This document shows, piece after piece, positions 1-64,000 of a stretch of DNA of 64,000 bases (its first letter is position 1; every line of letters begins with the position of its first letter). The notes below the pieces were generated by a model. It worked only from the letters and a program-made list of their open reading frames with translations. It was not told the origin of the DNA and made no database searches. The position numbers and the translations under genes are program-made. Source of the DNA: Lineus longissimus (Eukaryota > Nemertea > Pilidiophora > Heteronemertea > Lineidae); assembly GCF_910592395.1 (NCBI RefSeq), contig NC_088323.1, positions 6,572,001 through 6,636,000 on the forward strand, read 5' to 3'.

Positions 1-185
1 TAATCCAGGAACTATATGGTCGCAGAGTTGGTGGCCGTTAATCGTTTTTTTATACTTAATCATGCAGAGATTGTAATCCAGGAACTAGATGGTTGCAGAG
101 TTGGTGGCCGTTAAACGTTTTTTATACTTAATCAGAGATTGTAATCCAGGAACTATATGGTCGCAGAGTTGGTGGCCGTTAAGTG
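1..185. repeat. Minisatellite, about 70-bp unit, 2.5 copies
   Basis: Units begin at 1, 74 and 142 and share the motif TAATCCAGGAACTA followed by GCAGAGTTGGTGGCCGTTAA and a T-rich tail. Copies differ by a few substitutions and by a 5-base insertion. A weaker echo of the GGCCGT part occurs near 250. The array is cut by the window edge, so its full length is unknown. Confidence 0.8.
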
Positions 186-905
186 ATTTTTTTAGAATAT
201 ACGTTAACTTACTAGAGTGTACCCAAGATGTAAACAGGGTCAAAAGTTGTTGGCCGTAAAGCGTTGATGATATTTTGTGTGCACGGGATAAACCGTCGGC
301 TGTCGGGAAAACAGTTCAAAGCATTGTACTCCTATCGTAGCCGTTGTGGTATTCTCAGAAGAGGACGCCTCGGCAACAATAAAGGATAACGGGTATATAG
401 CCCTTTTCATTTGCCAATGTCATCTCCTGGCGACATCCGACGGGCTATCCCATGCCAACATTCACCATTTGTTTGTGGCTGTAATTCAGCAAATATGGCC
501 GTGTTTGTGTTCTTGAAAATTGAAACCAATAGAACATGTACAAGGACTGGATTGATTCAGTCCATATTTTCCCTGCGCCTGTATACATGGTATATAGGAA
601 ATATAGAGTAAATTAATTACTGGAGTAATTCTCAATTTCTTTAATACAATATATATTGTGTAAACATTGGTGTCGAGTCCTTTAGTCTAACATATTTGAG
701 CAGAACTTATTCGAATACATGTATTGTATACATTGTAACTATACACTTATTAACCTTCCCTATTCATTACTGATTCCCTCATCGAACTAGGGACGAAAAT
801 TGCCGCCGATTTCGAGTTGCAGTTACAGTTTTCAAATTACATTGTCCAATAAAGGGAAAAATGGTGTTCGCATTGTGAACACATAATGGTGTCGGTCCTA
901 CTTCC
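186..905. other. Non-coding stretch downstream of the integrase-like gene
   Basis: AT-rich sequence without a credible open frame or RNA signature. It lies 3' of the integrase-like gene on the minus strand and may include its 3' UTR. I see no clear terminal inverted repeat that would mark a transposon end. Confidence 0.4.
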
Positions 906-2278
906 CTAAATTCGCAATTCATTTCGAAGAAGCCGTCGCAAACATGTGTACAGATTTAATCTCTCGTATGCGTCGGTATCGTCCATATTAAGGTTGTTCT
1001 CCTCCATCAAAATGCTACATATTTCAGAGATGTCACTATCGCAAGGCGCATTGTGGTCCTTAAAGATGCAATCAGGAATGCACACGTTTAACTCATTTTG
1101 GCCGACTTCCTGCAAGTAAACATCCACGTTATACATCTCTGGGACACTGTACATAACAAGAGGACGTCCAGACGGCACGTGTGCGTTCCGACTTGGTCGA
1201 ATAAGGTGGTTGTTCCACACATCTACCACTTCATCAAGCTCCGTCTAGAAAAGATTGAAGCAGATTGAAGTATTACAACAATGCCAATGTACCACTGCCT
1301 ATACTAAATTTGCAGTTAAGGTAGCTGATGAGTACTAAACATGACTTGACTTCTCCAAGAGCATTAGATAATCGTGTTAAGAACCACCCATTCCCTGATA
1401 TAACTTTGGTCCCCGCAGTATAGGATCGTTTCTATTTTACGCTTGTCGCTTAAAAACGCTGCACTCACCTGGATAACATCCATAAAGCAGAACTGGAGAA
1501 TATTTTTTTCAATGAAGTCTCCGTCGTATAAGCCGTCAGATGACAACTGTTGGAAGATATCCATCCAGAATTGACCACATTCTTTGCGTAGGACACCCCA
1601 CCATGATTCGATCCGCTGGTTTAGCTTGCTGGTCCCAGTCACAAAGGGAAGTTCGTTGTCGTTTGGTTGAAGGAATGTCTGCATTGCCTCGACGTGTCCG
1701 TTTTCCGTGCCTAGATCTGAACGAATACGGCAAGGGCATCCCCCTACCTTGTCAACAGTTTCAAGGAAGTATCCAGCTATAACTCTCGGGTCATTGTTAG
1801 TAGTATAAACGTTTAACCACATAATATTTCTGGAAAAACCATCCACACACCCATTTATACAGAACCCGTAGGGTTTCAGTTTATCGTACGAGTCTAAATG
1901 CCATATATAGTTTGGACCCATGCTGAAGTAACTTCTTCGAACGAGTTTACCACATCTTCTCGAAGCGACTCCCATAGGGTCCAGCAATAGCAATAACAAC
2001 CGAACAGTTTCTCTATTGGTGCGAAGTCCGTTTTGTATGCTCTTCAGATGCATCCATCGGTACCCATGCTGTCTACCAGAGCCCCGGATCTGTGCTTCTA
2101 CGTATTCAGCAACTTCCAATATATCAGAATACCCTTTCCGCCTGCCAAGGTCCAACTTTTTGAGTATCCGTTTTAGGTGGCGGAGACTTATCCTGGTGTT
2201 ATATCGATACCAAAGTAGGCCTTGAATTTCAGCATAATTCCAGCCGAGATGGAAATATAACTGTGTGACGTCATCCAT
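906..2278 (-). CDS. Integrase-core (DDE) domain protein, transposon-derived, two exons
   Basis: Predicted join on the minus strand: 2278..1469 then 1244..906, 382 aa, with both junctions in phase 0. The donor reads CAG|GTGAGT and the acceptor TTTTCTAG|ACG. The first ~90 residues look like a helix-turn-helix region (SLRHLKRILKKLDLGRRKGY). A retroviral-integrase-like core follows: first Asp in WHLDSYDKLKPYG, second Asp in RIRSDLGTENG, and Glu in RIESWWGVLRKE, giving a D-D-E triad. The C-terminal part comes from exon 2. Such genes are widespread, multi-copy and unnamed in fish and marine invertebrates. The intron and clean frame argue that it is an intact gene and not a decayed copy. I see no flanking terminal repeats or target duplications. 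Whether it still moves DNA or is domesticated cannot be told. The start is the first Met of the open frame; an upstream exon is possible. Confidence 0.75.
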
Positions 2279-2487
2279 GGGATAAAATGTGAAAAGGAGG
2301 CCCTATCGATGCGAATAGGCTACGTCGCAGTGTAGTGCAATTTTATATCAAAAAATGATGTGAACAGCCACGGACAAGGTCCTGCATAGCTTCCTATAGC
2401 TTCAAAGCCGAGGCGAAGGAAGTGGTTTAGTATGCCTTGTTGGAGTTCAACAACACGGGTATCGTTGTAAGCACGGCTGTGATTGGA

Positions 2488-2748
2488 TTAGAAAAAGTCG
2501 CAGTGTGAGTTTTGAAACGTGCAGTGCGAGTTTAAAAAGTCGCAGTGCCAGTTGGAAAAGTCGCAGTGCGAGTTTAAAAGTCGCAGTGCGTGTTTTAAAA
2601 GTCGCACTGCGAGTTTAATAAGTCGCAGTGCGAGCTTAAAAAGTCGCAGTGCGTGTTTTAAAAGTCGCACTGCGAGTTTAATAAGTCGCAGTGCGAGTTT
2701 AAAAAGTCGCAGTGCGTGTTTAAAAAGTCGCAGTGCGAGTTTATTATT
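2488..2748. repeat. Minisatellite of ~20-bp AAGTCGCAGTGCGAGTTT units
   Basis: About thirteen head-to-tail copies of a 19-21 base unit (AAAAGTCGCAGTGCGAGTTT with variants CGTGTTT and CACTGCGA). Two variants alternate in a higher-order pattern (copies near 2580-2640 repeat near 2640-2700). It is open in several frames on both strands simply because the unit lacks stops; the resulting serine/arginine- or leucine-rich peptides are artefacts. Confidence 0.9.
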
Positions 2749-3055
2749 TTTTTCTCGATGTCCCCTCCGGGCCGCCGTATCTGACAGCCAATCACAATTG
2801 GCGCGATCTTTGACGTCACCCTGTTTATTTATGCATGATAATGCAAATACAATGGACGATACCGAGTCGCATGCCGAGTGCCACTTCAACTGTGAATGTG
2901 ACAATAGTTCATTGTCTGACCCCAATTATGCTCAACTCAAGGTTTGTGTCGTAGTGTTTAGGAATGAATTGCACAGATTCATTGTAAAATTGATGATATT
3001 ATGCGTACAAAAGAGGCATCAGCTGATCTGATCGCTACATTGCAGTGCATGCATT

Positions 3056-3227
3056 GATTTGTGAAATTTTAAGGGGCAGTGACACTGACAGTGTTGCCAA
3101 TGTTGATAATTATTAAAGGGACAGTGTATCCGATGTCTCGCGATTTGTGAAATTTTAAGGGGCAGTGACACTGACAGTGTTGCCAATGTTGATAATTATT
3201 AAAGGGACAGTGTATCCGATGTCTGCT
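3056..3227. repeat. Tandem duplication of an 86-bp unit
   Basis: Two nearly identical copies start at GATTTGTGAAATTTTAAGG (3056 and 3142), each running through GACACTGACAGTGTTGCC to GTATCCGATGTCT. Each unit carries its own short imperfect palindrome (CACTGACAGTG). Confidence 0.85.
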
Positions 3228-4706
3228 GTTGAAGGTATCAGGCCTATTTTGGTAGTTTGAACATTGTTGAAGGGCCATTGTATAAAACACATTTTGACAA
3301 GCAAACAAAATAAATTGAATGGTGGCGCCACCTATGCATATACAGCAGAACTAGTTACACGGTTGACAGATAAACATTCAACCTCGGCTATTTTGCCGAG
3401 CACAGTGCGCCTTTAACAGACAAGTCCAATAAATACAGTCCACTCGACAATGAAAATACATGTTAAGATACTGCAAATAAATATATTTTAACTAATAATA
3501 TACTCCTCTAACCATTTGCTAACTTGTTCTTTCCAAGATTATCAGAACACGTGGCATTGTTGACATTATTGCGCCATGTGGAAAGATGATGTCAACAAAG
3601 ACACGTGCTTGCCTTGAATTCTGATTGGCTGTCAGATGTACACTATGGCAGAAGTATCCTGCAGAAAAAAATTTCGCCGCCGGGCCAAATGTCCAATTAA
3701 CATGCACCCGCTGAAATTGTCACATACAGGATTGGCAACGATGATCACCATTGACGATGTTGGAGAATGGATTGCCAACTGGCCAAAGGTCTCGTTAGGG
3801 AGTTTTTCCCGAATTTACGCGATGATGACGTACCCCATTTAAACAGGACGTAACATCTATTTTAAAATGCGTTTCCAAAGTGATTGCATGAGGACAACCC
3901 ATTTGTGTCGTATATCACTGGAAACGCCCGATTCCCCTGATTCTGCAGGATGTTAAATCGGGCATTTTATTTGTTTAAATAAATCATAGGCGTCGCATTT
4001 GCTCCTAGCTCTGTTCACCATCCCAAATGGCAATATTGCCAATTGGACCGGACAATCACGGAAAACCCTATATATTATACATTTCTTCCTGAATAATTCT
4101 TACAGTGACCATTCTCCCGTGAAAGACAGTTGCTTACGCTACACAAAAATCAAAAAAAATCGAGGGTCAACCAAAGATGTGAAGATTAAAGCCCCCAGTC
4201 CATTCTAATAGAGAGCAGATCAAGACTTCAACACCTGTTGTTTGCAAGCCAAACATACAAAATCGGCCAGGAACCGTTGCAGAGTATTGCTGGCCACAAT
4301 GGTAGTGGAAATAAATGCACTTTACCCTCTGATCACAACCACCAAGGACAAGAATATGTTTTTGCTCGCCACAAGCTGTTGTGGCCCCCAACCAATTACA
4401 CTAGTGGAAATACTATGCCATATGTCTGGCAGTGGTGTGGGGGGGGGGGGGATATGATGCAAATATTGGTTCCACTTGTCGCGGACCAATCAAAACCATC
4501 AAGACAAGTTTTCCCTGATCCGCCCAGTCAAGATTTTGGGAAACACGAATGAAGAGGTCCACTAACAAATGTTCAACCAACCCAAATCCAGCACCATAGA
4601 GCCAGGCCAGGACATTCCTCCATTTGCTTCTGTGCTCCGAAGATGTGAAAAAGGAACGTACTTTTAAAGTAAAATTGATAGGCAACGATTCCACACAGAG
4701 GGGTTA
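3228..4706. other. Intergenic stretch, no gene seen
   Basis: Short open frames here have no recognisable similarity or splice context. A G-run of about 12 bases sits at 4439-4450. Nothing else can be supported. Confidence 0.4.
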
Positions 4707-5803
4707 ATAATTTACATTGGCAATAAGCCTACGAGACATGCTCAAATTCATTGCGAATTGTCTTTGGCGACGCTGGCGTTGTCTTGCGGTAAAATGTGGA
4801 ACTGAAATATTCGTCCAAAACTTTCAGTTTCAAGTTTTACCGCGAGACGGCGCCACTTGAATTTATATCCATCTTTTCATTCCTTTAGGATATAATTTGG
4901 CTATTCCTATTCCCCGAGGTTTGAGAAAGGAAGCCTTATCTCCATCTTCAGCTTTGGCATAATCTTTGCTTATCCTCCTATGCTAATGTTATGTATCGGA
5001 CCATTTAGCACAGCACACCTTCAGTAGGCCCTTATTGAAGGCTCTGGAGTTATCTCAACTTTCGCTGAAACACGCTCAATTTCATCGCAAATTGGCTTTG
5101 GCGACGGTGGCGCTGTCTCGCGGTAAAGTGTGGAACGAATTTTTCAGTTCCAGGTTTTACCGCGAGACAGCAAGACAGCGCCACCGTCGCCTAGCTAATT
5201 TGAATTGATATATCCATCTTTTCATTCCTTTGGGATATAATTTGATTATTTCTAGTCCCCGAGGTTTGGGAAAGGAAGCCTTATATCCATCTTCAGCTTT
5301 GGCATAATCTTTGCTTATCCTCCTATGCCAATGTTATTTATCGATCCATTTAGCACAGCACACCTTCACTAGGCCCTTATTGAAGGCTCTGGAGTTATCT
5401 CAACTCTCAGCACCACGATATGAAAATGAACTATTCACTACTGCCCCCCCCCCCCCCCCCCCCCCCCCAACTGGCACTGGTATTGGTTATTTATGAGCCT
5501 AGTTCATGTAAGTATAGGTAAAGGGCCTTTCAAATACCCCCAACTTATATATAATTTACATTGGCAATAAGCCTCTGAAACATGCTCAATTTCATTGCAA
5601 ATTGGCTTTGGCGACGGTGGCGCTGTCTCGCGGTAAAATGTGGAACTGAGTTTTTGACGATATTTCAGTTCCAGGGATTACCGCGAGACAGCGCCACCAT
5701 CGCCTAAGCTAATTTGAATTTATATCCATCTTTCCATTCCTTTGGGATATAATTGGACTATTCAGTAGGCCCTTATTGAAGGCTCCGGAGTTATCTCAAC
5801 TCC
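4707..5803. repeat. Triplicated unit with ~28-bp inverted repeats
   Basis: Three related segments are arranged head to tail. Each contains a left arm close to GCGACGGTGGCGCTGTCTCG + CGGTAAA and, 25-45 bases on, its reverse complement (inverted-repeat blocks at about 4767-4857, 5101-5191 and 5611-5703). Flanking sequence is shared too: TTTACATTGGCAATAAGCCT at 4709 and 5549, and a block from CAGCTTTGGCATAATC to GGAGTTATCTCAACT at 4951, 5292 and partly 5763. The structure fits a MITE-like foldback element later duplicated with its surroundings. Block 2 has an extra insertion in its right arm; block 1 has the most decayed right arm. A C-run of about 23 bases lies at 5446-5468. Confidence 0.8.
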
Positions 5804-6565
5804 CAGCACCACGATATGAAAAAGAACTCTCACTACTGGCCCCCCAAAATGGCACTGAGATCAGCAAGAGGTCCGTCTATTCCTGCGTGTCTGATATTAA
5901 CAACCGGGCAGTCGGAGTAAACATGTCCAACTGTTGGGAGAAACGTACAACTCCAGTGAGAGATGAACAGTAACGAACCACTTTTGAATAGAACCGAAAA
6001 GAAAATAACAAGACAACATGTGTAAAGAAAGTTATTTACTTATTATTTTGTTTGAAACCTCACTATGCAACACGTTGACATTGGATCATTTTAACCACGG
6101 TCGAACATTGATCAAGTATCCGTCATTTTTACACGAAATTATATAAATACAACCAAAAATAACGTAGCAATGCTGAGCTTGGTTGAACTTACAACAAAGC
6201 GAGCATTTGCCGAGTCATTCCCAGAACTAGGCCCAGGCTCTCAATCAGCATCAGTCACCAACACTGACACAACCTTCTCTGATGTAAGTCCAGTAAGAAT
6301 GCACACGGCACTGAAGTTGGCATTGGTGTCGATGTTGATTGAGCAACCAGGCCTAGGACTAGACAACACCAAGCAGACTACCGCTTCGTCAACTAAAACT
6401 AAGCAGAGAATCGCTCAGTTATATTTGGAAATGCCAACTTGGAATCAAGTCCACACATCTATTCAGTGTTATCACTACGTACACTTCAGCGTTCATCAAT
6501 TAACTGCAAACTAGTCGGAGACGACTCCCAAAAACTGTACAAGTTCACAAGGTCCTATGAATTGC
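5804..6565. other. Probable 3' UTR and downstream region of ATP synthase beta
   Basis: This lies directly 3' of the ATP synthase beta stop codon on the minus strand. No coding signal is seen. AT-rich minus-strand sequence near 6025-6050 contains AATAAT/AATAAG-like hexamers that could serve in polyadenylation, but no canonical AATAAA could be fixed with confidence. Confidence 0.4.
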
Positions 6566-14112
<7,547 letters not shown>

Positions 14113-14135
14113 GGCGGACTGTATGAGGAAGATTG

Positions 14136-14145
14136 GTCACGTGAC
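14136..14145 (-). promoter_or_regulatory. GTCACGTGAC E-box with adjacent CCAAT, upstream of ATP5F1B
   Basis: The 10-base palindrome GTCACGTGAC contains a CACGTG E-box and lies 24 bases 5' of the start codon. On the minus strand it is followed directly by CAATC (CCAATC, 14136-14131). Such elements bind USF/MITF/TFE-type factors; their use here is inferred from position alone. Confidence 0.45.
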
Positions 14146-14443
14146 TGAGAGCAAATACCCGTATGTGAAAATGTGATTAACCCTCTAGTCTGTGGCTGAT
14201 AATTAGATCAAAATATGAGAATCAAATTATACAGGTACCCCGCAAGGCAGATTTGTTTTAGAAAACAATACATTATATCCTTGACCAAATGATAGAGGCT
14301 TGTGATATTTAGAGACACGGGGAAACAAAAAAGCTGGGTGTGGCTCAAGCATGACAACTATATCATGTCTGAGAAGGCACCCACTAAGATCATAATTGCA
14401 TCTAGTCTTTGAATTTTAATCAGCTTATGTTATGCCCCCCCCC

Positions 14444-14800
14444 CCCCGATGTGGATTCATACTGGCGATAAACCATTGAATGTGAACTCAAGTTAATGTG
14501 GTCATCTGAGGGGTGTGGATTCATACTGGTGATAAACCATTGAATGGGTGATCATGTGAGGGATGTGTATTCATACTGGTGATAAACCATTCAATTTGAA
14601 CTCAAGTTAATGTGGTTATCTGAGGGATGTGGATTCATACTGGTGATAAACCATTGAATGGGTGATCATGTGAGGGATGTGTATTCATACTGGTGATAAA
14701 CCATTCAATGTGAACTCAAGTTAATGTGGTCATCTGAAGGATGTGGATTCATACTGGAGATAAACCATTCAATGTGATCGCAAATTCTTTCAGTCATCCG
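14444..14800. repeat. Minisatellite encoding a zinc-finger-linker-like HTGDKP motif
   Basis: Six to seven copies of GGATTCATACTGGTGATAAA + CCATT, with alternating spacers of ~25 and ~45 bases. One plus-strand frame reads WIHTGDKPLN in each copy, followed by VNSS*CGHLR, reminiscent of the H-TGEKP linker and CxxC end of C2H2 zinc fingers. Stops interrupt it, so it is not coding now. Confidence 0.7.
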
Positions 14801-16139
14801 AGGAATGGTGGATTCATGCTAGAGTTCAACCAGTCAACTCTGGTTTATCTCCAAAATCAATTCATCCCTCAGATGATCACATTAACTTTTGTTCCAAATG
14901 AATAAATAAATCAGGTGTTCGACACAGTTTTGGTTTCGCTGATATGCTATTCTAAATTGTTCATGGTATTATTCATCCTTAGGAATCATGGGTTATAATG
15001 TTGGCTTCTCCGGCCCCGCACACAAACTGATCTCCTCAGGATGGGTATTATTAACAAAAGCTATATCTTGTTGAAAACAAACAAATCAAATGAACCACAT
15101 CATGACTTACTACTGGCTGTCAATCGAGTACATTTGTATCAGTGCTAGTTTTAAAGTTGAATAAATCTTTTTTGACTGTTGATTCTTTCAAAAAGAAGTT
15201 TGGCAATGAAAATTGTGAAAGAATGGCTAGTATCATTGAAATTTTCACCATTTTTTGCTATTTGTTTTGATTGCAAGAAACTTTTTTAGGAAAAAACCCA
15301 ATTATATAATAGAAAATATTTTACTATTACAACTACCAACACTATTGTTTATAAACACCCCATTCCCACCCAAATCAAACTGGTCACTTATTTATTCCTT
15401 ATAGTCAATCACATTAACAACTTGGATTAACCCTTGGCCATCTGACACCTTTGTTTGATTATTTGGAGCAACAAAAGACTATGCCAACCTTGAAAGAATG
15501 TATGGGTCACGGTGTTACATAAAACCACTACCTGTCACATCTGTACCTTCCAATGCTTGCCTTGGTTTTGACTGTGCAGTGCAGGCTGAACATCCATTCC
15601 AGCAAGGAGCACATGGTTTTGCTCGAATTTTGACTTATTTCAACATCTGAAATAGCAAAATTACTTGTGTTTAGCACAAATCTTCTACAAGGTGGGTATA
15701 TCACCTTCTGTCTAACTGAATCCTGATGTTATTCGTGTTTTATTTTTGTAGGCCCAATGGATTTTTGAAGAGGGCAACTTGTCTTTGTATTTTTCCCTTG
15801 TTATTTTTGGCGGGAAAAATTAATTCTGTTGATTGAGCTTGTATGATCCAATATGCAGGTATCATTCAACACAGAGAAAGAATCTACCTCCAAGAACCTT
15901 TTAACTTCGGACATCAGAATCCTATCAAACGCCACAAATCGTACAAGATTCTGTTTTTGGAGGTCATGCAGTCCAGAGGTGAGAATGTCCTCAGGGTAAT
16001 ATTTTTATTATAGAGGCCCTTACACCATCGGAGGGACTAACGGACTGACACCACTCGAATAGCTATTCTACTATAAGTCACCTAAGCTAAAAATGAAAGA
16101 AAATGCTCTCAACTTAAGGAATTTGTAACTACATATTTA

Positions 16140-16860
16140 TGCCAATTTATCATTACAGATGACGCACACCTTGTCCGCAATTGCAACAAAAGATTCTCGC
16201 TGGTATGGTTTGCAAGGTGAAGGGTTACATGTAGGTATATAAGATTCTGACTTTCCGATTGGTTGAGAGGTGCCACTGTTGGATTGCGTGCTTTTGCGCA
16301 AAAGAACTGAAGAGTACAATCAAGTCAATAAATCAGGAGGCAATATTTGAAGCGGTGATGCCATCTCATTAGTTGCGAGTTTTGGGGTGATCACGAGTTT
16401 TGCTCATGTTGTTAACATAAGTACAACGCCGCAGCTGTTGTTCTGATGGTCCCATTTGATTTTACATACAAACCACTGGCTATTCTTACGACAGTCATAT
16501 TCACTTTTGTGTCTTAATCCTAACCCTAACCCAGACCTTAACCCTTCCTCCTGGCACTAACCCAAACCGAAACCCTTCCCCAACACCAATCTCAACTTCC
16601 TAATTCCCAAAATTGCATAAATCCTCACGAGTCGTAAGAATGGCAACTTTGTATAAAATAAAAGGAATGAAGTCTATCAATTCCATGAAGAAAATGTAAT
16701 TCATTACTAAAAATGATGTATTTCAACATCATATTTAGGCAGTAATTTCATGACTAGAAACACTAGAATTGCTGTAATATTGCATTATGCATTTGTTCCA
16801 ATTTATCATTACAGATGCCACAAACCTTGTCCGCAATTGCAACCGAAGATTTTTGGATGA
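16140..16860. repeat. Two diverged copies of a ~65-bp sequence
   Basis: CCAATTTATCATTACAGATG...CACCTTGTCCGCAATTGCAA occurs at 16142-16192 and, altered, at 16798-16848. The material between is unrelated and includes CCCTAA-type repeats at about 16513-16575. Confidence 0.6.
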
Positions 16861-19044
16861 ATCGCAAGATGATCGGATGAAGGGTATGCATCAAGTAACA
16901 ACTTGCCCAAATTGTTGATTGAGTTGCCACTGTCAAATCTTTTTTACCGTTATTAGAATAAAATAGTAAAACAATGCTATTGAAGGCCACAAGTGAAAAG
17001 TCAGTCCCCAAATGTGCCACTCTTAGTTACAACAATCTGCCAGCAAGTTAAGGAATGAACTGACAATGCTAATGGCGGATTTGCCTGCATTCAGTGCTTC
17101 GGTTTCAAAGCAGTAGCATGTGGTGAAAACTGATAGAAGCCATGCACTGAAAATTGAATATTGTAAGTATGACTAGTGAAAGATATAACAAACCAATAAG
17201 CAAGACAGACCAAGCCTTATCAATGAGGTATATAAACTAATACTGAAATTTAAAAAATATCACAAATCACATCCAACTTTTATCCCAATTGCAAGGACCT
17301 TTTCATGTGCACATTCCTGAGATATGAAGGAATTAAAACTACCCTGTACCTTGTCTATATTTTGCCATTTTTTATCCACAGAATATCTTTTTATAAAATG
17401 CACAAATAAAGCCACTGCTACAATGTACACCAAGTTTTGAACATGTTATATAGATTGACAGTGACGCCTCCATCAGCAATTCATGCGAGAGGATGTTCAA
17501 AAGTCGTAACCACAGTATATGATGTGTGTGTGTGTGTGTTTGAGACGGGATAGGAAAAGGGTGTGGGAGGTCATGTGGGGGGGGGGGGGACTATGGTGAA
17601 CATTGTGAGAGAGTTGGAAGTGTGTCTGATGACTGACTTGCTAAATTTTGTAGCTATTGTTGTTATTCTAGTTGTTAGAGTAGTTATCGTAGTTATCTAG
17701 CCATCGTAGTTATCTAGCTATTATAGTTGTTATTCTTTTGGTTCCTGCTTATCATCTATTTTAACCTCTTCAGCTTTCAGTTGTCCAGGCCAGGCCAGGT
17801 GACCAATGACGATGATAAATCGGGTTCGATTCAAGCTATACGCTTGGTGTATTTGGTTATCGTGACTGGCGACTTGAGTCTATCTCATCTCATGTCCAAA
17901 GCGCGGTGGCTGGGTCCCAGGCATGCTTGCCACTTTGTTCTGCGGTCCTCATCTAAGTTTCGACGGTGATGACATGGACTTAGGTTCAAAGTACGTGTTC
18001 CCCTTGAGTCATTGTGGTTGATTGATGGGGGCAATTAACGGTTGCGTGTCGCTAGTCATTCAATTGGTCCCCTTGTTTTAGAGTGTTGGCGGGATAAGTC
18101 TTACGACTGTTAACAATAGTAAGCAATAGCTGGCCAGCGATCCCCTACCTGATCTCGAGGGGGATGGAATGACTGGGGTTAGAGGCCTGTTGTTAACCTG
18201 CGGAATTTCGTCGGACGAAATGTCAGGCGTGTCCGTGTGGGACTTGTGCTAAATCAGTTTAGTACTAATGACGAAGACATTGGGTTCTTTGAATAACAAC
18301 AGTGTTCTCAACCTCCTTGTGCCTCACAAAGCTAACATATATACCCGCTGAAATCGACAAGACGGCGATGAAGAAGGAGAGCCGACCTCCAGCTTGAGAG
18401 CCAAGAAGACACTGGATGGACCCCAGGAATATGTAGCTGCCAATGTTGGAGCCATACAGGGTAAGCATCACTTAGTCGTCAATTACATCTGGATTAAAAG
18501 AAACATTACAAAGATGTTAAAATAACTCAGAAGAAGGTATCAATCTGTCATACAATTTCAACTTTTATATGTATTGAGGTGCTATACTCAATTCTGTTCA
18601 TACTGTTTTGAAAGTGCTTCAACCAGTTTGGTTCCAGAACAATTGAATGTGCTTTATTGAAAATGCATTGACTGATTCTCATTGAAACTTGTAGTGTGGG
18701 TGTTGATACGTATTAAAACGTCTATTGGCAGGGGGCATGCACACTAGCTTGTTCCTGTCTAGATTATCTTCTAATTACAACAAAGGGCAGGGACATTCAT
18801 CCGCGAAACACACACTACTACAATACATGGCAAGAGTTGCACTTTTCAAATCGAATTGCATGCGCATTAGGCCAAGTGTGGTGCAGCCGTTTCAAAACTG
18901 GTGTAGCAAATTCGTATTCCGGAGAGTGCTCTCTGGAAAACTGTTTTAAATCCGTGTGAATGCAGCATGCAGTAGAAACACTCAGAAATTAGATAAACCC
19001 CTCAACAAAAAATATGATTCTTTTAGGCAGCCCGAGCCAACATT

Positions 19045-19102
19045 GTACAAGGGCCACAAGGACAAGGGACACAGGAACAAGGGACACACGAACAAGGGAC
19101 AC
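19045..19102. repeat. Short tandem repeat ACAAGGGACACA
   Basis: Three to four copies of GGACACAGGAACAAGGGACAC-type units of about 18-19 bases. Confidence 0.7.
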
Positions 19103-19529
19103 AAAAGACGATTTTGCAGTCTACAGGGTTAGCATGACACTTAGTCCTGGTTGATTATATTATATCTACTAATGAAACAAACTTCATGACTGTTATTATT
19201 CAAAATTCAGACACTGTCACTAGATGCTTGCAGTGACATCGTGGTTATTGTTACGTTATCAGTCAAAACCAAACAAACGTCGAGCATTCTAACTTTTATA
19301 GAGGTGGCCAACTTGAGAATTTGTTTGTAGAACAAAGTTGGTTTTAAAGCTGAAATTTCGATCTGAACATTGACGACCAAAGAATAAAGGAGTCGATCAG
19401 AGAAAAATAAAAAAAGGAGTAGAACTTGAAGGCTGTCATTGAAATTGATGTCAACTTGTACTTAGGAATCATCCCGAATTGACTGAAGCCAAAAGAAATT
19501 ATTTCTTTTCTGTGAACCTACCCCCTTAT

Positions 19530-19866
19530 TATGACTAAAAACTCAAGACTCTGTCTTCAGGCACCCTTATGACATGCATCCACAGTAAAAATTTCATGAT
19601 TCTAGCTAGCAGCGCTCATAAGATATAGCCAAAAATAGCTTTTCAAAGAGCACCACCTATATGTCAGAAAAGCAGTCAAATTACGGTAATTTCATTTTTA
19701 AGGAAGGTCTTGCCTAGGGGTACCCACACACCAAGTATGAACCTTCTGGGTCAGCTGGTTTAAGAAACGTGCCACTCTTTTGTCAAAAGTTACCGACGGA
19801 CAACGACGATGACGGACGACAGACGTCACCATATCGTATAAGCTCCCCTGAAAGGTGAGCTAAAAA
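19530..19866 (+). mobile_element. Dispersed non-autonomous element (marine-invertebrate type)
   Basis: The stretch from AAACTCAAGACT through CATAAGATATAGCCAAAA to ATAAGCTCCCCTGAAAGGTG + AGCT has the layout of a common dispersed repeat of marine invertebrate genomes, ending in GGTGAGCTAAAAA. The GACGGACGACAGACGTC block and the AGCTCC...GGTGAGCT imperfect palindrome at its 3' end support this. No coding capacity is seen. Family membership is from memory of similar sequences, not from a search. Confidence 0.5.
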
Positions 19867-20689
19867 GTGAAGCTACAAAGTTGATGAAAACGAAACCTGA
19901 CACTTGAAGTGACAACCATCTCACCCAAATGAAAGAAGCAAATCTTTTGGTTTCTATCTTTTCATTTTGAGATAGGACCTTGAATGTATTTCTTTCTGTT
20001 CTCTAGCCCTCTGCAGATTGAGATGATGGCTGTCGAGACGACCCAACCACTCAACCAAGATCTACAATTCGTGCTATGTAGATGTGACTCTCAAAGATTT
20101 TGGATGACGCAGGAATCCAACATATATAGGGTAAGTATAAATAGGTGACAGGACAGTATATGGGTGAACACGCCATGGGCTGGGTTCATGTGGATTTTAC
20201 CTTCAAACTGCACAAGCAACCTCCGTTTGGAATTGAATTGCAAATCAAGTGTCAAGTAGTATAGCGTTGTGGTCGTCTGTATTAAGGCCTTTAGAAAAAT
20301 AAGACAAGTTTTTTTAAAAAACATCCAACTGGCCCTTAATCCAGAAACTAGCGATGATTTTTGAAAAACCCACTTCAGCCGTCTTGTTTGACCTGATTAT
20401 TCAGGCAGAGATGCACTATGCTAACGATACCAACATATTACATGAAGACTTCAGTAACTTCAGGGAGATTTCGCACATCGATTGGGAAACCAGTTGGACC
20501 TGCATGCACCGTACTCGTGAAACCGAACGAACTCAGCCCTAAAGTGTCTTTACAGGGTGTGCCAATAAATATTCCATATGTTCTGTAGCTGGGCTAGGCA
20601 GGCTATCTGTAGACAGGCTATTAGATATTCCATCCATGGTTTTGTCACTGCATCGCTCCTTACTAAACACAAACTGTGTCAAAAATAGA

Positions 20690-20770
20690 AGTAAAAGAGC
20701 CGCAGTTGTGCAGTGGTTTGGGTCTCTGACAAGCGGTCATGAGCTCCCGGGCTCACTAGTTGAAAACACT
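20690..20770 (+). other. Possible degenerate tRNA-like/SINE fragment
   Basis: GTTGTGCAGTGGTTTGGGTC could be a decayed A box and GAGCTCCCGGGCTCACTAG a poor B box. The match is weak, and no cloverleaf could be drawn. Confidence 0.2.
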
Positions 20771-22859
20771 CAGGTTGTAGTGCATATTGAGCAGCTTAAA
20801 TCTAAGTTCCAGTTCCACTGAAAGCTCTCAGCATAGACTGGGGTAAGAGTTAAAAGTAGGGTGACAATCTCAACTGTTGTTGATATCAAGACTAGAATCC
20901 CGAAACTTGCAAATTATACTTTTGGGACAGACAAGATGTCGAGATGCGATGAGATAAGGGGCTGAGTGAGGGCTTCAACTTAAGGGCTGAAACTGAATGA
21001 AAGGCCCTATGGCACGGCACATGCATTAATTATGGTAGAACAATGGAGTAATCTTAAATTTTGTTTTCCAGACGCTCACAGATACGGGCAGATGACTGAG
21101 AGACGAGTGGATTCAGTGGATCGAATGGTTGCGCTAAGGGATATCCATGTACAGGAGTGACGAACCACAGTTCAGCAAACGATGCCTTGACACTGACCAA
21201 TTCAAGGAGAACCTTCGCTAAGATCAGGAAGGGAACGTGTTTGCTATGTGGATGGATTGAACACTTAAATGTCCGTCATTCTATAAACTATAATGACAAT
21301 CTTCCAATGGACTATGATGACAATCTAGCTCCAAAGGGTACTCTCTGGACTTAGGGAGAGCTAAGGACATAGAGCCCTGACATGATATCCTGCAGCCACC
21401 ATGAGGACAGCCTATCTCATACCTTCGGAAGGATGCCATCACACGGTAATATAAACAAATCAATTTCAGTTTTTCAAATGTCCTTGATTAGGTGACGTGA
21501 GCTCTCTGTTGAGGAACAATTTTCCAACGTTGTTTTTAGGATACCAATTACGGTGTGATTTTCATCAAACTCACAGTGATGATAGTTTGGACCAATCTTA
21601 ATTAGTAAAACAATACACTGTTGAAAAATGTGCAAAAAGAAGTAGACAATAAGGAATGTAAACACGTTCTAAACATCTTTAAAGCTTGCTCCTCCATATG
21701 ATTGCATCATTCAGAAATATGGTTTTTACAAGGAAAAATGCTTTGAAAACATGAGAACAGTCGTGCTTTCAATGACTACACAAAGGGGAGGGCAAAGGAA
21801 CAGCCTCATTGTGTTCACGGTACAATTTAAACAATACCAATTTTTTTCTCTAAGCGCATTGCCCCTTATGTATTACTGAGGACGAGGTTTGCCTTTTCTT
21901 AGTGTAACAACGCCATTGTGGCATGGGGGACAGAAATATGGAGTCGTGACTTCAGTTTTTCCTGAAGGCAACACTGGGCAAAGGGTCTCAATTCAATGAA
22001 TACTTATCATGTACTATATAGTTATGGAATCTAAAGGCATAGTCCTATTGAGACCAAAGACATATGATAGAATAATTTGCCCCTGTGACACTCTATCCTG
22101 GGACAGATATTCCTGCTACACCAGAATCCTTAATTAAGCGTCCTATCTAATCTTCCACATTTTCTTAAGGGCATTACGGTATGGTGTGGTCTATTTCTGG
22201 TCAGCATCAGTCGACCGGGAGCTGCACCTGGGACAAATATCTAAATCGACAGAGTCTTCTGCTGACAAAATATCCAGTTAGACCAGCAGCTACGAATGAT
22301 AACATTAATCACAACTTCATCACAAGTCTGCATCTCCCAATAATCGCAATCATCACTGAGTCCTTGCTTTGTCGACTAATGGAATCAGAATGGAGTGAAG
22401 CGCTATTATTCCATGAAATGAACCTTTAAAAATTGTAAATCTCGCATGAATGATACTGGTATACGCATTCAGCACGGTTTTGGTGAGACAACCTGAAACC
22501 ACCAGCTCAATATCAATGACAAAATCCCAAAAATGACTTGGAAAATGTTCCTTAACAAAACTTCTCAAATTCTACAGTCCGTTTACCTCCCTCTTAAACT
22601 GAGAACTTAATCTGATGATTTTCTAAGGATTGAATTAGTCATTGTAATGACATCAGGCATGTCAAGGAGGGATACAGATTTGTGTCTCTTGCTAATCCAA
22701 AGCAGCACTGAGAGTGAGAATCCTGAACGAAGGCTTTAGAGAAGTTGTCCACTAGATATCTATACCAGAGCACCATGGCCCCTTGAGATTGAATTATCAA
22801 CGTCGCATGTGCACCTACATTGCACATCCTTAAATTTTATGTTGTCTTTTTCTTTTCAG

Positions 22860-22940
22860 CATGATGAGCCATCCCACAGGAGGGAGAAGGATGTTGTTGA
22901 CCCAGCACATCCGACACCGCCGTCAAGTAACAGTACGACG
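22860..22940 (+). CDS. Candidate upstream exon of the GRB-like adaptor gene
   Basis: A strong polypyrimidine tract and CAG (CTTTTTCTTTTCAG) precede 27 open codons (HDEPSHRREKDVVDPAHPTP then PSSNSTT) that end at ACG|GTTAGA. Phase is 0 at both ends. The exon at 26839 is also open upstream of its Met (IKMSHAHEF), so a join would be in frame and would extend the N terminus with a Pro/Ser-rich, disordered segment. The next exon upstream was not found; the donor is only fair. Could equally be a chance match. Confidence 0.35.
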
Positions 22941-23381
22941 GTTAGATTGTATTTTGTCGCCTTAGGCCCTATTGTTTTATCAAAATATCTGATTGAAAGG
23001 TGATTTAATGAAAATACAAATTTTTCTGATGGTGAGAAGCGCAAATATTTATCTTGCTTATGACAAGCATAGATTCTTTTAATCTAATCTTGGGTTATGA
23101 CCATGAATTATGCCATGGTTCAAAATCTTACACTTTAATATCAAGGAATTATAATTATCATTATTGGGTTGTTATTGGCTAACAAGGGAGCCAATAAGGC
23201 ACAGAAGGGAGAACACTTTGGGGGGGGGGGGGGTTGTTTGTGGCTACCAGAGGATCCAACAGCTGCCTTGGGCATATCAGGACCCTGAAATTCTTTTCAG
23301 GCTAAAGTTATTTTTGCTTAAAAAATCACCGAATTCATCAGATATTCATTTGATTATATCCATCACTTTGGACATGGGGTC

Positions 23382-23424
23382 CATGTGTTCTTGTTTCGCT
23401 GACCCCACGAAACAAGAACACATG
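23382..23424. repeat. Perfect 17-bp inverted repeat with 9-base loop
   Basis: CATGTGTTCTTGTTTCG and CGAAACAAGAACACATG are exact reverse complements separated by CTGACCCCA. The absence of any mismatch suggests a recent origin or selection on a hairpin. Confidence 0.8.
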
Positions 23425-24519
23425 TGTCTGATGGAACCGTAGGCCTTTCATACTGTTTCTCGATCTCATCAGTACCACAGAATCAACTGACATGGCCCGG
23501 GCTCTGATGCCCTGGACCCTATATCACACTGGCTGGATCAGTTGCTCAGTACATGTACCTTCATGCTCGAGACAACTGACCAACAGTGATAAGTTGAATT
23601 TGAATTTCCTCCTTCTTGAAACACCAAACATCTTTCCAATTGAACTAAAACAGTTAACAAACTCTCACTGTTTTATTGAAAATTTAAAGACTGATCCTTC
23701 CCTCATGATCACACAGTGAGCAGTTGTCAAAGCGTGTCATTCGACAATGGTGGCATGCATGCATGTTTTGTTACGGCTTAGGGACCACAAATTGTTGATG
23801 ATGATGTTCTCCATGAGTACATCTCCTTGGATAATAGGTGAAAACAATGGTACCTGCCGTCAGGACAATTTTGGACATAATACTGAATTGATCGAGAAAA
23901 GTGTAATTTAAAAACGTCAACTTTGAGACGTTCCTGTATGAATGTATTTGTAAATCCTGTATGTAAACTAAATATTTGGTAAAATGTCTAAATAAATGAG
24001 ATCTATAGACTCCATGACTTGGCAAAAAGTATGGCAAACCCAACTTTTAATCTTTGCCATGTCAAGGTCACCTCTTTTGTCATGCAAATAACATGTCAGA
24101 ACTGCTCCTTTTATCATGCTAATTGGCAGCCAGCTCTGTCCAGTGGCCATGAGAAATGTGGTTCTTTTGTTATTCAAATTGAGTCCTGCAAATCAACGGC
24201 AGTGACCAAACCTATTGTCAGCTAACATACAATAGCTTCATGTATAATAAACATGATGAATGCATGAAGAGGTTTAGTGCTAACTAAAACCATTGTGGAG
24301 TGGCGAGTCTATTGTGTTTGATCTCAATTTAGCATTGTGTTGCAAGGACACTTATCAGCGTTTCTTTGTGAAATCTTGTGAAGAAGTTGACCATGTCTTA
24401 AAGGGATAGTGCTACTGTCCTATCTCCTGGTCCTCTTCTTGTATTGGGCTTTCGGAGTGGTGCAGCAAAAAATAATGTACGATGTATGTACTCATTTTAA
24501 ACATAAGCACCTGTCACCT

Positions 24520-24610
24520 GTGTGATGGAGATGGCGACTCCCTCCGATTGCGTAGGTTTTCTCCTGGTATGCGGGTTTCCTCCTACACGACTTTCCAATT
24601 CGTCATGTGT
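24520..24610 (+). mobile_element. Tail fragment of a SINE family
   Basis: TAGGTTTTCTCCTGGTATGC followed by GGGTTTCCTCCTAC resembles the tail of the tRNA-derived SINE at 35690-35848 (TAGGTTTCCACGGTGTGTCT + GGTTTCCTCCTAC). The tRNA-like head is not recognisable here, so this is a 5'-truncated or decayed copy. Confidence 0.45.
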
Positions 24611-25727
24611 CTTCCTTGGAATGTACAACAATAAAGTTTTTTTGAAAGAGAAACAGTTTTTTTTCTTATTGACCGCCTCTAATAGCAACTTTTCACCGAA
24701 GCCGTCATGCTGACCAGATTTTGACCTTGACAAATACCTCAAATAAAAAACGCTTCCTATGTCTTGCATCCCAATGGAAGTTGGAAATGACACACTTTTA
24801 GTGTTGTCAGTTTCAGTCGCCCCTGAGGTCATCTTACCTAGTGGATTATGCATAAAGTTGCAATGACCATTCACAGGACTACATGCACCCCAAGGAGAAG
24901 AGTACATTGAAACAGAAGCCCAAGGCTCCCGAACCCCCCCCCCTTCACAAATCCTACAGGGGGCTGTGGGGTTGATGCTTGCTTCTCCGGCCCTGCACAG
25001 TGTACAGGGCAGATCATGCATGTAACAAGTTCTTCATTCTTACCTTATCTGACGGTCTTCCCTGAAGTTACCCTCACCACAGCGAATTCGAATTCGAATG
25101 GAGCTCAGTCAATTCTTCGAGAAATGGAGGAGAAACTGTCTTTGTATAGGCTTTAGGCAGGAACCATATATATTACATGTATATAGGACTGACAAGTACA
25201 TGTACTTGGTGATTGCAGATTTAGACCACCACGTGACCCATATTGTATCAAGATACAATGCAGTCTGGCAAAGTAGCCAGTGAAAGGCACAGGGAACAGG
25301 ATTGATTACTGAATACCACATGCCCACAGCTAACACCTTGACCACAAAGACTTAGAATACGCTTTAAACCGTCTTGCAGAAAGTATGATCTTCTGGAGCA
25401 GACAGATTCCACCATATCAAAATTGCCGCACCCAGAGGAATGGGCAACAACCTCTACGAGGGTTGCCCACCTCTCCGAGTCGAGGTAACAAGGAAGTTAT
25501 GGCAAACATCGGCGCAGCCAACTGCATAACTGTCCTTGGATATACGGTTGGGGAGAGGGGGGTGGATTTAAACGAAACCAGTTTCAACCCTCAAGGTAGC
25601 CTCGATCCTTGATCTGCGGGTGGTTTGCCTCAACTGGGGGAGGTGGGCAATCTGGAGAAATTGTGGCCATTCCCCAGTGTGAGCCGAACACAATTCCATC
25701 TTAAAGTCTCCAGAGGCAGACAGATTA

Positions 25728-25960
25728 GTGCTAGCTCTGAGCGACTGTGAATTGGGGGAACAACCTATCTTGAAGACAAGCATCAGTGCTAGCTCCGGGC
25801 GACGGTGCATTGGGGGAACATACTATCTTGAAGACAAGCAACAGTGCCAGCACTGGGTGATGGTGTGTTGGAGGAACAACCCATTTTGGAGACTTATCAG
25901 TGCTAGCTCTGGTGTATTGGGGAACAACCCATATTGAAGACAGCTAGACCAGTGCTGCGC
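25728..25960. repeat. Minisatellite, ~57-bp unit, four copies
   Basis: Each unit has AGTGCTAGCTCTG...GTG.ATTGGGGGAACAAC..AT.TTGAAGACA. Later copies are shortened by deletions. Confidence 0.8.
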
Positions 25961-25978
25961 TGGGGGGCAGTATCTAAA

Positions 25979-26020
25979 ACCACATACCACATACCCACAT
26001 ACCCACATACCCACATGCCA
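25979..26020. repeat. CCACATAC octamer microsatellite
   Basis: Five consecutive near-perfect CCACATAC units. Confidence 0.85.
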
Positions 26021-26844
26021 ATTTTTTCCAGGTGAGGCAATCCAAGAGTACAAGTGCCAAGTGAAAGCCCACAAAATCTAGTCAATATGATGAGCACTTT
26101 GACCTGAAAGTCTATCGATAGGCCCAAATATTAAATCTTATCAAAGCTAACTGTTCAATTAATATCTCCACATTTTGATATTGACACAAATGTTGAGCAC
26201 ATATCAATTGATTAACAGAGATCTGGATGTAAATGTACTTACATTCCTTTGGGCACTCATTCAGGAACAACCCATGCAAATGAATCTTAAGACCCTTTAC
26301 AGGACTATCTGAAAGTAAGTCTCTCTTTTTGAAGACATATCTCAATCTGGATTTTCTTTCACCTTGGGCCCTATCGTTAATATTATAGGATTTCACTCTT
26401 TGGGTCCATCTATGTGCCTCTTGAGTATAAAGTGTTTGGTCAATCTATCCCACATGAAGTGTCTCTGAATATGGTAGAAAGTGTTTGTGGTTCAGTCCGG
26501 GGTTTAGTCTGTAGCACAGAAAGTGTCTTTGGATATGTCTCCATGGTAGAAAATGGTTGAAATGGTGTCCTTATTGTAGAAGGTGTCTGTGGGTCCATAT
26601 GCAAGGCAAAACATCTATCTGGATGTGCCTCTACGGTAGAAATTGTCTGTGGGTCAGACTGTACCCCCCTGGATGTGGCTTGCTGGTCCTGTAGGACCAT
26701 GACATCCCAGGATGTCCTGAGCAGGGGTCCCTTGAGGTCTTTACCTTCTGCCGTAGCAAGCACACAGGACCACTCCTGTCATCAGAATGTCAGGGTTTGT
26801 CTTTGACCTTTCTGATTAAAAAGTGTTTTATATCCCAGATCAAG

Positions 26845-29800
26845 ATGAGCCACGCCCATGAATTCCGTCAACTGGAAGGCGCCCTCGCCAACTTGGACGA
26901 TCTGATCGGGAGCATGACAAAGGATGCGCCCACTGCTGCGCCCGCCCCAACGGACGAGGTAGACCTCGATGCCCTCATAGCTGACCTGAACCGGTCCTTC
27001 CCCATGGCAGGTCAAACAGCTGAACAACCCACTGCTGCCTCAAACAATAGCCCGACTGATGATGGGAACGATTATGAGCATCTGGGGAAGATTGAACCAT
27101 ACCCTGATTACGACCAACTCGAGGGTGATGCCGAGGCTTTCAAGGAGGAACTTGGGGATGACATAGGAGTATTGAAGCCAAACAAAGGTTGGTATCTGTC
27201 TTTTTTTAACATATGCATGTATGTATACTTGTCATTTTGGGTGTGTCTCATGACAGATTTCGGAAGCAAAAGCTGATGTACTGGACAACTGTTCCGCAGC
27301 ACCATCTGTATTGGTTGGTTTCACCAACAGTGTCACAACCAATATTGTGTCATCAGAATGTTTACAGCGAAATTACTTGGGAACTGTTTGGACTTGCTTG
27401 TGCCAAGATTATAACTTATAAACTGGACAACCTGTTTTTGTTGGTCTGACCACCAAATGTCACAACCAATATTGTCTCAACAGAAGGTTTTCAGCGAAAT
27501 CACTCAGGAGCTGTTGGACAAGTAAATACTTATATAGATTTTTCCAACTTTTTCTCAGCACCACTGGGCCGAGGGCCACCACCAATGCCATTCAAGAGAA
27601 GCGCCTCACTCCCTACACCGCATCTATTCAAAGACGGGCGATCATTTGAAGAGACCAGGGAACGTACACTGACACCACCCCCACCACCAAACATCCCAGT
27701 GCCTCTACCGCCAAGAGAACCACCGCCACCGTTTCAAGACCTGGCACAACCGCCAGGGCATCTAGGTCAAGAGCCACTGACACCACCTCCGATGCCTCCA
27801 GAGTTGATACGGTCAAGGACAACATCACATGAGCGAAAGATGTCCTTACCAGAGGTAGGCCTATGTCATCGAAGACGTCGTCAACGTCAAGTCACCATAT
27901 AGTCTACAAGGATGATTCCATTGGGGCAGTTTTGTTAAAAACTACAGTGGTTTGCTGCTCCAGTTTGCCATTTTTGCATTTAAACTTTGGCAGGACGGTT
28001 TGCAGCTTAAGTGGGACCAGCCCTTGCAGCCTCTTTTCCAGAAGACAGTAAATCAAGTAACACTCAAACTGGTCAGGTGTAGTTTGCTATAAAATACATT
28101 ACCTCTGCTTGGAGAGCGTTCTTCACATTCATTATGCTTATGAGTGATAGACTCTGAGGCAGTCCATTGCGAGGACGAGGTCTGTCCTCTGCGTTCGGAG
28201 TGTAATGTGTCAAAGACTCCCAAGGCAGTGCATTTTGTCTCCATAATCTTGAGGCCAGCCATTGCGTCCGGAGCGTAATGCGTCACAGAACCTAAAAATC
28301 TTTTTATCCGACTTTTGTTCGACAGGATGAAAGAGAATGGCGGAAACAACTACTAAAACAGACGTCAGAGAACATCAGCAGCGAAAGCAAGAGAAAGGTA
28401 AGGTTGAGAGAGACATCGTCAAAGAGCATGGTCAAAGACAGAGCGACAAGGCAAATACATCCAATTGGTGTGTGGCCAACCGTTAACTGAAAACAAAAAG
28501 GACAGCATTCTGAACAACAATTGATTTCTATTTCTCTGCTTTTTTCCTCTAGGTTCTCGTGAATTTCCACAATATCGACCAAAGCTACAAGACGCTGGCC
28601 TTAGAGGAGACGTACAAAGCTAGAGACATCTGCAACCGGCTCGTTATAAAGAACATGGGACTTGATGACAAGAACTGGATGCTGATCGAGTTCTTATCAC
28701 AATTTAAGATACGTATGTAGAGTTTGAGTTCAATCTATTTTTAAAATCCTTGAACGGCACTTTTAAGAAGGGTTCTCCGATACTCTAAAGTTCCTTTGTG
28801 TCTCCTTCTAATAGTTTTTTTACAGACAGTTATGTACATTTTGTACATGTATATGTTCTTGGGACTATGTATCGTTTCGATGCTTGACAACTTACAGCGT
28901 AGACTGTCCGAAACGTCCTGAACGACAACTATTAGAATAAGAACTTTTGTAAGAAATGAAACTGATTTTCAGCTAATATTTTCAGAACGAGTTATTGAGG
29001 ACCATGAATTAGTACTGAGCATCTACGATTCCTGGGGAGGCAACATGGACAACATCATCTACTTCAAAAACGATTTCAAGAAATATGAGATCTTTCAAAA
29101 CCCTGCAGTGAGTAGAAAAAAACCCTACAGTGGTACCTTTATACTTATTCCTTTATGATATATGGATATCTCCCCTGTTTTCTGCAATTCTTCCCAACCC
29201 ACATGATCCAGCAGTCAGACGAGAAAAAGGCCCTGTCAGATAAAGCAGAGAAAACCTACAGTGATACCTTTATGTTTGTTCCTTTATGATATTAGTATCT
29301 CTTCCTTTTTTTTTAAGCAATTCTTCCCAACCCACATGATCGAGCAATCAGAAGAGGATGGAGCATTGTCAGAAAAGGCAGAGAAAGCGAAGAAAATACT
29401 CTTGCAGGTATTGAAACATAACAACGTCCCATGAAAGTTGATATTTTCTCATCATGAAGCTTTGTTTTGTAGGGGCCCAAGGTGGCTCTGCACTCTTGGA
29501 GCAAGGAGTCAATCACAATAAGCATTGGACTGATGTTTCTCACCATGAATGGGTCTTGGCATCGGCCAAAGGAATGAGAAACCACGGTGTGAGTCTATTT
29601 CAAAGAGAGGCATCAGTATAAGTGACTTTGCCGTGGCCACAAGGATTGTGTCAAAGTCATACCCAAGCCAGATGCTCGGAATCTGACAGAGTCAAGGGTT
29701 GACCCATACACCAATATTTTGGCTAGAACTTGAAATACTAAAGCAATTGGAACTTTCCGAAACAAGGTGAATGTCAATTTCAAGGGTAGGAGTCTGTTCT

Positions 29801-32686
29801 TTGTTTTCCAGAGAATAGCCTCTCATGTCTTAAATAAGCATTCCCTCCAGTTAAATTGGAGGACTTCTAATTGCTTTAGGATTTCAAGTCATAGCCGAAA
29901 TGGTGGTCAACCATTAACTGAACACATCAGTTTTACCGACTGCACTGCTTGTCCTCCTGAACTGAGCTACTCCATTCTGGACTCGACTAAAAAAGACATT
30001 CAGAAATCTATAAGTGACCTAAGACGATTTCAACTTGTTTTTTTTCCAGAACTTGTTCAGTACAACGGACAGGGTACCGGATATTGAAAGCTACCTCCAC
30101 TTAAAGGAGCAGGGGAGAAGGTCATGGAAAAGAGCGTTCTGTATGCTGAGAGGGACCAGGATTGTTTACTCATCCAAAGGGACATCAAAGGTGAAGGTCA
30201 CACATATGAAGTAGGTCGGGAGGCTAAGAAATGTCCATTGTTTTAAGGGAATAAGATTGACCATGAAATGGCCTAGAACATTGTTCTCAAGAACACTACC
30301 GGATTCCTGACACCAACTTGCAAAACCCAAAAGTACTTTGAGAATCTCTGGGGGCTCTGTAGCAGACCTCTTAAGGACAGCCCAATTTGTTAATGAAAAT
30401 AGACTGAATTCAAAAGAAGAAGTAGACAGAAGAACCCCCCCCCCCCCCTCCTTGAAAACCCCTGAAAACAGACAACAGACATACCGAATGGTAGAGTACT
30501 GACTTGTAAGCACATTTAACACTACCTTTCTACTTTTACATGTCACAAGGAAAATTTATTTTTCAGGACCCAAAGCATTTGGTCACATTCACAATCTTTG
30601 ACGACCTTGATCTCTATTTAGCAAGAACACCTAAAGAAACGTTTGGTGCTCCGACAGACTTCTGTTTCTGTTTCAAGGTAAGAGAACAGTATTTTTGGAA
30701 CCAAGGAGTGTCTTTCAAACTGCCTTACAACAATATTGTCACTGTAAATTATCCATTAGACTACACAGGCAAAAGGCTCCACCCATGGGTCATTGATGGG
30801 GCCATGGGTGGATCTATGATTATCACAAACCACATTTTAAACACAGATCCCATCGTAGAATCTATGATGGCGATGGTGGACCCACGTATGGTCCATAGAT
30901 GACCTTTTGGTGGCAATTCCATCCCATTTTGGAATCAAATCTCAATAACTGCACATTCCGAGTTTGTACCATTGTTATTTCGCAGCCAAGAAAACCAGTG
31001 AGGGATGCGCGAGAGCTGATATGCCTGTGTACGGACGACCCTAGGAGCCTGAAATGCTGGATGGCAGGAGTGCGATTGGGAAAGGTAAGAGTCTGTTAAT
31101 GACACGGCGCAAGTCCCAATCAAATTTTTGTCATTATCAACAATTTATTCCTTTAAGCAAAGGTACGCTTCATTTTCAAAGAAATTACAAGAAAATGCTG
31201 CTAAACATATTGATCATTTTCGGATTCCAGTATAGCGGCACTTTGAGGGAGAATTATCGGATTGCTGTCCGACGAATGGAGAAGCTGAAGAAGCTAAAGC
31301 AAGATAATGATAAGGTGAGTCATTGACCTCGAGCCAGTCGCTTAATTTGCCATGACCTTCGTCATTCCCGAGCTTTCCAGTGGATGTTAACCTATAACCT
31401 TCCAACTCTAATGGGAAAGACCTTGATTCGCAACCCACCACCTCTCAATCAGGAGTCAAGCACTCCAACCATCTAGATTAGCTGGAAATGAACACTGTTA
31501 CCAAGAATATCATTTCACTTTTCTTTCCGCAGGATTCGGACAGTCTTATATCAGGGCCGTACTCAGATCAACTGTGGTACCACGGGCTGATCACACGTGA
31601 AGAAACCAGTCGACGCATGGCTAAACACGGCTTCAATGACGGGTAAGAGGGGCAGTGATCAGTGATTGTTACATGAGAAGTCGGGCATAAATACAAGTTG
31701 AAGTTTGAGTTGTCTGATTTGTTAACTCAAAACAGATAAAAAAACTTCCCAAAAATCCTTGTTATTGTACTGTAAAATGCCAAATCTTCGAAACTTTTCA
31801 TTTTTTGTGATAAGCAAAATTTCTGAAAAAAAATACTTTCCACAAATTTTGATTTGGTTGACCACAATCTTTCTTTCATGATTTTAAGACAAAGTAATGT
31901 TTTTGCAACTTTTTTTCACGAATCAAGATTATTTGCTTGGCAACAAATGGACTCATTCTGTATCAGCTAAGATTGGAATAACTATGATACACAAACTGAC
32001 TTTCTCAAAACAGTTTTTCAAGATCCCACGTTTTGATTTCAGGGCATTCATGGTACGCGACAGCCAATCGAGTCCCGGCTCATTTGTGATCTCGTTCATC
32101 CTCGACCGCAAGATCAAACATTTCCAAGTATTACCGGTAAGTCTCACACAGCTTTGTATATATCATTGATGGTTCAAGGAAAGGGGAAGGTTTACAGAGA
32201 GTCTATGTTGTTTACATAGAATTTGTGTTGTTTACATAGAATTTGTGTTGTTTACATAGAGATTTGGTTGTTTATATCAAGAGCAAACAACTCACTTCCA
32301 TAGAGCAGGCTACATATGATTCACAATGTCACTTTTAACCATAAAGTCATGCCATGTCACGTTTTCAAGCCTCAGTCAACTAACAAAAACATCTGTGACA
32401 AGTGACTCGTTTCAGGTGAATCGTGACAAGTGACAGCTTGTATTCTATGTAAACCCAACTTTGAAGTTGTTTTTATACATGAATTTAATGTTTCATCTGA
32501 TTGTCATGAAAAGGCATCCCTAACTTTATGATTATTCGCTTCCAGATGAAAGTTGAAGGAGAGACATTCTACTCGGTGGACGAGGGAAGAACTAAATTCT
32601 ACGACGTAACAGATCTCGTGAATTACTACACGAAGGAGAGAGGCATCATGCCAGTCTTGCTCAAGGAAATCGTGCGGAGAGATTAA
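26845..32686 (+). CDS. GRB7/10/14-family adaptor (RA-PH-BPS-SH2), 13 exons
   Basis: Predicted join: 26845..27187, 27559..27854, 28326..28397, 28553..28712, 28986..29107, 29318..29407, 30050..30190, 30567..30677, 30986..31084, 31231..31314, 31533..31642, 32043..32136, 32546..32686; 1863 nt, 620 aa; all borders GT..AG and phases agree. Order: acidic N-terminal region, Pro-rich segment (~120-213, several PPPPP runs), Ras-associating domain (~238-325), PH domain (~370-478, HLKEQGRRSWKRAFCMLRG), short BPS-like linker (NYRIAVRRMEKLKK), SH2 domain (521-620) with phosphotyrosine Arg548 in FMVRDSQSSPGSFVIS. The SH2 domain and KIKHFQVLP separate it from MRL (RIAM/lamellipodin) proteins, which share RA-PH. 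The family binds activated receptor kinases such as the insulin receptor. Vertebrates have three paralogues, so no single symbol is given. A splice acceptor (TATCCCAG) precedes the start codon, so at least one upstream exon exists. Confidence 0.92.
29187..29262 (+). pseudogene. Duplicated, splice-dead copy of GRB-like exon 6
   Basis: CAATTCTTCCCAACCCACAT and the following ~60 bases repeat the real exon 6 (29318-29407) including its flanking introns (CTACAGTG.TACCTTTAT...CCTTTATGATAT). In this first copy the acceptor is TGCA, not AAG, so the AG is lost, and the exon end and donor are missing because the copy breaks off into intron sequence. It would encode QFFPTHMIQQSDEKKALSDK. Confidence 0.8.
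32196..32275. repeat. Minisatellite TTGTTTACATAGAATTTGTG
   Basis: Four copies of a 21-base unit in the last intron of the GRB-like gene. Confidence 0.8.
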
Positions 32687-33325
32687 ATCGATACACAAAA
32701 CACTCAAGGAAACTCAAGCAAAATGGGAGACGCCTTTCCACAATCAGGAGACTGGACCGGACAAGAACGTACACAATTTTGTCTGATCCAGATATTTTTA
32801 ACGCATGGGCGGATTTTCCTCCTAGAACAAGCGATTTTTTTCTTCCGGCATCTTCGCACCCTGGAATGTTAAGGAGGGTGTGAAGGCCATTTTTCAATGT
32901 TTACATGTTTCAAATTTGCCGCCTTCAACTTTTAAGTTATGCTAGGTATGCGAGGTCTTCCCTACTTCTAAAAAGGGTGGTTATTTCCAAGATGGTGGAT
33001 AGGGCCAAAGTGGTTTTCTCTATCTCTTTGTAATCTACTGATATCTCAAACATCTTTGGCCAAAGTGGCCCAGTTCGTTAGTTTTGTGTTCTGTGGAGTC
33101 ATGGTCAGTCACTAGGTCGTTAAAAATTCTTAAACCGTACCAATAGAACCTGGACTTGTTGTTCATTCTTTGGTGCGCGTTTGAGGCAGACCCCATGGCT
33201 CCCACAGAGGGTATCGAGGACTTACTTAAGACGGCTCCTGGTATAAACATGTACATGATTCAAACTCACATTAAACGAGTGAAGAGAAAAACATGTCTCA
33301 GTAATACGATATTTATATATCTCTA

Positions 33326-33331
33326 AATAAA
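33326..33331 (+). terminator. Possible polyadenylation signal of the GRB-like gene
   Basis: AATAAA 640 bases after the stop codon, with a second ATAAA at 33341. Chosen by position only. Confidence 0.3.
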
Positions 33332-33504
33332 TACAATTTAATAAACAATTTGTGATGACCAACAATAATGTGTTGGAGTTACTGAATGAGTATTTTTCAA
33401 CTTGACTTACATTCACCAACCCGTTCAAACTTGTGATGCCAGTAGGTACATGATGAAATTTTGATCTTTATCATTTGCAGCTTCTGGTCCTACAGGATAT
33501 ACAT

Positions 33505-33605
33505 TGAACCTCTCAATTAAGTACACCCTTGGGACTGACATACGCTGTCCTTAAAAGAGGGGTGACCTGATTACAGAGGTCAAACTCTACGGTGACCAGA
33601 AATAG
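33505..33605. mobile_element. Remnant of a pogo/Tigger-like repeat
   Basis: TTAAGTACACCCTTGGGACT, GCTGTCCTTAAAAGAGGGGT and GACCTGATTACAGAGGTCAA match the better-preserved copies at 55935-56085 and 61590-61736. Confidence 0.5.
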
Positions 33606-34974
33606 GATGGACCACATCTATCACAACGGCATACCCTAAGAAAATCACAATGGCGGAGTCCCTGTTTTAAGGGGTACACTGTTTGTATTTAATCGTAGGT
33701 CAGGAAAATAGAAATGCAGTTATACACAATGCCTGATGGAGATACCATGCATACAACTTTACTGAAACGTATATCTGTCTACAAAATGAAAATGTTGAAA
33801 TTCATATTCAGTATGTATTGACACAATTGGAAATTTTCAAATTCAATTTTAGATTTCATATTTTTAACTAACGGCTTAGGCCTTCAAAAATGAATAGCAT
33901 TCCGCGAAGTTACTATTTATAGCTCACTAGGTCATTTGCATAAGATATTGATGACGTTTTAGTCATGTGACAGTCGGACATCGACACTTATTTCTACGCA
34001 TTTGAGCTTATTTCAAAGTCAATTATCTTTGACCCTGCATTGTTTTTAGCATGAATGATACCATAGAGTCAGAGAGAGAAATATTCAGAACAATTATGTA
34101 GTATTTCCAACACTCGGACATGTGCCAGATTGAATCTAACTGCCCTAGTTAGAAAGCCTGAATCCATTACAAAACCGCATGTTTGTCCGACATTGCCTGT
34201 AATTCAGCGATGGGGAAATAGAAGGCAGCAGCTGCAGTGACCTCATCATCGCGGAATGCTATTGAAAACCACAGCCTTCTGCAGATCATCTTTAATAAAT
34301 ACTTCAATAATAAACAGAATATAAAGAGTACAAGGTATAGAGTAATCTTTAAGCCATACTTGATAGTACAGACGGACAGAATTGTATATAGCATTACACG
34401 AGAGTAGGTTCTCTATCACAACGCAATAATAAGAAAAAATATTTGAGATTGGGTTGACTAATAAAAAAACCCAACTTCAAAGAAATCTGACCAGAAGTTC
34501 GCCCTACAGAGCCCAAAATAATGCAGACATAATATTTACAAAGGTGCTAAAGAAGGGTAGACGAGCTGTTACCCTTGTGTTTCCAAGTCTAATTAGCCAC
34601 CACATGAACCTAACATCAATTTAACAATATCACATGAGAAATACAGATAATTTATTTATATTTTAAATAGATCAAATGCAATATCAACATATACATATAT
34701 GTGTATGTTTATATACTTCTGGTATTGGTCAATAGGGCCATTTAAATTCCCGACAAAACCAGACTAGACCAGACTAGACCAGGTCACTCACAATATTGCC
34801 TCATATGTTCCTTCAAACTATCGCCAAAATATTTTTGGTACGATTTTTAGACAGGACACAAAAGTTGACAATAAGTAGATTATTTGTTCCTCGTACAAAA
34901 ATGGAGGGAGCAGGCTGAAAATGACGTTAACAGATGTCATAACGATGTGTGTTAGAATTTCTAAAACATCAATG

Positions 34975-35222
34975 TACTAAAACTCCCACAGACAATTGAA
35001 GCAGAACATCAATGTACTAAAACTGCCACAGTTGTAGTTCAAAATCAGTACGCTAAAAACTGCCACAGTTGTAGTTCAAAATCAGTACACTAAAAACTAC
35101 CACAGTTGTAGTAGACATCAATGTACTAAAACTACCACAGTTGTAGTTCAAAATCAGTACACTAAAAACTACCACAGTTGGAGTAGACATCAGTGTACTA
35201 AAACTACCACAGTTGTAGCAGG
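34975..35222. repeat. Minisatellite with ACTACCACAGTTGTAGT
   Basis: Seven or so units of 35-45 bases alternate between two spacers (TTCAAAATCAGTACACTAAA and AGACATCAATGTACTAAAAC). The core CTACCACAGTTGTAG is an imperfect palindrome. Confidence 0.85.
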
Positions 35223-35314
35223 TTGATGTAACCAACGAATCCTGTCTATAACTGATCTAATTTAGAAGAAAACCCAAAATGACTATTGTTACAGACAAAT
35301 TAAATTACTGAGCA

Positions 35315-38107
35315 TTAAAGTAATAAGCGTAAGATGGCCAGCAAATCTTTTGATTGTGTGTAAGCGAGGAGACCGCCAGTATTACACCACGGTTGCCCAG
35401 TGCCCGCGGCCGACGCATCCGGTCGATCATACCTAATCTGCAATTTCGATAATTCTTCTGTGAGATCGTCGTCCGATATATTTGCCGATTCCTTGACTAG
35501 TTTAAGACCATCTTGATAGTTAACGATGCCGCCGCCGAGAGCGCTTAAGATTGCCTGCGGGGCGCATGTGTCCCATTTGAAGGTCGTCGGAGGTGATAGG
35601 ATATAAGCGCAGCCCTGATGCTTCACCACACACAAACTCTTGAAACCTGCACCTGCAATGGAATTGAAAATATTAAGTTGAGGGCTGGGCGACAACAAGG
35701 ACATCAATAGCTCTACGATATTGGGCGATTGTAATGTAATGGAAGTAGGAGGAAACCAGACACACCGTGGAAACCTAAGCTGCCGGGAATCAAACCCGGG
35801 ACCACAGAGGTGACAGTCACTGATGTTACCACTAGGCCACTCTGACAACCCCAATGGAATCATATCGTCGAATCAGATACAGAGATGTGGAACATCTCAA
35901 TAGTAGCCGTGCGATCACTAAACACCCATTTCGAAAGCAAACTAACCCAATAATGGAGCCTTCCGATAGGCTCATTTCTAATGAGCATGCCGGGAATGCA
36001 GATTTCGACTCTTTTGATTGGACAATCCAATAAAATTTAAAAGCGGGGACAATTTGACTGTCACCAGCACAGTGACATTTTGGCATGAGGATGATTAGAC
36101 CAGACACACCCATCTGCCGCCTAGAGCACTACTAACCTGCTGAGTATGATATCTGATATTCCTTGGCAAGAGTGTCCCTTATCCGACTCTTTTCACTCGT
36201 GCTGGTTATTATCACATTTGGTATGTCAGGCTCGGGTTCGGATGAGATGAGGTTGCAACCATCGTAACTGACGCCCCAGATATGTTCACCAGTCCAGCTG
36301 AAACCAAACTATTGCCAATCAACCGAGAGAAAAAAAATCTGTCCCAATCAATTACATTCGTTACAGCCCCTTGAAAATAAACCATTCGTACATCTCTGGT
36401 GCTCCCAATGAACACACACAGAGGAAGAGGGTCCAAGGTCACAGGGTCAAGGTCACAGGGTCAAGGTCAAAAATCTCAATACGAAGAATGTGTCACCTGC
36501 TGTTTACTTCATCCAGAGTCACGAATGGCTGATTGATGACGCCAACGATTGGTTTACCCGTTTGTCGATCGAACGCTCCGATGAGTACTGTCACGCATGG
36601 AAGGCCCTTGTTGATTATGTTGTGAGTATCTGTCGTCCCCTCTTTGCCGCTTATGTACTGATAGGTGGAATCTGGAAAGAAAATCAATAAACAGATTTGG
36701 TAAGATGTTCGAGTTTCTCAGTTCAAGAACAAGGTCGATAGGCTTTCCAGCGTGAAGTGTGCTCGTGACTTCCTAGTCCATTTTTGAAAAGTGAATCTTG
36801 ACACGTCAAAACTGAATCCTTACACGTGACATGTGATGAGTTAAATGTGACCAGTGAAAAGTGAATTCATACAGAAAGCCACGAGTCACAGATTTTTCTG
36901 ACCTGGCTTCACAGACGTGAAACCACTTATTTACGAAATGGATTCCTCATGAAGTTGTGCTGGCAGCAAAAGCATTGACTACAACACTACTTCATTGACA
37001 TTACATGTACACACCGATTGGATCTATCCATACTCCGACCTTTTCAGTTGGAATCTCGGCCTCCAGGGTCGCAAGTTTGACATGTGGCGCCACCTTGACA
37101 TTTTCATGGACAACCTTGGCCAGCAAGGAAGCTGCATCGCCTTGGCCATCCAAAACTTTTGCTGGAAAGGAAAATAAGAAAGAGAAGATGAAAATAATTT
37201 GACACTGCTATTCCTCTTGTTCAGGAAGCCCCTTCAAATACACAATATTGGGCATAAGTCGAACATGGCCAGGATCATGCAAAAAAAGACGAGGTTGCGA
37301 TAGTGAGCAGGCTGCTGCAGGGTTTTCAAAACGCTCAATAAAAAGTACAAAATCGTGAAATAAAAAGGCAGCAAATACATCCTGGTTTACAGTTTCACAA
37401 AATTTCTAATTAACTTCGATAGACACTTAAACACACCACCTACTGGTGACCCTTCGACTTACCCAAGAGGGCAGACGTCTGTTCTTGCGATGGTTGAACA
37501 GCGACCTCTATAGTATCTCCGAGGACATTCGTGAAATGGTTGCTCTCCTCGCCCAAGATGTGGTGCGCAAGACCCGAAAACTGCAAAAGTACACATCAAT
37601 TTAATTTTTTTCATTGGCGCGGGATGTTGGTGTGGGGGAGTAAATAGGTGCACCATCAGTGCTCCCACTCCCAGCCGAGTCACTGCTGGGGCCCCCTACT
37701 GGTCAAGTTCAAGTGAGCACCTTCAGGTTACTCCTTTAAACCCCCGACTGATTTCTGTAAAGACCAAGGTAAATTGCTTGAATAAGCTTGTCTATTGTTA
37801 CTTTTATGCCATGGCAAACATACGTTGCCTCTGAAAAGGGCTTTTCAAAATGGCCGAAATTTATTTTTGCGCAGGGCATCTTTTATTTTCCACTCACCTG
37901 ATTGCCAACGTCATGTCGCACTACCTCCTGAATTAAGACATCCCCCAGCGTTTTAAAATCCTTAAAAAACCGTTTGTTTTTCTGGTCACCTTCTTTCTCT
38001 TCGACTAACAGTTGGAACAGTGCATGCTCAGATCGCACAGTTCTTGCAATCGTTGCAGCTTTTTCGGATGCATTAACCAAAGAGCTGACCAGATCAGATA
38101 TTTTCAT
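35315..38107 (-). CDS. INPP1: Inositol polyphosphate 1-phosphatase (six coding exons)
   Basis: Predicted join, minus strand: 38107..37898, 37580..37463, 37161..37015, 36671..36497, 36297..36137, 35652..35315; 1149 nt, 382 aa (human about 399). It removes the 1-phosphate of inositol 1,4-bisphosphate and 1,3,4-trisphosphate in the cytosol and belongs to the lithium-sensitive, metal-dependent phosphatases. The metal-site residues are present: GEES (80-83), DPIDST (156-161, with Asp159 split across exons 3 and 4) and the late WD (Trp297-Asp298). The N terminus ASEKAATIAR and ALFQLLVEEKEG are typical of INPP1 rather than BPNT1 or IMPA. An acceptor TTTTTCAG lies 9 bases before the Met, so there is a 5' UTR intron. 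Intron 5 holds a SINE, intron 4 a nuclear-receptor-like repeat. Confidence 0.93.
35690..35848 (-). mobile_element. tRNA-derived SINE in INPP1 intron 5
   Basis: Minus strand: an A-box-like TGGCCTAGTGGTAA and, about 40 bases on, a B box GGGTTTGATTCCC, spaced as in a tRNA gene. A non-tRNA tail follows (GGTTTCCTCCTAC, ACATTACAATCGCCCAATAT). Same orientation as the host gene. The cloverleaf is degraded, as expected for a SINE. Confidence 0.75.
36432..36472. promoter_or_regulatory. Tandem AAGGTCACAGGGTC repeats (nuclear-receptor half-sites)
   Basis: CCAAGGTCA, TCAAGGTCA, TCAAGGTCA are separated by CAGGG. TCAAGGTCA is the extended half-site bound by ERR/SF-1-type receptors, and AGGTCA-CA-GGGTCA forms direct repeats with a 2-base spacer. 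Located in INPP1 intron 4. It may simply be a minisatellite. Confidence 0.35.
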
Positions 38108-38116
38108 AGCAATAGC

Positions 38117-39434
38117 CTGAAAAAGAAGAAACGATATTGGTCAGCGAGGAGATCATATTCGAGTTGGTGAGTAACACTGTTTACATTGTCTGCCTGCCTT
38201 TACGCCATGTCAATAGTTCATCGCTTGCAAGTTGCATTGCATCGCCTCCTGCCCCAAAGTAGGTCTGACATAAGGTTTTCATCAAAACGCCACGGTCTAT
38301 GATGGCAAAACGCCAAGCTTCCACCTTTTTTCCTAAATATAATCTCAGCTACAAATCAAGTTAGGGAAATTCATGACTTGATGTTCCTAAAGATCATGAC
38401 TTGACGTTTTTAATCCTAGTCTTGACCAACCCAGACATTCCATCATGTCATCCATACCCAATTGACACAACTTTTTGGACTAGTTGTTTTGGATTAATAG
38501 TTTTGCAGAGGTTCATATGTGCCTGAATTCCCAACTGATAGAAAAACACAATAAAATTAAAAACAACAAGAATGACAGGCTTGGTTCTTGGAGGATGTGC
38601 ACTGTAGTGACTGTCGCTGACTGACTGTCACTGACACTCACTGTGTCCGTGTACTGTCTGTGACTGAACTTCTAAACTTCATTCGACATTTCTCAGAAAT
38701 TACAATGAAATATCATCATAAGACACCATATTCTTATAATCTGAATATAAGGCTTTCTAACTATCTAAAAATTGAGAGGGTTTGCATCAGCATTTACCAG
38801 AAATTTGATATTTATTTGAAGAAAATTACTCAACACGGGTGAAATTTTGACAGGCCTTGTGAACTACGTCATCACTTTCTGCAATGTCCGAAGTGCGCCC
38901 AGAATGCACTACGGTGAATAGTTGGCTGGAAAATATCGCAAGAGAACTTGCTAAATAGGTTCCTAAATCCCTCCCAATCTCATCCATAAGTGACGGGAGT
39001 AAATAGATTGATGGAAATATTTGTAGAATGTGACTTTATGAGCACTCTTGGCAGCAGATGATGATGAAAACACAGAAAAGAACGAACCAACAGTGAAGAC
39101 CGTGAAGACAATCGAAGAGATCGGAAATCATACGAAGAAGACCGTCGCTCGTTTGTGTCGAATATGATCGCGGATTTCGTCTCTGTCAACGACTGAAAGA
39201 GCGATCTACTTCTAAAGACAGTACTCAAGATCGTAGGGAACTAAAATTCATTCGATTTACTGTGATATTCGCTCGTATTTTGCCAATTTTATTCGTTTAT
39301 TTTCTGCAGAAAATTTCATATTGTCTACGATTGTGAGAGCCACCTTACGGTGAATGACTGAACTGAGTGCTTTGTGGCATGATTTATTTTACCAGTCCAT
39401 AGAAAAGTGCTGAGTTGGCCTTTTCATTTGGAAT
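38117..39434. other. Divergent promoter region between INPP1 and CDK12
   Basis: INPP1 (-) and CDK12 (+) are transcribed away from each other from this 1.3-kb space, which should hold both promoters and 5' UTRs. CACTGACTGTC-type repeats occur at 38600-38660. No TATA box or known factor site could be assigned safely. Confidence 0.45.
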
Positions 39435-42400
39435 ATGCCTCATAATAGAGAATACTACCAGAGTAAACGAGAGTCCAGGGAATTCGCTGATTACCATGAA
39501 GAAGAACCACGTGAAAGAGTTGGGCGTAGCCGTGGTGGTCATGGTGGTGGACCACCTGGTTCGTCCTCGAAACGTTCGAAGCAACACCTGGAACGAGAAC
39601 TTGGCCCAGCAGAACCGCATGGCTTGGAACGCGATCACGATCGGGAACGACTGAAAAAAAAGAAGAAAAGCAAGAAGAAAAGAACGAAGGAGGAACGTGT
39701 AGGCCGGAAGAAAGGGAAATCATTGGTGAACGAAGGTTACGATGAGATCAGTTCCGATGACGAAGTTTATTCGCCTGCCCATGGCCATGCTGCAGCTGCT
39801 CCGATGCCTCATTCACCATCCCCGCCTGCCAGAAGCGTGAAAAGTCGTGTGGACCCAGAACATAAAAAATCTAAGAGTCACAGTCGTGAGGGGAGGATTT
39901 CGCCAAGCACTGCCATCCAGCAATATAAACACGATTTGATTGTTCGAGATCATAGCCAGTCGCCTGCCCAACCTCGTGAACGAGGCCAGCATCCACAGAA
40001 AGTCAAAGGGAAGCGTGGACGCCCTCCCTCACCAGATGGTCCACCTCCTGCAGGACCACTTCCGAAAGCATATAGACCAAAGAACGAGCAACCGCCGGTC
40101 CCAGGACTCTCGCCAACAAGGCAGTCCCCTCCCAAGGGATACAGCGTTTCCAAGGGGTACAGTTCAAAACAAAAATATGCAGACTCTAATCGTTCCTTTG
40201 GCTCTGTTGGTCGAGGGCACGCAGCAACTGGCAGTGACTATCAGATCTATGGAAGTCCAAAGCGACAAAAATATAATCGATCTCCAAGTCCTGGTGCGTA
40301 CAGACGTCGCTCAAGAAGCAGAAGTCCAATTTTTAGGTGGGTATAGTGATGGTCTACAGACCACATTTGAAAGTCTGTAAAAGTGGGTAATAAAAATGTG
40401 CAATACACGTTCATGCACAGCAAAATTGTATGTAAAAACATTTTTTTTCGCCTGCTGGCCGACCTTCGATGTGGTGTATTGTTAAGAAATTCATTGCGTA
40501 GAGATTTATGGCAGGTCATCGTCGTCGGAAAGAAATTGATCGTTCTCCATTGTACATTCCTACATGGTATTTTGTATTTTGACTCTCGCATAATTTCGTA
40601 TTTATTTTTAGGCCCAAGAAGCGTCGAAAAGAGCGAGGTGGTCGAGAGGAATTCGAATCTAATCGTGATCCATATCAACGTGTTCGTCGAAGATCACGGA
40701 GTCCCTCAAGTTCAAGGTCCTACAATCGTCACAAATCAAGAAGTCTTTCACCACCCCCTGGTGGCAGGGGTAAAAAAATGAACGCCACGAACACTAGCCA
40801 GACAACTCTGAAATATGCCTCCAGTTTGGCAGCTGAGCTTAGTAAACATAAAAAGGCACGGGAGAAAGCTGCGAAGCTTGGCGGACCGCGACCACACCGG
40901 ACAAGTCCCGGACCATATACTAAGGACAGAACGTTGAACTTGTTACGAGAAGACATAAAATCTTTAGGAAATTCTCCAATTGGTGCTCCCCCTATGGTAA
41001 AGAAAGAAGTTAAACCTGAACGAACAGTAGAAATAAGTCGACCTGCACCGGTCAAACCGGACAATTCTAGTGTTCGTGTTAAGAAAGAAGAACCGGTCAT
41101 AGAGCAAAGGGATGCACGTGATCGGGAACGCGAAATGCGGGAGCGGGAAATCCGTGAACGCAACGAACGTGAGGAAATAGAGCGTCAAAAGCGTGAACGG
41201 TATGAACGAGAAAAGAGAGAACACGAGATGAGGATTCGAGAAGAGAAGAAGCGTTCCCAGCCTCCACCTCCACAGCAGCAGCCGTCGACGTTACTGGGGT
41301 TGCCGATGCCACCGGAGGTCGGCTCGGATGATGATAGTAGTAGTAGTGCTTCCTCCGATAGGTAAGGATTGTGTGCTGTGCCAACAAACAACAACTGGTT
41401 GAATGTAATGATGATTTCAGGGTACTCTCCGAGTATGTTTTCTATTGATACATTTTGCAATATATTTTCATCCTCTCTGAGCCATTGCACTCTGTAACTT
41501 CAATATTCCATTCCAGAGACAGTCCTCAGCGCTCTCCTCCACGCAAAGGCATCCGTGATCTGCCAATGCCGCCGCAGTATGATGATGAAGAAGAAGGAAG
41601 TCTGTCCAGTTACCCCGCACACATGCAAGCGACCATACAGCAGAGAAGGATGTTAGCCATGCACTCACAGATGCAGCCTATGGCCGCCCCAGAACCAGAG
41701 GCACCCATTCCAAAGTGGAAGTTAAAACGACCAAGGTTAGTGTTACTACTTGTTGGACGTGTGTGTTCCCAGTTACCCACAGACATTTGGACTGATACAG
41801 AAATACTGGATTGGCAGGCATCCAACTCCCCTGTCCAGAGGAACCAGATTAGATAGGAGACCTGGAACTGACAGCCAAACTCGAGAAGAGTGTACAGTCT
41901 GGCTGAACTGAGGTCAACTTCATAACCAGACTTATCTGAGCTGCTGTCGAATGCAAAGAAAAAAAGAAGATTTGTTGCAAACTCATCTTTTTTGCACACT
42001 GGATAGACAATTTGATAAGGTCTTGGCCAAGGCAATCTTGAACAAAAATGGCCACGTGTGCTCCTGAACACCTTGGGGTGACCAGACAAGGATTTGAATG
42101 CTGCGCCCTTGTAATTCGAGACAGGCACTTTCACCATTCTCCACTGCGCTGATTGTGTGCCAGGTGACTGGCCAACAGTGACGCCTCGTGAATAGTTCAT
42201 GTAACCTTTCCTCGATCTTCTTTATCTCCTTCAGAGTTAATACCGCTGTTCAGCAGCCAAAGACCGAGGAGGGCGAGTGGGGTGAACGCTGTGTAGAAGT
42301 GTTTGAAATCATCACCCAGATTGGTGAAGGCACCTATGGCCAGGTCTACAAGGCTAAAGACAAAAATAGCACGGGGACCATGGACAAGTTTTCTAGTAAG

Positions 42401-45400
42401 TATAGACGCGATAATTATTGGTAACGTCAAAAAATCCTGCCACTTGCACTGACAGTGGGTCCACCTATTGCCAGATATGGTTTGACAGAGGAGCCAGTGT
42501 CAAAGAATAAGCTCTTGTTGTATTCTCAAGCAAATCTGCACTTTGCCAATTCGTTGACTGCAAGCCCATGCATGCGGATGCCGCCACTAAAAACTGATTA
42601 TATGGTTATTGGGCGCTTTGTCTGCTTGAGGCTAGTCCTGAGCTGAGAACAAGGATGCCCTTCTCATTGAAGTGGATGTCAGGTACACTCAGCTATATGA
42701 AAAGTCATGCTATTCAAAGGGTGCGGTGAGCGTCCATTTCGTTCCCACCTTGAATGGTTTGAGACAGTCACCGTTTGATCTGAGGAATTGAAATGCTTGG
42801 TTCGCATGAGGACACCCAAATGCATTACTTGAGTTAGTGCCCCAAATGAATCATCAAGAGACGAAATATTTGGAGACGAGTCTCCCGTTGGCAGCTCTAA
42901 CTAAACTGAACTGATGTGTTCCTTTCCCACCCTGTTCAACTCAGTGAACTTTGTGATAATAACACAGCTAGATTAATCTCTGCACTTTGTGGCGGGCAGT
43001 TTTCTTGCCTAAGGACTGTCAGTGTCAAGGGATAGAGACAATTTTATGACAATTCTAAATATCTTGTACTATGCTGTATGCTATCTCAAACATCCCGTTC
43101 AACCCATGGACTTGTGTGTTTATTCCCTCAGCTAGAGTAAACTCTTCCTGGTATTTGATCAGGCAGTTTGCTTCCCTCAGAACTGCCTCAGTACCTCTGT
43201 AGAGTGAGAGAGACAAAGAAGATTTTGAGTGATAAAACAGTTATAGCAACCTACTTTAGTTTGTTTTGTTTAGATGTGAGCCTGCTTCTCCCTTCCCTGA
43301 ACCCCCATACAAATGTCATTTACACTTTTCTAGATAAGCCAGACGACATTCTTGGAGATGAGGGTAGGCAATGTGAACTGATCTGTGCATGTAAAAAGAG
43401 TTGTTACGCTGCCGGGCCATTGATATTCAAGCTATCTATGCTGCTTATCTGGCCACAGACAGCTAGAGCATTTCATTTGGAACAAAAACAGAGCGTTTCG
43501 ATATCATTACTGTGTCGGACTGGCTCAGCAATGTTAACACCCAACCTCCTCCTTACCCTTAACCTCTCTCTGCACATAACCATTATATGTAAATTCAATT
43601 CTCAGGTTGACTGTTCCGTTGAGATGCAGCAGCTACCAGCCTTAAGTGTTTCTTCGGGGAATTTGGAAAGGCTGGGATATTAGATATTAGCAAAGAAAAG
43701 GGTAACATGAACTTAAAAATGGGCGGAGTCAGTACCCTTCTTCAAAAGAAATACTGAAGAAAGGAAACACCAGCAAATTGCACAATCTCTTGACCTTTCC
43801 AAAAACCTGATTACCTACCTTTCAATGAGAGATTCCCAGCCGATTCCTCCACCCCCTTCAATGCCATTCCTCCTTACACTGTTCCTCCTGCTTCAAAGCT
43901 GTTGTACGAATTGTAAAATACGGGGCGTGTCCCGAGATTTGGATGTTCACTGTGCATATGTATGTCAACTTCAGGTATATGAACACAAACTTTGTCAGAA
44001 AATTATTTCGTCGGGTTAAAACAAAACAAAAGTCTCCCTTACCAGCAGGTTCGCTCCCGATTCGTGTCAATTCCAAATGTGATTTCTTTTCTGCGTGTAG
44101 TTAGCTGATGTGTTAGCGTGCTCTCGTATCTTTTTACACCTTACCAAGGCGTTAGCCAATGCTGCACTGCTCTGTCTGTCTCCTCCAATACTGTCACCAT
44201 AATCTTGGACGGCGATTAAACAAAGCAAGATAAAATCTCTCAAAACCAGCGAGCGTTCCTTCTCTGGGATTGTTTGCGTCTGTGAGAAAACATCAAGAGT
44301 TTATACCAATATAATTTCTGATGAACATTTCAAGGGCAGCTCTGTCTGTCTCCTCCAATATTTTCACCATAATCTTGGACGGCGATTAAACAAAGCAAGA
44401 TAAAATCTCTCAAAACCAGCGAGCATTCCTTCTCTAGGTTTGTTTGCGTCTGTGGGAGGACAATTTAGCTACACTAGTTTGTCATTGCAGCAAATTTTAG
44501 AAAGAGCTACACGCTAATTGTCTGGGCTTCAGAATGTAGGTCCTATATGGGATTTTAGATCAAACAGATTTCGACCACCCCTGAAACAACCTGACAGAGA
44601 AAATTGTGTTGACCTCTGAATCTGAGACAATTCATCAGTTCCATCAAGATTAAATATCAACTACTAAATATGAATTAAAATTGAGTTATTTACGATTCGT
44701 TCACTCTTTGCAGGTGATATGGTCGCCTTGAAGAAAGTCCGTCTCGAAAATGAAAAGGATGGTTTCCCGATCACCGCAGTGCGTGAGATTAAAATCCTGC
44801 GTCAGTTGAACCATCCAAATATCGTCAATCTGCGCGAAATTGTGACGGATAAAAAACAAGCGTTGGATTTCAGGAAGGACAAAGGTGAGTGGTCCAGTGT
44901 TAACGATAGACTTTCAGTCCAGGATTTCCAGAGCTCAGCAGGGCAGTCTTGTTTGTTCTCATTCTGATTTCAGATGTAATTGTCGCTCTGTCTGTCTCCT
45001 CCAATATTTTCACCATAATCTTGGACGGCGATTAAACAAAGCAAGATAAAATCTCTCAAAACCAGCGGGCGTTCCTTCTCTAGGTTTGTTTGCGTCTGTG
45101 AGAGGACATCAATACCCTCAACCAATATTATTTCTGATGAAAATTATAAGCGCAGCTCTGTCTGTCTCCTCCAGTATTTTGACCGTAATCTTGGATGGCG
45201 ATTAAACAAAGCAAGATAAAATCTCTCAAAACCAGCGAGCGTTTCTTCTCTAGGTTTGTTTGCGTCTGTGAGAGGACATCAATACCTTCTATCAATATTA
45301 TTTCTGATGAATATTATAAGCGCAGCTCTGTCTGTCTCCTCCAGTATTTTCACCGTAATCTTGGATGGCGATTAAACAAAGCAAGATAAAATCTCTCAAA

Positions 45401-48400
45401 ACCAGCGAGCGTTCCTTCTCTAGGTTTGTTTGCGTCTGTGAGAGGACATCAATACCTTCTATCAATATTATTTCTGATGAATATTATAAGCGCAGCTCTG
45501 TCTGTCTCCTCCAGTATTTTCACCATAATCTTGGACGGCGATTAAACAAAGCAAGATAAAATCTCTCAAAACCAGCGAGCGTTCCTTCTCTAGGTTTGTT
45601 TGCGTCTGTGAGAAAATATCAATACTTTTAATCTACCATTTGTGATAAAAAATTTAAGCGCAGCTCTGTAAAATGGCAGCAAATATTTCTGAGTTTATAG
45701 TATATTGTCTGTGTTCTTTTCTCGTAGGTCAAGTCTGCTATTTGTCACCTGATACCCTTAGACCTTGTCCATACTCTATACTAAAATATCCTCCCGTTGC
45801 AGGTGCATTTTATCTGGTCTTTGAATACATGGATCACGACTTAATGGGATTACTGGAGTCTGGATTGGTTCACTTCAACGAGGACCACATCGCATCGTTC
45901 ATGAAGCAGCTTCTCGACGGCCTCAACTATTGCCATGGAAAGAACTTCCTGCATCGCGACATCAAGTGTTCAAATATCTTACTCAACAACAAGTAGGTGG
46001 TGATTTTCTTTAGATACAAACTGTACTGAAGTCTGCCATCTGTATGTAAAGTCTAATCCGGTTTTAGGTATTGCCAGCAGGTACTCAGGGGTGCAGAATT
46101 AGATGTGTCTCTGACCAACCCACAGAAATTGCTTTCAATCTTCTTCTTCTAATAAAAACACACTTTATGTGTAGGAAAATACCTCGAAGTCCATGTTACA
46201 GCTGGTGAATGACAGGCCCAGATGCCCACAATGTGTATAAATCTTTTAAACTTAAGATGTATGTTCATGTTTATAAAAGGGTGGCCTGTAGTGTAACGCA
46301 ATATTTCTCTGCCTTCTCTTTTGTATGCAGTATGGCTTATGTAGTACACCTCCAGCAGGCTGACAACACTAACTAGGAGATCATCGGGCATTTTCATCAA
46401 GAGCCAACAGAGAAGATCTTAAGCTATGGATGCCTCAAAAGTTGATTGTGTAGCTAATAGTTTGTAGTGTTAGTCATGTCAGCAAGTGAATTGACCGGAA
46501 TTTGATGAATTAGAAAAGACACTTAGGACTTCATTGTTTCAGCTCAATGATGTGCCAGGCTGGATTTGAGCCCTTTAATTTGCACCAGTGTTGGGAAGTA
46601 CTGTTCAGTTCCAAGGCTTGGCAGATGGAGCATTTTAAATTGGGATGCACTTGTAGGCTAGTTTTATTTCAGGTCTTGATTGGAGAATTCGGCCTACTGT
46701 GATTACCTGGATTAGCTCTGCATTCTTGGACAACATGCTTGATTTTCAGATTTCGATGTCAAACATGTTACGGTATGAGTTGGTACCATGAAGTCAGAAG
46801 ATGATTTAGATAGGTTTTGCTTGGAATCCACCATCAAATGTGCTATTTAGGATATGTCCCCCCCCCCCCCCCCTTCGGTTGGCGTCTTCAGTACAGTTTA
46901 AAAAACCTCGCAATACTCTTGTGCCTTCAATTCAGATGTCAAAATATTTTGCAATTGACCTTCATTTTTGCCTACAGATATTTTCTGACATTAAAATGAG
47001 ATGTTGGAATAAAAACAAAAAACAATTTGTCAAATTTTTAAAATTCAAGGGCGCAAGACTGTTGTTATAAACTCTTTGCATGCTTTAGCTATTGTCCGTT
47101 TACACTTTCAAAATGACACTGTTTGAATGATATTTCATAACCTCATCAATACCAATTGATAACTTTCTTTTTATCGTTTATTGAAAGATTCCATTGTTGA
47201 CCAAATAACTGTTTTTTTCAGGTTCGGAATGTTCATAATTAATGATCATTACTAACAACAATTTCATAAACCTGAGTTTTTTCTTATAATCCCAATAATC
47301 TACCCAAAATGTAAAAATATGAAAAAATGCAAAACGTTAACTTTTTCTGAAAAATCTTTTTTCTTCAGGGTTTATTGTGACAATGTTTATATAATCATCG
47401 ACGTATCAAGAATTGCGTCTTATTTTTAGCCTCCTTTCAGGAAATAATTTTGGCGAAGGTTTGTATCTGGTACTGGGCTCGCTGGGTAAACAACTTGTGC
47501 GACGGCAACCTGATAGAAATTGATTGCTATCTCAACTGTCTGGTTGGAGGAATGTTCAGAGTTCAAATCTTGCTTTTTCTCTTACAAGGTTTTCGATCAC
47601 TGAAACATCCACAGCCAATGGCAGGGCTCACAAGATCCAACTAGCTGCAAGGCACTTCGATGAAACTTAGAAAATAAAAAATCCATTCTCTCGGACCATT
47701 TCAGGCTACTCTGAACTTGGCGTGATGGTCGCTGGAGTTGAAGAATGATCTTTTATGCTTACTTTGAAGTTATAGCTTCCTGATTGCCTCCCCGAGTAGG
47801 CCTCAAGGAAAGCTATTTTCATTCCTCTCTAAAGCGAAAGCATTTCCTCTGCAGCAGTGGCCTTTCGAGCCCTGTTCACCAATTGTTTACCCAGGGGAGC
47901 TTGATTGTGCCAATCACGGGGTTCTCATCGACGCCCCCTATGTTCTTGAATGTAACTCTTGCTTCTCTTTAAGGGGTCAGATCAAGTTAGCTGACTTTGG
48001 TTTAGCGCGGCTCTACCAGGCAGACGACAAGGAGAGGCCGTACACGAATAAGGTGATCACACTGTGGTACCGGCCCCCTGAGCTCCTGCTTGGCGAGGAG
48101 AGATACGGATGTGCCATCGATGTCTGGAGCTGCGGGTAGGTAGCATGTCGAGCATGAATCTGGGGTCTGCAGGTTTGAAGAAATTTTCATTTGACATTGG
48201 AAGTTCGGACCGGCGTGAAGGGTCTGATGGATGTAAAATCTAGACTTATTGATAAAGATTGTCAGTCCCTGACCTTTTCAAATTCAGCCATTGATCTCTG
48301 GTCCCGATAGCGGAAAACCCTTAGGGTCAGTTGGACACAGCCGCTTATCTCTCCCCATCTTTTCCAGCTGCATCTTGGGCGAGTTGTTCACCAAAAAGCC

Positions 48401-51400
48401 CATCTTTCAAGCGCAGCAGGAATTGATCCAACTCGAGTTGATCAGTCGTACGTGCGGCACCCCGAGTCCCGCTGTCTGGCCCGACGTCATCCGTCTGCCT
48501 CTCTTCCACACGTTCAAACCGAAAAAGCAGTACAGGAGACGACTGAGAGAAGAATTTTCATTGTGAGTATCAGGGTGGTGCAGACCAGTACGGATGATTG
48601 TCTTTTTTCGTACACTTTTACAAAATGTTGTCGCTGGAGGTTTTGTTGGGACTTCATAGATCTTAGACAATTGATAAGATCAAGTTGTGTCGTGAAAGTG
48701 CTCTGGAATAAGAACAGAGGTTTCCATTCCTTAATCTTGACCCTTCTTTAACCTTGACCTTCTTCAGCTTGCCTAAACCCGCTCTTGATCTGATGGACAG
48801 TATGCTCGAATTGGATCCAAACAAACGGTGTACTGCGTCTGCCGCTCTCAACTGTCCCTGGTTGGTTGATGTCGACCCAAGTAAAATACCACCGCCTGAG
48901 TAAGTACTCTACCTCTCATGCAGTGTTAGGCCTTGTCGATGTTTTTTCAGTGGCCTCCTCTCCGCGGGCTCTGGAGGAAGGCTCAGGTACTTCCCTGAAA
49001 TCACTGATTCACAATCCACCAGGTGTCCACAATCTTTTCCAAATCATCTTTGGAGAGAAAATGAATTGTGTCAGAAGTTTAGTTGAAGACTTTCATACTT
49101 GCGTTTTGTTAAAATGAAGAAATGTTGTCAGTGTTGTCAACTTGCTTCAAATGATTTCCAATCCATGTCTTAACTTTGGAGAATATTTGGATTGCCAATG
49201 TCGTCTGCTCTTGTCTCGGATTGAACAAATCAAGTTACACTCTGTCTTGTTTCAGTTTCCCTCGAGATCAGGATTGTCACGAACTGTGGTGTAAGAAGAG
49301 GAAAAAGAGTATGCGCGAGGCAGCAAAACAGGCTGAGCAACAGAGCATGGGCTTGAGTGGTAAACAGGGCTCGATGCCGCCATCTTTACTCAAGCCTGCC
49401 GTCAAGGAGGATATGCGGCGGCCACGGTCCAAGGAGCGTGACATTTCACGATCGAAATCGGAACCACGTGACGATTACAAGCCTATGCCTACAAAGGCTA
49501 GTCTTGGCATCGGTACTTTTTCAAAGGATCAGGAGTCTATCCCTGGGTTAGGTACGCCACCTATGTTCCAAGATTCTAGCAATCATGAAACGCCAGGTTT
49601 AGATGCTGTGTCGAGTGCGGGAAGTTTCAAAACGGATTCTCGTCATGCGACTCCGACCACTCTTCGGGAGGAGGGTAAGGGGCTGCGTGGCGGCCCCAAG
49701 CATGGACAGGAGCAGAAACGAACGTCGACTCCAGACCCAAAACAGCCGGGACACATGTCACAGAGTCAGCAGAAGGGGAGGACTGATAGTCCGCACAAGA
49801 GAGGTCAAGGACATAGTGAAAGTCAGCAGAAGAAAGGTCAAGGTCAGCCGAGTACGAGTGTAAAGGATGTCGTGACAGATTCTCCTACAGTGCAGAATCA
49901 GCTGGAGTCGCTTGGTCAGTTAATGCAGGCTGATTCCAAGGGGCCGAGCGTTTCTAAACTGGCACAGGTTTTAAAGGTGCCAGTCGATACCACTACTGCT
50001 CAGTTGTTAGAAAACCTAAACCAGCAGTTGTTACTCGCTGCTGCAGTGAAGAACGCACAGAGTCAGGAAAAGCAGATGACTTCTGCGGCCTCTTCAAAAC
50101 CTGTTGAACAGAAATTCGATGCGTATTCTTCACAGCAGATAAAGAATACGGCATCCGAGGCTCTGAGCGCTTTGAGTGGCAATGCTGAAGGTGGAAATGC
50201 TGGTGTTAAGGCTGCTTTGGCGCAGTTGTTGTCTCAGCAAGGTATTCACGTTAGTCTGGGTGAGAATCGCAACGAAAGTCGTGATTCTACTGACATGGGA
50301 GAAGAACCTATGGACATTGATCCGAGTGTGTCGTACACTCAGGGGGATGACTCTATGTCGCAAGATGCTGCTCAAGGGTTTAGCCGAGCTGATAGTGCTG
50401 GTTACAGTCATGTCGGGGGTATTGATATCCATCATAGCGTCTCGGTCAGCATGCCACCAAACATGGCCAGTATTGTTACAAGTCTTACTAAATCTGGTTC
50501 AATGAATGCTCCTATAATGGCCACAGGGGCACCTCCACCCCCTCCTCCTGATAATATGTACAGCCAAGTTGGCGCTTTTAGCCAAATGGTTCAAGGTTTG
50601 CCTGGTCCTGGTGGTGTCAGAGCATCACATGGTCCGCAATCATTGTCTGGGGAGTCGGGTAGTGATCTGTCTGCAAGTCGTGGAAGCGCCGAAGGAATAG
50701 ACACACCAGATCTTCCCAAGATGCCGCTAAATCAGAAAGTGGAGAAGTACTTTGATGGCGGTAAATTCCGTGGTGATGATATGAAGCACACGCCCCCTCC
50801 ACCTCCAAGAGGCACAGACCTGGGGCCGAGGTTACCTGGACCGCCATTTGCTTTGCCTCCATTCGATCCAACGCGACCGCCTCCACCACTAGGCACTCCA
50901 CCATCCGCAGCGCAATCCGGGTACCACAGTAGCAGTGATGAGCAGCCGAGACACTTCCCTCCCCCACCTGATGACAAGGGTAACTTTGACAGTGGACCTG
51001 GCATGGACAGGGGTGGGCCTGGAAGGGGTCGTGGGATGTCGCACTCGGGTTCTGACAGAGGTGGTAATGAGCGACAGGGACCTGGTGACTTTGGTCAGGG
51101 TGGGTCAGATCGTTATGGGAATTTTGGTCGTGACAGGAGAAGAAGTATAGACTCTGGGGATGGTGGGATGGATAAAGGACCCAAGTTTGGAGGTAACAGT
51201 CAAGAAAGAGGAGGACATCGTTTTGGAGGTGGATTTGATGGTGATCGAGCGGGTCCTGGTGCTGGGCGGGGAAATTCCGACATTCCCAGTTTGTTTGATG
51301 ACATCAGACCAAGCCTCCGGAAGGGAATGAGTGGTGGACCTGGTGCATTTAACCGTGGAGGGAACAATGCTGAGAGGAGCAGCAGCAATTTTGAAGAGCG

Positions 51401-51941
51401 GTCAAGTTCTGGGGGTTTAGAACGAGACAACTCAAAGTCATTTAGTTCTGAAAGTGGCCAACGCCCGAACCGTTTCATCGCAGCTATGGAGCAGAATTCA
51501 CCTGGCCTTTTCAGCAGAAGTCCGGAGCGGAGCAGTTTCAATCAAGGTGCAGACAGAAGCACTTCTGGTAACTTCGGCAGCGGTGGTCCTGAGAGGGGTG
51601 GTGCTATGAATCGTGGCGATGGTGGTAGCTTCACTGGGTCTGGCAGGGGTGGTTTTGGTGGCAGGGGTCGTGGTCGGGGGGAGCCAGGACCACCTGGAGT
51701 TGCTGAAGGAAACGAGGGGGAAAAACTTGGGAACTCTGGCAACTTTGGTCGTAGCAGTGAAAGAGGGAATCACAGTGGAAGCTTTGGAAAAGGCGACAGG
51801 TTCGGCGGATCTGGTTTCAAGAAAGGTGGTAATTTTGGCAGCGGGAATCAGGATCGAGGGGGCCAAGGACATTTTGGTGGCCGTGGTGGGCGAATGTCAC
51901 CAAGGGGTGGAGGTATGATGGGGCGTGGTGGAAAGTGGTGA
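39435..51941 (+). CDS. CDK12: Cyclin-dependent kinase 12/13 (ten coding exons)
   Basis: Predicted join: 39435..40336, 40612..41361, 41517..41735, 42235..42395, 44714..44884, 45803..45992, 47974..48135, 48368..48562, 48768..48899, 49256..51941; 5568 nt, 1855 aa, longer than human CDK12/13 (about 1500). With cyclin K it phosphorylates the RNA polymerase II tail during elongation. Regions: Lys/Arg/Ser-rich N terminus with RS stretches (1-330), Arg/Glu-rich coiled segment (~480-520), Pro-rich linker, kinase domain (~647-945) with GEGTYG (654-659), PITAVRE (696-702), HRD (785-787), DFG (805-807) and T-loop Thr822, then the CDK12-type extension [13 protein letters not shown] long disordered tail follows, ending in an RGG-rich segment. 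Ancestral to both vertebrate CDK12 and CDK13, so the symbol is approximate. Exon 4 adds residues ([10 protein letters not shown]) between beta strands 2 and 3. Introns 4 and 5 hold H/ACA-like arrays. Confidence 0.95.
42910..43043 (+). ncRNA. H/ACA snoRNA-like unit B11 (short form), CDK12 intron 4
   Basis: Family B member on the plus strand, host sense. Hinge AGATTA, closing stem CTCT/AGAG, upper stem GGCAGT/ACTGTC, terminal ACAATT. Its pockets differ from the ATP5F1B copies (CAAGGGAT against CAGTGAT) while stems and boxes are kept, which suggests constraint on structure. Confidence 0.7.
43071..43218 (+). ncRNA. H/ACA snoRNA-like unit B12 (long form), CDK12 intron 4
   Basis: Hinge AGAGTA and 5' hairpin nearly identical to the long form in ATP5F1B. 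The 3' upper stem reads AGGCAGTT/AACTGCCT, with the G-U pair of other copies replaced by G-C. The 3' side is longer (GTGAGAGAGACAAAG), so the exact ACA box is less sure. Confidence 0.65.
44169..44465 (+). ncRNA. Two H/ACA snoRNA-like units (family A), CDK12 intron 4
   Basis: Units at 44169-44295 (terminal ACATCA, GGGATTG change in the 3' upper stem) and 44339-44465 (terminal ACAATT). Both keep GCTCTGT/ACAAAGC, hinge AGATAA, TCTCA closing strand and TCCA/TGGA. Host sense, with a 43-base spacer like that of the ATP5F1B array. Confidence 0.75.
44985..45621 (+). ncRNA. Four H/ACA snoRNA-like units (family A), CDK12 intron 5
   Basis: Units at 44985-45111, 45155-45281, 45325-45451 and 45495-45621, a strict 170-bp period. 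The first three end in ACATCA. In the fourth the box reads ATA, so it may be inactive or use a variant box. A truncated start (GCGCAGCTCTGT, 45653-45669) follows at the end of the array. The first copy has CAGCGGGCG for CAGCGAGCG in the apical part. Confidence 0.75.
46854..46873. repeat. Poly-C tract in CDK12 intron 6
   Basis: About 15 consecutive C after TATGTC. Similar runs occur at 30436-30448 (GRB-like intron), 55003-55015 and, as G, at 56228-56240. Confidence 0.9.
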
Positions 51942-53111
51942 AAGTCCACTAACTTGAAAATGTTCTGTATTCTAGTAAGCATGAACTCGACGTAACAGTA
52001 AGATGCTGTCAAAAAATCTTTTCTGTGTTTTATCATATCGTGTTTACGCATTGAGCCTCATGAGGCAGGGGGCTTAAAATATACCCAAGGACAAGTTTTG
52101 AAATACCTCCATGGAAAATAGTGGTGTATGATATCGACACTTGTTTCATTCAGACTCCCAACCAGATGCGACATGTTTGGGACGTCCTGTTAATATTGGT
52201 AACCACAGTTGACAAGCGTACAAGCTTTAAAGCGAAACATTTTTTATCTGTTTGTGTGTTGAACAACATAACCTGTTGTGTCCAGCAAGCGCTTTTAGTT
52301 CACAAATTTAAATCTGGTCACTTTCGGCAATATAGCTTCGTTCACTTGACAATTGTCTGTCGTGGTTACCAAGCTGGTAACTTATTGTAGTGATCATTTA
52401 AACAAAAGATGTTTGAGAAAACTTGTACATATTGGTAATTTTTGTGCACATATTTTTATATAGCTATAATCAAATGTTGATGAATCATACAAGCAGTGAC
52501 GAATTTGTGTTTCTGACTGCAACTAAACTTGTTAATTCTGCTTGGATTATAAGATGTGTTTGATGCATTTAGGTTGACTTGTTTGAGCCAATTGATGCGC
52601 GTCTGTAACACACAGGCCTATTACAGGTGAAATAGGCCTTTTGTTCTGGTGTTTCCCAATGGGCTTAAACTCGTCAACACAGTATACCAGAAAAAGTACT
52701 TGCTTTTAAAAAGGTATTAAACAAGAAAAAGATTACGCTCAATGAATTGTGATGAGAGAGTTTGGATGGGAATTTTGTTCAGTGGCTTTTTTAATGACCA
52801 TTCCTTGGAGTATAATTTGGGGACCTTTCTTGAGGACAGCATTTGAGTATAATTCTAACTATAAACATTTCTTATCATTAGTTTATTTTCAAAGCCAAAA
52901 ATAATGTGCTATATTCTTTAGTCAAATTATATAATAATTACCAGATGATTTAAAAAAGATAAGTGACATTACATTTAGTGTTTATTCATGAATATCTTTA
53001 TAAACGTTGGTTTGGGTTGGTTTCTTTAATTGGATTTTAGCATTTTAGGAATTCCAAAACGTTTTAATGCTCTCGGTCAGAGCAGCGTAATTTCACTGGG
53101 CTGTCTTGTGA

Positions 53112-53388
53112 AATAAAGTAGAGTTGCGCGAGTGAATAAAATCTCTGACTAGTTATAGAAATCCTCTGTATAGAACAGTACTGTGCAACGTCAGACATAT
53201 GTTGCAATTTATACAAAGACATCAGTTGATTTGCCAAGACAGCTCCTAAGAAAATTCTTATTTTAAACAGGGAAAGAGCCAGTGTTATTTGGCGTCTTGC
53301 CCAGATAGATATTCAGTTTGTTCTGTTCACATGTATATAAATGTTATTTTCATGCATCTTGTCTGCACATTCACTGTAAATGAATAAA
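53112..53388 (+). terminator. Two possible polyadenylation signals of CDK12
   Basis: AATAAA at 53112-53117 and 53383-53388, 1.2 and 1.4 kb after the stop; the second is followed by a TG-rich stretch (TGTTATCATATATGTTG) typical of cleavage sites. Confidence 0.35.
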
Positions 53389-55179
53389 TCTGTTATCATA
53401 TATGTTGTACCATCATGCGGTTCTGGGCATCTCATGTTGCTGAGTCCTGAGTCCCCCGAAACTGTGTCTGGTCGAAAGCCTGCTCCATTGTTTTGAAAAC
53501 CCAATTCAGTTAATATATCACCTGGGCATTCAGATCTGGGGGCTCTGAAGACCTTGTGAGTTGCCTGTAGTCAATGACAAGGACGTACTTACCAGGCTGG
53601 CACGTCTCCACGAAACTTCTCTTGTACCAGCTTGGTATGAAAAAGGTTGGTTTGGAGGTGTTCAGAGTCTAATCAACTGCAACAGATTCCGAATTTTCCC
53701 TCAAGTTGATGGTTTGGGAATCTTGACCTATGAGCAGGTGACTCGGCCAACCCCACATGCAGGTACGAAAACCATTCAAAATGCTTTTGGACGAGGGGCC
53801 ATCAAAACCCTACTATGTTACAAGTTTGATATAACATTTTGAGTTGTGTTTTTGCTGACGTTACCATGGTTACAAACAGTCGACTGTTTGTTATTGTACA
53901 TATTTGAATGTATTGTATTCATATCCGGAAACCGCTTGTAGTTGGCCCACGTTACTTTGTGTGTCCCCGGTAAGAAATCAGTGTGAATCACTTGTATGCT
54001 CTTAGTGTAGTAAAAAATGCAATAATGCAACAATTTGTTCTTGATTTATTTCTTGTACCTGTGATTGAATGCTACCCGATCGCTCTGCGTACATCCATAC
54101 ACTTCATTTGGTACATTTCTAAATTCTACTCTTTCTAATTCTTGCTTGGATTCGCCAGACTTTTGATTTTGAGCGGAGTTTTACAATTGGGTAGAATTTG
54201 GAACTTGTATCGAACATCATGGTTATACAAAGTGCATGCCATGCCATTTATTGTAAGAACTCTGAAATTAACCCTGTCCTGTACACTTTTATATTGCTCT
54301 CAAGGCTTTGAACCTTGTGTTGTGAGCATATTATGGGCTTGGATAAAAGACCTTGCCCTGTTTTATAAATTCCTTTGAGAGTTGTCAGTCTTGACACATT
54401 GGTGTCCATACATGTTCCTTGCTCTTCCAAGGGACTAGGCACCCCATTCGCAAGATTGAATGACCACTATGCCCTGATGATGCCTTGTCCCAATCAAAAA
54501 AACCCTTGATTTATATGATAACTATCATATATGGAGATTCATTTTGCTCTCATAGGCTTTGAACCTTGTTTATTATGAGCAAAGCTTAGAGAAAACAAAA
54601 GCCAAAATTTGAGAAAATTCTCATTGTCCGTGTGGAATTCACTGAAATGTATTATTAAACATGGCCCTTGCCCTTTCTTTCAAATGTAATTGCCCTCCTT
54701 GAAATTTCTGATGTGTTTTCGATTACATGCTGATATTAACCCCCTCCCACTCTCCCCTTACAATTGGCATTCACCAATGTATGAACACTGTTAAATAGCT
54801 CCTTGTTTTCGATGCTGAGATCTGCGGTATCTGATACTGTAGATTCTCTATTGTAATCCCCTGTTCTTGATGCCCTATTCCCATCTTTTGGAAGGACTTC
54901 ATGAGTTGGTACTTGCAGACTAAACTGTTTGCGAATTAAAAATCTATTGGTACTTGTTTGTATTAAAATCCTCCCTTTTGAGTAAATGTATCTTGGTGAA
55001 ATCCCCCCCCCCCCCATATTGACATGCCCTGAAAGTTTCCATTGCCTCCCTTTTTCATATCAAATCGTGTACGGTACCATGTTCATTCGGTTTGGCCCCA
55101 AATTTTGTTCTTGTTGTTTCATTACGACTGATATTCGCCCATCCAACAAAAGCCCCACCCCTCCTGCTCGTATAGCAGA

Positions 55180-55765
55180 CTTCACCTGACATTGACTACT
55201 TGTCCATTGATACTCTGATGACACATTGCCCCCCCCTCATCTCCTGACTATGCTGACACTGGATGAAGTGTGTCCTGGCCCATCCAATAAAAAAGGTCCC
55301 CAACAAGCAGAGTCTTCACCTGTCCGTGTGTACCCCCCTCCCCCCACTTCCAAAGCGCCTGACCATGACTTCTTTTCAATACTGTGATGATGACACACGT
55401 GTGTAACCCCCGCCCCATGCTCCCCTCACCATGCTGACAAAGGATGAAGAGTTGCTTGCGGTGATCCTGGCCCCTCCTATAGAAAAGTCCCCCCGTTCAT
55501 AAAGCAAACTTTGCCTATTTGAGCATACCTGTCCATACTCTGATAACACCGTGGGTGTACTACCCCCCTCCCCCCCCATCCCCCTCTGACCATGCCGACA
55601 CTGGATGAAGTGCAAACAGTGATCCTGGTCCATCCCACCAAAAAGTCCCTCCAACTCCGAAAGCAGACTTCACTTCTCAGTGACTGCTTGTCAACAGCCT
55701 GTTGAAGCATTGTGCCCTCCCCCCCCCTCCTTCCCTCACCATGCTGGATAAAGTGTTGCTTCTTT
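55180..55765. repeat. C-rich degenerate tandem repeat
   Basis: Four to five units of 90-180 bases share ACCATGCTGACA..GGATGAAG.G, GATCCTGGCCCATCC and AAAAGTCCCC, and each has a run of CCCCCCTCC. The units have diverged in length and sequence. Confidence 0.7.
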
Positions 55766-55934
55766 ATTTGATTGGATAAAATTTGAATATGGTCTGTGTG
55801 TTGACATGGTTCAGGATAAAACTTTGATCACAAAATCACTGCAGTTTCAAATTGTCGGGATCTAAATCAATTTCTACTGTTGATAGCGTTTCCCTTGTCT
55901 CTTGCCCACCTCCACCATGCTCACACTAGATATA

Positions 55935-56085
55935 GTAAAGTAAAACCTCTCTATTACTGACACCCTTGGGACTGACAAGTGCTGTCCTTAATAGAGAGGT
56001 GTCCTGATTAGAGAGTTCAAATTGAATGTAAACAACCAATTTTGGACCAAACAGTGTCCTTGATAGAGAGGGGGAAGGGAGGTTT
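55935..56085. mobile_element. pogo/Tigger-like non-autonomous element (partial)
   Basis: AAAACCTCTCTATTACTGAC, CCTTGGGACTGACAAGTGCT, GGTGTCCTGATTAGAGAG and ACCAATTTTGGACC match the copy at 61590-61736. Confidence 0.6.
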
Positions 56086-56789
56086 ATCTATTAACTAATT
56101 TATGTACATATATTTTACCCCTTCTCGGAGGGTGGCTTTGATTGCTTGTGGAAAGTTTGAATTCCTGTATTCATTCTGTATAACCGCACTGTTTTACCTC
56201 CGATACAAATTTTGTAAAAGGATGGTGCGGGGGGGGGGGGTTGTGGCGGGTCTCTTGGGGAATGTCGTATTCTGATATAAAACCATACTGAACTTCCAGC
56301 CACACATTGTCTGGAAGCTGAGCAATGTCAATACATCGAGATCCAAGATGAAATGAAACCAGCGGAGGAAGCTACGTTGTTCAGACATGCTGGACTGAAC
56401 AATTCATTCAAGTGGACGAACTTCAAGGATCGGTCTGAAGCATCAATAGACATTCAAGAGCGAAATACTCCGCTACATGGACTACCTTTAATCTATTCGG
56501 GATTGTGATGTGACGGGGAGGCTCGGAACGTGGGGTCAACAAGGTTTCTGACCCAAAGTTGTGGATCAAGATGTCGTTCCCCAGTCGTTTTCTTGATGAA
56601 TTCTCTGCCCTGTGCTACCTTGTCACCTGTTTGGTAAGTCTGGTCATTACATTCTGAACTTTCTGTTGCCAGCAAGATTCTCAGATGTTGGGTCTCTTGC
56701 TCGTGGTCAAGAACTGCATTGTTTTGATACCAAAAGTCTGTATGAAACACCCTTTTGACTTCTTTGCCTTACACTCCGGACGCAGTGGA

Positions 56790-57092
56790 CATATGAAGAT
56801 ATTGGTGGATTCATCTTCACTTGCCTGTGAAGATACTGATAGATTGTAATGATTCTGGTATTTTCACATGCCTATGAGGATACTGTACCTTCACAGGAAT
56901 GTGAAGATACTGGTGGATTTATCTTCACTTGCCTGTGAAGATACTGATAGATTGTGTGTTTGTATCTTCACATGCCTGTGAGGATACTGTACCTTCACAG
57001 GAATGTGAAGATACTGGTGGATTTATCTTCACTTGCCTGTGAAGATACTGATAGATTATATGTTTGTATCTTCACATGCCTGTGAGGATCTG
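56790..57092. repeat. Minisatellite, ~107-bp unit, nearly three copies
   Basis: Each unit runs GAAGATACTGGTGGATTTAT, CTTCACTTGCCTGTGAAGAT, CACATGCCTGTGAGGATACT, CTTCACAGGAATGT. Internally it is built from TTCACA/TGTGAAG half-palindromes, so each unit can fold on itself. Confidence 0.85.
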
Positions 57093-59765
57093 GTGGACGA
57101 GTCGATTTCCTTGCATCTCAGGGTCAGCTCCCTTCTCCCTTCACCAGTGTAACATGGAAGGTATTTCCAAGTGAAAGGCCCCGACTCTCCTGATTGGGCA
57201 TGTTGGATCATGATACTACAGTACCGGTCATTACTGCAGGCTGTGTTTAAAGACACAGAATAACTGTGGAGGGAGAATACTTTCAGGTGTGTTTTAATGT
57301 GATGCATTGGGATCAAGGTAAGTGCCATTTCAATTAGGTTTATTATGTAAGCGTTGAAGTATGGATTTCAAGCCCAAGCCCATCAAAAAGGCACGTTTCA
57401 TCATCACGATCAACGTTGTCGATAAGAATTGTCTCAAGATGACTGATCAGCACTCGTGACAATTTCAGAGTGACTGCACCAAGAGTGCTGCCGATATTCA
57501 TCCGAATATGGGCACATTCATTTAGTATGCAATCGTTGGAAGGATGGATTTCAAGGCTGGCCACTGTAAGCGAGCACCTGTATGTAACAACCTAAAGTAC
57601 TTGTCTCTTCAGGGCAGTGTATATTCCCCGATATGTTGCATTGTTATACACTTTAAATTGGAGGGGGGGAGTAGCGATTTTGGGCGGAAACTTGCTCTTG
57701 TCCGTTTCTTTGAACATTATAAAGTTCCTCTTGGCGACACAGAGGCTAGCCTCCTGTGGGTGGTTCGATTCCACTGAGTGCACGTGTTCTCAGAGCAGAC
57801 AGGGCAGAACAGGGGTACTGAATCTTGTCCTCCAATGAACTGGGCCTTGGAAATCTTCGGTATACACTTAGGGGCGTAAATATGAGGTGTGTGGCAGTTC
57901 TAGTTGTCTCATCTCGGGAATGAGATAGAATATTTTGAGGTCAGATATTTCAACCACGAGGCCGAGCATACAGGAGGGAGTGATCAACGGCTCAAGCCAG
58001 ACATGTACATTGACTGTACATTGTTTTATTGTCACTCCCCTTTGCTGCTTTGGATCAAACTAGAAGAGTTATCAATAGCTCCCGAGCACATATGGCCCAG
58101 ACACTCAACATTTCTTGTTTCCATACCAACTAAAAACACATTTTCAATTGCAGCAGGGACTCCGTTGCCTCAGTTTTCAAAAAATTTAAGATTGTACTTT
58201 GTGCTCAGTTGATGTGTTCTCGGAAAGAGATTCTGCTCCACGCCATGAATTTTCCTAGCCAAGAGCATGTAATGCACATTCATTAACGGCAACATCAGCC
58301 CAAGTAGTTCAATATTTGTCGGAGCATATTGAGCCACATTTCTAACAACAGCACAAACTAATAAAACAACAAAATAAAAATGACTATTCATGTGTTCCAA
58401 GTCGTATTTAATTTTCTTTAAAATTCTTATCAATTGATTAGTTTACATGTATGCATACATATCATAAAATAGTAACTTTCTATTTGTACAGCTTAAAACT
58501 TAGTCAAATAATCTATCACCCGACTAACAAAATACATTATTCAAGATTCACTCAATCTTGATAGGACCAAATTCTTCATGCAAGTGCTACATTTGTATAC
58601 TGTCTCTTGTGACAGTCTCACAGTTTTGGACATAGGGAGTCATCATCCCGTTGAATAATGACCCTATTTTTGAGAGATTTCCTCCAAGTAAAGATTGATA
58701 CAAAAATCTTTTTAGGAGCCCCAATCTCAAGACAGCTACCCCAGGCCATGACATGCAAACGTTTGGCTTAAACTTCTTCAAATACAACTACATGTATGTC
58801 TGCTTTAAGATTATCTAATATGTCTTTGGAGCGTTTTTGTTCTTTATAGCCGTCCATCTAAACAGATTCATCACTTTTTCAGAGCTCTGATGTTAATTCA
58901 TTATGTTAAAATGTGTGCAATAATGAAGCCAAGATACACTATGCAGCTTACACAAATGTATGTAAACTTTGTCATTCAAAATCTCTAACAAACATATTTC
59001 CAAGTCAAGAAAACTAACAGGATGCTCAATAATCTCATGAATACGACTAAATAAATTCATCTTCATTCATAAAGTCTCAAAGATAATACCGTGGATATTC
59101 TTTAAACTGAAGCTGCCAGTTAGATATTTAAGCTGCCACGACCTAGTAGTGGTCTCAAAGAAGATGACTATAACATCCAGGCCCATTTCAGACAGTTAAA
59201 TCACCTGGAGAAATTCAAAGATCTCTTACATGTCTGAGCAAAAAGGCCTTAGCTTTTTGTGCAACAAATCCATACAACAAAAGGGCAGTCTTGCTACGGT
59301 ACAAAGCAGCCTTATTGTTTTCGTTTTGTTGGGTGTGAACTTTATAATCCTTGGTGAATAACATGCACCCTGTATTCAGAATAACTAGATGCCAGAAAGT
59401 GTATCCTGAGTAGATTTTGTACCACATGCACATGTACCTGTAACCATAGTAACTACACAACTGCAACCATGGTAACTAGACATCTGTCTTGCAAACAACA
59501 AACCTGACCATATCTTAAGAAATCCATTTTAAGTTTTAGATATGTTTGTTTGCAGTGTATTGTTATAAGACAAGATAGTGTAAAATCCTAGGTTATTTTT
59601 GTAACTCTCCGACTGTGATGTATTTGAATTTTATGTGCTTCTTTGGAATGGGATTCAATTTTTCGTATTCCTGAGTTACTTTTGAATTGAATTTTAGCTG
59701 CATCTAGTTTAATAAGGATAGGGCGGTATGTGTCGTGTTCCTGATATCGAATTACTTTGTAAATC

Positions 59766-60811
59766 CTATTGAAATTTAGTTGTGTCTTTAACTGGAACTG
59801 GTGTGAGATTTCTCCATGGATCTTCAACCATGCTATGCTTGTAGTATTTGTTAATATCATTACTGCCCCCTGGATTGCAATCCCCACTTCGGTCCTGCAA
59901 AGATAAATACAAAAAGCACACTAAAAACCTTGGAATCGAATCGAGGATGAAAAACGAATAGGATAAGGAATAGCAAAAGAAGATGTTATCAGCATTATCG
60001 CAAATAGAAATAGAATGTGATATCTAAAAAAAGACTTGGCGAAAGAAGTGTCAGGATTCCATTTTTGAGTGTGCAGCTGCATAGTAAGAAGCCTAATCAA
60101 AGAGCTTGAAGTTGAATGGTTGCAAAATGAATACAGACAATGAGACAATGGAGAGCACTGCCACTGAAGTCCCGGTGATACAATCCAAAGAGTAGACTCA
60201 AGATCCCCTAGATTATGAAAGAACTATGATTCGTACTGAGTCACAAGTTTACGAGAACACTGAAAGAAATACAATGCACAGATGATGAGATGTTCCTGGA
60301 CGTGGCCTGGCCAAGCAATCACCGAATCAAAAGAGACACAAACGTCAATGATCCGACTCCAGACTTGTTGACAGACGATTCTTACCATAAAATTCCCACT
60401 GTTATGCCGCCCCCCTCTACCCCAACCTGTCTTCGGACTACCACCATTAAAATTGCCACTTTGCCGCCTGTTATTATTTTGCATAAATGATCGATTATTC
60501 GGTGGTCCACCAAATCTCGGTGACGAGCCATTGTTAAATGAAGAGTTTCTGTTGTTGTTGTAGCCTGGAGAGCGTCCTTGGTTGTGCTGTGGGGTATGAC
60601 CCATATTTGGCCAAGCAGGAGGCGACTTGAATGGGGTGCTGTGTCTTGGTGGTCCCCTGCCACAGCCATGTTGATTTTGGTTGTATGGGCTTTGTGGTGG
60701 CGACTGCATATTTGGACCTGGATTTCCCGGTCCCTGTGACCCTGGCGGTCGGAAGGGCTGTTCAAACGGGGGCCTTCCAGCGTAGGGATTCTGATGAAAA
60801 CTTCGATTCAT
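59766..60811 (-). CDS. MPLKIP: M-phase-specific PLK1-interacting protein / TTDN1 (two exons)
   Basis: Predicted join, minus strand: 60811..60386 and 59894..59766; 555 nt, 184 aa (human 179). The donor ATG|GTAAGA and acceptor CTTTGCAG|GAC join in phase 0. The first 142 residues are low-complexity, rich in Pro, Gly, Asn, Arg and Ser, as in the family. The short conserved C-terminal motif comes from exon 2: DINKYYKHSMVEDPWRNLTP (155-174), matching the human YF.PSM.EDPW region. The human protein is mutated in non-photosensitive trichothiodystrophy and is linked to transcription and splicing factors. Identification rests on this motif, the length and the two-exon structure. The gene is convergent with CDK12. 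Confidence 0.85.
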
Positions 60812-60912
60812 GTTTTAGTGATATAACTTCGGAGATATTTGAGAAAAATCGAGACCAAGATCCTTGCAAATTGGTTTGAAAAACACTTCCTGTGTAAGTA
60901 CGCAAAAACTGA

Positions 60913-60920
60913 TGACGTCA
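60913..60920. promoter_or_regulatory. TGACGTCA cAMP-response-type element near MPLKIP start
   Basis: A full palindromic CRE lies 102 bases 5' of the MPLKIP start codon, a position typical of CREB/ATF sites in housekeeping promoters. Activity is inferred. Confidence 0.4.
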
Positions 60921-61589
60921 CCCTGAAAGTACACAAATGGTGTCAAGGTTTTCATCAAAATTTCGAAAAAGTTTTCATAAAAACTAGCATTATTAACAAC
61001 TGCAAGTGATATCTGTCGTCCAGATCATGCATAATGTAGCTAAAGGTCTTCAGGACCGAGGTAGGTTTGAATTATTTGGTGTAATGCTTTTATTTGTATT
61101 GTTGAATGCATGTTTTGACCAAGCTGTGAAACCATTCAATCATTCATCATGCAATGCAATGCATTCATCATGTACTATCATGTACTATGTAGGCCTATAT
61201 ATGCATTTACACACACATGCAGAGGCAGTGCTGGCACAATCTTGCCTGCCATACATCCATTGAGTGAGTGCATGTCATTATCTATTAACTGATTGATTGA
61301 GCCATTTGTTATTGTTTTGACCTGTGGTATTGTTATTGCTGTGACTGTCATTAGTGTCAATAGATAACCTTACATCACACCACTGTCACCAGGCAGATCG
61401 CGGAGGAAGCCACTGGCACTGCTGGCCACAACAAACAAGCAGCAAACAAAAGACCACGTGGTCACATACCACATCTTCTTTTGTTTGTTGTGGCTACGTT
61501 TGTTTTGGCTGGCAGTGACCTCCTCCGACTGGTGTGTAAGTGACTATCCTCATGTTGGGATTCCTGAAGGAAGTGCATTGTGGAGCGCC

Positions 61590-61736
61590 ATGATGATGTT
61601 AAATGACAAGTGCTGTCCTGAGAGAGGTTTCCTGATTAGAGAGGTCTAATTGAATGAAAACCACCAATTTGGGACCCAAACTATTGTCCTTAACAGAGAG
61701 GTGTCCGCTAAGGGAGGTTCCACTGTATGTCTTTAA
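61590..61736. mobile_element. pogo/Tigger-like non-autonomous element
   Basis: Best-preserved of three related copies. It ends GGGAGGTTCCACTGTA, whose reverse complement TACAGTGGAACCTCCC matches from memory the terminal repeat of pogo/Tigger transposons next to a TA target. Internal motifs: GACAAGTGCTGTCCT, CCTGATTAGAGAGGTC. Confidence 0.6.
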
Positions 61737-63254
61737 TGTCTGCCAACCAAGTGACAATCAGATTGACATGATGACAACAATCAGAGAAAAAAATCACCTT
61801 GTTCTTAATCTTGATTAAAATCTGAACCTCTCTAATATGTATGGACAGGTCAAAACGTGATGAAAGTTGCTCATGTCACAGATTTGTATCTTCAAAAGTG
61901 ACCTTGACCTACTTATTCACAAACCAAGGTCATTTATAATTTGGAAACAACACACACTAAATTCTTATAATTTTTGTTAATGAAAGTTTTACTGATTTGC
62001 ATTTTTACCGGTTATGTTGTATCTGCTGTTGATAACTAGGTCACCCATGGAAATAACGAAGTCAGTTCTTTGTCAATATTTAAGGGAAGTGTGCTGTTAT
62101 ATGTTGTAAGTGTCGGTCTGGTCGCGTTGGGTGACTCAAACTCAATACCTAATCTCTAAATTCAAATCAACCAGTTTGCGCCCACCAGTCCTATGCTTTT
62201 GTATAATTTTTGTGAAGAAAATACAAGTTGCTTGACGATGTTAGATCCCAGTTCGCATTTTCTAGGGAACTGGGGAACTTTGGTGAAAGAAGGGAGTATT
62301 TTTCTACGTTATCGCAAAAAATCAACAGAAAGGGGTCTTTTGGGCTAAAATTCTTGAAACTAGCTTACATTATAGGAAAGGGGTTTGAAAATCCAAGTAA
62401 TCTTCCTGAAATAGATTGGGTAGGGGGTTAGTTTGAACTTGGAGAACAAGTGTATCGCCCACACCCCGACCTTTTATAGTCTTGAAGAAAAGACCTATGC
62501 CGTTTGTTTAAAAATTAAAATTTGTGACTGATTTTGAATTTGAACATTGTCGTTGTATAGACAGAATATACACATATGAATACCAACTTTCGGCAAAGTT
62601 GTATGCATGGTAATTGCACTACGACATTGTGTATAACTGCATTTCTATTTCCTCGCCCATGATTTGATTCAAACAATTAAACACAAACGGCATACCCCTT
62701 TAAAGCCAAACAGGTTTTAGAAAAAACTTTGTGTAAATTGTTTTCTAAGCATCATTCTATTGGGGTTACGAATATTTGCAGTTCATAAAAATGTGGAAAA
62801 TTTATCTGGAAGGGGGCACTTTTGTGCACCTGAACTTTGGTATAGATGTTTACACAGCGATAATTGTTTGAGTGAGATGAGGGAATTGGTAATTAGGGAT
62901 GCGTTTCTCGGCAATCTTTCCATTTGTATGAATATATTCCTGTTAGTGCTAAATAACGTGCATCGCAGAGGAGCAATTTTTATCCCAGTGACATGCTATA
63001 TTATCATGATTATGAGGGATGATTGCTTAATTGCAGATCTATAATAATAAAAATTGCTTTGTGACATTGATCTGCGATAAATCAAAAAGGTTAGATAATT
63101 ATTGCAAGCGCACACAACTTAAAGGTACATTGATACATCACAGCACCAGACGCCGTCCTGGGTGTAACTTTAAACTCTTCAGGCTAAATATCATTATTGG
63201 CGGCCTGTAAAACTAAAAGTCAGCGCGACATTCTAGAATCACCCTATCTAAACC

Positions 63255-63430
63255 CATTCCTCCTTTAATGTCTGGTACCCCTGGCCTTTGCAGCTTGTAC
63301 TTTATGCCAGTGGGTTTCATATCTCTATGGTGTGTGGACGTCTGCTGCTCCTTTAACGTCTGGTACCCATGGCCTGTGCTGCATGTACTTTGTGCCGGCA
63401 GGTTCTATGTCTGGTGTGTGAGATGCCCAA
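63255..63430. repeat. Tandem duplication of a ~90-bp unit
   Basis: CTCCTTTAA.GTCTGGTACCC + TGGCCT.TGC.GC.TGTACTTT and GGT.TC.TAT.TC..TGGTGTGTG occur twice, starting near 63261 and 63350. Confidence 0.75.
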
Positions 63431-64000
63431 TGCATTCATGTTGATTTTATGCAAAACTCCAGACGTGTACATCGCAGAATTGATTTTCTTGGCCTGTGTT
63501 GTCTGTGACAGTTATAGAATAACCAAACAGATGCTTGTACCTCTGTCTGTGCATCCCGCTGAAATTTATGAGGCCTCTACTGGGCTAGCTCCTGAAGGCA
63601 TTGAGAGGGCCTGGGCTAAGTAGCCAGATGCTGTATTTGAGGCCTGTTTAATGGAGACTGGTTCGCCGGAAGAGCTTTCGGACTTGGAAGATGTGGATTT
63701 TGGTGAGTCGGCATAATTTGCAGGGAATGTCTGGATGAGAGCAGGTGTAGACTATGCTTCTACTGTTTATTGGGGGTGGGGTGGGGTGGGTTGGCCTGCT
63801 GCATTGGTGAGCGCCCCGGTGATGGCATGGTTATGGTTCATACGTATCGTCTGTGGGCACTGGCGGAGTAGCAGCAAAAATATTGAAGCTCGCCTTATAC
63901 TTTTGGTAGCAGATATAATCCTATAAGTAGGTCATGACCCATAATTTTGCATGTCTCGCTGGGAGGGGGGACCTGGGAAAAAAGTACTGTCACCTGGTTT

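Follow-up and report, generated by a model that had tools for sequence, protein, structure and literature searches.

The question raised by this locus was whether the short repeats in introns of ATP5F1B and CDK12, genes that lie near each other in the nemertean Lineus longissimus, encode guide RNAs, and how the same two families came to lie in both hosts. The window, a stretch of 64,000 nucleotides from chromosome 16, was analysed computationally, and our judgement is that the units are probably intron-encoded H/ACA guide RNAs, multiplied within introns and passed locally between the hosts.

The two genes lie about 30 kb apart on opposite strands. The joined exons of ATP5F1B, which has eight GT-AG introns, gave a product of 530 aa whose best PDB match was ATP synthase beta (E 7.4e-289; E threshold 1e-220). 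For CDK12 only the exons around the units were rebuilt, and its introns were numbered 4 and 5 by eye from upstream ORFs; these introns (42396-44713 and 44885-45802) had GT-AG ends, the flanking exons joined in frame, and their best PDB match was CDK12 (E 1.5e-79). Together with repeat mapping, these data corroborated a sequence-only reading of this DNA, which had assigned eight units, two of family B and six of family A, to CDK12 introns 4 and 5; these lie on the plus strand of the window. Introns 2, 6 and 7 of ATP5F1B (minus strand) contained ten family B and eight family A units. As that reading had also claimed, every unit of both families was in the sense of its host (26/26), with the hosts opposed. 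The arrays had tandem periods near 170 bp and near 180-200 bp, and single introns carried up to seven family A and ten family B units. On the CDK12 side we found:

42396..44713, plus strand: CDK12 intron 4, host of cB1, cB2, cA1 and cA2 (GT-AG; exons in frame; PDB match to CDK12, 1.5e-79)
42911..43043, plus: cB1, family B, subtype B' (covariance model; clade with aB1, support 100/99)
43071..43218, plus: cB2, family B, subtype B1 (covariance model; inside the B1 clade, support 96/94)
44169..44295, plus: cA1, putative family A H/ACA unit (boxes, fold, covariance model)
44339..44465, plus: cA2, putative family A H/ACA unit (boxes, fold, covariance model)
44885..45802, plus: CDK12 intron 5, host of cA3-cA6 (GT-AG)
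44985..45111, plus: cA3, putative family A H/ACA unit (boxes, fold, covariance model)
45155..45281, plus: cA4, putative family A H/ACA unit (boxes, fold, covariance model)
45325..45451, plus: cA5, putative family A H/ACA unit (boxes, fold, covariance model)
45495..45621, plus: cA6, family A unit with ATA at the ACA position (boxes, covariance model)
45622..45669, plus: spacer and the beginning of another A unit, which is truncated (BLAST homology up to 45669; flank comparison)

The features on the ATP5F1B side were:

12748..13203, minus strand: ATP5F1B intron 2, host of aA1 (GT-AG)
12841..12968, minus: aA1, family A, single and most divergent (covariance model, identity comparison)
9688..11054, minus: ATP5F1B intron 6, host of aA2-aA8 (GT-AG)
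10834..10960, minus: aA2, family A (covariance model)
10664..10790, minus: aA3, family A (covariance model)
10490..10616, minus: aA4, family A (covariance model)
10316..10442, minus: aA5, family A (covariance model)
10142..10268, minus: aA6, family A (covariance model)
9972..10098, minus: aA7, family A (covariance model)
9802..9928, minus: aA8, family A (covariance model)
7323..9474, minus: ATP5F1B intron 7, host of aB1-aB10 (GT-AG)
9161..9293, minus: aB1, subtype B' (tree, covariance model)
8996..9126, minus: aB2, subtype B2, chimera-like (covariance model)
8815..8953, minus: aB3, subtype B1 (tree, covariance model)
8616..8754, minus: aB4, subtype B1 (tree, covariance model)
8422..8561, minus: aB5, subtype B1 (tree, covariance model)
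8241..8373, minus: aB6, subtype B2, identical to aB2 across the aligned unit (tree, covariance model)
8060..8198, minus: aB7, subtype B1, identical to aB3 across the aligned unit (tree, covariance model)
7878..8017, minus: aB8, subtype B1 (tree, covariance model)
7697..7829, minus: aB9, subtype B2 (tree, covariance model)
7515..7654, minus: aB10, subtype B1 (tree, covariance model)

Single folds and a consensus fold of the 14 family A units contained two hairpins and a hinge (34 consensus pairs), and the H box AGATAA, which fits ANANNA, was present between the hairpins in all of them. ACA was found in 13/14 units and ATA in cA6; the box rule places this motif 3 nt from the 3' end, which is a predicted one here. 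Double-sided compensatory changes affected only two of the 34 pairs, because the copies are too alike. Judged by this anatomy, family A is a predicted box H/ACA family. In family B, ACA and, by reading, an ANANNA-like hinge were present in 12/12 units; the consensus had the 3' hairpin, and the 5' hairpin folded weakly and differed between subtypes, so far as sequence goes an H/ACA-like family. The two guide-RNA families proposed earlier for the introns of both hosts were therefore upheld as guide-RNA-like, of H/ACA type.

Covariance models were built from these same units, so that their recovery (14/14 and 12/12) was by construction. The family A model had no other match in the window at E up to 10, and the family B model gave seven further rows. 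Six of these hit A units weakly (E 0.003-0.14); the seventh, on the plus strand at 7450-7544 (E 5.2), was taken as chance. No Rfam family was detected at gathering level in the window or in 5 kb on either side. SNORA35 (RF00566, H/ACA) matched 13/14 family A units over its full length (aA2 was not listed) with 23.2-33.9 bits, the best at E 5e-4, but membership was rejected since every score lay below the gathering cut-off of 39 bits. The host gene also differs, human SNORA35 being hosted by HTR2C.

Over 11 repeats, the pairwise difference was 4.2% in units vs 15.7% in spacers, about 3.7 times less, and 18/127 unit columns vs 18/47 spacer columns were variable (p 0.0012), a contrast that offers a within-genome measure of constraint on the RNA. 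None of the four candidate pocket arms of family A had a variable column in the 14 units; variation was concentrated at the tips of the stems, where 20/47 columns were variable vs 7/77 (Fisher p 2.7e-5), with arms and tips delimited post hoc on an alignment already seen.

Targets were sought with the rule of a bipartite guide, about 14-16 nt before the box, complementary to a target uridine. The scans used foreign rRNA, that is, eukaryotic rRNA from contigs filed under bacterial genomes and not that of L. longissimus; eight sources were found, six were annotated (not L024 and L026) and five were scanned (L022, L025, L027, L028 and L029; L023 was left out), comprising five 28S, three 18S and one 5.8S pieces. 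A first scan, whose stem rule excluded the consensus A 5' pocket, gave in single sources 31.0 for A 5' vs 23.2 for the best listed control, and 28.9 vs 27.7 for A 3'. When eight hairpins were scanned, the best real score exceeded the control maximum in three, each in a single foreign source (A5 26.1/25.7, B'-5' 28.2/23.7 and cB1-5' 26.5/23.0), and controls equalled or exceeded it in the other five (A3 26.5/29.9, B1-5' 24.7/30.7, B1-3' 28.0/29.6, B'-3' 25.2/29.8 and cB1-3' 28.4/29.9). In a scan for shared sites with six hairpins (cB1 left out), A3 alone surpassed its controls, with a tentative 28S site, GTGCAGA[U]CTTGG in context, present in 4/5 foreign 28S (22.8 vs a control maximum of 19.0); the others scored A5 21.1 vs 22.4, B1-5' 16.3 vs 18.9, B1-3' 18.5 vs 19.6, B'-5' 17.5 vs 20.9 and B'-3' 18.1 vs 22.9. 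In the eight-hairpin scan, this A3 site scored 22.8-24.8, within the controls (95% point 23.5, maximum 29.9).

BLAST between the hosts yielded 36 pieces with E no higher than 1e-3 and as low as 0.0, every one of them plus, a similarity far above chance. They covered only units and their spacers, and the homology ran through several units with spacers, as in 44985-45669 vs 10616-9922. Family A units were 87-98% identical between hosts and their spacers 70-93% alike; cB1 and aB1 were 82% alike and formed one clade (100/99), and the CDK12 B pair retained the subtype order B' then B1. The claim that the families move together in pairs was not supported: CDK12 intron 4 has B before A, ATP5F1B has A before B, and no intervening DNA common to both was found. 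Given the reversed order and the confinement of BLAST pieces to units and spacers, no single A+B block is visible. In the copy tree that the sequence-only reading had called for, CDK12 A copies were scattered among those of ATP5F1B (five label changes, low supports), but a single CDK12 clade for family A was not rejected (AU p = 0.105), and no direction of transfer emerged.

One genome-wide DNA search, in which only the best candidates were scored, gave 17 matches, 13 of them inside this 38 kb; the remaining four matched only window positions 43644-43741, a part without a unit. The genome-wide map of copies that had been proposed thus supplied no independent loci among the candidates scored, and since none of these contained a unit, sense or antisense, outside about 38 kb, the spread of units looks local rather than dispersed. 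Dispersed copies, as expected of snoRNA retroposons (snoRTs), were likewise not found among the best candidates scored.

Intron-processed snoRNAs require the sense orientation. The all-sense arrangement had been considered very unlikely by chance if orientation were random, with a reservation about tandem copies; the count stands, but the statistic is weak, because there are at most six intron placements (by arithmetic 1/64 if all were independent, and 1/8 for three events). The orientation is consistent with excision of the units from host introns.

The 20-nt stretches directly 5' of the first family A unit had no clear spacer homology in 4/4 groups (best identities 0.20, 0.20, 0.35 and 0.50, against a random null with mean 0.31 and 95% point 0.50). 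Those beginning 4 nt past the last ACA had none in 3/4 (0.35-0.50; the null covers the 5' side only). Inner flanks, by comparison, reached 0.90 or more on the 5' side and 0.85 or more on the 3' side. Most family A array edges therefore coincide with predicted RNA ends, and of the three multi-unit A arrays two consist of n units and n-1 spacers; behind cA6, homology continues for about 48 nt, into the next unit. No direct flank repeat above chance was detected in 6/6 blocks, and reading of the block flanks revealed no A-tail, the sole A run at a block end being the AAAA that follows the truncated copy next to cA6 (cA3-cA6 block). A snoRT origin was thus not supported by target-site duplication or A-tail, both of which old events could have erased. 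Family B flanks were too mixed for their edges to be judged.

According to the explanation we favour, host pre-mRNA would be transcribed and spliced, H/ACA proteins would bind the H and ACA boxes of each unit, and nucleases would trim the intron or cut it, also within the spacers, leaving stable particles whose two internal-loop pockets would pair with target RNA and direct uridine isomerisation. Units would depend on the promoter of their host, and copies would therefore work, and be kept, in sense orientation only. Unequal exchange of unit-plus-spacer repeats may have multiplied them within introns, and local duplication or gene conversion, not genome-wide retroposition, may have carried them over about 30 kb to the opposite strand. 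The processing, the target, the exact copying route and the direction of transfer are what we infer. The sharp edges at RNA ends count against this explanation, as they are not what simple segmental DNA duplication predicts.

Those edges are what RNA-templated copying would produce, if an excised RNA-spacer-RNA intron piece, sno-lncRNA-like with H/ACA particles at its ends, were reverse-copied and inserted locally; the arrays of n units and n-1 spacers also agree with it. We regard this as rather unlikely, since flank repeats and A-tails were not detected, the copies found are confined to 38 kb, unlike what random retroposition would give, and homology behind cA6 enters the next unit; moreover, a single unit inserted long ago, with flanks that had decayed by the time the array grew and underwent conversion, may also have left sharp edges. 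That H/ACA arrays in general spread locally through an RNA intermediate, a multi-unit intron remnant with H/ACA particles protecting its ends being copied back into chromatin near its own gene, seems to us doubtful; if true, it would explain the A edges, the n/n-1 arrays and the 38-kb confinement together, and insertions would persist only in sense within a host intron, the one setting in which they are expressed.

A mere resemblance to H/ACA RNA, the repeats being a simple tandem satellite or a non-autonomous transposon that lies in sense by chance, would account for the tandem periods and fits the few independent placements of units known here from DNA; it is very unlikely, as divergence is lower in units than in spacers, the candidate pocket arms do not vary, the boxes have been kept, and the best candidates scored included no copy beyond the introns of these two genes. 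Hardly credible is an independent origin of A and B in each host, with likeness due to H/ACA constraint only: that the B model weakly hits six A units indicates that architecture alone may give some similarity, but the between-host identities and the cB1/aB1 clade speak against it, and spacer homology already contradicts it. Local multiplication and passage of intron-encoded H/ACA RNAs remains the explanation we prefer.

The locus adds two H/ACA-type families without Rfam match at gathering level and is a natural, densely populated example of putative guide RNAs that multiply and pass from one gene to its neighbour, and its sharp array edges raise a testable question of how H/ACA genes copy. 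Our literature search found nothing joining nemertean, snoRNA and intron, and nothing on SNORA35 targets. Intronic snoRNAs duplicated in cis and in trans are described in reports on chicken (PMC2653536), sponge ribosomal-protein introns (PMC3412847) and human copies (PMC8178906), and resemble those of Lineus in their intron hosts and in copying both within a host and into another gene. In the chicken tables, copies opposite to the predicted host are flagged by footnote as exceptions, and about 90% of H/ACA snoRNAs are given as singletons (PMC2653536), unlike Lineus, with seven and ten H/ACA-like units in single introns and a close neighbour as second host. The SNORD113/114 and SNORD115/116 repeats, as described in PMC11028025, share local tandem amplification, subfamilies and partial block duplication, but are box C/D at imprinted loci, whereas the Lineus units are H/ACA-type in two protein-coding genes. 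The intronic cluster of Drosophila mfl also has related small RNA copies in protein-gene introns; there, as described in PMC1821038, each intron has one gene and the repeated copies are box C/D or unclassified, in contrast to many H/ACA-type units per intron in Lineus. The intronic H/ACA-type repeats described here belong to a familiar kind of gene family, within which their density is unusual.

All 26 units of families A (H/ACA anatomy) and B (H/ACA-like) lay in the sense of their host gene. Family A comprised 14 units, eight in ATP5F1B (- strand; gene model with eight GT-AG introns) and six in CDK12 (+ strand), and family B comprised 12, ten and two respectively, confirming the sequence-only reading that two B and six A units recur in CDK12 introns 4 and 5. 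The C-terminal exon of CDK12 had seven protein matches, the five named ones all being lophotrochozoan, which fits L. longissimus.

Intronic arrays of families A and B
ATP5F1B intron 2, - strand, one A unit
ATP5F1B intron 6, - strand, seven A units
ATP5F1B intron 7, - strand, ten B units
CDK12 intron 4, + strand, order B', B1, A, A (B' and B1, subtypes of B)
CDK12 intron 5, + strand, four A units

The same reading held this to be very unlikely by chance if orientation were random, while counting only about five independent insertions or groups. All six intron placements were sense; the probability of 1/64 requires six independent placements and rises to 1/8 with three events, and tandem or neighbouring arrays are non-independent for this statistic. 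Host sense is the expected direction for intron-processed snoRNAs; a chicken snoRNA survey puts antisense-to-host exceptions in footnotes (PMC2653536).

When genomic copies were mapped by a DNA search of 391,118,348 bases in 30 contigs, which scores best candidates only, 13 of the 17 matches fell in the window region and four elsewhere, to a non-unit stretch. No unit of either family was found elsewhere among the best candidates scored, so that no independent loci are known for an orientation test. Window 43644-43741 (CDK12 intron 4) had four 74-80% matches elsewhere, on contigs C7, C8, C12 and C16 (the last carrying the window), in both orientations, and is a dispersed repeat unrelated to the units.

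Homology between the hosts spanned strings of units plus their spacers, indicating that spread was not by single mature RNAs only. In the family B tree, CDK12 unit cB1 joined ATP5F1B unit aB1 (100/99) and cB2 fell inside clade B1 with supports of 96/94; the order B', B1 is kept in CDK12. The three units of subtype B2 look chimeric: in the 3' half they resemble aB1 (B') at 97% and aB3 (B1) at 88%, in the 5' half aB3 at 78-80% and aB1 at 50-52%. Together with the identical pairs aB2/aB6 and aB3/aB7, they point to unequal exchange or conversion. In the family A tree, CDK12 copies were dispersed among ATP5F1B copies (5 changes) with low supports and an unsettled bootstrap, and a single CDK12 clade was not rejected (p 0.105). 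Among the A units, the lone copy of ATP5F1B intron 2 diverged most. The simpler, though unproven, reading makes ATP5F1B the donor, since it holds all B subtypes and more copies.

In each of the four A groups, homology began where the predicted RNA begins, to within one base, and in three it ended at or near the ACA box. Inner flanks of the A arrays matched at 0.85 or more, whereas identity to the inner spacers was 0.20-0.50 for outer 5' flanks (20 nt), against a random null with a mean of 0.31 and a 95% point of 0.50, and 0.35-0.50 for outer 3' flanks apart from cA6 at 0.80, the null being that of the 5' side. RNA-templated local copying could produce such edges, as could an old insertion of one unit with later array growth and gene conversion. 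None of the six blocks showed target-site repeats, and none an A-tail at its end except for AAAA behind the cA3-cA6 block. Family B flanks (first units 0.35 and 0.60, inner 0.35-1.00) are too heterogeneous for an edge judgement.

Family A folds as hairpin, AGATAA, hairpin, with ACA close to the 3' end. Its four candidate pocket (guide) arms had no variable column among 14 units, and unit columns differed pairwise by 4.2% against 15.7% for spacer columns (11 repeats with the following spacer). Variable columns were concentrated in stem tips (20/47 against 7/77 in the rest, 14 units; p 2.7e-5, indicative only, with arm and tip limits drawn after alignment and column 104 scored as both) and in spacers (18/47 against 18/127 unit columns, 11 repeats; p 0.0012), both tests taking columns, not lineages, as independent among related copies. 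Invariant arms and lower unit divergence are the pattern that selection on a guide RNA would leave. Covariation added little, double-sided changes affecting only 2/34 consensus pairs. Family B had an ANANNA-like hinge and ACA in 12/12 units, a 3' hairpin, and a weak 5' hairpin varying with subtype. Its covariance model matched family A weakly and in register (12841-12970, -, E 0.003; 44339-44465, +, E 0.009), which may reflect either common ancestry or shared H/ACA architecture.

No Rfam family reached its own threshold within the 64-kb window. SNORA35 matched 13/14 A units over its full length at 23.2-33.9 bits; membership was rejected since all lay under the cut-off of 39, and a distant tie is possible.

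Pockets were scanned against foreign eukaryotic rRNA. The A 3' pocket scored at least 22.8 at 28S GTGCAGA[U]CTTGG in 4/5 sources (controls at most 19.0) in the multi-source scan, and was inside the control range there in the single-source scan, in which the best scores against control maxima were 26.1/25.7 (A 5'), 28.2/23.7 (B' 5') and 26.5/23.0 (cB1 5'). In the multi-source scan, run with cB1 left out, the 5' hairpins of A and B' had no recurring site that exceeded controls. All four matches are leads.

Two box C/D-like RNAs lay in ATP5F1B introns 4 and 5 (11776-11838 and 11268-11334, both -), sharing CACAGACCTGTT directly ahead of a D'-like box; these 12 nt match 18S rRNA in one of three foreign pieces. 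Their Rfam matches (DdR1, snR56, snoR25) were sub-threshold, and they may be U25/SNORD25-like. The window also carried a 312 aa open frame (1364-2302, -), by eye possibly transposon integrase core-like, and 20/21-bp tandem units (AAAAGTCGCAGTGCGAGTTT) with 42/63-bp multiples at 2492-2743.

In Drosophila, H/ACA isoforms occur in intronic clusters. Intronic snoRNAs are known to duplicate both in cis and in trans (PMC2653536, PMC3412847, PMC8178906, PMC2832892), and a 2024 review gives one per intron as the predominant rule, describes intronic clusters as well, and assigns large tandem snoRNA repeats to box C/D (PMC11028025). The published duplications and the Drosophila clusters together suggest that the A and B arrays are a known kind of gene family with an unusual layout.
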